Source: Schlesneria sp.
Lineage (GTDB): Bacteria > Planctomycetota > Planctomycetia > Planctomycetales > Planctomycetaceae
Length of the DNA: 64,000 nt
Reading direction: 5' to 3'
Assembly (NCBI GenBank): GCA_028291515.1
Contig: JAQGHU010000033.1
Coordinates: forward strand, 1-64,000
This document shows, piece by piece, positions 1 to 64,000 of the stretch. The position numbers and the translations under genes are program-made. Below the pieces are notes generated by a model, which saw nothing but the letters and a program-made list of their open reading frames with translations, was not told the origin of the DNA and made no database searches. Numbering within the stretch: position 1 is the first letter of the stretch; every line of letters starts with the position of its first letter.

Positions 1-97
1 ACGCGCGTCCGCAAATCCATCGCCAATGGCGCTGCCATCATCGTCTCCTCCCTGAGTCACATGAACTCAGGAAAGTTACTCCAAACCACACCTCGGA

Positions 98-703
98 GTG
101 AAGATCATTTTCAAATGTGCTCTAGAGGGCGAGCAGATTCGGTTGATGCAGTCTCTGAAAGGGACCAGCTTGAACTTGAAGACATTCCTGCCGCTGGCTG
201 TCAAATACAATTTGTCGACCGAGTTTCCGTCGTACTATTCGCATCGCTACCTGCACGAGCAGCAGTTGGGCCGCGACGACCTGACGAAGCTGGATGCCGA
301 GAACAGGCGTAACCTCAAAAACTACATCGATAACATTCACACGATGGAGCAACTGACGCGGACGCAGACGAATCTGGCTCTGCTGAAGAAGCACCAAGCC
401 GACAATGTCGCTGCGGGCTCGCGGACGATTGATGTGGAGGTCGTCGGGATCCGGATCGGCGAGTTCGTGATGATTACTTTTCCCGGCGAGCTGACGGTGC
501 GGATCGGCCTGAATATCAAACAGAAGTCGCCGCACGCGAAGACCTTCGTAGCGGGCTACACGAACGGCTACATCTATTACGCTCCAACATCCGAGCAACT
601 GCTGAACGTCGGTGGGGCTCAGGAAGACAGCGACTGCATCCTGGCACCGGAATGGCAGGCGTTGTTCGAAACGCGAGCGGCCGAGATTTTGAAGCGGCTG
701 TGA
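98..703 (+). CDS. C-terminal part of a neutral/alkaline ceramidase-like protein (truncated)
   Basis: The 201-residue product resembles the C-terminal half of the neutral/alkaline non-lysosomal ceramidase family. Residues 120-165 read like the conserved core (IGEFVMITFPGELTVRIG, then FVAGYTNGYIYYAPT). The N-terminal catalytic half of that family is missing. The same frame is closed by stops at 53-55 and 62-64, so the gene does not simply continue off the left edge; either the 5' part is frame-shifted or this is a remnant. The only start near the opening of the frame is GTG at 98, and no good ribosome binding site precedes it. Family assignment is inference from motif likeness; a planctomycete protein of unknown activity with this fold is equally possible. 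Confidence 0.5.
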   Translation: MKIIFKCALEGEQIRLMQSLKGTSLNLKTFLPLAVKYNLSTEFPSYYSHRYLHEQQLGRDDLTKLDAENRRNLKNYIDNIHTMEQLTRTQTNLALLKKHQADNVAAGSRTIDVEVVGIRIGEFVMITFPGELTVRIGLNIKQKSPHAKTFVAGYTNGYIYYAPTSEQLLNVGGAQEDSDCILAPEWQALFETRAAEILKRL

Positions 704-800
704 AGAAGGGTGATAGTTACGGATGGAACACGCGTAAGACGGGCTCGCAATCAAACGCCTGTCACCTCGTGCGGAAGTGATCCCGGCAGGATAGACGAAC

Positions 801-1010
801 ATGACCGCAGATGAGGCGCTACAAGTTGCGGTGGAAGCTGGATGGCCATGGCACGAGCCAATTCAGGTGGGTAAGAAGAGGCTCTTTTTTATTTTTGGTC
901 CGGCCACTTGGCATGTGATGTCGAATGCGGTATGCCGAGGCATGAATGTCAATGTTCATATTGACGATCAAACTGGAAGAGTGATTTCGAAAGGATTTGC
1001 CCCACGGTAG
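801..1010 (+). CDS. small hypothetical protein
   Basis: A 69-residue product with an ATG start; a weak purine-rich stretch (GGCAGGAT) lies just upstream. It has no signal peptide or membrane segment. The sequence is balanced and ends in a polar tail (HIDDQTGRVISKGF), and a short aromatic patch (FFIFGPATWHV) suggests a small folded domain. I do not recognise the family. It lies in the same direction as the next small gene, so the two may be co-transcribed. Codon use is more AT-rich than in the flanking genes, which is compatible with recent acquisition. Confidence 0.5.
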   Translation: MTADEALQVAVEAGWPWHEPIQVGKKRLFFIFGPATWHVMSNAVCRGMNVNVHIDDQTGRVISKGFAPR

Positions 1011-1113
1011 CAGGCGAAGTCCGTCGATGGCAAACACAATCGGGCAGATGGTTGTGAGCATGTCAGTCCGAAAATTCATCAGGTGTGTTCTGTGGAATTT
1101 CCTTGGAACGTAC

Positions 1114-1521
1114 ATGAGCCGTTACTCGGATTTCGACGGTTACTGGCTATTTGGGTTTCTCGTGGGGACAGGTGAGTCGTTGGAGATTGACCTGTTGGCC
1201 TCGCAAGTTGAAACCAGTAGCCCCGAGGAAAAAGCGGCGTTCCTGGCGCAGAAAAAGTTCGCCGATCAATTGAGAAAAGTTGGAATTGGAACGTCGCAGA
1301 TTCGAAGTGCGGGGACTCGGATTACGAGATCACCTGATCGGATGCGAAGTCGGCTCTATGTCATCGGACCGTTGCCGCCACATGAGTTGGAACGAGATTG
1401 CTACGTCGTAACCTGCCGTGCAGAAGTGACCCTGCAGGACGAGACGGTCTTCGCAGTGGAGAGAGCCATGTTTGTGGCGCCACATGATCCCTCGGTGGAG
1501 TGTCGTTCCTACTTCGGATAA
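1114..1521 (+). CDS. hypothetical protein
   Basis: A 135-residue product counted from ATG 1114, which has a GGAA motif six to seven bases upstream. Longer in-frame starts exist at 1060 (ATG), 1027 (ATG) and 997 (TTG), so the N-terminus is uncertain. The protein opens with an aromatic segment (SRYSDFDGYWLFGFLVG) and ends with an acidic, beta-like region. No membrane anchor or catalytic motif is evident and I do not recognise the family. It converges with the cstA-like gene on the other strand, with about 100 bases between their ends. Confidence 0.5.
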   Translation: MSRYSDFDGYWLFGFLVGTGESLEIDLLASQVETSSPEEKAAFLAQKKFADQLRKVGIGTSQIRSAGTRITRSPDRMRSRLYVIGPLPPHELERDCYVVTCRAEVTLQDETVFAVERAMFVAPHDPSVECRSYFG

Positions 1522-1622
1522 CTGTAACCACGGCGTAATCTGGCGCGGCCTTGGACGAGCCAGGGGGCTTACGCCGGCTTACGCCGCCCTGCTCAGGAAG
1601 ACGCTCTCTTCGCGTCGTTGAC

Positions 1623-3443
1623 TCATCCCGCCGCCAAGGCCGGAGCAGGTGCATTTGGTTCTGATCGTTTCGGTTCTCGGCCTGACAAGGCGATGACGGC
1701 TTCGACGAGCATGGCGAGGGCCAGCAGCATCAGGAGGCTCGAGATCGACAGCAGGACGTAGGTGATCATCTGGGGATGCGGCTGATTGATCTGCTTCAGG
1801 TTTGTCAGGATCATACGGCCCAAGGCCCACATGCTCATCGTGTACATCCAGACAGTCGGGATGCCAGTCACGAACAGGACCCAGATGGCTCGACGTGTGC
1901 GCCAGAGCCAGACGGTGATGCCCAACAGCGTGAGGGCGGCCAGCAGTTGATTGCTGGCACCGAACAGAGCCCAGAAGATCTTCCAGAGCGGGGCGGGTTT
2001 GCCATCGACTCCCAGGATGTTCTGCATGACGAAGAAAGCGGGGGCACCACCTGTCAGAATCGTGCCGAGCCAGCGTCCTTTGGCGTCGTGCCAGCCCGTG
2101 AGTTCCTGGATGATGTACCGACCCAGGCGAGTACACACATCGAGAGTGTCGTAGACGAATGTCGTGAAGGCCATCAGGGCGAACGACACGGTGAGCTGCG
2201 CCGACAGATTGAAGTTCGACCAGCCCAACCCGCGGACGGTGACCGCGAACTTCTCCAGCAGCGTGCCGATCCCTTGAGCGTAGATCAGACTGGGTGGAGC
2301 CTTGCTGACGATCAACGGCGAATCTTTCGCGAGGATCATCACGCAACTCAACGAGACGATCGCGACCATTGCTTCCAACAGCATCGCGCCGTAGCCAATC
2401 AGCTTGGCATCGGTTTCGTAGCGAAGCTGCTTCGACGTGGTGCCGGAGGCAATCAATGAATGAAATCCCGAGCAGGCTCCGCAGGCAATCGTGATGAAGA
2501 GGACAGGGAAGAGCGTGTCGCCGGCTGGCGTTGTCCAGGCGGTGAAGTGATCGAATTGAATCTGGGGTCCGCCAAACAGCAGGCCGACCGCACCCGCGGC
2601 CAAGGCGACATAGAGGAAGTAGCCGCCGAGGTGTCCGCGTGGTTGCAGCAGCAGCCACATCGGGACCACCGACGCCACGCAGCAGTAACCGAGCAGGATC
2701 ACGTCCCACGTCTTATGCGCCCACTCCATCGCCTGCTTATCCGTGGCCGTGGGGATGATCTTTTTCACTAGCAGTGTCATGTCGAGCGGTAGATGTTGGC
2801 CGGCGTAGATCGACAGACCCACCAGCGGCAGAAAGACAATCGTCGCCAGCCAGATCGGCATGCGAGCGTACCGCATCATCAGACCCATGATGATCGGCAA
2901 GGCCAGGTACATCAGCGATGACGAAGCGATTCCGGCTCCGGTCACTTCTTCGCCGTTCTCCAGTTTCTGAACACCGACGAACGAAGCGGCAGTAATGTCT
3001 GTAAACGCCACGATGATGTAGACGAGGGCCAGCCAGATGAAGGTCAGGAACAATAGAAACGCGCGCTGGCTCATGTGATCGCGAACGACTTCGGCGATCG
3101 ATCGCGCCTTGTGACGGATCGACGCGACCAGAGCCGTAAAATCGTGGACGCCACCGATCAGAATGGAGCCGACTAGGATCCAGATCAACGCGGGCAACCA
3201 GCCGAACATGACGCCCGCCATGATTGGTCCGACGATCGGTCCCGCCGCCGCAATGGCCGAAAAGTGCTGGCTGAGTAATTCGTTGGGCGCGATCGGGGCA
3301 TAGTCGACATCATCGCGTAGTTCGTAGGCGGGGGTTTTGGCCTTGGGATCCAGTTTCAACAAGCGGACCAGGATCGGTCCGTACGTCAAATAGGCGACCG
3401 ACAAAATCGCCGCAGAACCCAACACGATGGCGAGCATGCTCAT
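1623..3443 (-). CDS. cstA: carbon starvation protein CstA family transporter
   Basis: A 606-residue polytopic inner-membrane protein of the CstA family (peptide or pyruvate uptake in characterised members). The N-terminal family signature is present at residues 48-74 (YAPIAPNELLSQHFSAIAAA, then GPIVGPI), followed by GGVHDF near residue 97 and many hydrophobic segments. The length is intermediate for the family. The start is ATG 3443, with GGAA about nine bases upstream; a TTG five codons earlier is also in frame. It is transcribed towards 1.6 kb and looks monocistronic. The substrate cannot be told from sequence. Confidence 0.93.
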   Translation of the reverse strand: MSMLAIVLGSAAILSVAYLTYGPILVRLLKLDPKAKTPAYELRDDVDYAPIAPNELLSQHFSAIAAAGPIVGPIMAGVMFGWLPALIWILVGSILIGGVHDFTALVASIRHKARSIAEVVRDHMSQRAFLLFLTFIWLALVYIIVAFTDITAASFVGVQKLENGEEVTGAGIASSSLMYLALPIIMGLMMRYARMPIWLATIVFLPLVGLSIYAGQHLPLDMTLLVKKIIPTATDKQAMEWAHKTWDVILLGYCCVASVVPMWLLLQPRGHLGGYFLYVALAAGAVGLLFGGPQIQFDHFTAWTTPAGDTLFPVLFITIACGACSGFHSLIASGTTSKQLRYETDAKLIGYGAMLLEAMVAIVSLSCVMILAKDSPLIVSKAPPSLIYAQGIGTLLEKFAVTVRGLGWSNFNLSAQLTVSFALMAFTTFVYDTLDVCTRLGRYIIQELTGWHDAKGRWLGTILTGGAPAFFVMQNILGVDGKPAPLWKIFWALFGASNQLLAALTLLGITVWLWRTRRAIWVLFVTGIPTVWMYTMSMWALGRMILTNLKQINQPHPQMITYVLLSISSLLMLLALAMLVEAVIALSGREPKRSEPNAPAPALAAG

Positions 3444-3788
3444 GGGGAACGCTTCCAATCCCGAACGACAACAGAGCCCGACAGTTTTGGGCCAACATCC
3501 ACCTCGCGATTGTAGCGGAGGAGTAAGATCAACGAAATGGGATGTTTGAGGATGTAGATTAGACGAGCAGATGCAAGACGATTCTCACGCGAAGCCGCGG
3601 AGGCGCGAAGAAGAGCAAAATGCGGACTTCGGCGGACGCCGGCGAATAGAGCTGTCTTGACTTCCTCCTCTCCGCGACTTCTCGCTAAAAAAGGCCTTTT
3701 CTGACTTCTCCTGGATCAAGGTTATCCGCGGGCTGACGCAGCGCGGCTCGCTTGGGGAAAAAGGCGTTCGGCACACGGCGTGTGCCTA
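3444..3788. repeat. intergenic region with a partial REP/palindrome element
   Basis: No gene is seen here. Left of centre is an imperfect inverted repeat: an arm reading CACGCGAAGCCGCGGAGG near 3588 faces CTCCGCGACTTCTCGC near 3670. Further right, at 3724-3751, lies one copy of the REP-like motif (CCGCGGGCTGACGCAGCG), a variant of the termini of the elements at 6274-6570 and 14184-14473. The matching left terminus is absent, so this looks like a decayed or truncated copy. Confidence 0.7.
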
Positions 3789-6149
3789 CTACGATGTGGC
3801 GGGTCGTCGGAGCCATGTTAGTGTCATGGCGAGTACTGAAATCAAGAGGAGCGCGGCACCTGATAGTGGGGAGGCGGACCAGGCCCAGGCCGTGATGGCG
3901 ATCAGGATCACGGCGAATAGTAGGATCGCGCCGGGTGTGAATCGCCAGGCCATGACTTGTTCGATGACCAGCAGGCATAGTGCTGCTAACAGAAACGATC
4001 GCGACAGTCCGCTGCTGGTGCTGACGACTCGGACGGTCTTTTCCGCGGAGACGGGGGTGTCTTCCCACTCGGTCTGATATCCGAAGTCGATCCCTGGCAG
4101 TACCTCGGACCGCAGATCGTCTTGCCGCAGCGAAGCCAGATCGCTTTCCTGGGTATCGACGTTGACCGCGAACCATTCGGTGCGACCGATGGGCGGTCCG
4201 AGGACCATTTTGTGAAAGCCGGCTCGCGTGGTGGGCTCGCTGATGACGCTACGGCCGTCTCCTGCGGCGACGGGAGCTTGCGAATCCCCATTCGGTGTTT
4301 GTAGCACCGCAGCGACATCGGTGGCTCGAACGGGCAGATGACTGACGATCGACTGACCGACCAGAATATCGCGATCTGACCAGCGGCTGGAGACGGCGAA
4401 ATTCACGATCTCGTGCATCAACGGAATCAGGCTGTGCCCCCAGACGGCCCATGTGCTCCATTCGCGGTCCACCGATGTCGTGATCAGGATGACGCGTCCG
4501 CGTCCGAAGGGGGCCTCGATGATGGCGGGATCGCCAGAGCTGAATCGCAAGGCGACGCTGGCTTCACGTTCGTCTGAGACCTGGGCCTTGAAGTACGCGA
4601 ATGTCTTCGTCAGTTCCAAGCCTGCGCCGGGGTTGCCTTGGAAGGGACGCACGATCGGGTGGCTATAGTCACCGGGATCGAATTCGAACGATGTCTCTTT
4701 GCGTTTGGCGTCGCCGACTTTTTCGATCAACCTGGCGGGCAACAGGCTGGTTGCCGTGCCGCTGGGGCCGCGAACATTGGTGGGAATCTTCGAAAGAACT
4801 TGATTGTAGTTGTCTGGGCGAACTTGATCACCCAGGCAGAAGACAACGCCGCCCCCCGCTTCCAGATAACTGCGCAAAACCTCGGCCTCACGATCGGTCA
4901 GCATGGCGACGTTGCAGACGAAGACGCAGTCGAATCGAGCCAGGTCGGTTCCCAGCAGTTCGCCTTCGCGAATCACAGTCGGTCGAATCGGGCTGATCTG
5001 CGTTCGATTGGGAAGTTCGGGGGCCAGCGCCAGCTTCAGGAAGTCGGTCGCGTTTCCCATGGGCTCGCCCGATGGTTTGCCGTTCACCAGCAGAACCTGC
5101 AATTCGTCGCGGACTGGAATCGCCAGCCGGCGCGAGTCATCCACCTTCAGACCATCCGGTTTTAAGCGGACTTCGACTCGATGCTCGCCGTTGGCGAACG
5201 CCGGTTTGAAGTCGACGCGAACATCAGTTTCGGCGGGGAGATCGACTTGTTGAGTATCAGCCAGCCGATCATCGATCAACAGTTCGACCAGTTGGCCCAC
5301 GGCCCCCGACGTGCCGTAGTTGCGGATGCTGGCCGACATGGGAACGGGGCGGCCTGAGAGCACGAATCCGTCGGCAGCGCGCAGGCTGGTGATCGCGGTA
5401 TTCGCTGTGCCGGGTTGACCGGCGTCCAGGAAGAATAGCTTGGATCGTTCGGAGAGCCTTTTCAGCCCCGATTTCACTCGAGCTGCCTCGGTCGAATCTT
5501 TCGGGGCCCAGCCTGCTATTTGCAGATCGGTCAAGAAATAGATCTCTTTGCGAGAGATCTCTGGCACCATCGTCAGCAGTTCGTCGATCTCGTTCAGGAC
5601 AACAGAGACATCAACTCGTTCGTCGAGCAGGGGGAGTTGCTCGATTTCTTCCAGTACTGCCGACGCCTGGTAGGCGGGTTGCTTGACGATGACTCGCGGC
5701 ATCGATTCGCCGATGCGAACGAGCTGCATGGCATCTCCCTGACGAGCTGTTCCGGCAATCTGTCGAGCCAGTTCGCGAGCACGATCGAAGCGGGACTTGT
5801 CCTGCGATCGATAGCCCATGCTGAACGTCGCATCAATGACGATGATTCTGTGTCGCGGCCCTTCGGCGCGGAAATATTCGCCGAACGTTTCGACCGAGGG
5901 TCGAGCCAATGCCGCTGCGACCAGCAGGACAATCAATGTCCGCACGATCAGCAGCAGGATCTGTTCGAAGCGCAGTCGCCGCGACTGTTTCTTCGTGGCG
6001 GCCATTAGAAACCGCATCGCCGCCCACGGCATTTCGATGTACCGCCGCCGATGCAACAGGTGGATCAAGATCGGCGCGCCGCCAATCGCCAGTCCCCACA
6101 GCATCAGGGGGCTGGCAAATCCAAAGGCGAGCAACAGTGCAGACGACAT
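3789..6149 (-). CDS. BatA/VWA-type membrane protein
   Basis: A 786-residue protein. Residues 1-85 match the aerotolerance-regulator BatA N-terminal region: a hydrophobic helix, then LIHLLHRRRYIEMPWAAMRF and a second helix ending in ALARP. A von Willebrand A domain follows; its metal site is degenerate (D106-A-T-F-S110 instead of DxSxS). The middle third resembles the class I amidotransferase-like fold seen in planctomycete homologues (VLLVNGKPSGEP). Two or three membrane helices close the protein. The start ATG 6149 is chosen because the BatA helix begins there and GGGA lies upstream; longer in-frame starts run back into repeat DNA. Probably a membrane-anchored scaffold acting with a MoxR ATPase; the nearest one in the window (34 kb) is not adjacent. 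Confidence 0.85.
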   Translation of the reverse strand: MSSALLLAFGFASPLMLWGLAIGGAPILIHLLHRRRYIEMPWAAMRFLMAATKKQSRRLRFEQILLLIVRTLIVLLVAAALARPSVETFGEYFRAEGPRHRIIVIDATFSMGYRSQDKSRFDRARELARQIAGTARQGDAMQLVRIGESMPRVIVKQPAYQASAVLEEIEQLPLLDERVDVSVVLNEIDELLTMVPEISRKEIYFLTDLQIAGWAPKDSTEAARVKSGLKRLSERSKLFFLDAGQPGTANTAITSLRAADGFVLSGRPVPMSASIRNYGTSGAVGQLVELLIDDRLADTQQVDLPAETDVRVDFKPAFANGEHRVEVRLKPDGLKVDDSRRLAIPVRDELQVLLVNGKPSGEPMGNATDFLKLALAPELPNRTQISPIRPTVIREGELLGTDLARFDCVFVCNVAMLTDREAEVLRSYLEAGGGVVFCLGDQVRPDNYNQVLSKIPTNVRGPSGTATSLLPARLIEKVGDAKRKETSFEFDPGDYSHPIVRPFQGNPGAGLELTKTFAYFKAQVSDEREASVALRFSSGDPAIIEAPFGRGRVILITTSVDREWSTWAVWGHSLIPLMHEIVNFAVSSRWSDRDILVGQSIVSHLPVRATDVAAVLQTPNGDSQAPVAAGDGRSVISEPTTRAGFHKMVLGPPIGRTEWFAVNVDTQESDLASLRQDDLRSEVLPGIDFGYQTEWEDTPVSAEKTVRVVSTSSGLSRSFLLAALCLLVIEQVMAWRFTPGAILLFAVILIAITAWAWSASPLSGAALLLISVLAMTLTWLRRPATS

Positions 6150-6273
6150 CGACGGTCCCATCGGTACAAATTTCGGGCCGTTCAGCATACCGGCGAGGCT
6201 AATCTGCCGGTAGGGGTGAGCGGGCGTCCGAGGGTCTGCTGGGCCAGATCCCAATTGAGACCTGAATGAATCG

Positions 6274-6570
6274 GGTGAGCCACGCTGCGTCAGCACGCGG
6301 ATAACTTTGCCGTACCACAACATGACGAATACAAAAGAGGTCCTCACGTGAAGGCGCGAAGTCGCGGAGAGAAAAGAAGGCAAAAGCGATTCTGCAAGCT
6401 TGAGTCGTGGCCGTATTCGCATGGAGACGGTTATCAATGCAAAGGCTCCACCAAGCACTTCAGACTCTTTCTATTCCATTTCCTCTTCGCGACTTCGCGT
6501 GAGAACTGCATTTCTTGGGATCTATACTCATGAGCAAAATTATCCGCGTGCTGACGCAGCGCGGCTCACC
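6274..6570. repeat. composite inverted-repeat element A, REP-like 31-bp termini
   Basis: The 31-bp termini at 6274-6304 and 6540-6570 are inverted copies with one mismatch; their core reads CCGCGTGCTGACGCAGCG and is itself a small palindrome. Inside is a second, imperfect inverted repeat (CGCGAAGTCGCGGAG near 6354; CTTCGCGACTTCGCG near 6485). No protein gene is supported inside. The termini are the same as those of the 14184-14473 element, but the inner palindrome differs. Confidence 0.85.
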
Positions 6571-6689
6571 AAAGATGTATCTGCACTTTGTCCACGTATT
6601 CCTTATCCGTGTTGAATCCGTGGCGAAGAAAGCTCTTCCTCTCTCTTCGCGTGTCGCGTCAAACGCACCACTTCTCGTGTCGTTTCAGT

Positions 6690-7094
6690 GACGGCTGATC
6701 TGCGCTGGGCTCATCATTGCATTTGATGATTCATCGGGTTTCCCGAGCGCTTTTATCAGGCGGCAACGCTCCATGTCTGTGCGCACAAGGCTGCACAAGG
6801 GGTTGCGTGTACACCTTTCGATCACGTTGGGGATCGCTCAATTCTGAGAATCCATGTTCGTCTTACCGAAGCCATAAGCCATATCTTCGGATATCACTTT
6901 CGCATTTCCGAACACGAAATACGCATGCCGACATCTTCTGCGGATTACGTTGATCAGTTCGTTACCGCTGTTCGCCCCTTGGGCATATCAGTTGCTTCAT
7001 CTGAATTTCAGAGGACGCGGGTCAAAGGAATTTCTTCTCCTTTCCAGCGTCGCTGGTCTCGAATCATCTTTTCTGTTTTATGGAAGCACGAATC
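6690..7094 (+). promoter_or_regulatory. conserved leader of DUF1559 copy 1, multiple hairpins
   Basis: About 400 non-coding bases upstream of the first DUF1559 gene that recur, clearly related, at 8682-9084 upstream of the second. Several short hairpins are visible: CGATC/GATCG near 6818, ATTCT/AGAAT near 6840, TTCG-TCTTAC-CGAA near 6858, ATATC-TTCG-GATAT at 6881-6894 (a UUCG tetraloop), TTCG-CATTTC-CGAA near 6900, and CCGACA/TGCGG near 6930. It probably contains the promoter and a structured 5' untranslated region. No known riboswitch class is recognised. Confidence 0.55.
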
Positions 7095-8042
<948 letters not shown>

Positions 8043-8172
8043 TTGGTACAGGTTGCCGCAAGCTCGCCTCGGTAACTCGAGTCGAGCTTGTTCGGTGACG
8101 GTTCAATCCGATCGGGTGAATTGTGCCTGTACGCACATGATTCAACGAATCCATTCTGGGAAAATGCGGTGC

Positions 8173-8655
8173 ATGATGGTGTCGTCAATGAGATATTCAA
8201 TGATCCTCGTCTTGGGCTGCCTGACACTCAATGGGTGCGGCGCGACTGACCCTCCTGCCGAAATCGTGACCGGTCGCGTGACCTACAAGGGCAAGCCGGT
8301 CATTGGGGCGGGCATTCGATTTTATGAACCACGAATCGGATTCAGTCTGGTCGCGAATCTGGATGGCGATGGGCGCTATGTGACACCATCAGCATTGCCC
8401 ATCGGGGCCTATCAGGTGTCGATTACGGGTGCTCAGCCTGGAGGGCCGCAAATTCCCGATGCGCCTCCTCCTTCGCCGATTGCGCCTGCGTATGTCGATG
8501 AAGGATACCGAGAGGGGTCGACGAGCGGCTTGGAAGCGAGAGTCTCGTTCAAAGCCACAACGTTTGACTATGATATCTCTGAAGCTCCCGCCAAAGAGGT
8601 GATACCGCAGGGCCGTGTGCTGGTGCGAATGGCTCCTGAAAAGCCGCCGAAATGA
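8173..8655 (+). CDS. small lipoprotein with transthyretin-like carboxypeptidase-regulatory fold, copy 1
   Basis: A 160-residue protein with a lipoprotein signal (LGCLTLNGC, lipid-modified Cys about residue 20). A beta-sandwich-like region follows (IVTGRVTYKGKPVIGAGIRF, then LDGDGRYVTPSALPIGAYQV), the usual pattern of planctomycete carboxypeptidase-regulatory-like domains. The start is placed at ATG 8173 by alignment with the paralogue at 10179; several nearby ATGs (8164, 8176, 8188) are possible. It sits 130 bases after the DUF1559 gene in the duplicated unit, so the two products may act together at the envelope. The precise role is unknown. Confidence 0.8.
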   Translation: MMVSSMRYSMILVLGCLTLNGCGATDPPAEIVTGRVTYKGKPVIGAGIRFYEPRIGFSLVANLDGDGRYVTPSALPIGAYQVSITGAQPGGPQIPDAPPPSPIAPAYVDEGYREGSTSGLEARVSFKATTFDYDISEAPAKEVIPQGRVLVRMAPEKPPK

Positions 8656-8681
8656 ACACTCACTTCTCATGCTGTTTCAAT

Positions 8682-9084
8682 GGCGGCTGATCTGTGCTGG
8701 GCTCGTCATTGCGTTTGATGATTTCATCGGACTTGCCAAGCCCTTTAATCGGGCGTTAACGCCGCAAGTGTGCGCGCACGAGGTGGTCCAGACGGATGCG
8801 TGAACACCTTTCGATCACGTTTGGATTCGCTCAATTTTGAGAATCCGAGTTCGTCTTGCCGAAGCCTCAACTCATATCTTCGGATATCACGTTCGCATTT
8901 CCGAACGCGAAATACGCAGGCCGACAGCTTGTGCGGATTGAGTTGATCAGTTCGTTGCCGTAGTCCGTCCCGTGGGCATATCAGTTGCTTCACTTGAACT
9001 CCGGAGGGCGCGGATCGAAGGGATCTCTCCTTATGCATCGTTGCTGGTCCGTGTCATTTTGTCTGTTCTATGGAAACACGAACA
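8682..9084 (+). promoter_or_regulatory. conserved leader of DUF1559 copy 2, multiple hairpins
   Basis: The second copy of the leader at 6690-7094, offset by about 1,992 bases. The UUCG hairpin is kept exactly (ATATC-TTCG-GATAT, 8874-8887), as are the TTCG/CGAA and CCGACA/TGCGG stems. Many differences from copy 1 fall in loops or between the hairpins. No gene is supported in the interval. Confidence 0.55.
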
Positions 9085-10038
9085 ATGCGAGTACGTCGAC
9101 GAGGGTTTACACTGATTGAGTTGCTGGTGGTGATTGCCATCATCGCTGTGTTGATTGCATTACTGTTGCCGGCTGTTCAGCAAGCCCGCGAAGCGGCTCG
9201 CCGCACTCAGTGCAAGAACAATATGAAGCAACTGGGCCTGGCCCTGCACAACTACCATGACATTTACGATCAACTGCCCTTGGGTGCGTTGAACAGACAC
9301 AACTGGCGAACCGCCGTGCTGCCGATGCTGGATCAAGGCGCAGCGTACACTCAACTGTCATTCGTGTCGGGTGGTTTTAATGGTGACGCTAACCCCGCAG
9401 ATGCGAATACCCCGATTCTGAAAAACTGGAAAGTCGCGGCCTACATCTGTCCGTCGAGTCCGCTGGATACGAATCCCAACTATGGCGGCTGGAATCCAAA
9501 TCGCTACCAAGGACACCACTATGCGGCGGTGGGGGGAGCCTATAATGCCGGGTTCGGCAACTGCAGACAATTGTATGGAATTATGTGTGACAATGGTGCC
9601 ATGGAGATCAATGTCAAACATCGCCTGGCCGACATCACGGACGGATCGAGTAACGTGATGCTCGTCGCGGAGCAATCAAACAAAGTCAAGTACACAGCGA
9701 CTTTGAGTTGGGAGTTCTCCGACGGGAAAACACAGGGTGTGGGTGGTATGAAAGGTGGCTGGGGAGGTCCTGGGGATACGAATACCTACTCGAACACAGG
9801 TAGCAGTACGATCCCAGGCATTTCGCCTGTGGTTTACGGACCGAATGCGAGCTGCGGGGATTCGTTCGGGTGTGGACTAGTCTACTGTGCCTCGAACAAT
9901 TTCGCTTCGGCTCATACGGGCGGCATTCACACGATGATGGGCGATGGCTCCGTCAAGTTCATCTCCGACAACATCGATCTGACGACGTTCAAACGAGCAG
10001 CCATGCGAGCTGACGGCAACCCGATCAGCCTGGACTAG
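9085..10038 (+). CDS. DUF1559 pseudopilin-like protein, copy 2
   Basis: A 317-residue paralogue of the 7095 gene, alike over its whole length. It has the pilin-type N-terminus ([19 protein letters not shown]), the [17 protein letters not shown] block and the C-terminal [20 protein letters not shown] motif. The start is ATG 9085, with GGAA nine bases upstream, the same arrangement as copy 1. The most variable stretch is the middle, around residues 210-260, where surface-exposed residues would be expected. A strong rho-independent terminator follows 17 bases after the stop, which copy 1 lacks. Confidence 0.92.
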
Positions 10039-10055
10039 TCACTGCGATAGCAACG

Positions 10056-10086
10056 GGTTCGCCTCGATTGAGGCGAACCTCTTTTT
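10056..10086 (+). terminator. rho-independent terminator after DUF1559 copy 2
   Basis: A perfect 10-bp stem (GGTTCGCCTC / GAGGCGAACC) with a GATT loop is followed by TCTTTTT. It lies between the DUF1559 gene and the lipoprotein gene, so the lipoprotein either needs its own promoter or receives read-through. Confidence 0.88.
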
Positions 10087-10178
10087 GCGACCGGATTATC
10101 GAGTCGCAAGCGAGTACGGGCTTGGGTTTGTCAGAAGTGAACTGCAATCAATCGTGCATTGAAAGATATGGATCCTAA

Positions 10179-10655
10179 ATGATGTTGTCAGCAAGATACA
10201 CGATCGCACTTGGTTTGGGCTGCCTGGCCCTGGTTGGCTGTTCTAGAGGGCCCGATCCCGCGGAGATCGTCACCGGTCGCGTGGTGTTTAAGGGCCAGCC
10301 GGTCGCCGGCGCTGGAATTCGATTCTATGGACCGCACAATGGATTTGGTCTAGTCGCGAATCTGGATGCTGACGGAAGATACGTGACACCATCCCCCTTG
10401 CCGGTGGGATTCTATGAGATTTCGATCACCGGCAGTCAGGGCGGCATGGCCGAGGGTCCCGGTGCAGCGCTCCCTTCACCAATTGCACCGACTTATGTCA
10501 ATGAGGCCTACCATGACGGCGCGACCAGTGGGCTGGAAGCGAGAGTCACATTCTCGCAGACGACGTTCGATTTCGATGTCTCCGAGCCACCTAAAGTGCC
10601 GGAAGTTCGCCAGGGAATGCTGGTTCGAATGGCCCCGGCGAAAGGACACAAGTGA
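10179..10655 (+). CDS. small lipoprotein with carboxypeptidase-regulatory-like fold, copy 2
   Basis: A 158-residue paralogue of the 8173 gene. It has a lipoprotein signal (LGCLALVGC), then IVTGRVVFKGQPVAGAGIRF and the LDADGRYVTPSPLPVGFYEI segment, and ends in the same basic tail (LVRMAP, then KGHK). The first ATG (10179) is used because the paralogue begins the same way. It is separated from its DUF1559 partner by the terminator at 10056-10086. Function unknown; probably an envelope lipoprotein. Confidence 0.82.
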   Translation: MMLSARYTIALGLGCLALVGCSRGPDPAEIVTGRVVFKGQPVAGAGIRFYGPHNGFGLVANLDADGRYVTPSPLPVGFYEISITGSQGGMAEGPGAALPSPIAPTYVNEAYHDGATSGLEARVTFSQTTFDFDVSEPPKVPEVRQGMLVRMAPAKGHK

Positions 10656-11049
10656 CTTCTCTTCTGTAGGACGGATTTCCAATCCGGCCAATGAAGACTC
10701 CGTTTCGGACGGGTTGAAAATCCGTCCTGCGAAATACCCCAGGCAACTTGTTCGCGAGACCAATCCGTCCAACTGGTGAATTGCCACGACGACTATTCTC
10801 CCACGCACCCCAGACCGCCTCATGCGACTGGGGTGTTCTCGTTTTCGGTCATCTTTCCGACCCATTGCAATCGCTAATTTCCATAAGTTTGGCACAGATT
10901 TCATATCGGATTAGTGCTTACGATTGTTATTTTGCGTGCGAGGCGAGATTGTCGTCGGTCACTGGGTCGAATTCTTCGAAGTTGCCCGCCCGCGACTTCC
11001 GATGCTAGGACGACCATTTCTTTCGCACGTTTCATTCGGCAGGTGGTCT
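10656..11049. repeat. intergenic region with a dispersed hairpin repeat
   Basis: Holds an inverted repeat with 15-base arms at 10668-10682 and 10714-10728 (AGGACGGATTTCCAA; the other arm matches at 14 of 15). It may act as the terminator of the lipoprotein gene. The rest (about 10740-11049) presumably carries the promoter of the next gene; no clear promoter was recognised. Confidence 0.65.
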
Positions 11050-11658
11050 ATGGCGAAACCGCTGGTGTTTCACTTTGGCGATGGCGACTTTGCGTTCGGC
11101 ATCAGCAAAGTCGATCGCAGTCGGCTGTATGGCTATAAGGACGTGGAAGTTCTGGACGAGAAGGGGCGTCGGTGCGAACTGGCGACCTTGGCCGGAGACG
11201 GCCACACGGTCATCGGTCGCGGGGGGTCGAGCTTTACTCAATTGACCGTTGACGGTGAGTGGTGCGACAAGGGAACCTTGAAGCCGGTCGACATCCACGG
11301 GAACGAGATCACGCCAGTCGCCTCGTCGTATAGTGCTCCCGTCCCGCTGGCCGACCCGACGACGGTGGCCGATTACCTGCAGCACAACATTCGGCTGGTC
11401 TATCTGCTCGAACCCGAAGGGGACGCCTCCCCGTTATATGAGCAGCTCAAGCAAGGATCGATCTTCAAGTTTCCCTATAGTTATCGCGGCGGGCTGGAAG
11501 CGGATGCCGGGTTCCTGATTCAAGGGGCGGACGGCAACTTCTTCATGGCGGTGGGCAATCCGACTCGCGTCGAATTCAGCGGCCCGACTCAGGTTTCGGC
11601 CGTCGAAGAAGAATCTGAAATGGATGAATCCGATCTGATGGACTTCGATATGATTTGA
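11050..11658 (+). CDS. hypothetical protein in a DNA ligase cassette
   Basis: A 202-residue soluble protein with an acidic tail (EEESEMDESDLMDFDMI). The start ATG 11050 has AGGTGG at good spacing. The first half has a compact beta-rich motif (SKVDRSRLYGYKDVEVLDEK, then GRRCELATLAGDGHTVIGRG) that looks like a defined domain. No catalytic motif, membrane segment or signal peptide is seen. It is followed in the same direction by a second unknown gene and a ligase-like gene, so it may be a partner or regulator of the ligase. Family not recognised. Confidence 0.82.
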   Translation: MAKPLVFHFGDGDFAFGISKVDRSRLYGYKDVEVLDEKGRRCELATLAGDGHTVIGRGGSSFTQLTVDGEWCDKGTLKPVDIHGNEITPVASSYSAPVPLADPTTVADYLQHNIRLVYLLEPEGDASPLYEQLKQGSIFKFPYSYRGGLEADAGFLIQGADGNFFMAVGNPTRVEFSGPTQVSAVEEESEMDESDLMDFDMI

Positions 11659-11734
11659 TCTCGTCATTGATCAGGCAACTTGAGCAAGGCGGCGGAAAAC
11701 GGCAAGGTGGCCAGAGACAACCAGGACATGTGAC

Positions 11735-11759
11735 AGGCCGGACGCGCTCCGTCTGGCCT
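11735..11759 (+). promoter_or_regulatory. hairpin upstream of the second cassette gene
   Basis: A 10-bp stem (AGGCCGGACG / CGTCTGGCCT, one G-U pair) with a 5-base loop lies 19 bases before ATG 11779. There is no U-run after it, so it is more likely a processing or translation-control hairpin than a terminator. Confidence 0.5.
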
Positions 11760-11778
11760 TCCTCACCAAGGGTCGACC

Positions 11779-12501
11779 ATGCCGGAAATCAACATCAGCG
11801 ACAGTGGCGGGCGCGATGCGTTTGTCGCAACGCAAAGTGTGGGGACCACACTGAAAGTGCGTTGGATCGACGGTCAAAAGCGACAGGTGAACAGTGCTCG
11901 CCTGCTGAAAGCTCCCGTCGCCAATGACATCGAAGCCCTGCGGATTCAGTTCGGTGAACTGAACGACGTCGGCAAGGCGCTGATCGAGTCCGATCCGGAA
12001 GTCGATCTGGAAAGCACCGGACGGTTTCTCAGCGATACCTCGAGAGTTTATATCGACTCTGATCGCAAGGTTGTCCACAAGGTGCAGTTCTTCGAGGTCG
12101 TGCGAAACCCGGACGGATCTGTTCGCGAACGCCGGCCTCGCAAGATCATGGAGACCAATCTGGACGGCGAACAACCACTGCGATGGTCCGGCGTCTACAT
12201 CAAACGCGAACAGGCCATTCGCAAGTTCGTGTTCGTCAGCAAGGTCCAACTGAATCACACCAATGGGCTGACGTACGACTTTCTGTATCGCATGGCTCAA
12301 GAGTTGGAAGCCAAAGACAGTCTGATGTTGCTGGGGGCCGGACCCAAATCGAATCAGCCGCTGATCGTGCGGCGTGGCGGATCGCCCTATCGCGGCTTCC
12401 TGGAAGGCCGCACGCAAGGCGACAAGTACGCCTTGATCCTTCACTTCTCGGATCTGGAACTGAAAGCTCCCGCCGCCGTTCCCACGGAGACCGACGCATG
12501 A
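11779..12501 (+). CDS. hypothetical protein, ligase-cassette partner
   Basis: A 240-residue soluble protein without a signal peptide or membrane segment; AAGGG lies ahead of the ATG. Its C-terminal part (AIRKFVFVSKVQLNHTNGLT, then YDFLYRMAQEL and YALILHFSDLELK) resembles, in order and spacing, the segment after the OB fold in the downstream ligase (MVRKFLMWRTHK, then FVVHFTDFSPNRKDALAREL). That suggests a shared accessory domain. The stop overlaps the ligase start (ATGA at 12498-12501), which points to translational coupling and equal expression. Family not recognised. Confidence 0.82.
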   Translation: MPEINISDSGGRDAFVATQSVGTTLKVRWIDGQKRQVNSARLLKAPVANDIEALRIQFGELNDVGKALIESDPEVDLESTGRFLSDTSRVYIDSDRKVVHKVQFFEVVRNPDGSVRERRPRKIMETNLDGEQPLRWSGVYIKREQAIRKFVFVSKVQLNHTNGLTYDFLYRMAQELEAKDSLMLLGAGPKSNQPLIVRRGGSPYRGFLEGRTQGDKYALILHFSDLELKAPAAVPTETDA

Positions 12502-14177
12502 GCGCTGCTGTTCTGGATAAATCACGTGTTGAGATTCTGCTGGGTCACTACGGCACCGCATCGGCGACGGCACTCACCGACAACACCCTGCTCCCCAAGG
12601 TGCAGGAATACCGGCGCCTGGCCAGCGGTCGCATGCAGCCGCTCGATCGCGACGGGATCGCACACAAGATCCCAGCGGGTGAATACCACGTCAGCCGCAA
12701 GGTTGATGGCGAATTCACTGTGCTCGCGTTTCGCGATGGGATGGCGTTCAGCATCAATCCCGGGGGGACCGTTCGCGTCGGCTTGCCCTGTCTGGAAGAA
12801 GCGGCCAAGCTGCTGAGCAAAGCGGGCGTGCATGAAGCGTTGATTGCCGGTGAACTGTATGTCGTGCGGGAAGATACCGGTCGGCCGCGCGTACACGACG
12901 TCTGCACGGTGGCCCGGAATCCTCAATCGGCTGGCGATCTGAAGAAGCTGCGATTCGCCGCCTTCGATGTGATGAGCAAAGACAGCACGGTCATCAGCCA
13001 GCCGTTCACAGAAACCTGGAAGCTGATTCAGAAATGGTTCGGTCACGGCGACCTTGTGCACGCGGTGGAAGCGAAGACGGTCAAAACAGTCGATGAGATC
13101 CAGAAGCAGTTTCAAGTCTGGGTCGTCGATGAAGGGGCGGAGGGACTAGTCGTTCGCAGCGACGCGGCCGGGCAGTTCAAGATCAAACCCCGGCACACGC
13201 TGGATCTGGCGGTCTTGGGCTACACCGAATCAACCGACGATCGCCACGGGATGCTGCACGATCTGCTGCTGGGTGTGAAACGCGCCGACAAGACGCTGCA
13301 GGTGCTGGGTCGAGTGGGCGGCGGCTTCACCGATGATCAGCGTCGTGAAATGCTCAGTGATCTGAAGGACATGGCGGTCGACAGCGAGTACGCCGAAGTG
13401 AACGGTGACAATGTCGCATACCAGATGGTGAACCCTGAATGGGTGATGGAAATCAGTTGCCTGGATCTGCTCTCCAGCACGACTCGCGGCGGCACGATCA
13501 ATCGCATGGTGCTGGATTATCACAACAACGGTTCGCGCGGCTATCACGTCGTGACTAAGCTGCCACTGGCCACGATCATCTCGCCTCAGTTCGTACGTCG
13601 ACGCGAAGACAAACATGTGCGGCCCGAAGATTGCGGCGTCACGCAGGTGTCGAACATCGTCGAAGTGCCATTGATTGATCGAGACGCCAGGCAATTGACA
13701 CTGCCGGTCAGCGAGATCTTGCGACGGGAAGTCTTCACGAAGGACCTCAAGGGCCAGACGATGGTCCGCAAGTTCCTGATGTGGCGGACTCACAAAGAAA
13801 CCGCCAGCGATGAATTCCCCGCGTTTGTCGTTCACTTCACCGACTTCAGCCCCAATCGCAAAGACGCGCTGGCGCGAGAGCTGAGGGTGTCGAATTCTCA
13901 ACTGCAGATCGAGCAGCTTTGGGATGTGCTGAAGACAGATAACATCAAAGCGGGCTGGAATGCGGTGGGAGCAACAGCCGCCCCAATGCCAGAGAAGCCG
14001 GTCGCCGTGGCAGAGGCTGCTGCCGAAGTACCTGCGCCGAAAGCCAGCAAGAAGAAAGTCGCCAAGGTGGAACCTGCGGCTGTCGAAGTAACTCCCGTCG
14101 AGGCAGAGGCTGCCCCGGTGAAGAAGCCGACAAAGAAAGCAGCCGTAAAAAAGACTACCAAGAAAAAGGCCGAGTAA
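12498..14177 (+). CDS. ATP-dependent DNA ligase-like protein with basic tail
   Basis: A 559-residue protein. The nucleotidyltransferase motifs are visible in order: K68-V-D-G-E (motif I, the adenylated lysine), the IAGELYV glutamate near 119, FAAFDVM near 154 (motif III), EGLVVR at 215-220 (motif IV) and FKIKPR at 227-232 (motif V). An OB-fold-like part follows (LLLGVKRADKTLQVLGRVGG; then FVRRREDKHVRPEDC). After that comes a unique domain of about 110 residues and a Lys/Ala/Pro-rich tail (KKPTKKAAVKKTTKKKAE) like histone H1-type tails, likely to bind nucleic acid. ATG 12498 overlaps the upstream stop. The conserved lysine and divalent-metal motifs suggest activity. The substrate is not known; a DNA repair role is inference. 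Confidence 0.87.
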   Translation: MSAAVLDKSRVEILLGHYGTASATALTDNTLLPKVQEYRRLASGRMQPLDRDGIAHKIPAGEYHVSRKVDGEFTVLAFRDGMAFSINPGGTVRVGLPCLEEAAKLLSKAGVHEALIAGELYVVREDTGRPRVHDVCTVARNPQSAGDLKKLRFAAFDVMSKDSTVISQPFTETWKLIQKWFGHGDLVHAVEAKTVKTVDEIQKQFQVWVVDEGAEGLVVRSDAAGQFKIKPRHTLDLAVLGYTESTDDRHGMLHDLLLGVKRADKTLQVLGRVGGGFTDDQRREMLSDLKDMAVDSEYAEVNGDNVAYQMVNPEWVMEISCLDLLSSTTRGGTINRMVLDYHNNGSRGYHVVTKLPLATIISPQFVRRREDKHVRPEDCGVTQVSNIVEVPLIDRDARQLTLPVSEILRREVFTKDLKGQTMVRKFLMWRTHKETASDEFPAFVVHFTDFSPNRKDALARELRVSNSQLQIEQLWDVLKTDNIKAGWNAVGATAAPMPEKPVAVAEAAAEVPAPKASKKKVAKVEPAAVEVTPVEAEAAPVKKPTKKAAVKKTTKKKAE

Positions 14178-14183
14178 GTCTTC

Positions 14184-14473
14184 AGGTGAGCCGCGCTGCG
14201 TCAGCACGCGGACCGACGAACGACTCGAGACTGCAAAAGGCGAAGAGTTTGAAACACAGAGGCACAGAGGAAACAGAGAATCAGGCATAGAAAAACCAGA
14301 AGGTGATACTGTCACCCTCCTCGCCTTCTCTGTTATCTCTGCGCCTCTGTGTTTCAAACTCGTATTCTCTGCGCCGGGCGACGGAACATTCGTATCAGCC
14401 TTGATTCGAGCGTCTCGTTTTTTCGTAGACCTGTGTCAACTGGGTCCGCGTGCTGACGCAGCGCGGCTCACCT
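14184..14473. repeat. composite inverted-repeat element B, perfect 31-bp termini
   Basis: The termini at 14184-14214 and 14443-14473 are perfect 31-bp inverted repeats of the same REP-like sequence as element A. Inside are arms at 14245-14280 and 14326-14361 (33 of 36 bases paired, containing AACACAGAGGCACAGAGG). It fills the gap between two converging genes and may also serve as their terminator. No protein is encoded. Confidence 0.9.
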
Positions 14474-14497
14474 GGGACGCATTTGCGAGGCCTCTCG

Positions 14498-17137
14498 CTA
14501 CTTCGTCGGCTCGATCATCACTGGCGTCTGTTCCGCGTGCACCAGCGACTGAGCTGATTCGAGCTGCGTTTTGAGGTAGTCGAACAGCTCTTGCGCCGTC
14601 AGATGCAGATCTCGATTCGTGTCGGCGGCTCCTTGGATTGCTTCGGCCAAGGTCCAGGCAAATAAGCTGCGACCTTTTTCGTCCCAGGTCCGTGACTGCT
14701 GACCCTGATCGCACGAAATGATCACCGTGGTCGACTTCAGCGGCGTTTTCAGGCCATCGATCAATGCCTTGCCTGCCACTTGCCGTTTGACATCTTTACC
14801 TGTGCCGGGTGGTGTCACATCCAGGATCAGCACCTTGTCGTTGGCGGGGCAGTCATTCAGTTTCTCGGCCAGCCAATCGAGCGACACGCCGGAGTTGGCC
14901 ATGTTGTCGAAGCGGAAGTCCTTCGGGGCCAGGTAGACCGTCTTGTCATCTCCCTGATAGGCATGGCCTGAAATGGAGATCAAGACCTGCATTTGCGGGC
15001 GTGCGCTACTTAGTGTTTCGGTGAGTTGTCTCTCCCAGTCCTTCCGAGTCCCATCGACGATGAGCGCGCCTCGCTGATCGGAAACGGCATAACGCGACAA
15101 GAGCGCCGACTGGATCAGCCGCGCATCATTGAGGGCCGTTTTCAAAGGGGAGAGCGATGAATCGGTGTAGGATTGAGTTCCCAGAACGACGGTCCAGCGA
15201 TCGGTCTGAGCGGGGCGTCGAGCGTCGATCGTGGTGGCGGTCAACGCTCCGTCGGGCATCTCAGAGTAAGCGACTCGCACGTTGTCGAACTGACGCAGGT
15301 CCGGCAGCTTGACCTTGTCGAGAGCTAACGTGATCTCGGTCTTCGGGTTCGTGGTGAGCGTATGTCGCTCACCATTCGCGAGCGAGACGGTCAGTTCATT
15401 CGTCTTGGGATCGACGGACTGCACGGCACCATCGAACTGCTGGCTGCGGGTCGCGGTGACTTCCACGATTTCGGTATCGTGCTGGATCGAGACACGATCG
15501 CCCGGCTTCAGCGCGGCGGCGGTCAGTGGCATATTTTCAGAAGTAGTCGAACCGTTGATCGAGACCTTGCACTTGGCATCGACCGGCAGCTTCAGAGAAC
15601 TGGCTGCCGCACCCTGGCCAATCTGGATCGAGAGCATCGCCTGATCGGGATCGTAACCGGCAACCGATCCAACTGTCGTGACGACTCGCCGTGCGTTCAA
15701 TGAATTGAGGACGCGTCCGCGGGTTTGACCCGGTTCCGACAAATGGGTGATGTCCAGCCGATCGCCATGCTGCAGGTCACGGAGTTCGATTGTCTGGCCA
15801 TTCAGTTTCATCACGGCGCTCTTGGGGACTCGCACCGGCAAGTCATCGCGCGTGTTCCCTTCTTCCATCGACAGAATCAGCCGCGAATCATGCAGCAGTA
15901 GTTCTTTCAGCGTGCCATGCGTCGGGACCGGCCGGTCGACGATCATGTTCACTACTAGATCCGACTGACTCTTATCGACATCCATCTCGACATGATCGCC
16001 CGGCTTCAGTTCTCGCAGCAGAATGTTCTTTTTGTCGTTCAGCAGGAAGATGCGTTGTTTGCGAGGCACCTTGAATGGTTCGAGTGCCCCGGTGTTCAAG
16101 TCCTGCACGACGAATTCGTTCTTGTCGCCATTCACTTCGCGAATCAGCCCGTGGGCCTTCTGGCCGGGGCCCTGATTCGCTTTGGAGTCCGGCCACAGCA
16201 TCAGGCCGCTCATCAGCACCGAGGCTCCGAGCGCGGCGGCGGCCATGTAGGTGCGCCGATTGTTGTTCTTGCTCGGTTCGTCCAAGACCATCTCGCCGGT
16301 TTGTCCACCAACGAGTTTGAGATCGATCTGCAGATCGGACAGTGCTTCGTCGGCCGTTTTGTATCGCAGTGCCTGATCTTTTTGGGTCAGCTTTTGAACG
16401 ACCTTGGCCAAGTCAGGCGGCACCCCTTCCAGAACGCGACCGATCTCGGGCAACCTTCGATCGGGGGCAGCGTGCCACATCATCCAGGCGACTTGCTGGT
16501 TGCGTCCCTTCGCATTCAGGCCCGGGAACAACTCTTCGAAATTCCCGCCGCACATCAGGTCGTAAGCGGAGAAACCGAGTGAATACAGATCGCTGGCCGG
16601 TCCGACATCGCCAAAGTCATCAGACACCGTTTCCGGTGCCATGTACTTCGTCGTGCCCTTCAGCAGACTGCCATCGACCGTCGCCACACGACAGGCCAGA
16701 CCAAAGTCGCCCAATTTGACACGGCGCCGCGCATCGATCATCAGATTGGCGGGCTTGATGTCGCCGTGGATCACCCCTTGTGCGTGGAGGTACTTAAGAG
16801 CTCTCAAGACGTGAGCCAGGGTGGCTCGTAACGCTCGCAGATCGATCTGGCGACCCGACAATCGCTCGGCCAGACTCGACTGCATCAGTTCCATCACCAG
16901 CCAGCCTCGTTCTTTGACGATGTCGAAGATGGTGACGATGTTGGGATGCTGCAGAGACGCCAGCAACTGGGCTTCCTGCCAGAAGCGTTCCAGTCGCTTG
17001 GGATCGTCGACAAACTCCTGGTGCAGCTGCTTGATCGCGACTTCGCGACCGAGTTCGGTATCTCGAGCCCGGTACACAGTCGCAAAGCTGCCCGAGCCGA
17101 TTTTTTCGAGAATTTTATAACGCGTATCGAGCGACAC
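14498..17137 (-). CDS. Ser/Thr protein kinase fused to beta repeats and a caspase-like domain
   Basis: An 879-residue membrane protein. Residues 9-270 form a Hanks-type kinase: glycine loop G14-SGSFATV, Lys36 (VAIK), H-G-D-I-K-P-A-N at 124-131 (Gly replaces the Arg of HRD), DFG 144-146 and APE 167-169. One membrane helix lies near 296-315. Residues 330-645 hold about five repeats of a beta module (for example ELKPGDHVEMDV) like DUF5666. Residues 648-875 resemble a caspase-like (C14) domain: His725 is present in SGHA, but the catalytic Cys position is Thr775 in LILDVTPPG, so it is probably not a protease. The start is GTG 17137, with a GAGAT-type site. The kinase side should be cytoplasmic and the caspase-like part extracytoplasmic. 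Kinase assignment is firm; the rest is inference. Confidence 0.9.
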   Translation of the reverse strand: MSLDTRYKILEKIGSGSFATVYRARDTELGREVAIKQLHQEFVDDPKRLERFWQEAQLLASLQHPNIVTIFDIVKERGWLVMELMQSSLAERLSGRQIDLRALRATLAHVLRALKYLHAQGVIHGDIKPANLMIDARRRVKLGDFGLACRVATVDGSLLKGTTKYMAPETVSDDFGDVGPASDLYSLGFSAYDLMCGGNFEELFPGLNAKGRNQQVAWMMWHAAPDRRLPEIGRVLEGVPPDLAKVVQKLTQKDQALRYKTADEALSDLQIDLKLVGGQTGEMVLDEPSKNNNRRTYMAAAALGASVLMSGLMLWPDSKANQGPGQKAHGLIREVNGDKNEFVVQDLNTGALEPFKVPRKQRIFLLNDKKNILLRELKPGDHVEMDVDKSQSDLVVNMIVDRPVPTHGTLKELLLHDSRLILSMEEGNTRDDLPVRVPKSAVMKLNGQTIELRDLQHGDRLDITHLSEPGQTRGRVLNSLNARRVVTTVGSVAGYDPDQAMLSIQIGQGAAASSLKLPVDAKCKVSINGSTTSENMPLTAAALKPGDRVSIQHDTEIVEVTATRSQQFDGAVQSVDPKTNELTVSLANGERHTLTTNPKTEITLALDKVKLPDLRQFDNVRVAYSEMPDGALTATTIDARRPAQTDRWTVVLGTQSYTDSSLSPLKTALNDARLIQSALLSRYAVSDQRGALIVDGTRKDWERQLTETLSSARPQMQVLISISGHAYQGDDKTVYLAPKDFRFDNMANSGVSLDWLAEKLNDCPANDKVLILDVTPPGTGKDVKRQVAGKALIDGLKTPLKSTTVIISCDQGQQSRTWDEKGRSLFAWTLAEAIQGAADTNRDLHLTAQELFDYLKTQLESAQSLVHAEQTPVMIEPTK

Positions 17138-17276
17138 AATCTGATCTCACGAAGCCGTCAATTCTGGTTGCTGTCCCGCAAGAATGAAGCATCCGAGCGT
17201 TTGGTTCAAGCTGTCTAACGAATTCGCATGGGATTTCGCAACATCGCGGTCGGTTTGTGTGGGCTCTTGGTGACCG

Positions 17277-17510
17277 TCCTCAGGCCCAAGGGGCCGGACC
17301 TTTGCCCAGCCAGGGCCTTTCGGCCCTGGAATTAAGCCCATGAGTAGAAGTCCAAAGGCCTGAAGGGCCGGACATTTCAGGAGGGTGCCGATATCAAAAT
17401 GAGGGATGAATGGGCCGGCCCTTCAGGCCTCCAGAGATGTGTTAAGAGGTCTTGCTCCGGGGCCGAAGGGCCCCGGCTGGGCAAAGGTCCGGCCCCTTGG
17501 GCCTGAGGAC
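17277..17510. repeat. nested inverted-repeat element, GGCCTGAAGGGCCGG family
   Basis: The outer arms of about 54 bp (17277-17330 and 17457-17510) differ at about three positions. Inner arms carry AGGCCTGAAGGGCCGG near 17356 and its inverse near 17415. A related element lies at 38306-38591. It occupies the gap upstream of the kinase gene (17138-17605), in which no gene is seen. Confidence 0.9.
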
Positions 17511-17605
17511 AGAAGCCAAAGAATCCCTAAACGAATGCATCCGAGATGTGTAGATACCCATACTCCAAAACCGTGGCACCCGATCATCTGGCAGTCAAGA
17601 ACGCA

Positions 17606-18775
17606 CTACTTCTGCTCGGCGAGCAGCTTTCTGGTGGCGAGCAGTTCTCGTGTGAAGCCTTCGACGATGTTGGGCGTTCCGCCACCGGGAAGGACTTCCC
17701 ACGTGTAGGTTTCCACTTCCAGATGGGGGGCATAGTCGAGTTCGGGGATGACCGCCAGCGCCTTTTTCAACTCGCCGCGGGTCGTTCCCAGCGGGCCGAG
17801 GTGTTCGGCATCGACGGGGACGTGGAAGTGAACTCGCCACATGGGGGCGTATCGGAAATCGGCGGACGGAGTCGACGCGAGGGGTTCGTCGAGATCGACT
17901 TGTCGCACGATCGAGCCTGATTTCGTGCGAGCAAACGTCTGATGCAGATAGCGGGGTTCGACATAACGGGCGAGGGCCGTGCGGGCGGCGGCGTTGCTGC
18001 CGGGATTGGCAATCTCGATCGCGCAGGTGATGTGGACCTTGTTGATGCGGATCTGGGCGGCAGTCAGCGAGCGGATCGAGGCGGCCACGTCTTCGAATTC
18101 GACAGCCTGGTGACAGACATCGTAACAGACACCCAGATGAGTATTGACGACATCCAACGCGCCGGCGTTGGCGGCTCGTTCGCGAAGGCGTGCGAAGAAC
18201 TGCAGGGTCTCGTCGGTGGTTTCGATCACGCAGAACGGTTCCGGCTCGATCGCCAGGCGAATGAGCTTGCCTGTTTCCGCGTGCAGGCGGTCCAGGCCGA
18301 GGGCGAGTTCAATCAGTTGGTCCGCGCAGCGATCAGCGAAGTCGGTGGGATGTTCGAATGGTTTGAAGCCCAGCGGCACCGTCGAGATGCTGCCATCCGC
18401 TCCAGCGGGCAACAGAGCCGCAAGGACCCGGGCACAGCCCAGCGTGTATTGCAGGCGATTGGGGGCGGTCCAATCGGGAAGGTAGACGTTCTCTTTGACT
18501 CGTGCCGAGTGAAAATCGCCGTAGGGAAACGCATTCAGCGTGTAACAAGTCAGACCTCGTCGTGCGAGCCCTTCGCCGAATTGGCGAACGACGTCGGGTG
18601 AGGCGTCAAGTTCCTGAATCACCGGGGCCGCCAGCCACAACCCGGCTGCCAGATCGTGACCGTATCCCTGTCTGATCGGCAGCGTAAATCGATCCAGCCC
18701 CTCTTCGACTTCCGCGACGGATCGACCGGGGTGAACATTGGTGCAGTAACTCAGTGGTAAGGAACTGATCGTCAT
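17606..18775 (-). CDS. eboE: EboE-like TIM-barrel metabolite-traffic enzyme
   Basis: A 389-residue protein resembling EboE of the ebo operon: an N-terminal LSYCTNVHPG, the internal CYDVCHQAVEFED and a C-terminal MWRVHFHVPV segment, all of which look like the conserved metal/substrate shell of this sugar-phosphate isomerase-type TIM barrel. In bacteria EboE belongs to a six-gene system thought to move a metabolite precursor across the membrane. No other ebo gene is visible here; the gene stands alone between repeat elements. The ATG start is at 18775. It is transcribed away from the sigma-factor gene. The family call rests on several motifs. Confidence 0.8.
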   Translation of the reverse strand: MTISSLPLSYCTNVHPGRSVAEVEEGLDRFTLPIRQGYGHDLAAGLWLAAPVIQELDASPDVVRQFGEGLARRGLTCYTLNAFPYGDFHSARVKENVYLPDWTAPNRLQYTLGCARVLAALLPAGADGSISTVPLGFKPFEHPTDFADRCADQLIELALGLDRLHAETGKLIRLAIEPEPFCVIETTDETLQFFARLRERAANAGALDVVNTHLGVCYDVCHQAVEFEDVAASIRSLTAAQIRINKVHITCAIEIANPGSNAAARTALARYVEPRYLHQTFARTKSGSIVRQVDLDEPLASTPSADFRYAPMWRVHFHVPVDAEHLGPLGTTRGELKKALAVIPELDYAPHLEVETYTWEVLPGGGTPNIVEGFTRELLATRKLLAEQK

Positions 18776-18841
18776 AGGATTGTTACGGCCTTTGTGGCAG
18801 ATGGAATGAGACGGCTGGGAAAGTAATAAGGTGAGAGATTT

Positions 18842-18966
18842 CGTTTAACCGCGTGGCAACGCCCCGCGCGTGATGAAAAGTCGGGCGAGGTTTTCCGGTC
18901 GGCTTGTAGTGAACCAATCTTGCTTCGCCCGCCATCACGCGCGGGGCGGTGCCCACACGGTTAAAC
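18842..18966. repeat. inverted repeat, CCCCGCGCGTGATG type
   Basis: Arms starting GTTTAACCGCGTGGCAACGC at 18842 and ending at 18966 pair over about 35-40 bp with a few mismatches. It lies in the divergent gap between the eboE-like and sigma genes (18776-19097), which contains no other recognised feature. Confidence 0.8.
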
Positions 18967-19097
18967 GACCGAATTTCTGAAACTATTGCTGGCGAAAGCA
19001 TTTCGCGACCGCGGCATTTCAATTCGGGTTCGATTCCGGGCGGGAGGGTGATTATACTCTCGGGACAACCGGGCCACGACCGCCATCGACGACGAAA

Positions 19098-19832
19098 GTG
19101 AAAGATCAGTGGGCGTGGTTCGGTGTTCCAAGTGCAATCGCAGATTCCGTCGAGCTGGCGCTGGCTCTCAGAGATTTTTCGTCCGTGCCAACACAGATCA
19201 AACCAGGATCCCCTGTCGAAGACTCAGGTTACCTGCATGATCCCGAAGTGCAATTGATGCTTCGGGCCAAGCAAGGTGATGAGGGTGCGTTTACGCAGTT
19301 GGTCAAAGCGTATCAGGACCGGTTGACAAACATCTTCTATCATATGCTGCAAAGTCAGGAAGCGGCCGAAGATCTGGCTCAAGATGTGTTCCTGAGGATC
19401 TATCGAGCCCGCCATGGTTATCAGCCGACCGCGCGGTTTTCGACGTGGCTGTTTCGGATTGCGAATAACCTGGCCAGCAATTCGCGCCGAGCCAAAGGAC
19501 GTCGCAAAGAGGTGAACCTGACGGGGACCGAATCGGGACCGCTGGGCGTTCGGCCGACTGAACAACTCGCCACCGAAAAATCGGGACTGATGCCGAATCG
19601 ACAGTTGGATCGGCGGGAATTGCAGGCGGTCGTGCAACAGGCGATGGAACAATTGAACGAGCGACAGCGGATGGCTGTCTTGCTGCACAAGTATGAAGAA
19701 ATGAGCTACGAAGATATTGCCGACGCGATGGAATTGACCGCCACGGCAGTGAAGTCGCTGTTGTCACGGGCCCGCGAAAACCTGCGGATCGTGTTAGAAC
19801 CCTATATGCAAATGGGGAAAGAGGCCAAGTAA
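19098..19832 (+). CDS. ECF-type RNA polymerase sigma factor
   Basis: A 244-residue sigma-70 family protein of the extracytoplasmic-function type. Region 2 is AAEDLAQDVFLRIYRARHGY and ARFSTWLFRIANNLASNSRR (about residues 90-135). Region 4 is YEDIADAMELTATAVKSLLS with RARENLR (about 205-235). About 50 extra residues precede region 2. The start is the GTG at 19098; no strong ribosome binding site is seen and a GTG near 19183 is an alternative. It probably forms an operon with the putative anti-sigma gene 206 bases downstream. Target genes are not visible. Confidence 0.88.
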   Translation: MKDQWAWFGVPSAIADSVELALALRDFSSVPTQIKPGSPVEDSGYLHDPEVQLMLRAKQGDEGAFTQLVKAYQDRLTNIFYHMLQSQEAAEDLAQDVFLRIYRARHGYQPTARFSTWLFRIANNLASNSRRAKGRRKEVNLTGTESGPLGVRPTEQLATEKSGLMPNRQLDRRELQAVVQQAMEQLNERQRMAVLLHKYEEMSYEDIADAMELTATAVKSLLSRARENLRIVLEPYMQMGKEAK

Positions 19833-19885
19833 TCACCGGTGATTCCTCGAATCAGTGATTTCGGGGTTCGAATGGCGGATTTCAA

Positions 19886-19908
19886 ATCTCAAATCTAAAA
19901 TTTGAGAT
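19886..19908 (+). terminator. hairpin between sigma gene and next gene
   Basis: A perfect 9-bp stem (ATCTCAAAT / ATTTGAGAT) with a CTAAA loop, followed by CACAAAAACG and no U-run. It may attenuate transcription between the sigma factor and its putative anti-sigma factor, or it may be a dispersed repeat. Confidence 0.45.
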
Positions 19909-20038
19909 CACAAAAACGAGACAATTCTCTTCGAGTCGGGTTCATACAGAGAAGGATCAAAGATAACGTCGAGTCGAGATGATTGGCCGACCCTGTGGTT
20001 GGGCCATGCCAGTTGAGACTCGTCAGCGACCGCGAATC

Positions 20039-21658
20039 ATGGAAAAAACACTTCGACTTTCCGCCGAGCAGCGCGAAGATCTGGTGGCTTATCTGGACGG
20101 CGAATTGCCGGACACGAAGTCACAGTCGATCGATCAGGTGTTGGCGCGCAGTGAAGTGGCGCGGCACGAAGTGGAAGCGCTGGCTCGCACCTGGGAAATG
20201 CTCGATGTTCTGCCGACCCCCAAGGCACCACCCGAATTTACCGAGCGGACCATGACCACCTTAAAGGTGGGCGAAACTCCGTTCGATGTGACTCAGCAGG
20301 CTTGGTTTAATCCGCTGAAACGCGCTGGCGTGGCCGTTGTATGGTTGGCGGCGCTCGGGCTGTCGGGATGGTTGGGCTACCAAATCACCAACGTCTGGAT
20401 CGCCAACCCCAGCCAGCAGTTGCTGGCGAACCTGCAGATCGTGCAGAAGATCGATCAGTATAAAGAGGTCGAATCGGTCGATTTTCTCGAGAAGCTGCAG
20501 AAGAGTCATCTGTTCGAAGACGCGACGGCCGAGTCGAAGCCGGTTGATAACAAGAGTCTGCAGGAACGGCATCAACAGATCGTCAAGATGTCGCAGATCG
20601 AGCGTGATCGCCTCCAGCGAAACCTAAATATCTTCCAGCAACTCAGTCCAGAGCAGCAAAGCCAATATCAGCAGCTTAGCGACCAGCTTGACGAAAACAA
20701 AAAGGGGGGCGGGAACCTCTCCAGCTTGTTGCAGACGTATACCGCCTGGCTGCAGACGCTGACGCCCGGCCAGCGTGAATCGTTGCGATCAGAAGCGGAC
20801 AGCTCGCGCAAATTTGCGATTGTTCAGAAGATCAAGGAAGAACAGTTTCGCAAATTCGAAACGGTTTCCAGCGACTTACCGGATTGGGATCCGTCGATGC
20901 AGCGACAGGGTCGACAATCGTTATCGGCTCCCGAACTGACAGCGATCATGAAAGCCCTGGTCGCTGATTTGCCGGAAGAGCAACAAGTCAAAATCGACAG
21001 CCCGGTGCGACCGGATCAGTGTGCGGAAGTGCTGCGTCTCAGCATCGCACGGGCGTCGGACCCCGACAACTGGCCGTCAGCAGCGATTCAAAATCAGATC
21101 CTGGATTCGCTGCCTCCGCCACTGAAGATCTGGATGAAGCGTAATCCCACCATGCAACGCGAACGAACGGTCGGAATGCTGTTCATGAGCGTGGTGCATG
21201 CCTACGAGGATGGGCGACCGAAGTGGCCGAACGAGTCGGAATTGAATCAGGTTCTGAATTCATTAGATGAGAACGAGCGGGCTCGAATTGAGAAAGAGCC
21301 ACCTGACGAACGGCAGCACGATCTGCAACGTCGTTACTTTGGAGAGCACGAGCGACACCGTCACGAATTGCAGCATCAACTAGGCCGCCTCATGGGCGAT
21401 GTCGGTGTTCATCCGCCACCACCCCCACCGCGTGGCCCCAACGATCCACTAGGCCCACCCGGCCCACGCGGCGAGCGGGGGCCGGGACGTGGCGGACGCG
21501 GCCCCGGATTTGGTCCCGGACCGGGTGAGCGAGGGGGCCCCGGTCCAGGAGAAAGAGGTGGCTTTGGTGAACGAGGTGATCGTCCGCCACCTCGCTCCGA
21601 TGGTCGTGGTGGCGACAGACCGCCTCGTGATGGTCGAGATGACCGGCCGCCTCAGTAG
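20039..21658 (+). CDS. putative anti-sigma factor with Gly/Pro-rich C-terminus
   Basis: A 539-residue protein. The first 45 residues (LVAYLDGELPDTKSQSIDQV) look like the anti-sigma N-terminal fold, but the zinc-ligand His and Cys residues of the ZAS type are absent. One membrane helix lies near residues 97-117 (VAVVWLAALGLSGWLGYQI). The long extracytoplasmic part is coiled-coil and Gln/Glu-rich. The last 80 residues are collagen-like (repeats of GPG, GERG, GRGG). Position after an ECF sigma gene supports the role. The start ATG 20039 is preferred over 19979 because the anti-sigma helix begins there. Confidence 0.72.
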   Translation: MEKTLRLSAEQREDLVAYLDGELPDTKSQSIDQVLARSEVARHEVEALARTWEMLDVLPTPKAPPEFTERTMTTLKVGETPFDVTQQAWFNPLKRAGVAVVWLAALGLSGWLGYQITNVWIANPSQQLLANLQIVQKIDQYKEVESVDFLEKLQKSHLFEDATAESKPVDNKSLQERHQQIVKMSQIERDRLQRNLNIFQQLSPEQQSQYQQLSDQLDENKKGGGNLSSLLQTYTAWLQTLTPGQRESLRSEADSSRKFAIVQKIKEEQFRKFETVSSDLPDWDPSMQRQGRQSLSAPELTAIMKALVADLPEEQQVKIDSPVRPDQCAEVLRLSIARASDPDNWPSAAIQNQILDSLPPPLKIWMKRNPTMQRERTVGMLFMSVVHAYEDGRPKWPNESELNQVLNSLDENERARIEKEPPDERQHDLQRRYFGEHERHRHELQHQLGRLMGDVGVHPPPPPPRGPNDPLGPPGPRGERGPGRGGRGPGFGPGPGERGGPGPGERGGFGERGDRPPPRSDGRGGDRPPRDGRDDRPPQ

Positions 21659-21695
21659 GCGGCGAACGATTCCTGTTACCGCAGAGAATTTCTTT

Positions 21696-22412
21696 ATGTC
21701 CCAGATCTCAGTTCCTGTTCTGGCGCTCGTGGTGTCGATGTGTCTCGTTTGTGGCACGTGCCAGACGCATGCCGATGAACCTGCGAAAGAGTTATTGGGG
21801 TTGCCATTAGTCTTTCAAGATGATTTCGAAATGGGCGACCCGGCGACTCGCTGGGAACCGAGCGACCCGAAGGCTTGGAAGCTGGCCGAACAGAACGGCA
21901 ACAAGGTCTGGAGCCAGTTTCAGCACATCGTCACGCAAACGCCGGTCCGTTCCCCGTTCAACCGATCGGTCGCGAAGGATGTCGTCGTCGGCAGTTGCGT
22001 GCTGGATGTGAAGCTGCAATCGACCGCTCGCGATTATCCTCATCGATCCTTGTGTCTTTTCTTCGGCTATCAGGATCCCGCACACCTGTACTATGTGCAT
22101 CTGGGGCAGAAGACCGACGATAACGCGAACCAGATCTTCATCGTTAACAATGCGCCTCGCACCAAGATTTCGACGAAGACGACGGACGGAACAAAATGGG
22201 ACAACGAATGGCATCATGTGCGCGTCGTTCGCGATGTCGACAGCGGGAAGATCGACGTGTTCTTCGATGACATGAAAGAACCGGTGATGACGGCGATTGA
22301 TAAGACGTTTACGTGGGGTCAGGTTGGCATCGGTTCGTTTGATGACACCGGCAATTTCGATAATGTGCTGGTCTATGGCAACAAGGTCTCGCGCCCGGCC
22401 AAGAATCCGTAA
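21696..22412 (+). CDS. secreted LamG/DUF1080-like protein
   Basis: A 238-residue protein with a signal peptide (VPVLALVVSMCLVCGTCQTH) and a concanavalin-like beta-sandwich. The segments LYYVHLGQKTDDNANQIFIV and WHHVRVVRDVDSGKIDVFFD, ending in TWGQVGIGSFDDTGNFDNVL, are typical of 3-keto-glycoside hydrolase/DUF1080-like and LamG folds. It probably binds or acts on a polysaccharide. The start ATG 21696 has AGAG upstream; a longer in-frame start would overlap the preceding gene in another frame. Activity is not established. Confidence 0.78.
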   Translation: MSQISVPVLALVVSMCLVCGTCQTHADEPAKELLGLPLVFQDDFEMGDPATRWEPSDPKAWKLAEQNGNKVWSQFQHIVTQTPVRSPFNRSVAKDVVVGSCVLDVKLQSTARDYPHRSLCLFFGYQDPAHLYYVHLGQKTDDNANQIFIVNNAPRTKISTKTTDGTKWDNEWHHVRVVRDVDSGKIDVFFDDMKEPVMTAIDKTFTWGQVGIGSFDDTGNFDNVLVYGNKVSRPAKNP

Positions 22413-22429
22413 CCGTTGGAATTGGTCTG

Positions 22430-22807
22430 ATGCGACGACAACCCAGCTTCTGGCGCAGCGTCTCTCATGCGTGGGCCGGACTGGTCTATACGTTTCACAC
22501 TCAACGAAACGCCCGCTGGCACACGATCGCCGCACTCGCCGCGATCGCTCTGGCAAGCTGGCTGCAACTGGATTTGACGCGCTGGGCGATCCTGATCCTG
22601 ACGATCGGCGCTGTCTGCGCGGGTGAGACGATCAACACGACCGTCGAAGCACTAGTCGACCTGCTGTCCCCCGAATGGCATGAACGAGCGAAGGTGGCCA
22701 AAGATGTCTCGGCCGGGGCTGTCTTGCTGCTGGCGATCACGGCCATCGCGGTGGGAGCACTCCTACTCGGGCCGCCGCTGTGGGTAAAGCTGTTTGTCGC
22801 CGGATGA
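22430..22807 (+). CDS. dgkA: diacylglycerol/undecaprenol kinase family protein
   Basis: A 125-residue integral-membrane protein of the DagK family, with three membrane helices. The signature ETINTTVEALVDLLSPEWHE (near 65-84) matches the family E-x-x-N-T-x-x-E-x-x-V-D pattern and is followed by AKVAKDVSAGAVLL. The N-terminal AGLVYTFHTQRNARWH also fits. It phosphorylates membrane lipids such as diacylglycerol or undecaprenol in characterised homologues; the substrate is not told by the sequence. It follows the secreted protein gene after 17 bases and is probably co-transcribed with it. Confidence 0.88.
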   Translation: MRRQPSFWRSVSHAWAGLVYTFHTQRNARWHTIAALAAIALASWLQLDLTRWAILILTIGAVCAGETINTTVEALVDLLSPEWHERAKVAKDVSAGAVLLLAITAIAVGALLLGPPLWVKLFVAG

Positions 22808-22831
22808 CGCCTTGCCCGCGAATGAGTGCCG

Positions 22832-22881
22832 GAATTGACAATAGACGCTAATCCGGCATGCTGGCTAAGCGTTGTCAATTC
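22832..22881 (+). terminator. hairpin between dgkA-like and histidine kinase genes
   Basis: A perfect 10-bp stem (GAATTGACAA at 22832-22841, TTGTCAATTC at 22872-22881) with an extended loop. There is no U-run, so it could be a terminator or a dispersed palindrome. Confidence 0.45.
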
Positions 22882-22923
22882 TGCGAGTGAACGCATGCGA
22901 GCAAAGAGAGATCAGGAACAACT

Positions 22924-23841
22924 GTGACGACGTGGCTGCGAACACGAACTCGACTGCGATTGCCGATCACGCTCAGCGTGGTGCTGATGGCGCTCAACGT
23001 GACGTTGATGATTTGCTGGATCGTGCTGCTGGCTCGGCAGACCGGTTGGGGTGCGCTGATCATTGGCGTGGTCGTCTTCGCGGTGATCCTGCTGGGTCTG
23101 TCGTTCTATCTGGTGCTGATTATTAAAGAAGTGCGTCTGAACCAGCGGCAGGCGAACTTTGTCGACAGCGTGACTCACGAACTGAAATCGCCGATTGCGT
23201 CGCTGAAGTTGTATCTGGAAACCTTGGAGATGCGTTCGGTCACCGACGAGCAACGCAATCGGTTTTATCATGTGATGGGAGAAGAGCTGGATCGGCTGGA
23301 TCACTTGATCTCACAACTGCTGGAAGTCGGTCGGCTGGATGCGATTGGCGAACAATCCGAACCCGAAGATATCCCCCTGGAAACGATGTTGCACAAATGC
23401 GGAGCGGCCGCGTGTGCTCATCATAAGCGAGAAGAACAAGCCACGATCACCTACGATGTGCAACCGGCGGTGATTCATGCTCGACCGTTGGTCGTGGAAA
23501 CGGTGTTTCGCAATTTGATGGATAACGCCATTAAATATGCGGGCGATCCGCCCGCTGTCGAAGTTCAAGTGCGCGTCACAGATCGAGGTCGCGTGGCGAC
23601 GCGGATCAGCGATAATGGGCATGGTGTGCCCCCGGAACTGCGGAAGCGGATCTTTGGGATGTTTTATCGAGCCGGCAGCGAGCTGACTCGACGACAAAAG
23701 GGAACAGGTTTGGGTCTGTATATTGTCAACACGCTGGTGCGGCAGATGAAGGGACGCGTCAGCGTTCATGGTCGCACGAACCAGACCGGTAGCGTGTTTG
23801 AAGTCGATTTGCCGGGAAGAAAGGGAAATGGCGAACTGTGA
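22924..23841 (+). CDS. sensor histidine kinase
   Basis: A 305-residue membrane histidine kinase: two helices near residues 14-38 and 44-67 with almost no extracytoplasmic loop, phospho-acceptor His85 in VTHELKSPIASL, then ATPase motifs N (FRNLMDNAIKYA), G1 (ISDNGHGVP), F and G2 (GTGLGLYI). The GTG start at 22924 has AGGA six bases upstream. Its stop overlaps the start of the response-regulator gene (GTGA), which argues for coupled expression. The tiny periplasmic loop suggests it senses something in or at the membrane. Signal unknown. Confidence 0.93.
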   Translation: MTTWLRTRTRLRLPITLSVVLMALNVTLMICWIVLLARQTGWGALIIGVVVFAVILLGLSFYLVLIIKEVRLNQRQANFVDSVTHELKSPIASLKLYLETLEMRSVTDEQRNRFYHVMGEELDRLDHLISQLLEVGRLDAIGEQSEPEDIPLETMLHKCGAAACAHHKREEQATITYDVQPAVIHARPLVVETVFRNLMDNAIKYAGDPPAVEVQVRVTDRGRVATRISDNGHGVPPELRKRIFGMFYRAGSELTRRQKGTGLGLYIVNTLVRQMKGRVSVHGRTNQTGSVFEVDLPGRKGNGEL

Positions 23842-24620
23842 TCGGAAAGATCCCGGCCCCCACGGCCAACGCCAGCACCATGCGAATCTTGATTGTTGAG
23901 GACGAAGAGGCACTGGCCCAAGGGCTGAAGTTCAACTTTGAACAGGAAGGGTACGAAGTCTTACTGGCGGGGGATGGCCCCACCGCCTTGAAGCTGTTTG
24001 ACGATGCGAACGCCCCTGTGGACCTGTTGATCCTGGATCTGATGTTGCCCGGCATGAGCGGCTATGAGATCTGCACTGTAGTTCGCTCGAAGAACAAGAC
24101 GGTGCCGATTCTGGTGCTCAGTGCCCGAACGCTGAGCGAGGATCGGATGCATGCGTTCGATTGTGGAACAGATCAATACATCACCAAGCCATTCGATTTG
24201 CCCGAGTTGCTAAATCGCGTCCGCAATCTGCTTGAGCGGCACAAAACTTTGCTGACCGCCTCGAAAGTGGCGAGTGCCGAGCCGACGCCACCACAGTACG
24301 AGTTCACTCATTTCCGAGTTGAACTGCAATCGTTTGAAGTCATCGTCGGCGATAAGCGACACAGTTTGACCACTCAGGAAATGCAGTTGCTGAAGTACTT
24401 CATCGAACATGAAGGGGAAGTGCTGTCGCGCTATCGCATCCTGGATGAAGTCTGGGACGAACACGTCGACGTGACGACGCGAACCATCGACAACTTCGTG
24501 TTGCGACTACGAAAGCTGATCGAACCTGACCCCGCACGACCGCAGTACATCTTGTCGGTCCGCGGGACCGGGTATCGGTTTGTCAGTGGACGCGGTGAAG
24601 CTGCAGGTTCGAAGACCTGA
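23838..24620 (+). CDS. OmpR/PhoB-type response regulator
   Basis: A 260-residue regulator: receiver domain with Asp67 as phospho-acceptor (ILDLMLPGMSG) and a winged-helix DNA-binding domain (LTTQEMQLLKYFIEHEGEVL; RTIDNFVLRLRKL; VRGTGYRF). The start is GTG 23838, overlapping the kinase stop, with AAGGGA upstream; ATG 23880 immediately precedes the receiver but lacks a site. Partner of the upstream histidine kinase. Regulon unknown. Confidence 0.93.
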   Translation: MIGKIPAPTANASTMRILIVEDEEALAQGLKFNFEQEGYEVLLAGDGPTALKLFDDANAPVDLLILDLMLPGMSGYEICTVVRSKNKTVPILVLSARTLSEDRMHAFDCGTDQYITKPFDLPELLNRVRNLLERHKTLLTASKVASAEPTPPQYEFTHFRVELQSFEVIVGDKRHSLTTQEMQLLKYFIEHEGEVLSRYRILDEVWDEHVDVTTRTIDNFVLRLRKLIEPDPARPQYILSVRGTGYRFVSGRGEAAGSKT

Positions 24621-25133
24621 GCGCCGCTGGCAGACTGTCGACGCGGATTCTAGTGGATGAGTCTTCAACGCAAAGTCGCAAAGGCGCGGAGACGCAAGGT
24701 AAAAGGGGCCAGATGATTTCCTCTTTCTTTGCGTCTCCGCGCCTTTGCGACTTTGCGTTGAAAACGTCACTCACGCAGAACAAAGAATGACGCAGGCCCG
24801 GCACTCACCGTTGAGCATCGGGCCTGCGTATTTCGTTCTCGTTCGGAGCATTGAAGAATCTCGAACGAGGGGTGGCCGTCCGTACGGCAGCCCGTCGACG
24901 CCGTTAGGCTTCGCCACCTCGCTGGCGTTTACTGTCTGGATTCACGCGATCACCGTCCTTTCGTGCTAGAGTTCCCTGCTTCTACCGGACAGCCAGTGCC
25001 GGTTGCTTCGCAAGCTTTCCTAGTTCGCCGCGTACGTTCCCGCGACACACATCAAAATCATTTCCGAATTTCCAGATCGAGACAAGAGAAATCTTCCCCT
25101 CCAGCCAACTTTTGGCAGATTCCTTTCGGCTCT

Positions 25134-25273
25134 GTCATTCCCGCGCAGGCGGGAATCCAGTGAGTCGTGGGGCCGTATTGATACTTCGATTCCGAGATTC
25201 TCCTTGGGGTAATAACGCCAATGTAGTGAGATTAGTTTCACAATGGCTGGATTCCCGCCTGCGCGGGAATGAC
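25134..25273. repeat. ATTCCC-N8-GGGAAT inverted-repeat element
   Basis: Two perfect inverted 27-base arms, each itself containing the palindrome ATTCCCGCGCAGGCGGGAAT, surround 86 bases of spacer. The core fits the dRS3-like repeat pattern known in other bacteria (ATTCCC-N8-GGGAAT). A related single copy lies near 61832. Confidence 0.85.
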
Positions 25274-25380
25274 GAAATCGCGCCCCATTTTCGCGAATCG
25301 TTATGCCATTCACGATCGATTTGAGGGCTTTAACACTTACATGTCTGTAAAGACAGCATTGAGTGCCTGTTGATTCCAGA

Positions 25381-25397
25381 TAACATTCGTAATGTTA
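25381..25397. promoter_or_regulatory. possible operator palindrome
   Basis: TAACATT-CGT-AATGTTA is a perfect 7-bp inverted repeat with a 3-base centre, upstream of the response regulator at 25487. It could be an autoregulatory site; this is inference from position and symmetry only. Confidence 0.3.
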
Positions 25398-25486
25398 CGC
25401 CTGAGGGGATACAAATGTGATCACCCCTTCTGAGATGACACGGTGTCCATCGGGCTAGTTTCACAATCCTGTTCAAGGTGTGGGCA

Positions 25487-26176
25487 ATGCGAATTCTCGT
25501 GATTGAGGATGATCCATCGATCGGTCGGGCTTTGCTGCAAGGCTTTACGGAAGCAGGACATTCCTGCGACTGGGTGCAGGATGGAGCGGCAGGAACCGAA
25601 TCGGCGAAGTCTCAGCAGGCCGATGCCATCGTTCTGGATTTGATGCTGCCGAAGCGAAGTGGCCAGGAAGTCTTGCGAGACATCCGTAGCATGGGCGTGC
25701 TCTGTCCTGTCATCCTGCTGACCGCCGTCAGTTCGGTTGACGAACGGGTGATGGCACTCAACGCCGGGGCCGACGACTACGTCTGCAAGCCGTTTGAGTT
25801 CGCCGAACTGCTCGCCCGCGTGAATGCGGTCGTCCGCCGGACCAGCGTCCGTCCCAGCCCGGTTCTTTCGGTGGGCGATTTGACGCTGGACCTGACGACG
25901 CGACGAGTTTCACGTTCCGGTCGCGATATTGATCTGACTCCGATTGAATTCAGTATGCTGGAATTGCTGCTGCGATTCGCAGGACAGGTGGTCACGCGCA
26001 AGATGTTGTGCGAACACGTCTGGGGTTTTAATTGGGACGGCACGACTAACGTCATTGAAGTCCATGTGAATCGCTTGCGCGGTAAGCTGGATAAAGGTCG
26101 CACAGAATCGATCATCAAGACGGTCCGCGGTCGAGGCTATGCCATCGCTGGCGAGGAAACGGCCGACGTCGTCTGA
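25487..26176 (+). CDS. OmpR/PhoB-type response regulator
   Basis: A 229-residue regulator: receiver with Asp51 (IVLDLMLPKRSG) and Lys near 101 (CKPF), then a winged-helix domain (DLTPIEFSMLELLLRFAGQV; NVIEVHVNRLRGKLDKG; TVRGRGYAI). The start ATG 25487 has AGGTG six bases upstream; the GTG three codons earlier is less likely. It precedes its histidine kinase, the reverse of the order in the 22.9-24.6 kb pair. Sequence resembles the heavy-metal/stress QseB-CusR branch, but no target is visible. Confidence 0.93.
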   Translation: MRILVIEDDPSIGRALLQGFTEAGHSCDWVQDGAAGTESAKSQQADAIVLDLMLPKRSGQEVLRDIRSMGVLCPVILLTAVSSVDERVMALNAGADDYVCKPFEFAELLARVNAVVRRTSVRPSPVLSVGDLTLDLTTRRVSRSGRDIDLTPIEFSMLELLLRFAGQVVTRKMLCEHVWGFNWDGTTNVIEVHVNRLRGKLDKGRTESIIKTVRGRGYAIAGEETADVV

Positions 26177-26332
26177 TTTGGCGGGATTTGGGCCGCTGGT
26201 CTACGGAATTCTGTCGCATCCGCGTATGATCCCGATGTCAGGGGGCCTTCGTGCCCGACGCGTGGGTTGGCTGTCTGACATCAGGCGGTGCTCGAGGATG
26301 ATCGAACCTTGTCTTGTGGTTGTTACTGATTT

Positions 26333-27802
26333 ATGTCGCACAATGGACTGATGCGGTTCGCCATCAAGATGCGGACACTACGTGTCCGGTTGACCGTTTG
26401 GAACACTGTCGTCGTCCTGTTGACGGTATTGATTGCGCTATTTGCCGTTCGTGAAGGTCTGCGCTTTTATCTGTTATTGGAAACAGACGAAGTCCTGGAA
26501 GCGGAAGCGAACGAACTGCTGCTGGCGGTCGAAGAGTTCTACCATACCGACCAGTCACAGATCATCGCGGAGATGAAACGCAAAGCGGAAGCTCACCGCA
26601 AAAGCGAGTGGTACATTCGCTGGGTCGATAAAACTCACGAGCACGATCTGTGGCACAGCGGGAATGTCCCCGCGGAGCCGCAGACTCGTTTTCTGGGATC
26701 GTACAGCGGTCATAACGTCTGGGGTTCGGCCAGCCATCGGTCGATCGAGGTGGAACTCAATAAGCCGGGGTTGCCGCGCCAGTACATCCTGGTCGGAACC
26801 CCAATTGCGTTCGTCGACGATGACGTCAATCGACTGACGCGCATCCTGGCACCGGTCGGATTGGCGATTTTTCTGTTGGCTCCACTAGGTGGCTTGTTGC
26901 TGGCCGAGCGGGCAATCGAACCTCTGCAGGAGATCATTCATACGACCGAGCGTCTGCGACCAAGTCACCTGAACGAGCGACTTGTCGTTCGTGGTGTCGG
27001 CGATGAACTGGACCAACTGGCCACGAAGATCAACACGTTTCTGGATGTCATCGCGACGCATCTGCAGAAGAACCGGGAATTCGTCGCGAATGCAGCTCAC
27101 GAACTTCGGTCACCGTTGACCGCGATTCAAAGTCTGGTCGAAGTGACGCTGGAAAAGCCTCGAGACACAGGCGAGTACGAAGAGCTCTTGTTTCAGATCA
27201 ATGACGAATGCCGCCACCTGGCTCAGGTTGTCAACCAGTTGCTGCAGTTGACTCAAAGCGAAGCGCTGGCCGCTGAGACTCGGCAGGAACTGGTCAGTCT
27301 TGATGAAATGGCGAACAAGGCCATGGAGATGTTTGAACCGGTGGCCGAAGAGCGGCATGTGAAACTGAGTTCCACTCTGACGGACGTCCAGATCACAGGC
27401 AACCCGCGTGAGATCCGCCAACTGATGACGAACCTGGTGGACAACGCGATCAAGTTCACTCCCGCGGGGGGGACGGTGCATATCGGCTTGAAACGACATG
27501 ACGACAAAATGGTTTGCCTGACAGTGCGTGACACCGGGATCGGGATTCCAGAGGCCGATCTGAGTCGCGTTTTTGATCGCTTCTTTCAAGTCGATAAGTC
27601 GCGGCACCGTGGGATCGAAACGCGAGGCAACGGGCTGGGTCTGGCCATTTGTCAGGCGATTGTGCATGCCCATCATGGGACGATCACAGTCGGTAGTAAG
27701 CTGGATGTCGGGACGACGTTCACAGTGATGTTGCCCATGGCTCGCAGTCTGGCGGTAATTCCGGATATTGGCAGCCGACACAAATCGACAGTCGATCTTT
27801 GA
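26333..27802 (+). CDS. sensor histidine kinase with HAMP
   Basis: A 489-residue kinase: a membrane helix near 25-42, a periplasmic domain of about 120 residues, a second helix near 170-191, a HAMP-like linker (PLQEIIHTTERLRPSHLNER), His256 (NAAHELRSPLTAI), then N (LMTNLVDNAIKFT), G1 (VRDTGIGIP), F and G2 (GNGLGLAI) boxes. It is the partner of the regulator that ends 157 bases upstream. The large periplasmic domain is of unknown fold. It ends 10 bases before the dihydrouridine synthase gene, so that gene is probably in the same transcript. Confidence 0.93.
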   Translation: MSHNGLMRFAIKMRTLRVRLTVWNTVVVLLTVLIALFAVREGLRFYLLLETDEVLEAEANELLLAVEEFYHTDQSQIIAEMKRKAEAHRKSEWYIRWVDKTHEHDLWHSGNVPAEPQTRFLGSYSGHNVWGSASHRSIEVELNKPGLPRQYILVGTPIAFVDDDVNRLTRILAPVGLAIFLLAPLGGLLLAERAIEPLQEIIHTTERLRPSHLNERLVVRGVGDELDQLATKINTFLDVIATHLQKNREFVANAAHELRSPLTAIQSLVEVTLEKPRDTGEYEELLFQINDECRHLAQVVNQLLQLTQSEALAAETRQELVSLDEMANKAMEMFEPVAEERHVKLSSTLTDVQITGNPREIRQLMTNLVDNAIKFTPAGGTVHIGLKRHDDKMVCLTVRDTGIGIPEADLSRVFDRFFQVDKSRHRGIETRGNGLGLAICQAIVHAHHGTITVGSKLDVGTTFTVMLPMARSLAVIPDIGSRHKSTVDL

Positions 27803-27812
27803 AGGTGCTGAC

Positions 27813-28901
27813 GTGACACCTGAATCATCGGCATCGATTCCGCTCGATCATTGTGATGCGTCCGCGGCCACTCTGCTCGTCGGCATGCGAGTTCTGCCGA
27901 CGCGTTACTGTCTGGCACCGCTGGCTGGCTATACGCACCTCGCCTTTCGACGGGCGCTGCGCGAAGTCGGAGGCTTGGGGCTGGCGACGACTGATCTGGT
28001 GCATGCGACTCAACTGGTCGCTGGGCATCGTCACTCGCTCGAACTGATTGAAACGCATCCCGATGATCGACCGCTGTCCGTACAGATCTTCAGCGGTCAA
28101 GATGAGCACCTCATCAGTGCCGCCCGTTGGTTGCAGGATCGTGGCTACGAGGGGGTCGATATCAACATGGGCTGCCCGATGGCCAAAGTGAACGGGCAGG
28201 GGGGCGGAGCCCGGTTATTGTGTGACGCGGATCATGCGAGTCGGCTGGTCGAGCAAGTTGTGAATGCTGTCAGTATCCCCGTCACAGTGAAGATGCGACT
28301 GGGCTGGGATCGCGACACGATCGCCTCACCAATGTTGGCTCGTCGATTTGAATCTGTTGGCGTGGCGGCGATTACCATTCATGGTCGAACGCGGCAGCAG
28401 GGGTTCCATGGTCACGTCGATCTAGCGGGCATTCAAGCGACTGTGGAAGCGGTCGAACGGATTCCGGTGATCGGCAACGGAGATGTGCGATCGGTCGAAG
28501 AGGCGTTGCACATGCGACGCGTGACAGGCTGTGCAGCGGTGGCGATCGGTCGTGGTGCGATGCTCGACCCGTGGTTATTCCGCAAAATCGAAGACACTGA
28601 AGCAGGGCGTCCCGTGCGCGAGCCGACTGCGGATGAACAAGTCGACTTCCTGGCTCGGCATTTCTCTCTGATGATCCAACAACATGGCGAACGAAGTTGC
28701 TACCTGTTCCGCAAGTTCGCGGCGTGGTACGGCGCGCGACTGGGAGTGCCCGAAGATTTAGAGCAGCGGTTGCGGCTGTTCACCAGCCATGCCGAGTTCG
28801 ACGAGATCATCGCCGAAATCCGACAACGGCACGGCGAACGGCGAACTCCGGTCGCCACGGCACTCGTGAAAGTTCCGAATGGCCCGGTCGAACGCTGGTA
28901 A
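27813..28901 (+). CDS. dusB: tRNA-dihydrouridine synthase
   Basis: A 362-residue FMN-dependent TIM barrel that reduces uridine in tRNA. The segments LAPLAGYTHLAFRR, NMGCPMAKVNGQGGGARLL with catalytic Cys121, ITIHGRTRQQGFHGHVD and IGNGDVRS match the Dus family. The start is the GTG at 27813, with AAGGTG at good spacing; an upstream TTG (27768) lies inside the kinase gene. DusB-type is the best guess among bacterial Dus; subfamily is uncertain. Co-transcription with the two-component genes looks incidental. Confidence 0.9.
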   Translation: MTPESSASIPLDHCDASAATLLVGMRVLPTRYCLAPLAGYTHLAFRRALREVGGLGLATTDLVHATQLVAGHRHSLELIETHPDDRPLSVQIFSGQDEHLISAARWLQDRGYEGVDINMGCPMAKVNGQGGGARLLCDADHASRLVEQVVNAVSIPVTVKMRLGWDRDTIASPMLARRFESVGVAAITIHGRTRQQGFHGHVDLAGIQATVEAVERIPVIGNGDVRSVEEALHMRRVTGCAAVAIGRGAMLDPWLFRKIEDTEAGRPVREPTADEQVDFLARHFSLMIQQHGERSCYLFRKFAAWYGARLGVPEDLEQRLRLFTSHAEFDEIIAEIRQRHGERRTPVATALVKVPNGPVERW

Positions 28902-29026
28902 GTAGCCTTCTCGCTCCGCGAGAAGAAAGCCAACTGCGAATCCGCGCGCCCTACTGCATCGGAACCGGATGGCGATCACGGCGTCGCGTTCATCGGCTTA
29001 CTTCTCGCGGAGCGAGAAGGCTACTT
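28900..29026. repeat. inverted repeat with 26-bp perfect arms
   Basis: The arms at 28900-28925 and 29001-29026 (containing CTTCTCGCTCCGCGAGAAG) are perfect inverted repeats, each with an inner palindrome. The left arm overlaps the dus stop codon. The remainder of the gap (29027-29333) carries a second imperfect inverted repeat (about 29080-29180) with the CACGAAAACACGGAAC theme and no gene. Confidence 0.85.
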
Positions 29027-29333
29027 AAGGCGACCCATGAGAAAACACTTAATCGGGCCTTGGCGGACTGAGAGAAGCGAACCACGAAAACACGGAACAA
29101 CCACGAATGAAAGCCTGTTTTCATTTCGTGTGTTCAGTGTATTCCGTGGTTTAACTCATCTGATTCTTTCCGTGATCTCTGTGCCCTGTGTTTTCAATCT
29201 TCTTCGCGTTTTCCTCGGCAATGTCGCGAAACTCCAGTAATCGTCTGGTGCGATGCTTTGGCGACTCAATCGCGCCGTCGTATGATTGGCTGGCCGCGAC
29301 CACTTCTCTACTGTGACTTCGAGATCTCCGCTG

Positions 29334-32279
29334 ATGTCGACCGACAATCCCAAGCCTGCCGGCTCTGAACCGACCTTGCCAGCTTCGGCGAGCAGTTCAC
29401 CTGATGACGAGATTAATACCTATCGGCTGACGATCTCGTCGCCGATGGTTCTCGACCCCGACGCACCACCGGTGCTGACTCCAACGCGATCCACGGCGAA
29501 GAAGGGGGTCAAGAAATCGAGAGTCTCCGGCGCCTGGATTCTGTGGGGATACAACGCGCTCGTGTTTGTGACCAGCGTCTGCGTCATGGTCCTGGAACTG
29601 ACCGCGTCGCGGTTGATCGCCAAGACGGTTGGGTCGTCGCTGTATACGTGGACCAGCGTGATTGGCGTTGTTCTGGCGGGAATCACGTTGGGAAATTTCC
29701 TCGGTGGCTGGCTCGCCGATCGCTACGACCGCAAGAAGACTCTCGCCTGGACGTATCTGTTCGGCAGCGTGTCTTGTGCCAGTGTCTTGTGGTTGGACCA
29801 GATCGTGGCACCGATGTCGCGTCCTGCTTACTTAAGCTGGCCGACGTGGGTGCTGACGGTTGTCGCCGCGATGTTTCTACTGCCGTCATTGGCGCTGGGA
29901 ACGATCTCGCCCTTGGTCGCGAGTATGGCGCTGGCGCGCAGTTCGCGGCTTGGTGCCACCGTCGGCAATGTGTATGCGTGGGGAGCACTCGGTTCGATTA
30001 TTGGAACGTTTCTCACCGGCTTCTATCTGATGGATGTCTGGGGAACTCGCACGATCATTGGCTTGACCGCCGCAACACTTGGAATCCTGGCCATCGTCGT
30101 CGGCGGAGCCCCGCGACTGTTCCGGACGGCGGTCATCTGCGGCTGGATGCAACTACTCGGCTGGGTCGTGCTGGCGGCGACATGCACTGAGCAGGCGATG
30201 GCGTATGTGTCGGAGACTGCAGGCACTTTGACGACGGTAGCGCAAACACAGCAGCAGGCGGCAGAGACGCGGTCGCAATGGCAGCAGTTCGGCACCAACT
30301 TGGGAACAAGGCTTCACGAACTGGGACTGGCTCTCAAGCTGCGCGATGATCAAGTCGGCGCCTATTACGATGAGAGCAATTACTCGACGATCATGGTCAC
30401 CGAGGGGAAGCACCGTGGGCGGCCGATCAAGCATTTGCGGCTGGACAAGCTGATTCACAGCTATTACGACTCATCGAATCCCACCGCATTGCACTACGAA
30501 TACGAACAGATCTACGCGGCAGTCACCAAGCGGACTGCTCATCTGCTGACTCAGCCCGTGTCGCTGTCGACAACAGCCATCCCGAGTGAACGGATCGACC
30601 CCAGTCACCTGCCAGCGGGAACAAGCTTTGATCCGGCGACCGCGACGTTGCAGGTCAATCAACCAAGTCCTGAGGTCTTCGATGCCCTGTTGTCTTTAGC
30701 ACCAGAGGCTGCGTACTGGCAGGCGATCGACAAGCTATTCCAGGAAACGAACAAGCCACTGTGGGGTGGCTTTGCCTCCGCTGAATTGTCGCAGATATCC
30801 GATGACATCACCGTCCCTGAAGATCTGCAGACCAAGATTCGTGTCGACAAGACTCTGCAGGTCATTACCGCCTATGAAGTGGTGACGCCTGAGATGCGAG
30901 ACCGGCTGGTGGAAGTCACACCGACCGCGACCTGGTTTCAAGAAGTGCAGCGGGCTCGTGGGTTGTCTCATCGAGCAACCGCATTGTTCATGGGAGGTGG
31001 CGGGTATATCTTCCCGCGTTGGTTCCTGAAAGAGTTTCCGGGCAGTCCTCGCATCGAAGTGGCCGAACTGGACCCGGCGGTTTACCAGGCGACGATTGAA
31101 TGCCTCGGACTGACCGCGGTCCAACAATCACGCATTCTCACCACGATTGGCGATGCCAGGAACCTGATCGATGATCGACTGCGAGACAACCGCGACCTGA
31201 TTGCTGCGGGAAAAACCCCGATTCGCTACGACTTCATCTATGGCGATGCCTTCAACGATTTCAGCGTGCCGGCTCATCTGACGACGCTCGAATTTCTGCA
31301 GAAGCTTCACGACTTGCTGAACGATGATGGGGTCTTCCAGGGCAACATCATCGACATCTATCCGCGAACAGAGTATCCCGGCACGACGAAGGGGGATGGC
31401 GAAATTAGCTATCATGGACCGCTTCCAGTCGGTTTGTCAGATCGCGATTGGCCTCCTGGGCGCTACGAACCGGCAGGTCGGCGATTCGCGCCATTGGAGA
31501 TTAAATCCTTCGGGAATGGCGAGTATTGGCTGCGAGCCAAGCAGACGATTGGTGCTGTCGATCAAGCTCGGTTGACCAATGTCGATCTGGCGAAGGAGGC
31601 CTCGGGCCCAGCAGTCAAGCCGAGGCAGCCGAACGCCCCTGATTGGTCGCAGGTGATTGAAACGTTGGCTGCTCAGACTCGTCAGCAGAAATGGTTTGAA
31701 GGCTCGATCCCGTCGACGGTGGTCGCAACGGAAGGGCTGCTCGAAGCGTGGACGCCCGCCAAAGATCCGTGGGAGTTCGTCGAGTATTGTCGACTGGGCA
31801 ACAATGGGCAGTCGAGTCGATACGTGCTTGGCTTTCGCGGGATCGTTTCGGCGATGCAGGAATCACAGTTGATCGAACTGGACCGCAATAACCGCGATTG
31901 GGTTTCGGCAGTGAGGGACGCCGCCGGGCGAACTCGTCTACCCGGGCCGGGGCGGTTCCTGGGACGCTATGTGAAGACCGCGACCACCGTCTTTCCGAAT
32001 GTTTATTTGTTCAGTACGACTGGAACGCAGCCGGGAAGTGATCGTGACACGTTTGTCATGGTCTGTTCCCGGCGACCGCTGGATCTGAAAATGCTCGGCG
32101 ACACTGGAGACTGGAGCAGTGATTGGTTTGCCGCTTTCGAAAAAGGGACGGGCGATACCAAACCGAAGCTGCTGGGCCAGATGGACGCCGTGCTATCGCT
32201 GGCGGAAGGCCAGATCTTGACGGACGATTTCGCCCCCGTCGACAATTTGCTGCGACCGGTGTTCGCCGATCAACAATGA
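29334..32279 (+). CDS. fused membrane transporter-like and spermidine-synthase-like protein
   Basis: A 981-residue protein. About 60 polar residues are followed by eight or so membrane helices (residues about 65-300; motif GNFLGGWLADRYDRKK is typical of fused-MFS/spermidine synthase proteins). The C-terminal half resembles a spermidine synthase-like fold: YYDESNYSTIMVTEG, HLRLDKLIHSYYDSSNP, then FMGGGGYIFPRWFLKEF, IEVAELDPAVYQATIECLGL, YDFIYGDAFNDFSVPAHLTT and a C-terminal LTDDFAPVDNLL. About 150 residues unlike the family are inserted between the first two blocks and the nucleotide-binding loop (DNA about 30540-30975). The start ATG 29334 has a purine-rich site; 29286 is possible. Whether it makes a polyamine is not known. 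Confidence 0.87.
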   Translation: MSTDNPKPAGSEPTLPASASSSPDDEINTYRLTISSPMVLDPDAPPVLTPTRSTAKKGVKKSRVSGAWILWGYNALVFVTSVCVMVLELTASRLIAKTVGSSLYTWTSVIGVVLAGITLGNFLGGWLADRYDRKKTLAWTYLFGSVSCASVLWLDQIVAPMSRPAYLSWPTWVLTVVAAMFLLPSLALGTISPLVASMALARSSRLGATVGNVYAWGALGSIIGTFLTGFYLMDVWGTRTIIGLTAATLGILAIVVGGAPRLFRTAVICGWMQLLGWVVLAATCTEQAMAYVSETAGTLTTVAQTQQQAAETRSQWQQFGTNLGTRLHELGLALKLRDDQVGAYYDESNYSTIMVTEGKHRGRPIKHLRLDKLIHSYYDSSNPTALHYEYEQIYAAVTKRTAHLLTQPVSLSTTAIPSERIDPSHLPAGTSFDPATATLQVNQPSPEVFDALLSLAPEAAYWQAIDKLFQETNKPLWGGFASAELSQISDDITVPEDLQTKIRVDKTLQVITAYEVVTPEMRDRLVEVTPTATWFQEVQRARGLSHRATALFMGGGGYIFPRWFLKEFPGSPRIEVAELDPAVYQATIECLGLTAVQQSRILTTIGDARNLIDDRLRDNRDLIAAGKTPIRYDFIYGDAFNDFSVPAHLTTLEFLQKLHDLLNDDGVFQGNIIDIYPRTEYPGTTKGDGEISYHGPLPVGLSDRDWPPGRYEPAGRRFAPLEIKSFGNGEYWLRAKQTIGAVDQARLTNVDLAKEASGPAVKPRQPNAPDWSQVIETLAAQTRQQKWFEGSIPSTVVATEGLLEAWTPAKDPWEFVEYCRLGNNGQSSRYVLGFRGIVSAMQESQLIELDRNNRDWVSAVRDAAGRTRLPGPGRFLGRYVKTATTVFPNVYLFSTTGTQPGSDRDTFVMVCSRRPLDLKMLGDTGDWSSDWFAAFEKGTGDTKPKLLGQMDAVLSLAEGQILTDDFAPVDNLLRPVFADQQ

Positions 32280-32364
32280 GAATCGCGACGATTTCCTTGA
32301 ATACTCCGCGTTGATACCATGCTCGCGTGACTGGAATCTGCCACGCCTTCAGCGAAGAGCCGCC

Positions 32365-32877
32365 ATGCCGCGTAATACTGATGAGCCCGATTCGTTCGAC
32401 GAAGACAATCCTTTTATGCCGCCGGAATCGGATTTGTCTCGCGGTCGCGACGAGCCAGATCGAGAAGAAGAGGTTGATGTCACCGGCTTGGTGATGCCCC
32501 CGGCGATCTGTCTGCTGCTCGTGGGTTCTCTTGGCATAGCCGCCTCGATCTTAAATATCGTTCTCGCGGTTGCGTTCGAGGCGCCCGTCGCAGATCCCAA
32601 CGCTCCTCCGTTCATGCAGGGATTTCAGCGAGGTGGTTTTGGTCCAGTCGCCGCCGTTGTTCACAGCGGCTTCCTGCTGCTCAATTTGCTGATCATTTTG
32701 GGCGGTGTCCAGATGCTGCGCCACAAGAATCGGACGCTGGCAATCGCCGCTTCGGTGTTGGCAATGATGAACTTTGGAACGTGCTGTTGCGTCTTGGGCC
32801 TGCCGATCGGCATCTGGAGTCTGATCATCCTCTTGAGAGAAGATGTGACCAAAGCGTTTGATGATGCGGCCGATTAG
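32365..32877 (+). CDS. hypothetical membrane protein
   Basis: A 170-residue protein with a charged N-terminal 45 residues (DEPDSFDEDNPFMPPESDLS) and four hydrophobic segments: near 48-72, 95-115, 124-138 and 141-155. The start ATG 32365 is preferred over 32311. It follows the fused transporter gene by 85 bases and may share its transcript. Family not recognised; planctomycete proteins of this layout are usually unassigned. Confidence 0.75.
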   Translation: MPRNTDEPDSFDEDNPFMPPESDLSRGRDEPDREEEVDVTGLVMPPAICLLLVGSLGIAASILNIVLAVAFEAPVADPNAPPFMQGFQRGGFGPVAAVVHSGFLLLNLLIILGGVQMLRHKNRTLAIAASVLAMMNFGTCCCVLGLPIGIWSLIILLREDVTKAFDDAAD

Positions 32878-32900
32878 TTAGGTGCCATGGAGGTGGCTCT

Positions 32901-32940
32901 GAATCTCGAGTGATACGTCGGCGCCACTGACTCGAGATTC
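32901..32940. terminator. bidirectional hairpin between converging genes
   Basis: A perfect 11-bp stem (GAATCTCGAGT / ACTCGAGATTC) with an 18-base loop between the ends of the 32365 (plus) and 32952 (minus) genes. There is no strong U-run, so the terminator call is moderate. Confidence 0.5.
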
Positions 32941-32951
32941 GATCCTCAAAA

Positions 32952-33356
32952 TCACAGCTTGGGAAGATGAATGCCGGCCATATTGAAGACTGCCGCTGTC
33001 ACGAGGCAGAGCGCCGTGACCCACGCAATACGTGCGGCCCAGCGACCGGCTGTGGTGGTCGGGTAGATGGAATCGTGAGGCAGAACTTCTTCGACTTGTT
33101 CCAGTGCGACCAGCACGCCGTCGCCTCGTGACTCCTGGCGAGTGACTCGAACGATGTAACTCAGGCCACAAAACTTCAGGTGCGCCAACGGGTCAGCCAA
33201 GGCGGCCGAGATCGGTTCCGGGACCATGACCGCAAAGCTACCCAGTGACAACTCGACCATCTGGCAGGCAATCTTGCGACCCGATACCACCAGCACAGCC
33301 GATGTCTGCACCGTCTCATGCTTACAGCGGGAATAGAGTCGTTGATTCAGCAACAT
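32952..33356 (-). CDS. hypothetical protein, PilZ-like with C-terminal membrane helix
   Basis: A 134-residue protein counted from ATG 33356; a TTG at 33371 is also possible. Residues 1-85 have a beta-rich profile (SAVLVVSGRKIACQMVELSL) weakly like a PilZ or PilZ-related domain, but the RxxxR and (D/N)xSxxG residues of c-di-GMP binders are not complete. A single membrane helix lies near the C-terminus (WAARIAWVTALCLVTAAVF). It lies downstream of the MoxR-type gene and may be co-transcribed. PilZ likeness is a guess. Confidence 0.55.
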   Translation of the reverse strand: MLLNQRLYSRCKHETVQTSAVLVVSGRKIACQMVELSLGSFAVMVPEPISAALADPLAHLKFCGLSYIVRVTRQESRGDGVLVALEQVEEVLPHDSIYPTTTAGRWAARIAWVTALCLVTAAVFNMAGIHLPKL

Positions 33357-33465
33357 AGAATTCAAGCACAAGAGAGCAAGTACGGATCATCAGGCAATCA
33401 GTAGTGATCTACCATGTCGATCGCACCGTCCCGAGTTGAACTTTCGTCTACGCCTTGAAATCAGC

Positions 33466-33516
33466 CAATTGCCGTTGGGACTGTATCGAAAATTCCAGAG
33501 ATACCGTCGGCAATTG
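33466..33516 (-). terminator. nested hairpin after the MoxR-type gene
   Basis: A 9-bp stem (CAATTGCCG / CGGCAATTG) with an inner GTATC/GATAC stem lies just past the stop codon of the minus-strand gene at 33535. No U-run is evident. Confidence 0.45.
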
Positions 33517-33534
33517 AGCTTACTGATGTCACGG

Positions 33535-34962
33535 TCAGCCGTAAGTGGATGAGCGTGTTTTCCGTGTTCGGTTCAAGCGATTGTGGCTATGCAGTCCCTG
33601 CAGCAGGAATTCGGCGACGCTGGCGAGCAGACCTTCGGACGACGCCCCGCGAGCCTCGCCCGTATCCAACGAAGCCGCGATCTGATCCAGTTGAGCCCGG
33701 AAGCCACGGATGGCGTCGACTTGCTTCAAGACATCCTTCGCGGAGAGTCCATCATCCAAGTCAAGCGTTTTGCCCCCTTCGAAGAACTCGACCACGTTGC
33801 GAAACTGTTTTGGATTCAGATCGTGCAGATCAAACACGGCTTTGACCGCTTCATCGATCAGACGTTCAATCAAGCGATCTTCCTGGCCGGGCTCGTCGCT
33901 CATCGTCAGTTCCAGCTTGCCGCGGGAACTGGCTTCCAAGTGCCACAGATCGCTCGGTCGTGCGACCGCGATGGTTTCACCAGCGATCGCACTGCGCCGC
34001 TCGGCCGACGAGATCAGGTTTTCGTAGTTCGCAATCGACATGCGCACGCTGACGCCCGACGCCTGATTGACGTGCGGGCTGTTGCGGGCCAGTCGCGATG
34101 TCTCTTCGACAACTTCCTGCAGGAAAGTCGGCACAACGACTTTGACGCCGTCTTCGCGAGCGGTCCAGGCGTTGTCTGAAGTGATCTTCATCCCCAACTC
34201 ACGAGTGGTGGGGTAGTGGGTGCGGATAACCGAGCCGATGCGGTCTTTCAGTGGCGTGACGATGCGACCGCGATTGGTGTAGTCCTCGGGATTCGCACTG
34301 AAGACCATGCAGACATCCAGGTTCAATCGGATTGGAAATCCGCGAATTTGCACGTCGCGTTCTTCCAGGACGTTGAATAAGCCAACTTGAATCTTCGGGC
34401 TTAAATCCGGCAGCTCATTCATGCAGAAAATGCCACGATGACTGCGCGGGATCAGGCCGAAATGCAGCACATCTTCACTGGACAGATGGCGGCCTTCGGC
34501 GTGCTTGACCAGATCGACCTCGCCGATCAAGTCGGCGATCGTGACGTCGGGAGTCGCCAGTTTCTCGTGATAACGGTCGTCGCGGCCAATCCATTCGATT
34601 GGAGTCTGATCGCCTTGCGATGCGATCAGGTCGCGTGCGAATTTGGAGAGCGGTGCCAGCGGGTCATCATGAATTTCGGATCCCGCGACAATTGGGATCG
34701 CATCGTCCAGAAGCGTGGTCAGCATGCGCAGCATGCGGGTTTTGCCCTGGCCACGCAGTCCGAGAAACAGAATATCGTGCTGCGACAAAATCGCATTTTG
34801 TATCTGAGGGATGACCGTTTCTTCGTAACCCAGAATGCCGGGAAACAGCTGCTCTTTGCGCCGCAGTTTGGTCAACAGATTGCGCCGAAGTTCGTGTTTG
34901 ACCGGGGTCGAGCGGTAGCCAAAGTCGCGAAGTTGGCGCAACGTTTTCGGTCGATCAGACAT
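33535..34962 (-). CDS. MoxR/magnesium-chelatase-type AAA+ ATPase
   Basis: A 475-residue AAA+ protein. Walker A is GLRGQGKT at about 68-75; the Walker-B-like segment is GIFCMNELPDLSPKIQVGLF; sensor-like VFSANPEDYTNRGRIVTPLK follows, with the arginine-containing loop. The layout matches the bacterial ChlI/MoxR-like family that usually pairs with a VWA-domain protein; no VWA partner adjoins it. The ATG start is at 34962 and no other minus-strand gene lies close upstream. Substrate unknown. Confidence 0.88.
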   Translation of the reverse strand: MSDRPKTLRQLRDFGYRSTPVKHELRRNLLTKLRRKEQLFPGILGYEETVIPQIQNAILSQHDILFLGLRGQGKTRMLRMLTTLLDDAIPIVAGSEIHDDPLAPLSKFARDLIASQGDQTPIEWIGRDDRYHEKLATPDVTIADLIGEVDLVKHAEGRHLSSEDVLHFGLIPRSHRGIFCMNELPDLSPKIQVGLFNVLEERDVQIRGFPIRLNLDVCMVFSANPEDYTNRGRIVTPLKDRIGSVIRTHYPTTRELGMKITSDNAWTAREDGVKVVVPTFLQEVVEETSRLARNSPHVNQASGVSVRMSIANYENLISSAERRSAIAGETIAVARPSDLWHLEASSRGKLELTMSDEPGQEDRLIERLIDEAVKAVFDLHDLNPKQFRNVVEFFEGGKTLDLDDGLSAKDVLKQVDAIRGFRAQLDQIAASLDTGEARGASSEGLLASVAEFLLQGLHSHNRLNRTRKTRSSTYG

Positions 34963-35187
34963 TCGTGGAAGACTCCGTTGCCGGACAACGTCCGTTCGTC
35001 CGGCCGATTTTCTGGTGGCTGACAGCGATCCCCAGCAGGGGATGTCGCGAAGCGACTGCGCGCAGCGACAGACAAGTGTAGTCAGGCCACCTTGTCGAGA
35101 CCACGGTTGAAGCGGCGAAGTGATGTCGACTCATCACAAATCGCGCTGCTCTGTGTCACGGTCAAACAACTGTCCGACCAGGACGAA

Positions 35188-37446
35188 TCAGTTGCCACGA
35201 TTGCCACTCAAACCTTGCGCCGCCAGGCCGAACAGTGCTGTTTCCAAGAGATTTCGCTCGAAGAAGGCACCTACTGCTTCCAGGCAGGTGTATTGCAGTA
35301 GGATAAAGTCGCCTGGCTGAATCACGATGCGTTCGGACAGATCGGTCCGGGCGCGATACAAGTCGATTTTGATGGGCACCTCGCCGCCATCGGGCAGCTT
35401 CCGCAGGACGATCGCGGTACTCGGGCTGATCGAGACATCGTTGTTCAGGGCGGACACGCCGCCGATGGCTCGGCTGGCACCCATCACTCCTCGCGACTGA
35501 GCCAGCGAAATCGCTTGCATAATGTCGAGGTCATAATCACGCGGCAGCGTGTATTGTCCACCACCCAGCAGACCGCCAGTGTAGAAGACTTCCGTGTCGC
35601 GAGATTCGATGAAGACGATGTCGCCGTCATAGAGGATCACGTCTTCGGGACGAATGTCCGCGGTTTCGCCAGGTCCCAGCCGGATCGGAATGCGGATGAC
35701 ATGTCGGCCATCCATGGCGCCACCTCCGGTCAGGACACCATGTCCGGGGTCGAGTTCCTGAAAGCCCAGCGGAGGTCCCCCTTCGGGATTGCCGTCGGGC
35801 TGAACCGCGGGAGGTGTCCACGGAACGAACGGTGTCGTGCCATTGGGCGGCATCCCCGTTGACGGAGTAACTGGAGGTCCGGCTGGAGTCGTCGCTGAAT
35901 AATTCGGTCCTGATGAACCAAGATTCATCATGTTATTCGGCATGACACTGTTGTTGAGCGGTGGCCCACCCGCGGGAGGTGCCGGGGGCGGAGTCCAGCC
36001 ACCGTTCGGGGTCATCGGCAGATTGTTAATGCGAGGATCGCCATAGCGTGGGTCGTTGAATCTGGGGTCGTTGTAACGGGAATCGATCGGAGTCGGTCCG
36101 CCTTGATTCAATGGGGTCGGATACTGCGTCTGAACAATCTGCGGACTGTATTCCGGCTGTCCGTCCGCCTGGCGCCATAGGGCAAGCCCGGACCTGTCGC
36201 CGTTCTGAGCGAAGCTATCGCTGCGCGGTGACCCGCCGGTTGGGGGCATGGAGGTCGGAGTCCAGCCACCGTTCGGAAGCATCGGGAGGTTGTTTACGCG
36301 GGGATCGCCGTAACGCGGATCGTTGAGGGCCGGTGCCCCTTGATTGAATTGATTCGGATACTGTGTCTGCACAATCTGCGGCTCATACTCTAACTGCCCG
36401 CCGACAGGACGATCAGACCAGATCTTCGGTGGAGCAAGCGGAGCGTTTTCGTCTGCACCACCATGAGGTGCGATGTTGAGTCCATGGCCGGGGGCGATGG
36501 GGAGCGTTCCACTCGCGTATTGAACGCGCTGGTTTGGTTGCCCGACAAAGTTCGCCTGCGTGACGTTATTGGAATTAGGGTATCCTGCATTGTTGTTGTA
36601 CTGCGGCGATTGTCCACGAATGATCGGGGTTTCTGATTGCAACCCGAGTGGTCCCATGTTTCGCAGCAGGTCTGGATTCAAGTCAGTCGGCCAGCGTGGA
36701 TCCAATGTTCCCGACTGAGTCGCTGCACGACGGCGAATGACGTAGACAGCGTTCTCCGCATCCAGTCCGGGCAAGCCATCAGTCGCCGTGAGGGCATTCA
36801 AGACGTCGTTGCTGTAGACGGGCAAGTTTACGACTTTGCCAGTCCCGCGTTTCACCATCCCGATGTTCACCTGGCCAAGGAACGCGTTCGACTGCGGTTC
36901 GTTTCGCGAATCCTGACGGATGACCAGAACTCGATACTGACGAGGTCGCTGCAGATTTACCTGGACGCGATGGTAGTCCGGCTTAATCAATTGGCGCGGC
37001 GTCAAATAGGCTTGCTTGACCCGCTCTTCGGCTTCGCCCAGAGTCATTCCACGCACATTGACCGATCCGACGAACGGCAATGATATCGTGCCATCTTCGC
37101 GGACAGGGTAAGGCATGCCGAAAGACGGCGGTGTGTCATTGTTGATAGGGAAGTAGACCGGTGGAGGATCGGTCGATTTGCCGACAAAGCCTTCCACGTA
37201 AATCCCCAGCACGTCGCCGCCATCAATGCGATGAACCAGGCTGCCGGTCTTGGGATCGAGCGGCGGGGGCTGGCGCAACAGCGACAGGTCGATCGTGCGA
37301 CGATTGCTGCGATCGCCGATCTTCATTTCAGTTGGAAGATAGCGCGCAGGGACGCCATGCACAGGTCGGAATGCAGCGCATCCCGACTGCCAGCAGAGCA
37401 GCAGACACAGTCCGGCGAAGAGTCTTCGCTGGGTTGAGTCTCGCAT
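35188..37446 (-). CDS. polysaccharide export outer-membrane lipoprotein (OPX/Wza family)
   Basis: A 752-residue protein with a lipoprotein signal (LLLCWQSGC). Residues about 50-185 form the Poly_export domain (GGDVLGIYVEGF; VREDGTISLPFVGSVNVRG; ERVKQAYL). A Pro/Asn/Gly-rich insert of about 300 residues holds a duplicated segment (EPQIVQTQYP, then NNLPMLPNGGWTP), copies at 36257-36405 and 35990-36165. SLBB-like segments close it (EVFYTGGLLGGGQYTLPRDY; IVIQPGDFILLQ). The start is ATG 37446, with AAGGA upstream; the longer in-frame 5' extension has no support. It would export a capsule or exopolysaccharide, but no biosynthesis genes adjoin it. Confidence 0.88.
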   Translation of the reverse strand: MRDSTQRRLFAGLCLLLCWQSGCAAFRPVHGVPARYLPTEMKIGDRSNRRTIDLSLLRQPPPLDPKTGSLVHRIDGGDVLGIYVEGFVGKSTDPPPVYFPINNDTPPSFGMPYPVREDGTISLPFVGSVNVRGMTLGEAEERVKQAYLTPRQLIKPDYHRVQVNLQRPRQYRVLVIRQDSRNEPQSNAFLGQVNIGMVKRGTGKVVNLPVYSNDVLNALTATDGLPGLDAENAVYVIRRRAATQSGTLDPRWPTDLNPDLLRNMGPLGLQSETPIIRGQSPQYNNNAGYPNSNNVTQANFVGQPNQRVQYASGTLPIAPGHGLNIAPHGGADENAPLAPPKIWSDRPVGGQLEYEPQIVQTQYPNQFNQGAPALNDPRYGDPRVNNLPMLPNGGWTPTSMPPTGGSPRSDSFAQNGDRSGLALWRQADGQPEYSPQIVQTQYPTPLNQGGPTPIDSRYNDPRFNDPRYGDPRINNLPMTPNGGWTPPPAPPAGGPPLNNSVMPNNMMNLGSSGPNYSATTPAGPPVTPSTGMPPNGTTPFVPWTPPAVQPDGNPEGGPPLGFQELDPGHGVLTGGGAMDGRHVIRIPIRLGPGETADIRPEDVILYDGDIVFIESRDTEVFYTGGLLGGGQYTLPRDYDLDIMQAISLAQSRGVMGASRAIGGVSALNNDVSISPSTAIVLRKLPDGGEVPIKIDLYRARTDLSERIVIQPGDFILLQYTCLEAVGAFFERNLLETALFGLAAQGLSGNRGN

Positions 37447-37964
37447 TGCGATACGATCCTTGGTAACGGTCACAGCGCGGTCGGCCTGTTGAGTACATAC
37501 ATCAAGAGGCTTCGTGCGTTGTATGCAACGGGGGTCGTATGAGCGAAGCGATTTTTGATGTGGCGAATTCAATGGATTGAATCGATTTCTGTGCCATAAG
37601 GGTTTATGTGTAAATGTCTTACGATTCAGGTGCTGGCATGCATCGGCCACGGTCCGACGAAGTGACGCAGTTAGAAAGTGGACATTCCAATTCCCCTTCG
37701 GCAAGAACTGCCTTCCTTGGATCATCCGTGGCTAACCACAAGCCATAAACGTCCCGCTCGACGTCGCGTCGGCCGATCTCAAAGCGTTCGAACGGTAGTC
37801 CGATCAATTCGGTGGGCTGTCGGATGCTCTTCCTTACGAAGTGGCAGGATTTGTCAGTCCATGGCAGGGTTTCCGGGGGGGTGTCTGATTTTGGCAGTCG
37901 TGGCCCCGCTTCGGCTTGTCGTCTTCAAACGTTGATCGCGGCGCATTGGGACTCTCCAGCAAAA

Positions 37965-38016
37965 AAACGGCCACACCTGCTGACCTTTATTTAGCGGTCA
38001 GCAGGTGTGGCCGTTT
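37965..38016 (-). terminator. strong hairpin with a run of T on the minus strand
   Basis: Perfect 21-bp arms at 37965-37985 and 37996-38016 (CGGCCACACCTGCTGACC) around a 10-base loop. A run of seven A at 37961-37967 reads as U on the minus transcript, giving the form of a rho-independent terminator. It lies more than 500 bases upstream of the minus-strand OPX gene and may insulate it from read-through. Confidence 0.7.
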
Positions 38017-38305
38017 GTTACGGTCCACGGAGTTTTCGTTTTCTCTGCCGACTGGGTTATGCCATACCTCGCGTGACTGAAGCCAGATGGAGTTACCGAG
38101 ATTTTTGAAATTCGATGAAGAAATGTTTCGAGGACCCGCGATGCTGTTGATCGTCGACTGACAAATTTTGACAGCCCAGGACAACTTTTGACAATGGGGG
38201 ACAAAACGGGCCTGTTTTTTCCGTTTTTGCTCAAAAAAGTGCGTGTTTTGTGACAGATCGATATTTCGGAGACCACAAGTCGGTGGCTTGTGGTGGGTGC
38301 ACCGT

Positions 38306-38591
38306 TCTCAGGCCCAAGGGGCCGGCACTTTATCCAGCCGGGGCCCTTCGGCCCCGGAACAGGATCAACAAATAACATCTCTTGAGGCCTGAAGGGCCGG
38401 GCCTTTCATCCCCAGCATATTCTCCTCTGGAACTACGCATTCCATCGTCTGTGTGACCGCTAGGGATTGTGGCATCACCGACAACCCTGAAATGGCCGGC
38501 CCTTCAGGCCTCAAGAAGATTTATTTGTGGGCTAAATTCCAGGGCCGAAGGGCCCTGGCTGGATAAAGTGCCGACCCCTTGGGCCTGAAGA
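38306..38591. repeat. nested inverted-repeat element, GGCCTGAAGGGCC family
   Basis: Outer arms of about 54 bp (38306-38359 and 38537-38591) and inner arms with AGGCCTGAAGGGCCGG near 38387 and 38497. It belongs to the same family as 17277-17510, with which it shares the GGCCCAAGGGGCCGG ends. Confidence 0.88.
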
Positions 38592-38751
38592 CAATGGCCC
38601 GGAGATCATCAGGACCGAGTGATTGCGTTTCGCCGGAATGGCGAGCTCAGTTTTCGTGAGGGGGGCCTATTACGCATTGACCGATGTTGATGCAGGGGGC
38701 AGATTAGGTCACAATCTGCGGACATGATTCCGCCGCATTGAGGGTCAGCCG

Positions 38752-40164
38752 ATGTTCAGTATCTTCGGAAAACAGAATCGTCTGTGCGATGGAATTAGCC
38801 GTCGTGAGATCCTGCGCGTCGGTGGCCTGGGGGCGTTTGGGCTGAGCTTGCCATTTCTCACCCAACAGCGTCAGACTCGGGCCGAGACTGCGCCTGTTGC
38901 ACAAGCGGGCGCGAAGCGAGCCAAGTCCTGTATCGTGTTGTTTCTGATGGGCGGCCCGCCGCAGCATTCGACGTGGGATCCCAAGCCGGATGCTCCGAAG
39001 GAAGTGCGGGGCGAGTTTGCACCGATCAGCACCAGCGTGCCGGGGACTCAATTCTGCGAACTGCTGCCGCAGATGTCGCAACTGGCCGACCGAGTGGCGG
39101 TGCTGCGGGCGGTCTCCAGTAACGACAACGCCCATTCGTCGAGCGGCTATTACATGATGACGGGGCAGCCGCACGCGCCGATGAATTTTGAGAATGCCAA
39201 TCCCGGCTTTCCGAATGACCATCCCAACATGGGCTCGATCGTCCGCAAGCTGGTTCCCGATCGCGGCAGTTTGCCGTCCTCGATTCGTCTGCCGCACCGA
39301 ATCTTCAATACTGATGGCAGCGTCTGGCCGGGGCAGGATGCCGGGTTCCTGGGTCGATCCGTTGAACCTTGGCTGTTGAACTGCAAGCCGGCCGATACCG
39401 GCTTTCGCGTTGATGAACTGACGTTGAATGCGGAGATCTCTGATCATCGACTGGCAGGACGCAGGACGTTGTTGGACCACGTCAATCAGCGATTGGATGC
39501 GACAGAGAAAGCTGGCAGTAAGAACGGATATGGTCGCTTGGCCGAGCAAGCGTTCAACGTGCTGAATTCGAATGACTCGCGCCAGGCGTTCCAACTCGAT
39601 CTGGAATCGGCCGAGATGCGCGATCGTTATGGCCGCAATCAATTTGGTCAGAGCGTGCTGCTCGGTCGCCGACTGGTGGAAGCGGGCGTCTCGCTGGTTC
39701 AAGTCAACTGGTATCGCGGTGCGGACGAACCGTCAGACGCCCCTTGCTGGGATAGCCACGCACGAGAAGCTGAGCGATTGAAGACCGTGCTCGCTCCGCC
39801 TGCCGATCAAGCGATGTCGGCGTTGATCCACGATCTGGAACAGCGCGGCATGCTGGACGACACGCTGGTCGTCTGCATGGCCGAATTCGGTCGCACGCCG
39901 CGATTCAACGGAGCGGGCGGCCGTGATCACTGGGGCCATGTTTATTCGGTCGCCATGGCTGGTGGCGGGATTAAAGGTGGCGTGGTCCATGGTTCATCCG
40001 ATGCGATCGGCGCCTATCCCGCCTCGTGTCGAGTCCAACCGCAAGACCTGACCGCCACGATCTTCCACTGCCTGGGCCTGAATCCCGAATCCGAGATCCA
40101 CGATACGCTTGGTCGGCCCATTCCGATCAGTCGCGGCGATGTGATTCAGCAGATCCTGGCTTAG
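38752..40164 (+). CDS. DUF1501 domain protein, Tat-exported
   Basis: A 470-residue DUF1501 protein of the alkaline-phosphatase-like fold. It has a Tat-type leader (SRREILRVGGLGAFGLSL), the core IVLFLMGGPPQHSTWDPKPD, the metal-site segment VVCMAEFGRTPRFNG with GGRDHWGHVYSVAMAGG, and a C-terminal LGRPIPISRGDVIQQIL. The ATG start at 38752 opens the cluster running to 45.6 kb. DUF1501 proteins are abundant in planctomycetes and probably act outside the cytoplasm, perhaps on sulfated or phosphorylated polymers; the substrate is unknown. Confidence 0.93.
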   Translation: MFSIFGKQNRLCDGISRREILRVGGLGAFGLSLPFLTQQRQTRAETAPVAQAGAKRAKSCIVLFLMGGPPQHSTWDPKPDAPKEVRGEFAPISTSVPGTQFCELLPQMSQLADRVAVLRAVSSNDNAHSSSGYYMMTGQPHAPMNFENANPGFPNDHPNMGSIVRKLVPDRGSLPSSIRLPHRIFNTDGSVWPGQDAGFLGRSVEPWLLNCKPADTGFRVDELTLNAEISDHRLAGRRTLLDHVNQRLDATEKAGSKNGYGRLAEQAFNVLNSNDSRQAFQLDLESAEMRDRYGRNQFGQSVLLGRRLVEAGVSLVQVNWYRGADEPSDAPCWDSHAREAERLKTVLAPPADQAMSALIHDLEQRGMLDDTLVVCMAEFGRTPRFNGAGGRDHWGHVYSVAMAGGGIKGGVVHGSSDAIGAYPASCRVQPQDLTATIFHCLGLNPESEIHDTLGRPIPISRGDVIQQILA

Positions 40165-40203
40165 CCCGTCTACTGCTAGTGAGTCACCTCGGGAAGTGAT
40201 CGA

Positions 40204-40893
40204 ATGCTCATGAATGACAATCCCGATGATTGGAAATGCATCTTCCAAAACGGAATCGACAGCACCACTATTGGATCTGTTCAAAAAGCTCATGAATTAG
40301 GCCTCCACCCGTACGACGTCGCGATTTTTGAAGCGATCCATCACGACTATGGTCAAGTCGAAGAGCGGAGTAGCTTGGCTGAGCGCGCGCTTGGCCCCGA
40401 TAAACGCACCGTCGCAGAAGGGGCCGTTGACAGGTGCTTCAAGCTGGGGTGGATTCAAGTAATCACAACAGACTTCGAAAACGAAATGAGAGACGAGCTT
40501 CGCCAAGGGGGCTACGTTCTTGTAACCGGACTGATCGGAACAGAATTATTCCGTGAAGTCATAGGTAAGTCAGTGGCTGGAATTATCAGCTTCACAAGAA
40601 TCGGTGCCGATTTGTGGAATCGTTGGTGTGGGGAGAGTACTTACGGTCACTACGCAATCGGATACGACGAAGATCAATCCAGAGCTGTCTTTGGCGAGTC
40701 ATCAGATGTTGCGAAAGATGCGGCTCTTGTTATCTGGCAGAATTCTTCTTGGTCTCACCCGTTGACGCGAGAAGCCATCACGACCTCTGGGCCCTGGTGC
40801 GATCGATGGTGGAAGCGGTACCAAGCTGGATTCAAAATCAGATATTCGTGTGTGATGTGTTATGAGGAAGACTATGCACGAGAATCTAGCTGA
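40204..40893 (+). CDS. hypothetical protein inserted in the cluster
   Basis: A 229-residue soluble protein with no signal peptide or membrane helix. The ATG start at 40204 has GGGAAG upstream. Residues 30-80 resemble a winged-helix-type segment (GLHPYDVAIFEAIHHDYGQV, then CFKLGWIQV), so a DNA-binding role is possible. Codon use is clearly more AT-rich than in the genes on both sides, and the gene overlaps the next start by 20 bases. It may be a recent insertion. Family not recognised. Confidence 0.7.
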   Translation: MLMNDNPDDWKCIFQNGIDSTTIGSVQKAHELGLHPYDVAIFEAIHHDYGQVEERSSLAERALGPDKRTVAEGAVDRCFKLGWIQVITTDFENEMRDELRQGGYVLVTGLIGTELFREVIGKSVAGIISFTRIGADLWNRWCGESTYGHYAIGYDEDQSRAVFGESSDVAKDAALVIWQNSSWSHPLTREAITTSGPWCDRWWKRYQAGFKIRYSCVMCYEEDYARESS

Positions 40894-42025
40894 TTTGGAG
40901 CGTTTCCCTCGCCGCGGGTTTTTGGCATCGGGAGTCGCCGCCGCTGCGTCGCTCGCAATGACGACGCCAATTCTTGCTACCGAGTCGGCAGCGGACAAGC
41001 CGATTCGTATCGGTGTTGTCTCCGCGAGCATCGGTGGCAAGCCGCAGAAGACGAATGGTCATACGTGGCACTTCGCTCATCCCTTTCACCCGACGGTGAA
41101 TCTGGATGTCGTCAAGAAGTACCTCGATCCCGGGTCGGCTCGAATCTTCGAGCAGTATTTCCGCAATCCACACACAAACTTCAATGTCGTGCCCTTCGCC
41201 GGGACGCGGATTACTCATGTTTACGATGCGGATCCGGTGAGTGCCGCGATGTTCGCCGAGGCGTTCCCGGGTGTTCAGGTCGCCACGTCATTAGAAGCGA
41301 TGGCGGGCGAAGTGGATGCTGTCTGGATGGGCGACGCTTCAGGGCGCGGCGAAGATCATTTCGATCTGGTCGCACCGGGTCTGGCTCGCGGACTACCGAC
41401 GTTCTGCGACAAGCCGATTGGCGGCACGGTCGCCAACACTCGAAAGATCCTGCAGTTCGCGACGGAGCACAAAGCGCCGATCATGTCGTCGAGCTTGTTT
41501 CGACATCAATGGGGAACCGAGACCGCCTTGCGCATGAAAGCGTCGGGCGAATATGGGCCGTTGCAATATGTGATTGCCAGTCAGGGTGGCGGATATTCGC
41601 ATCCCTCGTGGTTTGTCTACGGACAACACCCGGTGTGGATGGCGGTGACGTTGTGTGGTGCCGGGGTGGATGCCGTCAGCATGTACGCTCGTGAAAACAC
41701 CTGCCACGCGCTCTTGACCTATCCCGATCGAATGCCAGCCGAAGTCTGGTATGGTCGACCGGATATCGCCAAATTTTATTGCTCCACCTCGGTTCACTTC
41801 ACGCAGAAGGCGTACGAGTACACTCCGGCGATCGAAGACGATTACTGGTTTGGCCATCACTATCAGATTGTTCGCATGGCGCAGGTGTTCCTAGAAATGG
41901 TACGGACACATGTGGAACCAGTTCCCCAGCAAGAGATTCTAGAGGTGACGGCGATCATTCATGCTGGTGCGAAGTCGCTCGAAGAAAAGGGACGGCTTGT
42001 GACGCTGGCCGAGGTACTGGGATAG
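40874..42025 (+). CDS. Gfo/Idh/MocA-family oxidoreductase, Tat-exported
   Basis: A 383-residue protein with a Tat-type leader (FPRRGFLASGVAAAASLAMT), then a Rossmann-like start (IRIGVVSASIGGK), the DKP motif (FCDKPIGGTVANTRK; EKP in most homologues) and the C-terminal substrate domain. The usual GxGxxG of the NAD site is weak (GVVSASIGG), so cofactor binding is uncertain. The start ATG 40874 has AGGA five bases upstream and overlaps the preceding gene; 40862 is possible. It belongs to the exported planctomycete oxidoreductases associated with polysaccharide metabolism. Confidence 0.88.
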   Translation: MHENLADLERFPRRGFLASGVAAAASLAMTTPILATESAADKPIRIGVVSASIGGKPQKTNGHTWHFAHPFHPTVNLDVVKKYLDPGSARIFEQYFRNPHTNFNVVPFAGTRITHVYDADPVSAAMFAEAFPGVQVATSLEAMAGEVDAVWMGDASGRGEDHFDLVAPGLARGLPTFCDKPIGGTVANTRKILQFATEHKAPIMSSSLFRHQWGTETALRMKASGEYGPLQYVIASQGGGYSHPSWFVYGQHPVWMAVTLCGAGVDAVSMYARENTCHALLTYPDRMPAEVWYGRPDIAKFYCSTSVHFTQKAYEYTPAIEDDYWFGHHYQIVRMAQVFLEMVRTHVEPVPQQEILEVTAIIHAGAKSLEEKGRLVTLAEVLG

Positions 42026-42086
42026 AGATTGCACCCGTAACGCTGCGGGTTATGCTGCATACAACGCAGCGTTGTGGGAAGACGTT

Positions 42087-42104
42087 ATGCTGAAGCATAA
42101 CCTA
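42087..42104. repeat. GTTATGCTGAAGCATAAC palindrome at the start of a cluster gene
   Basis: A perfect 8-bp inverted repeat with a GA centre; its central ATG (42087) is an in-frame start candidate. The same palindrome recurs at about 43653-43670, also over the start codon of the next gene, and is followed by CCTAC both times. A third, imperfect form (GTTATGCTGCATAC) lies near 42049. Confidence 0.7.
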
Positions 42105-42122
42105 CGAGAAGAGGACTTTTGC

Positions 42123-43559
42123 ATGCATCCGACGCCTACTATCGCGACATCCTCTCGCCGCGCCTTCTTGTCGCAGGCGGGGGGTGGGTTTGGGGCGATC
42201 GCTTTGGCGTCGTTGCTAGCCGATGATGGCCGCAGCTTGGGTGGTGAGAAATCTGTTCCGGCAGACGCTGGGGCGCAGCCGCATTTCGCTCCGCGCGTCA
42301 AACGAGTGATCTGGCTCTTTATGCATGGCGGGCCAAGTCATGTTGACCTGTTCGATCCGAAGCCGGACTTGATCCGCTATGCGGGCAAGCCGCTGCCCGA
42401 CAGTTTCGGTAGCGTGATGACGCGTCGCAAGGTGGCCGAGAATCCGCTGTTGGCTCCCGTCAAACCGTTTCAACAGCGCGGCGAATCTGGCTTGTCCGTG
42501 AGTGACTTCCTGCCTGAGATCGCCAGTCATGCCGACGAACTGTGCGTGATCCGCAGTATGCACGGCGATAGTGTCAATCATCCTCAGTCCGTCTATCAGA
42601 TGAACACCGGCAACATCCTGATGGGGCGGCCGAGTGTCGGTAGCTGGGTTTCCTACGGCTTGGGCAGCGAGAATCGTGACCTGCCTGCGTTTGTCGTGCT
42701 GCCCGATCCGAGTGGTGGCGTCAAAGGAGGGCCGCCCGCGTGGGGGAGTGGGTACCTGCCAGCGAACTACCAGGGAGTGACCATGCGAGCTGGGTCGCAG
42801 CCGATCCTGCATCTGCGCCCGCAACCGCAAATCAGCGCGGCTCAGCAACGATCGACGCTCGATCTGATCCAGCACCTGAATCAGGATCACCTGACCTTAC
42901 GCGACAACGACGATGAACTGGCGGCTCGCATGCGAGCTTATGAACTGGCCTATCGGATGCAGACCGCGGCACCGGAACTGGTCGATCTGACCGGTGAGAC
43001 TGCCGACACACAGGCGATGTACGGACTCGATCAGAAGGAAACACGCGACTTTGGTCAGCGCTGTTTGCTGGCTCGGCGAATGGCGGAACGCGGCGTTCGT
43101 TTTGTGCAGGTTTATTCGGGCGATACGAATGGCTGGGATGCTCACAATGATGTGATGAAGAACCACACGCAGATGTGCCGGGCGACCGATAAGCCGGTCG
43201 CCGCGCTACTGACCGACCTCAAGCAACGCGGCCTGTGGGATGACACGCTGGTGATCTGGGGTGGCGAATTTGGTCGCATGCCGATGAGCGAACAAGGGAC
43301 CGGCCGAGACCACAATCCGTGGGGGTATTCCGTCTGGCTGGCGGGTGGCGGAGTGAAAGCCGGAATGGCATATGGGGCGACCGACGACGTGGGCTTGCGA
43401 GCGACCGAACGGCCGGTACACGTTCGTAATTTCCATGCGACGTTGCTGCATCTACTCGGCTTGGACCCGCACTCGCTGTCGTATTTTCATAACGGTCTGA
43501 ACGAGCGGCTGATTGGTCCGTCGGATGATGTTGAGATCGTGAAGGGCATTCTGAGTTGA
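42123..43559 (+). CDS. DUF1501 domain protein, Tat-exported
   Basis: A 478-residue DUF1501 protein with a Tat-type leader (SSRRAFLSQAGGGFGAIAL), the core VIWLFMHGGPSHVDLFDPKP, LVIWGGEFGRMPMSEQGTGR followed by DHNPWGYSVWLAGG, and a normal C-terminus. The start ATG 42123 has AGAGGA eight bases upstream; an in-frame ATG at 42087 lies within a palindrome and also has GGGAAG upstream, and would give a longer N-terminus shared with the next gene (MLKHNL). It is paired with the DUF1549/DUF1553 gene that follows, the arrangement usual in planctomycetes. Confidence 0.9.
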   Translation: MHPTPTIATSSRRAFLSQAGGGFGAIALASLLADDGRSLGGEKSVPADAGAQPHFAPRVKRVIWLFMHGGPSHVDLFDPKPDLIRYAGKPLPDSFGSVMTRRKVAENPLLAPVKPFQQRGESGLSVSDFLPEIASHADELCVIRSMHGDSVNHPQSVYQMNTGNILMGRPSVGSWVSYGLGSENRDLPAFVVLPDPSGGVKGGPPAWGSGYLPANYQGVTMRAGSQPILHLRPQPQISAAQQRSTLDLIQHLNQDHLTLRDNDDELAARMRAYELAYRMQTAAPELVDLTGETADTQAMYGLDQKETRDFGQRCLLARRMAERGVRFVQVYSGDTNGWDAHNDVMKNHTQMCRATDKPVAALLTDLKQRGLWDDTLVIWGGEFGRMPMSEQGTGRDHNPWGYSVWLAGGGVKAGMAYGATDDVGLRATERPVHVRNFHATLLHLLGLDPHSLSYFHNGLNERLIGPSDDVEIVKGILS

Positions 43560-43655
43560 GCGGACCCGAATCGAGGTTTTGTGGCAAGCAGAGTCGGGAA
43601 ACAGAAGAGCCAGGGGGTTGACGCCCCCCGCTCAGAAGTTCAGGAAGGAAGAGTT

Positions 43656-45620
43656 ATGCTGAAGCATAACCTACAAAAGGCGTGGTTACTGCTTGCGCTT
43701 GTCGGCGTGCCGATGATCGTGCGCGGTCAGGAGGATGTTGCGCCGGTTGTTCGTAAAGAGGTTGAAGAGGATCTGATCGTCACCGAAACGCCACTCACCG
43801 ATGCCGATCGTGATCATTGGGCCTTTCGCGCGGTGACTCGGCCGCCGCTGCCAGCAGTGCGACAAGGCGAATGGCCTCGGAATGGCTTGGACAGCTTCAT
43901 TCTCTCACGTTTGGAGTCGGCGACTCTGACACCCACGGCCGAAGCAGATCGCCCTGCGCTGTTGCGGCGGTTGTCGTTTGATCTGATTGGCTTGCCTCCA
44001 ACACCGGTTGAGTTAGCCGACTTTGAATCAGATACTGCTCCCGATGCCTATGAGCGTCAGGTGGAGCGGTTGCTGGCCTTGCCGGGTTATGGCGAGCGCT
44101 GGGGCCAGCATTGGCTCGACCTGGCTCGGTTCGCGGAGACTGACGGGTTCGAACACGACAAGGTGCGTTCCGACGCCTGGAAGTATCGCGACTGGGTGAT
44201 CGCGGCGTTCAATGAGAACCTGCCTTACGATCGCTTCGCCCAACTGCAGATCGCGGGCGACGAACTGGACGATGGATCGCAAGCCGTGGCGACCATGTTC
44301 TGCTTATCGGGGCCCGATATGCCAGATATCAACGATCAGTTCGAGCGTCGACATTTGATGCTGAACGAGATGACAGCGACAGTCGGGGCGGTCTTTCTGG
44401 GCCTACAAATGGGCTGCGCCGAGTGCCACGATCACAAGTACGATCCGATCAGCCAGGCCGACTTCTATCGCCTGCGTGCGGTCTTCGAAACCGGCGTCCC
44501 GGTGCTGAAACGGGATGCTCCGTGCTCGCAATTGAAACAACAGCGCGACGTGATTCCGGCCCGGTTCTGGATTCGTGGCGATCATCGTCGGGCCGGACCG
44601 AAGATCGAAGCGGCGTTTCCTCGGATTGCCAGTGAGAAAGCGATTGGCGATGCACCGACGAACGACATGTCGCCCCGAGCCGCGTTCGCTCAATGGTTGA
44701 CTCGTCCGGACAACCCGCTGACGGCGCGCGTGATGGTGAATCGAGTTTGGAAGCAACACTTCGGACGAGGTTTGTTCGATACGCCCAGCGACGTCGGTCT
44801 GCTGAACGCGGAACCGTCACATCCTGAGTTACTCGACTGGCTCGCATCGGAATTTCAGGCTCGGGGATGGGATTTGAAGTGGCTGCACCGACAGATTGTG
44901 ACCTCGGCAACTTATCGTCAGGCGAGTCGTATGCCGGCGGGGGACTCGGACTGGGAGCGTCGTCTGCAACTTGATCCAAACGACGTGCTGTACAGTCGAG
45001 GAACTCGGCGGCGATTGGATGCGGAATCCATTCGCGATGCGATGCTGCAGGTGTCGGGGATGCTGACGGATGAGCGGGGTGGGGCCGGCGTGATGCCGCC
45101 ATTGCCGCCGGAACTGGTTGAGACGCTCTTGAAAGGGCAGTGGGTCACCAGCCCGCGTGCGGCCGATCATGATCGCCGCAGCGTCTATCTGTTCGCTCGC
45201 CGAAATCTACGTTATCCGTTGTTTGAGGTCTTCGACCGTCCCGATGCCAATGCCAGTTGTGCGGTCCGCAACCGCTCGACAACGCCGACTCAGTCGCTGC
45301 TGCTCTTGAATAGTGAGCTGGCCCTCCAGGCGGCTCGGCATCTGGCGGGCGAGATCCTGCGCGAATCGACAGAGACCGAAACGCCGATCGATCGCTTATT
45401 CCGTCGAGCGTTCGCGCGGCGACCAACGTCCGACGAAACTGAGCGAATCCTTGGTTTCATTCTCGACGAACATGACGCCTTAGTGAAAGAAAAACGGAGC
45501 GTTGAACGACTGGCGCTGCCGTATGAACTCGAACCACAGGTTGATCGATACGTGGCGGCAGCGTGGGTCGAAGTCTGTCTGGCCGTGCTGAATGCCAGTG
45601 AAATGCTGTATGTCGACTGA
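43656..45620 (+). CDS. DUF1549/DUF1553 protein, cytochrome-like
   Basis: A 654-residue protein with a signal peptide ([20 protein letters not shown]), a DUF1549 domain (about 60-260; [33 protein letters not shown]) that ends in [13 protein letters not shown] (a CxxCH heme-type motif), then DUF1553 ([57 protein letters not shown]). The start ATG 43656 has GGAAGGAAGAG upstream and lies inside the palindrome shared with the previous gene. Probably exported and paired with the DUF1501 protein; catalysis unproven. The planctomycete PSCyt1 heme domain found in longer relatives is missing. Confidence 0.9.
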
Positions 45621-45666
45621 ATCGCGGCGTGAGTGAGAATGCTTAGTCGTCATCTGGCAGACCGCT

Positions 45667-46703
45667 ATGCGAACGAATTTGAATGCCACTCGCCGCAGGG
45701 GAATCACGCTCGTCGACGTGATCGTGGTTCTCATCATTGTCGCGTTGTTCTTGGGGTTGCTCATTCCGTCCATTCTTGGCGCCCGCGAATCTGCACGCAG
45801 AAAACAGTGCAAGAATAATCTCAAGCAGATTGGGCTGGCGCTGCACAACTATCACGACACGTTCAACACATTTCCTTCTGGATATGTGCTGGGAGAAAAC
45901 AGCCCTTACCTCGGTTGGGGTTGGGGAATCATGATCACGCCGTATCTGGATGCCAGCCCATACTTCAGTCAGATCTCTGGACGGTTTGGGAATGGCCTTC
46001 AGCAGGAGTTTACTGCGGCGGATTTGAATCCGATTTATGCCGTTTACAAATGCCCTTCGTCGCCTGCGACAAACACGATCCCGCATGCCAGCGTCGTCAC
46101 GACGGATGTTGACGAGTGGCAGGTCACACCAGGAACCACCGACGTGCCAGACACGTTCTCACGAATCACCTACTTCGGTGTCGCGGGATATCTCAAGGAG
46201 AGCGTTGGCGGGATCGCTGCTGATGCTTCTGGTGAACCACCCACCGTCGAGCCATTCGTCAATGCCGGAAGTTTGGGCAACATCGGAATCCCGTTCTCGC
46301 TGGAACACCGCTATTGCGACCAGCGGAACTTTAAGGGAGTTTTTGGTCAGAACAGTCGGATCAGACTGAAAGACATCCAAGATGGATCTTCAAACGTGAT
46401 CATGGTTGGTGAGCGATATGTCCCGCGAAATACAGGTGCGAACAGCATCGGGCATGGCACGTGGATCGGTGTTCCAGACTGTACCACTGCGGCAGGATTA
46501 GCGATGTCATTGGGAGACACCAGCATTCGCCTGAATGCTGGTGCGAGAACGCGAGCCCAGACAACCGGCTTCGGCAGCCACCATACTGGCGGAGCCCATT
46601 TTTGCTCGCTGATGGATCTGTTCGATTCGTCGCCGATAATCTTGGGATCAGTGCTTATCGCATGATCTCCGTGATCGACGACGATCCCGATGGTGAGTTT
46701 TGA
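45667..46703 (+). CDS. DUF1559 pseudopilin-like protein, frame-disrupted near the C-terminus
   Basis: The gene encodes a pilin-type N-terminus (RRRGITLVDVIVVLIIVALF), the block [17 protein letters not shown] and a C-terminal HHTGGAHF that should be followed by LLADGSVRFVADN. In the sequence the frame shifts: as read it ends at 46665 with a foreign tail. Stepping back one base at the T5 run 46599-46603 restores LLADGSVRFVADNLGISAYR and the natural stop at 46703. Either a base is missing, or the ribosome or polymerase slips here. The full product would be 345 residues. It is the third DUF1559 gene of the window, without the leader seen at 6.7 kb. Confidence 0.85.
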
Positions 46704-46709
46704 TTCGAA

Positions 46710-47501
46710 CTAACCAACGAACTGTCGTATTGCCGCGTTGACTAATTCGGGCTGCTCCATCGGGCACATGTGGCCGGCGTTGGGGATCTGGACGAATTCG
46801 GCGTTGGGGATCTGTTCAGCGATCGTTTTCATTTCGGCCGCGGGCGAGATGGCGTCGTGTTCGCCGCAGATGATGAGTGTTGGCAGTTGCAGACTCGGGA
46901 GCCAGGCCGTGACATCGGGGCGCACGGCCATACCACGATGTGCGGCGGCGATGGCGACGGGATTGGATGTCATCACCATTTCGCGAACTTTGGCGATGAC
47001 TGAGGGACAGTGATCGTCAGAGCATTTGGCGAACAGTTTGGGCATCATCGCCCAGGCGACTGGTTCCGGTCCTTCTCTTAAAACGATGTCCGCCATCTTC
47101 AGGCGATTGGCGGCGGCTTCTGGTGAATCGGCGGCCGCGCGGCTGTCGCAGAGGATCAGTTTCGAGACGCGAGATGGATGCCGCTGCACGAACTGCCAGC
47201 CGATGTAGCCTCCCATCGACAGACCGCAGAAGGTGACGGGGACGCGAACGGGCAGGGCCTCGAGCAAGTCGGCCAGATCATCGGCGAACTGTTCCATCGA
47301 GACCGAGTAGAGCGCTCCGTCGGTGCCACCGAACCCGCGGAGGTCGGGGGCGATGACGCGATGGGTGCGCGAGAACTCGGCAAGCTGAGCTTCCCACATC
47401 GTGTAGTTGAGCGGGAAACCATGCACGAACAGGATGACGGGGCCTTCGCCTTCGTCAGCCACTCGAAAGCGAACGCCGTTTACGTCAACTTCACGCAACA
47501 T
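46710..47501 (-). CDS. alpha/beta-fold hydrolase
   Basis: A 263-residue soluble hydrolase: oxyanion-hole HGFPLN at 27-32, nucleophile Ser95 in GLSMGG, acid in GEHDAISP and catalytic His in NAGHMCPMEQP, in the usual order. The closest look is to the 3-oxoadipate enol-lactonase/carboxylesterase group, but the substrate is not clear. The ATG start is at 47501. On the minus strand it lies downstream of rpsU, separated by the latter's terminator. Confidence 0.9.
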   Translation of the reverse strand: MLREVDVNGVRFRVADEGEGPVILFVHGFPLNYTMWEAQLAEFSRTHRVIAPDLRGFGGTDGALYSVSMEQFADDLADLLEALPVRVPVTFCGLSMGGYIGWQFVQRHPSRVSKLILCDSRAAADSPEAAANRLKMADIVLREGPEPVAWAMMPKLFAKCSDDHCPSVIAKVREMVMTSNPVAIAAAHRGMAVRPDVTAWLPSLQLPTLIICGEHDAISPAAEMKTIAEQIPNAEFVQIPNAGHMCPMEQPELVNAAIRQFVG

Positions 47502-47538
47502 CGGAAGAGCTCCTTCGAATCGATCACAAAGAATGACA

Positions 47539-47560
47539 CAGGCCGGGCGAAGCCGGCCTG
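47539..47560 (-). terminator. hairpin downstream of rpsU
   Basis: An 8-bp stem (CAGGCCGG / CCGGCCTG) with a 6-base loop follows the rpsU stop on the minus strand, with a short T-rich tail. It probably separates rpsU from the hydrolase gene. Confidence 0.6.
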
Positions 47561-47594
47561 GTTATATCATCATGGCAATCGGACGTTTGACGAA

Positions 47595-47801
47595 TCAAAC
47601 GGTTCCGGTGTTACCGACCATGCGTTGAATCTTGGCGCGGCGTTCGGCGCGACGACGAGAGCGGCGGCTGGTTTCGCTTGGCTTTTCATAGAATTCGCGC
47701 CGACGCATTTCCTTCTTGATGCCGGCATGCTCGACCAACTTACGAAACCGCTTCACTGCATCGTTAATCGACTCGTTATCCCGCAACCGCAACTTGACCA
47801 C
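47595..47801 (-). CDS. rpsU: 30S ribosomal protein S21
   Basis: A 68-residue, strongly basic protein with the S21 pattern ([40 protein letters not shown]). A component of the small subunit that helps mRNA binding and initiation. The GTG start has GGAGG five to six bases upstream, the strongest ribosome binding site seen in the window. The length is normal. It stands alone, so the usual rpsU-dnaG-rpoD context is not present. Confidence 0.95.
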
Positions 47802-48157
47802 ACAGTCCTCCGTCAGGGTTATTCAAGAACTACCCAAAAAATGCCGCCGGTCGACCGGCACCATCGCCGAAACCTCTGAAGCGGACCGAGGATTCTAGCG
47901 GGTGAGCTAGTCAGTGGGAAGTCAGGCCGAAAATTGAATTTCTGGCGAGTTTTGGGTCGCCTGCTGGTGGCTGACTCGAAAAGAGTGGTCTCGAGAAGAG
48001 TGACGCAAGTGTTGATAGGTAATGATATTAACGCAAAGGCGCAAAGGCGCAGAGACGCAAAGGAGATCCGGTAGATTGGTCGCTGCTCATCTTTGCGCCT
48101 TCGCGCCTTTGCGCCTTTGCGTTCCTTTGGTCACCGATTCGTGACAGATTTGAGGTG
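47802..48157. repeat. gene-free region with an AACGCAAAGGCGC palindrome
   Basis: Arms at 48030-48062 and 48091-48123 form an imperfect inverted repeat of about 33 bp with the GCAAAGGCGCAAAGGCGC theme, related to the perfect repeat at 24664-24762. The remaining part should carry the rpsU promoter; no gene is seen. Confidence 0.8.
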
Positions 48158-49285
48158 TTAGCGGCCTCGATCTTCAGTGGGATGTAGCTCATTCCAGATG
48201 GCGGTGAACCACAGCAGAGCGGCTCGCTTTTGGCCGAGGCTGCTGAAGTGGCGCTTCGATTTTGCGTTTCCTCGGTTGTCGCCGCCCAAGACGTCGGTAT
48301 CGGGGCCGGGGCGGAATCCGGGCAGCTTCCAGAGCTCGGCAGTTCCAGTCCGGATGCGACGTTCGCCTAGCGGGTCGTTGTAGACGGTTGGATGCAGAGT
48401 CGATTTGGCGAGTAACCACGGGGGATTGAATCGCCAGGCCTCGGCCGCAGCGTCGTGAATCTCCTGCATGTTCTTGATGTAGTCGGCGGTCGATGTTTTC
48501 TCGATCACGTCCGATTCGCCTTGCTGCCAGAGCACCGCGCGGAACGAACCGATCTCGCGACCGACGTCACGCAGTCGTTTGTGCAGCGGGCCGTCGGGCA
48601 TCCACTTAGTTGTCGAGGTTGCACCGACTGACACGTTGACGAAGGCCACCGGGACACGCAAAGTTGGGGCCAGCAAGTCACCGAGCGGCGGCCAGATCGA
48701 TCCGCCATCGCCGTTCTGGGGTGGAGGGTCGTTGGCGATGCGCCAAGTTTTCGTTGGCCAGTCGTAGGTCGACACGGCTTGCGACGCATCGGTCACCTTC
48801 ATCAATTCGTCATTGTGTCCGCCGGCGTACGACTGCCCCGCGACGAGGAAGACCTCGCCCACACCGATTTGTTCAACTTGACCCTGGGCTATGATCTTTT
48901 CTTCGTCGACGCAGCGAATCTTTAGCCTGTACCAACCTCCGGCGGGAGCTTCGACCAACCCTTTTAATTGTTGGTCGTTTCCTTCGTCTTCAAGGTGATA
49001 CCAGTCGTGAGTGTCTCCGAAGCCGTGTTCCATCAGCTCCAATTGAAACTCCCATTTTCCCGTCACGCCTTTCGGTTTCGCCGCTTTGACAGTGATATCG
49101 GTATAACCGAGTTCCGGCCCCCCCGGTTCATGCACCGATGACAGATTTGGATCGAAGCCTTCCCGCTGCAGGACCTGAAACGGCTTCGGCTGCTCAATCA
49201 CTAGCTTGGCCGGTTCTTCAGCAAAGCTGGGTGCGCAGATCGAAGTGATCATTGCGGCCAACAGGGACATGTTGCGACAATTCAT
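48158..49285 (-). CDS. sialate O-acetylesterase-like secreted protein (SGNH hydrolase)
   Basis: A 375-residue protein with a signal peptide (NMSLLAAMITSICAPSFAEE). The GQS motif of block I is present (VFLVAGQSYAGGHND, Ser152), with WQQGESDV later and a C-terminal HFSSLGQ that may supply the catalytic His. It fits the SASA/SGNH family, which removes acetyl groups from sialic or other sugars. About 140 residues before the GQS motif form a beta-rich module found in other members. The ATG start is at 49285. It stands alone on the minus strand. Confidence 0.8.
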   Translation of the reverse strand: MNCRNMSLLAAMITSICAPSFAEEPAKLVIEQPKPFQVLQREGFDPNLSSVHEPGGPELGYTDITVKAAKPKGVTGKWEFQLELMEHGFGDTHDWYHLEDEGNDQQLKGLVEAPAGGWYRLKIRCVDEEKIIAQGQVEQIGVGEVFLVAGQSYAGGHNDELMKVTDASQAVSTYDWPTKTWRIANDPPPQNGDGGSIWPPLGDLLAPTLRVPVAFVNVSVGATSTTKWMPDGPLHKRLRDVGREIGSFRAVLWQQGESDVIEKTSTADYIKNMQEIHDAAAEAWRFNPPWLLAKSTLHPTVYNDPLGERRIRTGTAELWKLPGFRPGPDTDVLGGDNRGNAKSKRHFSSLGQKRAALLWFTAIWNELHPTEDRGR

Positions 49286-49482
49286 CGAGAGAACTCCCGT
49301 ACAGCAGCGAAGTCAGAACGAGATGATCGTAAAACGGTTGGTTTGTTTCGACAATTCGCTTGAAGTGCCGATTGGAATAATTTGTGTTGGCTTTAGCGAC
49401 TGGCGGGGAGCCAGAACCGTTAACAGAATTGTTCGCTTGCGGTTGCTCGAAAAACACCTGACTGGCGGGATGTGAGTCTGTC

Positions 49483-51477
49483 ATGCCTGATTGGTCGTAC
49501 CGCACTCTGTTTCAGCCACTGCTGTTCTCGTTTTCAGCGGAAACGGGGCGGGATCTGGCACTGGGGGCGATGGGGCGACTTAGCCGTCTACCGTTTGGCC
49601 CGACGATCATCGACTTGTTCGGTCACATGCGGCCTGACGCTCGCCTGCAAACGCAGTTGCAGCAACTGACAATCGATAGTCCGATCGGTATCGGACATCT
49701 CGTCGATCCGCACGGGGTGGCTACCGCGGCCATAACCCGTTTTGGGATTGGTCTGATTGAAGTCGGGCCGATCGCCGTCCGCGAACTTCCGTTGTTGCAA
49801 CCGATGCATAGGCGCGAGATGAACAACGCGATTCGAATTCCGGAGGCACCGTTCGCGGACAGTGTCGATGATTGGGCTGAGCGGTTGTCTCGATTCGATC
49901 GCCAGTCGGTCCGCGTTTTGGCTCGAATCGTGGTGGCGGCCAACACCTCTGCTGAACAAGCCACGGCGGAATGCCTGCTTCTGCAATCGCGATTGGCTCC
50001 GTATGTCGATGGATTCGTACTCGCCACAACCGACGAGTCATTGCGAGTTCGTTGGTCTCCAGACGTGTGGCGGCAGCATGTGCAGACAATCATCACCGCA
50101 ATCAAATCCGCCAACCGACTGGCCTGCGTGGCAATTCGAGCCGACCTGAATCCTCATCAGCTCCATTCGATGATCGCCCCCGCCGTTGAAGCAGGCTGTC
50201 GAGTGATCCAGGTCGAAAGTCGTCTGGTCGATGCCCCGGATGGTTGGCTCATCGGGCACCTGGCGCTGAAATCAGTCAAATTGACTATCGATCATCTGCG
50301 AGCGGAATTTGGTGCGGGCGTGTCTGTGATTGCCGGCGGTGTTCACGAACCGATCGATGCCATCGAGCTGCAGCGTCATGGGGCGGATTGTGTGCTCGTG
50401 GATACAGGTCTGATCTATTCCGGGCCGGGATTGCCCAAGCGAATTAACGAAGCGGTGCTGTACGCGAGCGTGGCGAAGTCACGTGAGCGGAATCCGTCCA
50501 CATCGGAATCATCGCGACCTCCGTTGCCGATTCAGAAGTACACCTGGTTCTGGAGTCTGGTGTTGGGAGCCGCGATGCTGTTGGGTGCAGTGCTGGCGTT
50601 TGGCATTGCATCGACGCGCGTCATTCTGCCGTATGACGAGGTCTTCGTGGGGATGTCGCGTCAGGAGTTGGACCTGATCAACCCGCGACTGCTGGCGTTT
50701 ATGCAGCATGATCGCGTGACGTTGTCGGGGACGATGTTTGCGATCGCCGCGCTGTATCTGTTTTTGTCGTGGTACGGCATCCGTCAGGGGATGCACTGGG
50801 CCATGGTGGCCGTGCTGACATCGGCCTTCTTTGGCTTCGTCAGCTTTTTCTGGTTTCTGGGGTTTGGCTATTTCGATCCGTTTCACGCGTTTGTGACGGC
50901 CATCATGTTTCAGTTTCTGCTGATGGCGTGGCAGGGGGATCTTGGTCAGGCACAATTGACTTCGCTTCCCAATTTGCGTGAGACACCTGCCTGGCGAGCG
51001 GCTCAATGGGGACAACTGCTGTTCGTAGTTCATGGAGCGGTATTGGTTGGCGCGGGAGTCGTGATTTCGGGGGTGGGGTGTACGGACGTGTTCGTGCGTG
51101 AAGACCTGCAATTCATGGACACCTGCCCCGGTGATCTTTCGCTCGCGAATCCACGACTTATTCCGTTGATCGCTCATGATCGGGCGAGCTTTGGTGGGAT
51201 GTTGATTACGACCGGGCTGGCGGTGTTGTTAACGGCGCTGTGGGGGTTCCGGCAGGGAATGCGCTGGCAGTGGTGGATGCTGCTGCTGGCGGGGATTCCC
51301 GCGTACGCTCTGGCGATCGGTGTGCATTGGGCCGTCGGCTACACCAGTTGGTGGCATCTGACTCCGGCCTATGGCGGGCTGATCCTGCTGGTCGCAGGCC
51401 TGGTGCTGCTCTGGCCGTGGTTGGGTCGGGTTGATCCTGCTCATCGCGACGAATGGAATCGGCTGTTGTCGAGTTGA
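49483..51477 (+). CDS. dihydroorotate-dehydrogenase-like domain fused to a membrane region
   Basis: A 664-residue protein. Residues 1-340 resemble class 2 PyrD: YRTLFQPLLFSFSAETGRDL, then SPIGIGHLVDPHGVATAAIT where PyrD has NPVGLAAGFDKNA, RFGIGLIEVGPIA, and C-terminal VIAGGVHEPIDAIELQRHGA and CVLVDTGLIYSGPGL. Several catalytic and FMN residues are changed, so activity is doubtful. Residues 355-655 contain eight or so membrane helices, with an internal duplication: NPRLLAFMQHDRVTLSGTMF / GIRQGMHW and NPRLIPLIAHDRASFGGMLI / GFRQGMRW. The ATG start is at 49483. Unusual fusion; role unknown. PyrD relationship is firm for the fold only. Confidence 0.78.
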   Translation: MPDWSYRTLFQPLLFSFSAETGRDLALGAMGRLSRLPFGPTIIDLFGHMRPDARLQTQLQQLTIDSPIGIGHLVDPHGVATAAITRFGIGLIEVGPIAVRELPLLQPMHRREMNNAIRIPEAPFADSVDDWAERLSRFDRQSVRVLARIVVAANTSAEQATAECLLLQSRLAPYVDGFVLATTDESLRVRWSPDVWRQHVQTIITAIKSANRLACVAIRADLNPHQLHSMIAPAVEAGCRVIQVESRLVDAPDGWLIGHLALKSVKLTIDHLRAEFGAGVSVIAGGVHEPIDAIELQRHGADCVLVDTGLIYSGPGLPKRINEAVLYASVAKSRERNPSTSESSRPPLPIQKYTWFWSLVLGAAMLLGAVLAFGIASTRVILPYDEVFVGMSRQELDLINPRLLAFMQHDRVTLSGTMFAIAALYLFLSWYGIRQGMHWAMVAVLTSAFFGFVSFFWFLGFGYFDPFHAFVTAIMFQFLLMAWQGDLGQAQLTSLPNLRETPAWRAAQWGQLLFVVHGAVLVGAGVVISGVGCTDVFVREDLQFMDTCPGDLSLANPRLIPLIAHDRASFGGMLITTGLAVLLTALWGFRQGMRWQWWMLLLAGIPAYALAIGVHWAVGYTSWWHLTPAYGGLILLVAGLVLLWPWLGRVDPAHRDEWNRLLSS

Positions 51478-51569
51478 CTGCGGCAGCATTCCGCTATCTG
51501 ATGAGTCGCAAACTTGTTTGATGTGGTTTCAACTGGACGATTGAAGTCCGCCGACTGATGTAGGGCGAA

Positions 51570-52004
51570 GTGGTGACGCAACGATTAACGGCTCTGGTCG
51601 CTTTGCTGCGAATATTGGGACTGATCAACTTCGCTGCTGTCGTTGCCGTCATCGCACCGAGCCGTTGGATCGTCTGGTGCCATGAACTGTTGGGAATGGG
51701 ATCATTTCCCACTGCTCCGATCGCCGGATACCTGGCGCGGTCGACATCGCTGTGGTTTGCCTCATTCGGTGTGCTGTTGTGGTTTGTCTCTCGCGATGTG
51801 TCGCGATATCGCAGCTTGATCGCTTTCCTGGGATGGGCGATGGTGGTTCAAGGGCTGTTCATGCTCGGCATAGATTGCGCTGAACGAATGCCCGGTTGGT
51901 GGATCGCGATGGAAGGTCCGACCTGCTTGCTGTTAGGGGCAGCGATCTTGAGACTGGTTGCAACGATGTCGGCTGAAATTGAGCCACCTCGTGCGGGAGA
52001 ATAG
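51570..52004 (+). CDS. hypothetical membrane protein
   Basis: A 144-residue protein with about four hydrophobic helices (near 10-30, 60-75, 82-102 and 115-132) and a short charged tail. The start is the GTG at 51570. It follows the dihydroorotate-dehydrogenase-like fusion by about 90 bases on the same strand and may be co-transcribed. No family recognised. Confidence 0.7.
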   Translation: MVTQRLTALVALLRILGLINFAAVVAVIAPSRWIVWCHELLGMGSFPTAPIAGYLARSTSLWFASFGVLLWFVSRDVSRYRSLIAFLGWAMVVQGLFMLGIDCAERMPGWWIAMEGPTCLLLGAAILRLVATMSAEIEPPRAGE

Positions 52005-52114
52005 TCTCGATTCTGATGTGGGCCTATGATGAGGTTGGCAATAAGCACCAAGTGATTGCTGGCGCTGTTGGCGTCGGTTGCTTGTGATTCAAGATTGGTA
52101 TGAAAGGGATGGCG

Positions 52115-52633
52115 ATGGCAGCGAGCGCAAAACGAATTCTGATCTTCGTTGGTGATGACTATGAAGATCTGGAGCTGTGGTATCCCAAGTTGCGGCTGAT
52201 CGAAGCCGGGTTTCAGGTGACTATTGCCGGGCAGCAATCCGGCAAGGTTTACGCCGGTAAGAATGGATATCCCTGTGCCTCAGACGCGTTAATTTCCGAC
52301 ATGAACTCGGCTGATTTCCAGGGGGTTGTTTGCGCGGGGGGATGGATGCCCGATAAGCTGCGCCGTGACCCGAAGGTGCTCAGCCTGACTCAAGAATTCG
52401 CTGCTGCCGGTAAGTTGGTCGCTGCGATTTGTCATGGTGGATGGATCCCGATCTCGGCGAACATCTATCGCGGAGTCAAAGTGACGGGATCACCGGGGAT
52501 TAAAGACGATCTGATTAACGCTGGCGGGCTCTATGAAGATGCCGCTGTGACAGTGGACCGGCACTTCGTCAGCAGTCGCAAGCCGGATGACTTGCCGCAA
52601 TTCTGTCAGGGGATGTTGAAGGTGCTGGGTTGA
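52115..52633 (+). CDS. DJ-1/PfpI family protein
   Basis: A 172-residue protein of the DJ-1/PfpI superfamily: ILIFVGDDYEDLELWYPKLR with the conserved Glu17, and the nucleophile elbow VAAICHGGW with Cys106-His107. It matches the PfpI-type group of proteases and deglycases. The start ATG 52115 has GGGA at correct spacing; ATGs at 52100 and 52109 are also in frame. It lies after the small membrane protein gene with 110 bases between. The activity cannot be told from sequence. Confidence 0.9.
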   Translation: MAASAKRILIFVGDDYEDLELWYPKLRLIEAGFQVTIAGQQSGKVYAGKNGYPCASDALISDMNSADFQGVVCAGGWMPDKLRRDPKVLSLTQEFAAAGKLVAAICHGGWIPISANIYRGVKVTGSPGIKDDLINAGGLYEDAAVTVDRHFVSSRKPDDLPQFCQGMLKVLG

Positions 52634-52899
52634 TGCGAAGCGGGGAATTGAAACGCAGAGTCGCGAAGGACGCAGAGAAGAATCTCTGGTTGACGTGATA
52701 CGTACTGATTCTATCAATGGAAGAGAAGAGATTTGAAACACAGAAGCACAGAGAAAAGAAGCGAACGACGGAATACACGAAAAACACGGAACAGGTACGA
52801 ATCAAAACCTCATCTTTTCGTGTGTTCAGTGTATTCCGTGGTCTAACTCATCTAATTCTCTCTGTGCCTCTGTGTTTCAAATCTCTTCTTTCTTCACGA
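52634..52899. repeat. nested inverted-repeat element, AACACAGAGG family
   Basis: Outer arms at 52727-52754 and 52859-52886 (TTGAAACACAGAAGCACAGA and its inverse) surround an inner inverted repeat with ACGGAATACACGAAAAACAC. The right part (TCGTGTGTTCAGTGTATTCC) recurs almost exactly at 29125-29160. No gene is seen. Confidence 0.85.
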
Positions 52900-54075
52900 T
52901 CAGACTTGCTCTGTCAGGCGTTTGACGAAGATGGTGGCGTAGGCGCCTCGGGGGAGGACGAATTGCAGGGTGACTCGGTGGCGGCCTTCGTTCATGTCGT
53001 CTTCGTCGGCGTGCAGATTCAGATCGCGTGGGATGACGATGGCGGCTCGTTCGCCTTTGGAGAAGAAAGCGTCGCGTGGGTATTTGATTCGCACTTCGCG
53101 CAGGGCGATCCCCTCATCTTCCATGACCGATTCGTAGAGCGACAGCAGCGGGCCGGGTTCCAGGTGCAATCGCGCTGATGGCAGTGGTAAGACCGTCTCG
53201 GTCAAGGTAGCTCGTTCGGTGTCGGTTAGCTCGATGGGGAACGGCACGTTGGCCGTAGCGAGTTCAACCTTGAAGAGTCTTGATCGATCGACTTGCTGCT
53301 GCAGCCACGCTGAGAGGATCAGGTTCCAGAGGTCGCTTTGGAAGGCGGCCAGCCACAGGCTGCGCATGTCTTGCCGAAACAGTGCGAGTGCCTCGCGGTA
53401 GCGAGTGGGGTGGTCACAGAGATAGGTCACAATGCTGCGGCGTGAACACTTGGGAAGGGCGGCTTTGCATTCGATCCAGCGGTTCCAGTGGTCGCGGATC
53501 GTCTGCTTTTCATCGCGGTCGCCGGGACGGTCGTGAGGATTCGATTCGGCCAGGGCCAGCCAGAGGGCTTTTTCGTAGTCGCCCAGGCACCAGGGCTTGG
53601 CAATGAATTCGCCCGATTCGCCGAGTGATCCGAATCGTTGATCGTCGAAGTAATTCGGCACGCCATCGCGGGCGAGTTGATCGCGGAGGGAAACGATTCG
53701 TTCCGCGTCGGCGCGAGTGAGGTTCCGCATGACGACTCGAAACCGATTGGCGGCGATGTCGTGTGGGCCAAATTCGCGAACCGATTGACCCTGGTAGGCC
53801 AACGTGAAGTGGTCCTGCTTCATGTCTCGTCGCGGTCCATGATGGATCGTGACCCACTGACGTGTTACCGCGTGCTTATCCTTCAGGCCGCCATAGCTGA
53901 TTTGCCGTCGCGACAAGTTCCACCGATCAGCAATCGCCGTGATGGCCTCGGGCGTGCCGAGTGATCGTTTCGTCAGAAGGTAGACGGCAAACGAACCGTT
54001 CCCCAGTTTGAAGTCGCTGAGTTCTTCGACTTCAAAGTCGTCGGGAGTCGTTTTCAGTTTCATCGAGGAAGGCAT
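52900..54075 (-). CDS. truD: tRNA pseudouridine(13) synthase TruD
   Basis: A 391-residue TruD. The catalytic Asp66 lies in GGLKDKHAVTRQ, and PNYFDDQRFG, HDIAANRFRVVMRN and the C-terminal FVLPRGAYATIFVKRL are all family marks. It modifies uridine 13 of certain tRNAs. The length is somewhat longer than in E. coli, mainly through a charged insert at 200-240. The start is ATG 54075; the ATG at 54063 is also possible. It is followed (upstream on the plus axis) by a palindrome element and is probably monocistronic. Confidence 0.94.
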   Translation of the reverse strand: MPSSMKLKTTPDDFEVEELSDFKLGNGSFAVYLLTKRSLGTPEAITAIADRWNLSRRQISYGGLKDKHAVTRQWVTIHHGPRRDMKQDHFTLAYQGQSVREFGPHDIAANRFRVVMRNLTRADAERIVSLRDQLARDGVPNYFDDQRFGSLGESGEFIAKPWCLGDYEKALWLALAESNPHDRPGDRDEKQTIRDHWNRWIECKAALPKCSRRSIVTYLCDHPTRYREALALFRQDMRSLWLAAFQSDLWNLILSAWLQQQVDRSRLFKVELATANVPFPIELTDTERATLTETVLPLPSARLHLEPGPLLSLYESVMEDEGIALREVRIKYPRDAFFSKGERAAIVIPRDLNLHADEDDMNEGRHRVTLQFVLPRGAYATIFVKRLTEQV

Positions 54076-54127
54076 AGTTGCGAATCAAGCACCGAAAGTA
54101 GAGAGATCAAAAACAAGACCGATATCG

Positions 54128-55447
54128 TTACTGTTTCGAGCCAATACAGTACAGCCATTCCTGGCGAGGGCCGCTGGACGCATCGGCGACTCGCACAAAC
54201 ATCTGCCCCTTGCTGCCGGCGGGACTCGCGAAGGACTCGGTCCCCAGGCGATTTTCGGCGACAAGCTCGAACGACTTGGGATTGGCCTGAAACACGGTCG
54301 TCTTGCCAGCCATATCGGTGATGTAGATGTTATCACCCGAGACGATCGGTGAGGTCCTAAAATCGCCGCCGATTCGCTTTTGCCACGTTTCCTTGCCGGA
54401 TTCGGCGTTAAAGCAGCGCGCGATTCCGTCGTTAATCAGGTAGACGTAGCCCTTAAACGCCAGGAGTGACGGAACGTACGAATGCGATTTGTTTCGCCAG
54501 GCCACGCTGCCATCCGGCTTCAGCGCGATGGTTTCTCGTTCGGGCCAGCCGGCGCTGGCGATGACGAGATTACCCGAGGTGACTGGCAGACCGACACCGG
54601 ATTCAGCAGTCCCTGCGACTGACCAGTTCTGATCACCTGTCAGCGGGTTGTAGCTACTGACTTCACGGCAGCCGCAAATCACCAGTTGGTCTTGGCCATC
54701 CAGAGTGACCACGCGCGGCGATGCATAACTCGACTTGGCGGGTCGGGGCTTTCGCCATGCGATCGAACCGTCTTTGCGATTCACGGCAGCGATGAAGCCA
54801 CCTTCCTGGTGATCGGCTGCCAGTAAGACGAGGGATTTATACAAAGTAGGCGAGGCTGAGAATCCGAACTTGGACGAGAAGCTGCCGACTTCCGTCTTCC
54901 AGAGTTGCTCGCCATCCAGATCGAGAGCGATTGCCCAGATCTTGCGATCATTTAAGAACAGGCAATAGAGGCTGTTGCCATCGGACGCCAATGTGCTGGA
55001 AGCTTGCGAGCTTTCGCGATGCATCTGGGTTTCAAAGTTGCCTTCGAACAATGTCTTTCGCCAGATCTCTTTGCCGTTCTCGCGATTGAAACAGATCACC
55101 AGTTGCGTCTTCTGTTGTTCATCGGCGGTTTCCAGAAAGATGCGACTGCCGATGATGATCGGGGAAGCATGGCCTTGGCCGGGAACTGCTGTTTTCCAGG
55201 TCACTTTATCAGTGGCAGACCAGGTTGTCGGCAGAGCAGGGCCGGTAACGATGCCGTCTGCATTCGGTCCGCGCCACATCGGCCAGTCGTCCGATGCGAA
55301 TGTCAGATCAGCAGACTCCGTTGTCGGAACTGCTTTCGCTGAGATTTCAGTCGTCGCTGCCACGGGGGGCCCGGGAGGTCGCGGTGGCCGACCGCAGCCG
55401 ATCAGCATTGTGATCAGCAGGCTGGCTGCGACGGTCTGGAATCGCAT
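54128..55447 (-). CDS. PQQ-like beta-propeller lipoprotein
   Basis: A 439-residue protein with a lipoprotein signal (ASLLITMLIGC) and tandem propeller blades with the tryptophan-docking motif (NRENGKEIWRKTLF; LDLDGEQLWKTEV; NRKDGSIAWRKPR; NAESGKETWQKRI). It looks like a PQQ-binding-like repeat protein; these rarely bind PQQ and serve as scaffolds. The start is ATG 55447, with AGGA nine bases upstream; the longer in-frame 5' part is not supported. It is divergent from pckA, with about 130 bases between. Confidence 0.86.
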   Translation of the reverse strand: MRFQTVAASLLITMLIGCGRPPRPPGPPVAATTEISAKAVPTTESADLTFASDDWPMWRGPNADGIVTGPALPTTWSATDKVTWKTAVPGQGHASPIIIGSRIFLETADEQQKTQLVICFNRENGKEIWRKTLFEGNFETQMHRESSQASSTLASDGNSLYCLFLNDRKIWAIALDLDGEQLWKTEVGSFSSKFGFSASPTLYKSLVLLAADHQEGGFIAAVNRKDGSIAWRKPRPAKSSYASPRVVTLDGQDQLVICGCREVSSYNPLTGDQNWSVAGTAESGVGLPVTSGNLVIASAGWPERETIALKPDGSVAWRNKSHSYVPSLLAFKGYVYLINDGIARCFNAESGKETWQKRIGGDFRTSPIVSGDNIYITDMAGKTTVFQANPKSFELVAENRLGTESFASPAGSKGQMFVRVADASSGPRQEWLYCIGSKQ

Positions 55448-55575
55448 GGCTGGAATTCCTGAAAAGTGCCCGAGGGATGTCGAAGGTCTTGAGTTCGCGG
55501 CGAATGGCGGGCATTCTAGGCCCCCACACAAGCGCTTCCTACCGTAAAAAGGTCTTGTCGAATCTGGAGATGTTG

Positions 55576-57153
55576 ATGACTAGCTTTGATCTGTCGATGC
55601 ATGGCATCACAGCGAAGACGATTTTGCGCAATGTTGCGCCTTCGAAGTTGTATGAAGAAGCCATTCGTTATGAACCCGGCACGACCATTTCCGATACCGG
55701 GGCGCTGATCGCCTATTCGGGCGACAAGACGGGACGCTCGCCTCAAGACAAGCGACTGGTCAAGCACCCCGACTCTGAAGAAAATATCTGGTGGGGGCCG
55801 GTCAATTTTCCATTGGATCAGGTGTCGTTCTCGATCAATCGCGAACGAGCCAAAGATTATCTGAATACGCGAGATCGACTGTACGTGGTTGATGGCTACG
55901 CGGGCTGGGATCCGCAGCATCAGATCAAGGTCCGCATCATCTGTTCACGGCCGTATCACGCGCTGTTCATGCACCAGATGCTGATTCGCCCCACCGACGA
56001 ACAACTGAAGAATTACCAAGATCCTGACTTCGTCGTCTATAACGCGGGCAGTTTCCCCGCGAATCGGTTTACGACCGGCATGACATCAAAGACGAGCGTC
56101 GATGTCAGCTTCGAAAACGGCGAAGTGGTGATCCTGGGGACCGAGTATGCCGGTGAGATGAAGAAGGGCATCTTCACGATCATGAATTACCTGATGCCGA
56201 AGCGAGACGTGCTGTCGATGCACTGTTCGGCGACGGCGGATCGCCACACCGGGCAGTCTTCGATTCTGTTCGGTCTGTCTGGAACCGGCAAGACGACGCT
56301 GTCGGCCGATCCCAAGCGATCGTTGATTGGCGACGACGAACATTGCTGGTCCAACGAAGGGATCTTCAATATCGAAGGGGGCTGCTACGCGAAGGCGATT
56401 TATCTGTCGCGCGAATCCGAGCCGGAGATTTTCCAGGCATTGCGATTCGGGGCGGTGCTCGAGAACGTGATCTATGACGACGCTCATCACCACGTCGATT
56501 TCGACAATTCGATCATCACGCAGAATACGCGCGGCGCGTATCCGATTGAATATGTGACGAATGCTCGGATCCCCTGCACGGCGGGGCATCCGACCGACGT
56601 GATCTTTTTGACCTGTGATGCGTTTGGAGTCTTACCGCCTGTCAGCCGATTGACCTCGGAACAAGCAATGTATCACTTTATCAACGGTTACACCGCCAAG
56701 ATCGCAGGGACTGAGGTGGGAATCAAAGAGCCACAAGCGACGTTCTCGCCTTGCTTTGGGGGGCCGTTCCTGGTCTGGCACCCGCGTAAGTATGCGGAAC
56801 TGCTGGCCGAGAAAATTCAGAAGCACAAGGCGAATGTCTGGCTGGTGAACACCGGCTGGAGCGGCGGTCCGTATGGAGTCGGCTCGCGGATGAAGTTGCA
56901 TTACACGCGGGCGATCGTCGACGCGATTCATTCTGGCAAGCTGCAGAATGCGCCGACGCAGGTCGATCCGATTTTTGGTTTGGAAGTGATCACTCAATGC
57001 CCAGAGGTTCCCGATGCTGTCCTCAACCCGCGGCAGACTTGGTCCGATCCAGCCGCCTACGACAATACCGCACGCAAACTGGCTCGCCTTTTCGAAGAAA
57101 ACTACGCCCAGTTCAAAGAAGGGGGCGTCTTCAAAGGAACGATGGACGGGTGA
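55576..57153 (+). CDS. pckA: phosphoenolpyruvate carboxykinase (ATP)
   Basis: A 525-residue ATP-dependent PEPCK, converting oxaloacetate and ATP to PEP, ADP and CO2 in gluconeogenesis. P-loop GLSGTGKTT at 233-241, metal-site GDDEH at 252-256, SGDKTGRSPQDKR at 48-60 and FSPCFGGPF near 395. The length is normal. The start ATG 55576 has GGAG six bases upstream; ATG 55570 is an alternative. Its stop (TGA 57151-57153) overlaps the ATG of a following coding region, which suggests translational coupling. Confidence 0.95.
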   Translation: MTSFDLSMHGITAKTILRNVAPSKLYEEAIRYEPGTTISDTGALIAYSGDKTGRSPQDKRLVKHPDSEENIWWGPVNFPLDQVSFSINRERAKDYLNTRDRLYVVDGYAGWDPQHQIKVRIICSRPYHALFMHQMLIRPTDEQLKNYQDPDFVVYNAGSFPANRFTTGMTSKTSVDVSFENGEVVILGTEYAGEMKKGIFTIMNYLMPKRDVLSMHCSATADRHTGQSSILFGLSGTGKTTLSADPKRSLIGDDEHCWSNEGIFNIEGGCYAKAIYLSRESEPEIFQALRFGAVLENVIYDDAHHHVDFDNSIITQNTRGAYPIEYVTNARIPCTAGHPTDVIFLTCDAFGVLPPVSRLTSEQAMYHFINGYTAKIAGTEVGIKEPQATFSPCFGGPFLVWHPRKYAELLAEKIQKHKANVWLVNTGWSGGPYGVGSRMKLHYTRAIVDAIHSGKLQNAPTQVDPIFGLEVITQCPEVPDAVLNPRQTWSDPAAYDNTARKLARLFEENYAQFKEGGVFKGTMDG

Positions 57154-57172
57154 TGATGATGGGGGAATTCAA

Positions 57173-57655
57173 CTGAAGCCGCCGGTCGATTGGCGGTTTC
57201 GAATTCCCCTTCTGGTGGTGTTATTGCTCCCGGTGTTGTTCGCGCCGGGACTGACATTGATCGGGCGTGTCCTGGCCTGCTTCATGCCGCTGGTGCTATC
57301 CGGCACGTTTCGGATCTCACGAATACGCGATGGGTGGCTGCAATCGCAGCTGTTCATGGGATTCGTGCCCGTGCGAACTCATAAGTGCAAGCTAGCTACG
57401 GTGGTCTACATCGGGACGAAGTATGGCGGTTCGGAACCGGGCGTGGGAACGTTTGTACTGTTCGGTCCGTTGCAATACTTCTTCGGTTACATTTTCGACT
57501 TCCTGATCCCGGCGATCGGCGGTCCCTACGAACTGTGGCTGGAAACCGCCAAAGGGCATGAGTTCGTCGTCTGGCAGGGGTTCAATCAGGAGCATTTTGA
57601 AAAGAACCTGGAACTGCTGCAGAATCAGACGGGGGCTGAGATCAAGACGAAGTGA
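57173..57655 (+). CDS. hypothetical membrane protein coupled to pckA
   Basis: In the frame that runs to 57655, about 160 residues: two membrane helices (RIPLLVVLLLPVLFAPG and the following LTLIGRVLACFMPLVLSGT), then a polar region (GFVPVRTHKCKLATVVYIGT). No normal start is found in that frame; the CTG at 57173 has GGGGGA six bases upstream. In the adjacent frame, three ATGs (57153-57161) overlap the pckA stop and are followed by a G5 run (57161-57165). One more G would join them to the coding frame. So the real start is probably ATG 57153 with a frame break in the G-run, or CTG 57173. Family not recognised. Confidence 0.65.
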   Translation: MKPPVDWRFRIPLLVVLLLPVLFAPGLTLIGRVLACFMPLVLSGTFRISRIRDGWLQSQLFMGFVPVRTHKCKLATVVYIGTKYGGSEPGVGTFVLFGPLQYFFGYIFDFLIPAIGGPYELWLETAKGHEFVVWQGFNQEHFEKNLELLQNQTGAEIKTK

Positions 57656-57704
57656 TCAAATTGCGACTTGGAAACGTTGATGTCGGTGCAACGAGGGCGA
57701 TGGT

Positions 57705-59162
57705 ATGCTTGGACTGAATCGCACTTCTACTCCAGAAGTGGAGACCGCAATTGATGCTCAGTTAGGAGCATTTTCCCCACCACCCGATTTCGATCACGGT
57801 CCTGAATTCAATTCGGCGTGTCCACGCCCGATTCCGATCGAATTCCACCGTGGTCGGTATGTACGTGCACGAAACGCAGGGGTTTGGATTCCAGCGCTGA
57901 TCGGTGTGGCCTGTTTCGCCACCGATCTGCTTCCCTTTGTCCAACAACTCAGCTGGTATCTATTGCCGCTCGGATTTCTCAAGTGGATCGGCGCGGCTTG
58001 CCTGGCATTCGCCGCATTCGTCTGGTTGCGAAACCGATTTTCGTTGGGATACCTGCGTACGGTCGAGGACTGCCAGCCCCTGGTCGGACGAGTAAGGCAA
58101 GTTTATCAGAGAGATTACTGGTCTTCCCAGACCGTGCAGAACTTCTCGAGAACGCACTTTCTCATCGCCGCGGACGTGGAGTACCGCGATCCCGATTCCG
58201 GTGAAACTGTACGGCGAGAGATTATTGGGCCGGAGTACTTTCAGTGCAGATATCTGAACCAGGTCGATCCCGGCGTTAAGGCCGGTGACTATGTCACTTT
58301 GGTGTACTATCCGCATCGATTAGATAAGTCATTGCAACTTTACGGCTGGCTGGGCCTGAATCCGGAAGTCGATTTCATTCGGAAGTCCGGAAAGCCTCTA
58401 CAACCGATGACTCCACTCAAAGTCTTGCTCGTGATCAACGGGCTGATGGGGATGACGTGGTTCCTGCTTGGATTGGTGTATGTGCTCGGGCGTTACATGC
58501 CGTTTGACGATGGAGAAGAACCGTCATTGCTGTTGGCGATCCCACTTGCAATATCTGCAATTCTCACTGCCATCGGAGCTGTTTGCTGGGTTAAGCGCAG
58601 TAACTCGGATCAGCCGAAGTCCTTCAAGCGCTATGCGTTCGCGGTCTTTAGCGGTTCGATGACCGGGTTTGCTGTTTCAATGTTCGGGATGATGCTCGTG
58701 AATGGCGCGTTCGACACCAGTCCGACGCATCTGGTACCCATCCGAGTCGTGCAATTCTGGAATCAGACCGTCTATGAACTTGGCGTTCGCTGGTATGAAT
58801 TGGAGTTCGAACCATACCCCAAGGGCAAGCGAACGAAAAAAACTGTGACTATTGAAACACTGCAGTCATTTCAGCCCGACAGTCTCGGGGTGCTTGACGT
58901 AGGAAAGGGATCACTGGGCATTCCATGGGTTCGCGATATCCGACCGGTGATCTGGGAAGAAAGCGATGCGGCAACAACCGATCCAGACCACGGCGCGATC
59001 ACGTTCCAGCGAGTGAATTCTCTCCAGCCAATGACAATCGCTCCCTTGGTCATCATGGCTGATGGTTCAAGAATCTCGCCCCCGGATGTCCTGCTTCCTG
59101 AACTGCGCCAACGAATGACCCACTACTTGCAGAACGATCTGCATGCGAAAATCGTCGATTGA
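57705..59162 (+). CDS. large hypothetical membrane protein
   Basis: A 485-residue protein. After about 50 polar residues come two helices (near 60-75 and 84-109), then a cytoplasmic/extracytoplasmic beta domain with a DUF3592-like profile (LVGRVRQVYQRDYWSSQTVQ; FSRTHFLIAADVEYRDPDSG; GDYVTLVYYPHRLDKSLQLY). Three further helices follow in the middle, and the C-terminal 120 residues are soluble. The start ATG 57705 has GAGGG upstream. Codon use is slightly more AT-rich than in pckA. The role is unknown. Confidence 0.72.
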   Translation: MLGLNRTSTPEVETAIDAQLGAFSPPPDFDHGPEFNSACPRPIPIEFHRGRYVRARNAGVWIPALIGVACFATDLLPFVQQLSWYLLPLGFLKWIGAACLAFAAFVWLRNRFSLGYLRTVEDCQPLVGRVRQVYQRDYWSSQTVQNFSRTHFLIAADVEYRDPDSGETVRREIIGPEYFQCRYLNQVDPGVKAGDYVTLVYYPHRLDKSLQLYGWLGLNPEVDFIRKSGKPLQPMTPLKVLLVINGLMGMTWFLLGLVYVLGRYMPFDDGEEPSLLLAIPLAISAILTAIGAVCWVKRSNSDQPKSFKRYAFAVFSGSMTGFAVSMFGMMLVNGAFDTSPTHLVPIRVVQFWNQTVYELGVRWYELEFEPYPKGKRTKKTVTIETLQSFQPDSLGVLDVGKGSLGIPWVRDIRPVIWEESDAATTDPDHGAITFQRVNSLQPMTIAPLVIMADGSRISPPDVLLPELRQRMTHYLQNDLHAKIVD

Positions 59163-59502
59163 CAACGATCTGGGGGCAAGATTAGCAGTGTCTGGAGGTG
59201 CCTTCGGATACTTATTCGGCCGACGATAGCCAATATCCTCATTGCCATGAGGATGGTCACCAAAGCCTTGGACTATCGAAGTGGAATTCGAGGAACTCTG
59301 TGATCGAGTCGAACGAGTTCTGGTGAAACGCGCACGGTGGTTCTAGATCGCCGTGCGTCTGTTGCGGTGGTATTGCATTCACATGGGTGCGGAGTAACCG
59401 TCTCGCATCAGCTTGCCATTTGAGTCAAATTGTCTTACTGTTTTTCGGGAGACCCCGCTTACCATCTTGCAATTGCTCCTGTTCTCGCCAAGGATCCAAT
59501 TC
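59163..59502. other. intergenic region, nothing recognised
   Basis: I see no gene, repeat or clear hairpin in this 340-base gap; short open frames lack convincing starts or composition. It presumably holds the promoter of the next gene. Confidence 0.6.
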
Positions 59503-60408
59503 ATGCTCATGGAAATTCGTCGTATCGCGATCATCGTCGCGTCTCTGTCAGCAGTGGCGTTCGCCCTCGAGAGCGGGATCCTGCGAGAAACGTCATCGAA
59601 AGCTGGTGCCGAAGAGCCAGAGGATGATGCCGAGAAGAAATTGGCTCTCGAACGAAAAGAACGCTATTCGAAGTGGATGCGAACATATGCTGAGGGGACG
59701 CAGGTCGAACTGACAGACGGAACCCCAGCTAATGATAGTGATCGGAAACTTGCCGAAATCATTCCGAATCCAGTATTACGTTACTCTGATGAAGAACATC
59801 GCATTCCTGATGCGACGCTCTGGGTCTGGACCAGCGAAGGTCGCCCTGCCGCCTTCCAAAAGGTGGAAGGAAACAACCACGGAGGAGGACAGCTGTGGAC
59901 GATCTGCTTCGCGTCTCTGTCCGAGAGTTTGGTGAAGGTGAAGTGGCCCATGGGCCGGTCGTTCACTTCGCATAATCCAGGAATCACATTTCGGGCGATT
60001 CCCGCTGCCGAAATCCCATCCGAAAATGCCCGTCTGCGGACTTCTCAAATCAAATTGTTGAAAGAGCAATTCAGCGCCCGGTTCGGTGTCCAGGCCGACG
60101 GCAAGGGCGGTTCGGAAGCACGGATCCTGTCCAAGCCGCTTTTTGAATATTCCGATCCGAAGACAAAAATGCCGTGGGGCGCAATTTTCGGGATTTCGTC
60201 AACAGGGACAAATCCCAGTGCATTGCTGTTAATCGAAGCCCGCCCGGATGAAGAGGGCAAATTGCAATGGCAGTATGGTTTGGCAAGGATGACAACGTTC
60301 TCGGTACGAGCATCCCTGAATAACGTCGAAGTCTGGTCCGAGCCAGAAGGCAACAACTTAGAATCCGGCAGGTGGACTTACTTTTTTCTCCGCCGCGATT
60401 TTCCGTAA
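59503..60408 (+). CDS. hypothetical secreted protein
   Basis: A 301-residue protein with a signal peptide (RRIAIIVASLSAVAFALESG) followed by an acidic low-complexity stretch (EEPEDDAEKKLALERKERYS). The rest has a beta-rich profile with two related segments: NPVLRYSDEEHRIPDATLWV and SKPLFEYSDPKTKMPWGAIF, which suggest an internal duplication. The start ATG 59503 has AAGGAT eight bases upstream. No catalytic motif is recognised; probably an envelope or periplasmic protein of unknown role. Confidence 0.72.
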   Translation: MLMEIRRIAIIVASLSAVAFALESGILRETSSKAGAEEPEDDAEKKLALERKERYSKWMRTYAEGTQVELTDGTPANDSDRKLAEIIPNPVLRYSDEEHRIPDATLWVWTSEGRPAAFQKVEGNNHGGGQLWTICFASLSESLVKVKWPMGRSFTSHNPGITFRAIPAAEIPSENARLRTSQIKLLKEQFSARFGVQADGKGGSEARILSKPLFEYSDPKTKMPWGAIFGISSTGTNPSALLLIEARPDEEGKLQWQYGLARMTTFSVRASLNNVEVWSEPEGNNLESGRWTYFFLRRDFP

Positions 60409-60426
60409 CAACTTATGTTCGCAAAA

Positions 60427-60807
60427 CTATTCCATTCGCAGAATGGCCTCCCGTTTTCGATTTGGCATCGCAGGCCAGTCTTCCAGCCCTCGGATGCCGG
60501 CCACGAAAAGTTCAATAGCCGTCCTGTCATCCCGATTTTTTGCCGCTGCGGCAAAAAATAGAGAGTCGTGCGGAGAGAGTTGAAAATAGACAGAACAGAG
60601 CCTAAACCACTCGACTCGGTCTACTTTAAACTCTCTCCTTTCTCTTTCTTTGATCCAGCCGAAGGCACAATCGAAAGGGCTGTGCTCAGATGAATCGCGG
60701 ACGCGAACTTCTAGCTCTCGCGGCAGCGAGTCGAAGAACGAAGCGACCTCTTGCCGGTCATCCCTACTTAAGAGCCGCGGCAACGAAACGGGATAGCGAC
60801 GGAGCAC
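60427..60807 (-). CDS. hypothetical protein
   Basis: A 126-residue soluble protein with a GTG start at 60807. The composition is plausible for a real protein (SRDDRQEVASFFDSLPRELE; VEWFRLCSVYFQLSPHDSLF), with no signal peptide or membrane helix. It converges with the 59503 gene and follows the DUF1294 gene on the minus strand. Codon use is AT-rich relative to neighbours. Family not recognised. Confidence 0.55.
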   Translation of the reverse strand: MLRRYPVSLPRLLSRDDRQEVASFFDSLPRELEVRVRDSSEHSPFDCAFGWIKERERREFKVDRVEWFRLCSVYFQLSPHDSLFFAAAAKNRDDRTAIELFVAGIRGLEDWPAMPNRKREAILRME

Positions 60808-60853
60808 TGATTTAAGATCACTTGAACGATCGAATCTACTGCCGCTTTCGATT

Positions 60854-61306
60854 TCAGATCCCGGTCAGCGCTTTGAACGAATCGACCCACCAGCCGAATA
60901 GCATGCAATAGGTGATCAGCGTCAGGTGAATCATCACGATCACCCAGAACACGACACGGAATGACACTTTCAGCGTCTTGTGACGAAAGGTGATTCGCGC
61001 GAGGTGGGCTCCTGGCCAGCCGCCGAAGACGGATAGCAAATGCAGGGTTCGTTCGGAGATTCTCGGTTTGTCGCGGATGGCGCTGCGTTTATCGAGTCCG
61101 TACAGCACGAATGCCAGCAAACTGCAGACAACTGTCGCCAACAGGTAAATCGCAAACGTGGCCGACAGCTTGATGCCATCGGTCGTGAAGGCGCGATACA
61201 GCAGGTAGCTGGCGGCCAACAGCCAGACAATCGCGAAGAAGGTGAACCAACGTTGAAAACGACTGAACGGGTTCAACCATTCCAACCAGGTGCGTTTACG
61301 TGCCAC
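60854..61306 (-). CDS. DUF1294 membrane protein
   Basis: A 150-residue protein with three or four hydrophobic helices and the DUF1294 signature: VLYGLDKRSAIRDKPRISER, then HLLSVFGGWPGAHLARITFR and HKTLKVSFRVVFW. Members are often found beside cold-shock or RNA-binding domains, but here the DUF1294 region stands alone with an N-terminal helix. The start is the GTG at 61306. Function unknown. Confidence 0.88.
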   Translation of the reverse strand: MARKRTWLEWLNPFSRFQRWFTFFAIVWLLAASYLLYRAFTTDGIKLSATFAIYLLATVVCSLLAFVLYGLDKRSAIRDKPRISERTLHLLSVFGGWPGAHLARITFRHKTLKVSFRVVFWVIVMIHLTLITYCMLFGWWVDSFKALTGI

Positions 61307-61935
61307 GATAATCCATTCAGGCCGACTAGATCTAATGCCGCCGATCTCAGGCGAGATTGGCGAAACCGATACTTCTCACAACGGAATTGCCGCAATAAAG
61401 GATCATAACCGGTCTGCGGGCGAAACTCTTGCAGATCAGGTGTTGAGCCGCCGCACTCCGAAGATTCGGCAATTTGGAGTGCTCCAGTTCGACGGAGCTT
61501 TGGCTTCAGTCACCGGAAGTGCCGAAAACGAGGAGAGAAGAAGAGTTAGAAACACAGAGGCACAGAGGAAACAGAGAAAGGCAAATCGAACGAAACAGGG
61601 CTTCTTGCTCGGCGAGGTTTTTCAATCTCTGTTTCCTCTGTGTTTCTAACTCTTCTCTGCTCGGCTGAGATCCGACAACCTTAGTCTCCGCCTGCGGCGG
61701 AATAACTGCCGTGAGGTGGCCTGCTAGAGTTTGCAGTTTGCTTGATGCCGTCAGGCCTGCGTGTGACTTGGATCCAAGGCGGTGTTGAGCCGCCGCACTC
61801 CAATATTTCGGCCCTTGGGAGTGCTCACTGCATTCCCGCCTGCGCTGGAATGACGGGAGGAGCGGTCCGCGCTGACAACTACGGTCCTGATCGGGTATCC
61901 TGTCGGTTGCTCGAACTCCCCAGGCGGAGACAAGG
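61307..61935. repeat. gene-free region with three repeat types
   Basis: Two direct repeats, 61439-61459 and 61781-61801 (TGTTGAGCCGCCGCACTCC), each followed by GGAGTGC so that a 7-bp hairpin forms. Between them is a nested AACACAGAGG-type inverted repeat (arms 61534-61577 and 61626-61658). Near 61832 is one copy of the ATTCCCGCC-type palindrome. No gene is seen. Confidence 0.82.
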
Positions 61936-64000
61936 ATGCGACGATTTTCATTGATTTGTTCGTTGGCGGTGGCCTTCCAGGCACTGCTTGGCACCAGGGT
62001 TGGTGCGCAGAACAATTTTGGCGTTCCCGAAGTCCCTTCGTTGACGGTGGAAGCAGACCGCGAAGATCTGGGGGCGTGGCAGGAGGCTAAGCAGGCGATC
62101 GACCGCAAGCAGTATCTGTCCGCGGTGCGATTGCTGCAGTTTCTGATCGATCGGCCGGAAGACAGCTTTCTGAAGAAGGATTTCAAGAACGAGCACGCCG
62201 CTGAGGGGGGGATTCGCAAGCAGGCTGTCCGTTTGATTCAGTCGTTGCCCGCCGATGGGATTGCGGCCTACGATCTGGAATACGGAGCGACTGCCAGCCA
62301 GATGCTCGCGACGGCGATTGAGAATGACGACGATTTGGCCAAGGCCGAGGTGGCTCGTCGATTTGCGGCGACATCAGCCGGTTATCAGGCGGTGATCTCA
62401 CTCGCTGCTCAAGCTGCCGATCAGAATCAGGCGCTGGAAGCGGCACTCTTGATCGAGCCACTGCGATATCACCCGAAGCGACAACCTCAGCTCGCGCTAC
62501 AGCGGGCGGTCTATTGGAGTCGCGCGGGTCGACTGGAACGAGGAGTCGCGGCGCTCCGGGAACTCAAGAAGACGGTTCCCTCAGGCAGGCTGCACATTGC
62601 TGGCGACGAGATCACGCTGCCAACCAGTGACGATCAGGCAGCGCCCTGGCTGACGAACTATGTCGCGAAGATCGTCGCGTCGCCGGTCGCAGTGGATTCG
62701 TGGTTGCTGCCGGGAGGCAACGCGGCCCGCAATGCGTCGGCACAAGCCGCCAGTCCAGTCGGTGGCAACGCTTGGCGTGTTTCGACACTGGAGCATTTGT
62801 CGCTGGACGGTCGGCCTGACGAGGATCGTCGTCATCGCGTCGGCTTTCAGGAAGTGCTCGATCGCATCCGCCAGTCACTGATTGAAGAGAACCGACCTTT
62901 GCTGACAGCTGCGGAACCGCTGGTGATCGGCGACAAGGTCGTCTATCGAACGATTGGTGATGTCACCGCGGTCAGCTTGAATACCGGCGACCTGCTGTGG
63001 CGTTCCTCGCTGCTCGATGAATCGCTGGTCCGGTTGATTAATCCGCTGACGATGGATGCGCGCTTGCGGAACAGTCGCGCGGCGATGACGGAATCTCATC
63101 TGGAGCAGCGAGTCTATCGCGATCTCACGGCGGGGACGATCAGCAGCGACGGCCAGACGGTCTTCGCACTGGAGGAATTAGAGCGCCCCGTCAGCTTCTC
63201 GGCGAATGCTTTGGGGATGGTTTCCGAGCCGCGACCGGTCAATAAGCTGGTGGCCTACGATCTGGCGGGCGGACGCATGCTGTGGGAAGTCGGCGGGCCG
63301 CGCGGTTCATTGCCGGAAGAGCTTTCGTCTCAGTTCTTTCTTGGTCCGCCACTGCCAGTGGATGGGCTGCTGTATGTCATGTCCGAAGTGCAGGGGGCAT
63401 TGAAGCTGTCGGCACTGAAGCAGGATGAGGATCGACGTTCGGTCCAGGTGCAGTGGTCGCAGACGCTCGTCTCTGTCAATCGGCCCGTGTCGTTGCATTT
63501 GCCTCGGCGACTATCGGGGCTTTCGCCTTCGATCTCGGATGGGGTTCTGGTCTGTCCCACATCCAGCGGCGCTGTTGTGGCGATCGATCTGGCCCGGCGA
63601 TCGCTGATGTGGGGGTTTCAGTATCCTTCCGCCGTTCAGCCTGCCTGGCAGAATGGCTTTAACTTTCAAGGACGAACGCCGCAGGACATCCAGCTCGAAG
63701 AAGCCGATAAATCCAGCCGTTGGACAGACAATACGGTCGTCATTGTCGAGGGAAAGGTGCTGGTCACTCCTCGCGATTCCGGCAGCCTCTACTGCCTGGA
63801 TCTCGTCGACGGTCACGAACTGTGGCGGTTGAACCGCGAAGAATGGTTGTATGTGGCCTGCGTCGTCGATGGTCGAGTTGTCCTAGTCGGTCGACACGGA
63901 GTTGGGGCTGTGCAATTGGCAGACGGCACGGATGTGAAGTCATTTGCCGAGGCCGAAGTCGAACCAGCCGGACACGGAGTGCGAGTTGGCAAGTTCTATT
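61936..64000 (+). CDS. PQQ-like propeller protein with helical N-terminal region (runs off the window)
   Basis: An open frame without stop from ATG 61936 to the right edge (688 codons seen). It has a signal peptide (RFSLICSLAVAFQALLGTRV), then a helical part of about 220 residues with TPR-like character (AWQEAKQAIDRKQYLSAVRL; ALQRAVYWSRAGRLERGVAA), then propeller blades (NTGDLLWRSSLL; AGGRMLWEV; LVDGHELWRL). GGAG stands eight bases before the start. It is a member of the large planctomycete PQQ-binding-like repeat proteins; the C-terminus lies outside the window. Confidence 0.88.
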   Translation, partial: MRRFSLICSLAVAFQALLGTRVGAQNNFGVPEVPSLTVEADREDLGAWQEAKQAIDRKQYLSAVRLLQFLIDRPEDSFLKKDFKNEHAAEGGIRKQAVRLIQSLPADGIAAYDLEYGATASQMLATAIENDDDLAKAEVARRFAATSAGYQAVISLAAQAADQNQALEAALLIEPLRYHPKRQPQLALQRAVYWSRAGRLERGVAALRELKKTVPSGRLHIAGDEITLPTSDDQAAPWLTNYVAKIVASPVAVDSWLLPGGNAARNASAQAASPVGGNAWRVSTLEHLSLDGRPDEDRRHRVGFQEVLDRIRQSLIEENRPLLTAAEPLVIGDKVVYRTIGDVTAVSLNTGDLLWRSSLLDESLVRLINPLTMDARLRNSRAAMTESHLEQRVYRDLTAGTISSDGQTVFALEELERPVSFSANALGMVSEPRPVNKLVAYDLAGGRMLWEVGGPRGSLPEELSSQFFLGPPLPVDGLLYVMSEVQGALKLSALKQDEDRRSVQVQWSQTLVSVNRPVSLHLPRRLSGLSPSISDGVLVCPTSSGAVVAIDLARRSLMWGFQYPSAVQPAWQNGFNFQGRTPQDIQLEEADKSSRWTDNTVVIVEGKVLVTPRDSGSLYCLDLVDGHELWRLNREEWLYVACVVDGRVVLVGRHGVGAVQLADGTDVKSFAEAEVEPAGHGVRVGKFY

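Follow-up and report, generated by a model that had tools for sequence, protein, structure and literature searches.

Organization and conservation of the locus

The window analysed here, a 64-kb stretch of DNA, holds a core of three genes, which stands alone in it and encodes two small proteins, designated KuA and KuB after their predicted folds (see below), and an ATP-dependent DNA-ligase-type protein. The genes and the features of their products are as follows:

11050..11658, + strand: KuA, 202 aa (from translation)
11590..11655, + strand: acidic, disordered C-terminal tail of KuA, residues 181-202, ending in DFDMI (pLDDT under 50)
11779..12501, + strand: KuB, 240 aa (from translation)
12498..12501, + strand: ATGA overlap of the KuB stop and the ligase start (sequence)
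12498..14177, + strand: ligase of the ATP-dependent DNA ligase type, 559 aa (Pfam PF01068 and PF04679)
12645..13232, + strand: nucleotidyltransferase region of the ligase, bounds approximate (Pfam DNA_ligase_A_M, residues 97-232)
12699-12701, + strand: codon of the motif I lysine, K68, within the nucleotidyltransferase region
13245..13613, + strand: OB-type domain of the ligase, residues 250-372 (Pfam DNA_ligase_A_C)
13650..13967, + strand: third domain of the ligase, approximately residues 385-490 (conserved in the family alignment)
13968..14174, + strand: Lys/Ala-rich tail of the ligase, approximately residues 491-559 (sequence)

This arrangement, including the four bases shared by the second and third genes, is the one reported in an earlier note made from the sequence, and a survey of gene neighbourhoods revealed that the two partners regularly lie beside the ligase, in an order conserved across phyla. 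Among the loci of the best 80 of 258 KuB relatives (L026-L105 only), KuA adjoins KuB in 72 and the ligase adjoins KuB in 70, with KuB flanked by both in 62 of the 80; adjacency was defined as location on the same strand with KuA at most 300 bases, or the ligase at most 500 bases, from KuB. The ligase of L043 was scored as distant, probably owing only to a too-early ORF start. These 80 loci fall in eight phyla, as assigned by record title, and divergence is correlated (r 0.90-0.91). The KuA-KuB-ligase trio is a real, conserved unit. Clustering was performed on 83 loci, leaving out L020, L021 and L025, which repeat L090, L080 and L026, respectively; the alignments exclude short matches (KuA of L075 and the ligases of L057, L079, L081 and L096), and that of the ligase family also excludes the ligases of L076 and L104.

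Domain architecture of the ligase

The presence of all nucleotidyltransferase motifs, proposed in the earlier note, was borne out by the family alignment, in which residues K68, D70, G71, E119, E215, G216, K228 and K230 are invariant in 72/72 ligases, and the protein matches both Pfam DNA_ligase_A_M and DNA_ligase_A_C. It thereby combines the motifs and the OB domain that define an ATP-dependent DNA ligase. Residues beyond the Pfam matches, from about 385 to 490, are conserved across the family, in line with the proposed additional domain after the OB fold, and the best PDB stretches obtained with the family profile end at or before position 324, short of this third domain. The Lys/Ala-rich tail is real in the window ligase but is not a general property of the family, since a K/R-rich tail of at least 30 aa is found in only 14 of 77 related ligases.

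KuB and the third ligase domain had also been suggested to share a domain, based on the patterns RKF and YDF...MAQEL in the former and RKF and FTDF...LAREL in the latter. The patterns do occur in the two sequences, but the shared domain finds no backing in sequence: comparison of KuB with the C-terminal region of the ligase yielded hhalign probabilities of at most 1.3% (0.7-1.3%), which leaves a KuB domain fused to the ligase unsupported at the sequence level. A WGR-like identity of the third domain was likewise discarded, with no WGR among the Pfam families listed (25 of 29) for the 72 ligases.

The best of the six NCBIfam models matched by the ligase is TIGR02779 (NHEJ ligase domain), at 65.3 bits, which falls under the curated cut-off of 227.75 for this model. 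No polymerase family of Pfam or NCBIfam was matched within its 559 aa, and the protein does not qualify as a LigD-type fusion. The substrate of the ligase was also considered. Pfam RNA_ligase is matched by 32/72 family ligases (best E 1.1e-7) and PNKP_ligase by 4/72, as might be expected if the enzyme sealed RNA or RNA-DNA junctions and its partners bound structured RNA ends. We regard this as very improbable, given that the Pfam DNA-ligase domains are matched with better E-values, DNA_ligase_A_C by 72/72 and DNA_ligase_A_M by 63/72 of the same proteins, and that the 33 PDB sequences retrieved at E<=0.001 with the ligase profile all carry the name DNA ligase.

KuA and KuB are predicted to adopt a Ku-like fold

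As anticipated for two proteins without a known family, the window's KuA and KuB gave no match up to E = 1 in Pfam, NCBIfam, PHROG or PADLOC. A Pfam search at E<=1 with 81 KuB and 73 KuA rows did not recover Ku (PF02735), and hhalign comparison with 17 canonical Ku proteins returned probabilities of 2.6% for KuB and 0.1% for KuA. Among 34 profiles, Ku ranked 1st in local mode and 12th in global mode when KuB was the query, and 29th and 33rd when KuA was. PDB profile searches with the two families retrieved no Ku, and KuA and KuB share no detectable sequence similarity (hhalign 0.6%). There is, by any method used, no significant sequence link between either protein and Ku. Furthermore, we found no published description of the two families in the open-licence library searched, including passages of PMC11936186 and PMC7159879.

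Structure prediction of both products, on the other hand, revealed a resemblance to solved Ku structures. The AlphaFold models (pLDDT 80.2 for KuB and 79.7 for KuA) gave 42 and 18 PDB matches at E<=0.001, respectively, every one of them titled as Ku or as an NHEJ/DNA-PK complex that contains Ku, and the sole match of the KuB model at this threshold in a separate viral structure library was a Mycobacterium phage Ku. M. tuberculosis Ku (9i91_A) superposed on 170/240 residues of KuB (Z 12.2, rmsd 4.4) and on 161/202 residues of KuA (Z 11.1, rmsd 5.8), and the KuB model aligned to residues 246-435 of Ku-complex chains; TM-scores of the two models against their PDB matches, by query length, were 0.38-0.51, with large rmsd. 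Both models are organized as strand-strand, long insertion, and helix-strand-helix-strand-strand-strand, with lower model confidence in the insertion, where block-mean pLDDT is 55-83 for KuB and 62-78 for KuA (up to residue 80). The position of this insertion is presumably that of the Ku bridge. The models thus display a predicted Ku-core fold, whose barrel is common to SPOC domains.

SPOC and INTS13/14 domains also match the models, with Z of 8.4-11.6 and rmsd of 2.5-4.8, below the rmsd of bacterial Ku, and SPOC equals Ku in Z for KuB. Together with the absence of a sequence link to Ku, this would suit a role of KuA and KuB as SPOC-type adaptors that, rather than encircling DNA, scaffold the ligase during gap or base-excision repair, joined in some lineages by a polymerase and a nuclease. 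The mycobacterial LigC/Prim-PolC enzymes would be a parallel, as they act in base excision repair according to PMC5663958, and ExoIII-like and AEP-type genes found near the trio (see below) would fit excision repair as well. The extent of the matches points the other way: bacterial Ku alignments span 152-172 residues in most rows against 99-109 for SPOC, the long insertion of both proteins has no room in SPOC domains of approximately 123-148 residues, and the first 50 Foldseek matches listed for either model include no chain of a SPOC protein. We therefore consider the adaptor role unlikely.

KuA and KuB appear, from their models, to be two very diverged Ku-core proteins; the predicted fold is their one tie to Ku and is the weak point of this assignment. 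Given the predicted fold, the constant pairing of the genes and the known mechanism of Ku, the two proteins probably associate as a heterodimer. The KuA tail is a likely docking peptide. In 64/73 family rows the protein terminates in DFx[MLIV], with no more than one further residue behind it, and the last 30 residues have a median net charge of -10. One scanned KuB, that of L064, carries a SAM domain.

Genomic context of the trio

Of the loci of the best 80 of 258 KuB relatives, 35 have a primase-polymerase (AEP-type) gene next to the trio, which is on the strand of the trio in 33 of them; the count of 35 includes the gene of L080, which is in three broken pieces, and the genes of L060 and L095, which are cut by contig ends. 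An ExoIII-like nuclease gene is found beside the trio in 18 of the same 80 loci. Only 2/25 planctomycete loci (taxon labels from record titles) have the AEP-type gene alongside, and none was found in genome G000. The AEP-type protein that was scanned belongs to the Pfam AEP-TOTE conflict family and has a weakly HAD-like C-terminus.

This family assignment, the patchy occurrence of the cassette (3/59 relatives) and the MoxR, vWA, DUF5682, DUF5691 or DUF4132/WGR genes that neighbour the AEP-type gene in three loci would be consistent with a function in conflict or defence, for instance against invading or damaged phage DNA, instead of housekeeping break repair, as would genes in a fourth locus that look like a type I restriction system. 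Such neighbours are seen in few loci, however, while the trio recurs, as do enzymes of repair type; the trio has no PADLOC match up to E = 1, and no relative of KuB was found in phage records. A defence function is, in our assessment, distinctly unlikely. With the ligase as query, partial matches were obtained in two phage records and in ten plasmid records, two of the latter being a Sulfurospirillum remnant, and viral_contigs returned no confirmed relative.

A recognisable canonical Ku was detected in 1/80 carrier genomes, whose completeness is not given, and canonical Ku is present in the window's own genome. Among 392 genomes of the phylum, 7 have KuB, 47 have Ku and 1 has both, which equals the chance expectation. 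Avoidance of canonical Ku is suggested among carriers of the trio, but it is not seen in the phylum sample.

A putative end-joining system with two Ku-like proteins

The earlier proposal that the cassette is dedicated to repair or sealing and that its members function jointly is well supported: gene order is conserved across phyla, divergence is correlated, some of the loci have polymerase-type and nuclease genes alongside, and both partners have predicted Ku folds. We think it likely that the trio constitutes the core of a divergent bacterial NHEJ-type system, with KuA and KuB as diverged Ku-core proteins. We also lean, with less assurance, towards a broader reading in which end-joining is widespread by a bacterial counterpart of Ku70/Ku80, namely two Ku proteins of ancient divergence that form an obligate heterodimer, and operates as an unfused LigD, its ligase, primase-polymerase, phosphatase-like and nuclease functions being encoded by separate genes. 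This Ku lineage would have stayed hidden since sequence does not reveal either subunit as Ku.

In the proposed mechanism, the KuA/KuB heterodimer would encircle a broken double-stranded DNA end, as suggested by the fold predicted for its subunits, their constant pairing and the way Ku is known to work, and the acidic DFxM(I/M/L) tail of KuA would dock an enzyme. The ligase, judging by its motifs, would seal the ends with ATP, its third domain perhaps contacting DNA or Ku. The same contacts may be served by a Lys-rich tail, which some lineages have on the ligase or KuB. In other lineages, the primase-polymerase family protein with its weakly HAD-like C-terminus may fill gaps and clean ends, and the ExoIII-like nuclease may trim them.

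If this is true, surveys of bacterial NHEJ that use Ku and LigD sequence models would miss a second Ku lineage in approximately eight phyla, and many bacteria may hold a break-repair kit unseen by standard gene annotation. Two families of uncharacterised proteins would gain a directly testable function, and a small, probably heterodimeric Ku could be set beside Ku70/Ku80 when asking how a homodimeric ring became asymmetric. The trio would also provide a new set of end-joining tools that could be tried out in bacteria without NHEJ.

Comparison with known repair systems

The trio shares with the bacterial Ku-LigD NHEJ of M. tuberculosis and B. subtilis a predicted Ku fold, an ATP-dependent ligase, C-terminal tails on the Ku-like proteins and, at some of the trio loci, a gene for an AEP-type polymerase; a passage of PMC9638933 describes, for the C-terminus of bacterial Ku, a minimal form that is conserved and an extended one that is variable and basic. 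The differences are substantial. Whereas the Ku of Ku-LigD NHEJ is a homodimer (PMC12784961), the trio has two unlike proteins of predicted Ku fold that lack a Pfam Ku match; the ligase is encoded apart from the polymerase-type protein and the nuclease, which also have a gene each, the ligase has an extra domain, and the scanned AEP protein of the trio loci belongs to another Pfam family, AEP-TOTE.

The eukaryotic Ku70/Ku80 and DNA ligase IV system likewise has two distinct Ku-core proteins and one ligase, a pairing that in the trio is presumed, but KuA and KuB, at approximately 200-240 aa, are too small to include vWA, SAP or DNA-PKcs-binding parts. A passage of PMC1378119 mentions that in some genomes one operon holds two distinct ku genes, and it suggests heterodimers, and Ku heterodimers are the subject of speculation for Streptomyces in a passage of PMC5124664. 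Those genes are described as encoding Ku homologues, whereas KuA and KuB match neither Ku nor each other by sequence. Separate AEP and ATP-dependent ligase genes that act with excision enzymes are shared with mycobacterial LigC/Prim-PolC (PMC5663958, in part); no Ku-like pair is named for the LigC complex in that portion of PMC5663958.

The SPOC proteins PHF3, FPA and SPOCD1, as well as INTS13/14, have the beta-barrel fold in common with the KuA and KuB models, but their second strand is not followed by the long insertion, and they are absent from the first 50 Foldseek matches. None of the six NCBIfam models that the trio ligase matches bears the LigB name. LigB-type ligases define a further repair operon built around an ATP-dependent ligase, with a helicase and a metallophosphoesterase as partners, which differ from those of the trio.

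The trio is a conserved unit

Translation of the window confirmed the coordinates and order of three genes that the earlier note had described as a ligase cassette with two unassigned partners. The sequence also shows the overlap (ATGA), the motifs and Lys/Ala tail of the ligase, and the additional domain that follows its OB fold.

11050-11658 (+), KuA, named for its predicted Ku fold
11779-12501 (+), KuB, named likewise
12498-14177 (+), ATP-dependent ligase-like protein

Among 59 genomes related to the window's own (8.6 Mb, 119 contigs), KuA and KuB were found in the same three, all of one genus, and a close ligase homologue was likewise confined to these; a fourth yielded a weak, generic ligase match and nothing more. 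The trio genes of one carrier, G013, lie at contig ends. In a 392-genome sample of the phylum, a ligase profile built from three rows retrieved six genomes and an 81-row KuB profile seven, and trio gene order was identical in all six loci extracted (five from these genomes, plus that of the relative G011).

Scanning the KuB alignment against one genome per species yielded 258 relatives, of which the best 80 were retained. With taxon labels assigned by hand from record titles, these comprise Planctomycetota (25), Gammaproteobacteria (19), Acidobacteriota (16), Verrucomicrobiota (7), Myxococcota/Deltaproteobacteria (4), Cyanobacteriota (3), Neomegalonema (3), Chloroflexota (1), Bacteroidota (1) and one unassigned. 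Of these best 80 of 258, 72 have KuA next to KuB (same strand, within 300 bases), 1 has it farther away, 4 place it past a contig edge and 3 lack it. Seventy have the ligase adjacent (same strand, within 500 bases), 7 have it farther away and 3 lack it. Both adjoin KuB on its strand in 62 of the 80, and this neighbourhood survey bears out the proposed cassette as a real, conserved unit. The pairwise divergences of KuA, KuB and ligase are correlated over 66 shared members (r 0.90-0.91, reached by 0 of 1000 permutations for every protein pair), as expected for genes with joint inheritance.

In the G225 genome, KuB is broken by a frame break in that assembly (L021:9869-10552). A gene resembling an ACT-domain regulator is inserted between KuB and ligase at L102:10015-10536, as are unrelated-looking genes at L046:10705-14421 and L100:10711-17610; at L099:10711-14278 unrelated-looking genes follow KuB and the ligase was not found at the locus.

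The ligase belongs with the ATP-dependent DNA ligases

Pfam analysis identified DNA_ligase_A_C in all 72 ligase rows and DNA_ligase_A_M in 63, with RNA_ligase also matched, less well, by 32. Eight motif residues are invariant across the 72 rows, position 157 varies between D (54 rows) and N (18 rows), and all 33 sequences matched by the ligase profile in the PDB at E<=0.001 are DNA ligases. The trio ligase thus belongs to the ATP-dependent DNA ligases. Its best NCBIfam model is the NHEJ ligase domain, with a score far below the cut-off. The family alignment shows conservation of the third domain (about 385-490), which is unmatched and lies outside the best PDB stretches of the family profile, which end by position 324; the proposal that it is a fused copy of the KuB domain was not upheld by sequence comparison. 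At L022:2404-5535, a trio-family ligase is fused to a C-terminal CDC48/FtsH-like AAA ATPase and followed by genes that, by eye, resemble a type I restriction system.

KuA and KuB are predicted to have a Ku fold

No convincing Pfam family emerged for KuA (73 rows) or KuB (81 rows), the best matches being weak and scattered (strongest, PUA_4, E 0.0087, 6 of 73 KuA rows). PHROGs, NCBIfam and PADLOC gave no match for the window's KuA or KuB up to E = 1, and Pfam, hhalign, profile ranking and PDB profile searches provided no significant sequence link to Ku.

AlphaFold models were calculated from the same 81-row and 73-row alignments for KuB (mean pLDDT 80.2, pTM 0.60) and KuA (79.7 and 0.63, residues 181-202 disordered), respectively. 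Foldseek comparison with the PDB returned 42 matches for KuB and 18 for KuA at E<=0.001, which by entry title are Ku or Ku-holding NHEJ/DNA-PK complexes, with bacterial Ku on top; the matched chains in the complexes are presumably Ku, given a common aligned range from residue 245/246 to about 435. In a viral structure library, the one KuB match at E<=0.001 is the Ku protein of Mycobacterium phage Dylan. A second aligner superposed M. tuberculosis Ku on KuB with Z 12.2 (rmsd 4.4, 170 residues) and on KuA with Z 11.1 (rmsd 5.8, 161 residues).

The same aligner also matched SPOC domains, which share a barrel with Ku, at Z up to 11.6 for KuB and 9.3 for KuA, over about 100 residues and with rmsd below that of Ku; on Z alone, Ku and SPOC are tied for KuB. 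Ku is preferred on the basis of coverage, Foldseek ranking and an insertion after the second strand (KuA residues 21-105; KuB 21 to about 133-142), the position of the bridge in Ku. The insertions have lower model confidence, that of KuB contains structural elements of its own, and past them both models follow the order helix-strand-helix-strand-strand-strand. TM-scores by query length range from 0.38 to 0.51 across the matches to Ku structures. The models make a Ku fold likely for KuA and KuB, and the larger finding is that both previously unassigned partners look like Ku.

Bacterial Ku is described in PMC12784961 as a homodimer and in PMC1378119 (2006) as predominantly homodimeric. According to the latter, some genomes carry a pair of ku genes within a single operon, for which heterodimers are suggested; PMC5124664 speculates likewise for Streptomyces. 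Because Ku works as a dimer, homodimeric in bacteria, and the trio retains two dissimilar proteins as neighbours, we infer that KuA and KuB form a heterodimer.

Terminal tails

K/R-rich tails of at least 30 residues occur in 14 of 77 ligases and 16 of 80 KuB proteins (the best 80 of 258), together at one locus, L038. The one long KuB extension scanned (L064) contains a SAM domain. KuA carries an acidic tail, with a median net charge of -10 over the last 30 residues (73 rows). In 64 of the 73 rows this tail closes with DFx[MLIV] followed by no more than one residue, and a looser form is present in 72; it is similar to docking tails, for instance the one on SSB.

Relation to canonical Ku

The window's genome encodes one canonical Ku, on contig 75. 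Among the 59 relatives canonical Ku is present in 12, and none was found in G011 or G013. It occurs in 1 of the 80 carrier genomes (that of L065; best 80 of 258, genome completeness not given), and in 47 of 392 genomes of the phylum, including 1 of 7 with KuB, a co-occurrence that does not depart from chance. The trio system mostly stands alone, without canonical Ku; avoidance between the two, hinted at by the 80 carriers, is not borne out by the phylum sample.

Neighbouring genes suggest a role in end joining

A gene of the AEP (primase-polymerase) type adjoins the trio in 35 of the best 80 of 258 loci, 33 of them on the trio strand (19 upstream, 14 downstream), and in 24 of the 45 loci flanked by 1.8 kb or more on each side. 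Within the same best 80 it is common in Gammaproteobacteria (17/19) and Acidobacteriota (13/16), rare in Planctomycetota (2/25) and absent beside the trio from the seven verrucomicrobial loci. Whole-genome searches at E<=0.001 found AEP matches in 4 of 8 planctomycete carriers, on a contig other than the trio's in G011 and G167, and none in the window's genome. For the one AEP-type protein scanned (L067), the Pfam AEP-TOTE score was 33.4 bits (cut-off 27), and the C-terminus gave a weak match, far below cut-off, to TIGR01689, a phosphatase model of HAD type. An Exo_endo_phos gene follows the ligase in 18 of the best 80 of 258 loci; for the one protein scanned (L077), the closest model was exodeoxyribonuclease III, with a score below its cut-off.

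LigD-type NHEJ is known to combine Ku with a polymerase, a ligase and enzymes that process ends (PMC5663958). The AEP-type and ExoIII-like neighbours suggest a related function for the trio and, with the Ku-like partners, place the repair or sealing role guessed in the earlier note in the right realm. By predicted fold and gene content, the trio would constitute a new form of NHEJ; it is not placed in Pfam Ku or LigD because it fails the sequence tests of both. No description of the KuA or KuB families was found in the open-licence literature searched.

Other genes beside the trio include AAA_5/MoxR-type, VWA_CoxE and DUF5682 genes (scanned at L024:10834-15511) and a DUF5691 gene (scanned at L021:655-6917); at L023:543-6199, two DUF4132 proteins, one with WGR, are encoded divergently upstream.

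Other elements

Directly past the ligase stop lies a MITE-like element (14183-14474) with perfect 32-bp inverted arms and a 36-bp inverted repeat nested inside. Arm-like sequences recur at window positions 3724, 6281 and 6542, and a search of the whole genome with a 21-base pattern from the arm gave 66 matches at up to two mismatches (reversed control, 0).

On the Sulfurospirillum diekertiae plasmid pSDIE1, an unannotated 67-codon open stretch (L012:4998-5198) shares 47% identity with the window ligase over about 54 residues. Transposase genes lie about 2.8 kb from it, and another plasmid record also matches. The stretch looks like a decayed ligase copy in another phylum.

Three window proteins (7080-8042, 9070-10038 and 45667-46665) resemble, by eye, planctomycete type II pseudopilins, two of their genes lying directly upstream of the trio. 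Convergent with the ligase, 14498-17137 (-) encodes a protein that by eye resembles a Ser/Thr kinase with a caspase-like C-terminal part.
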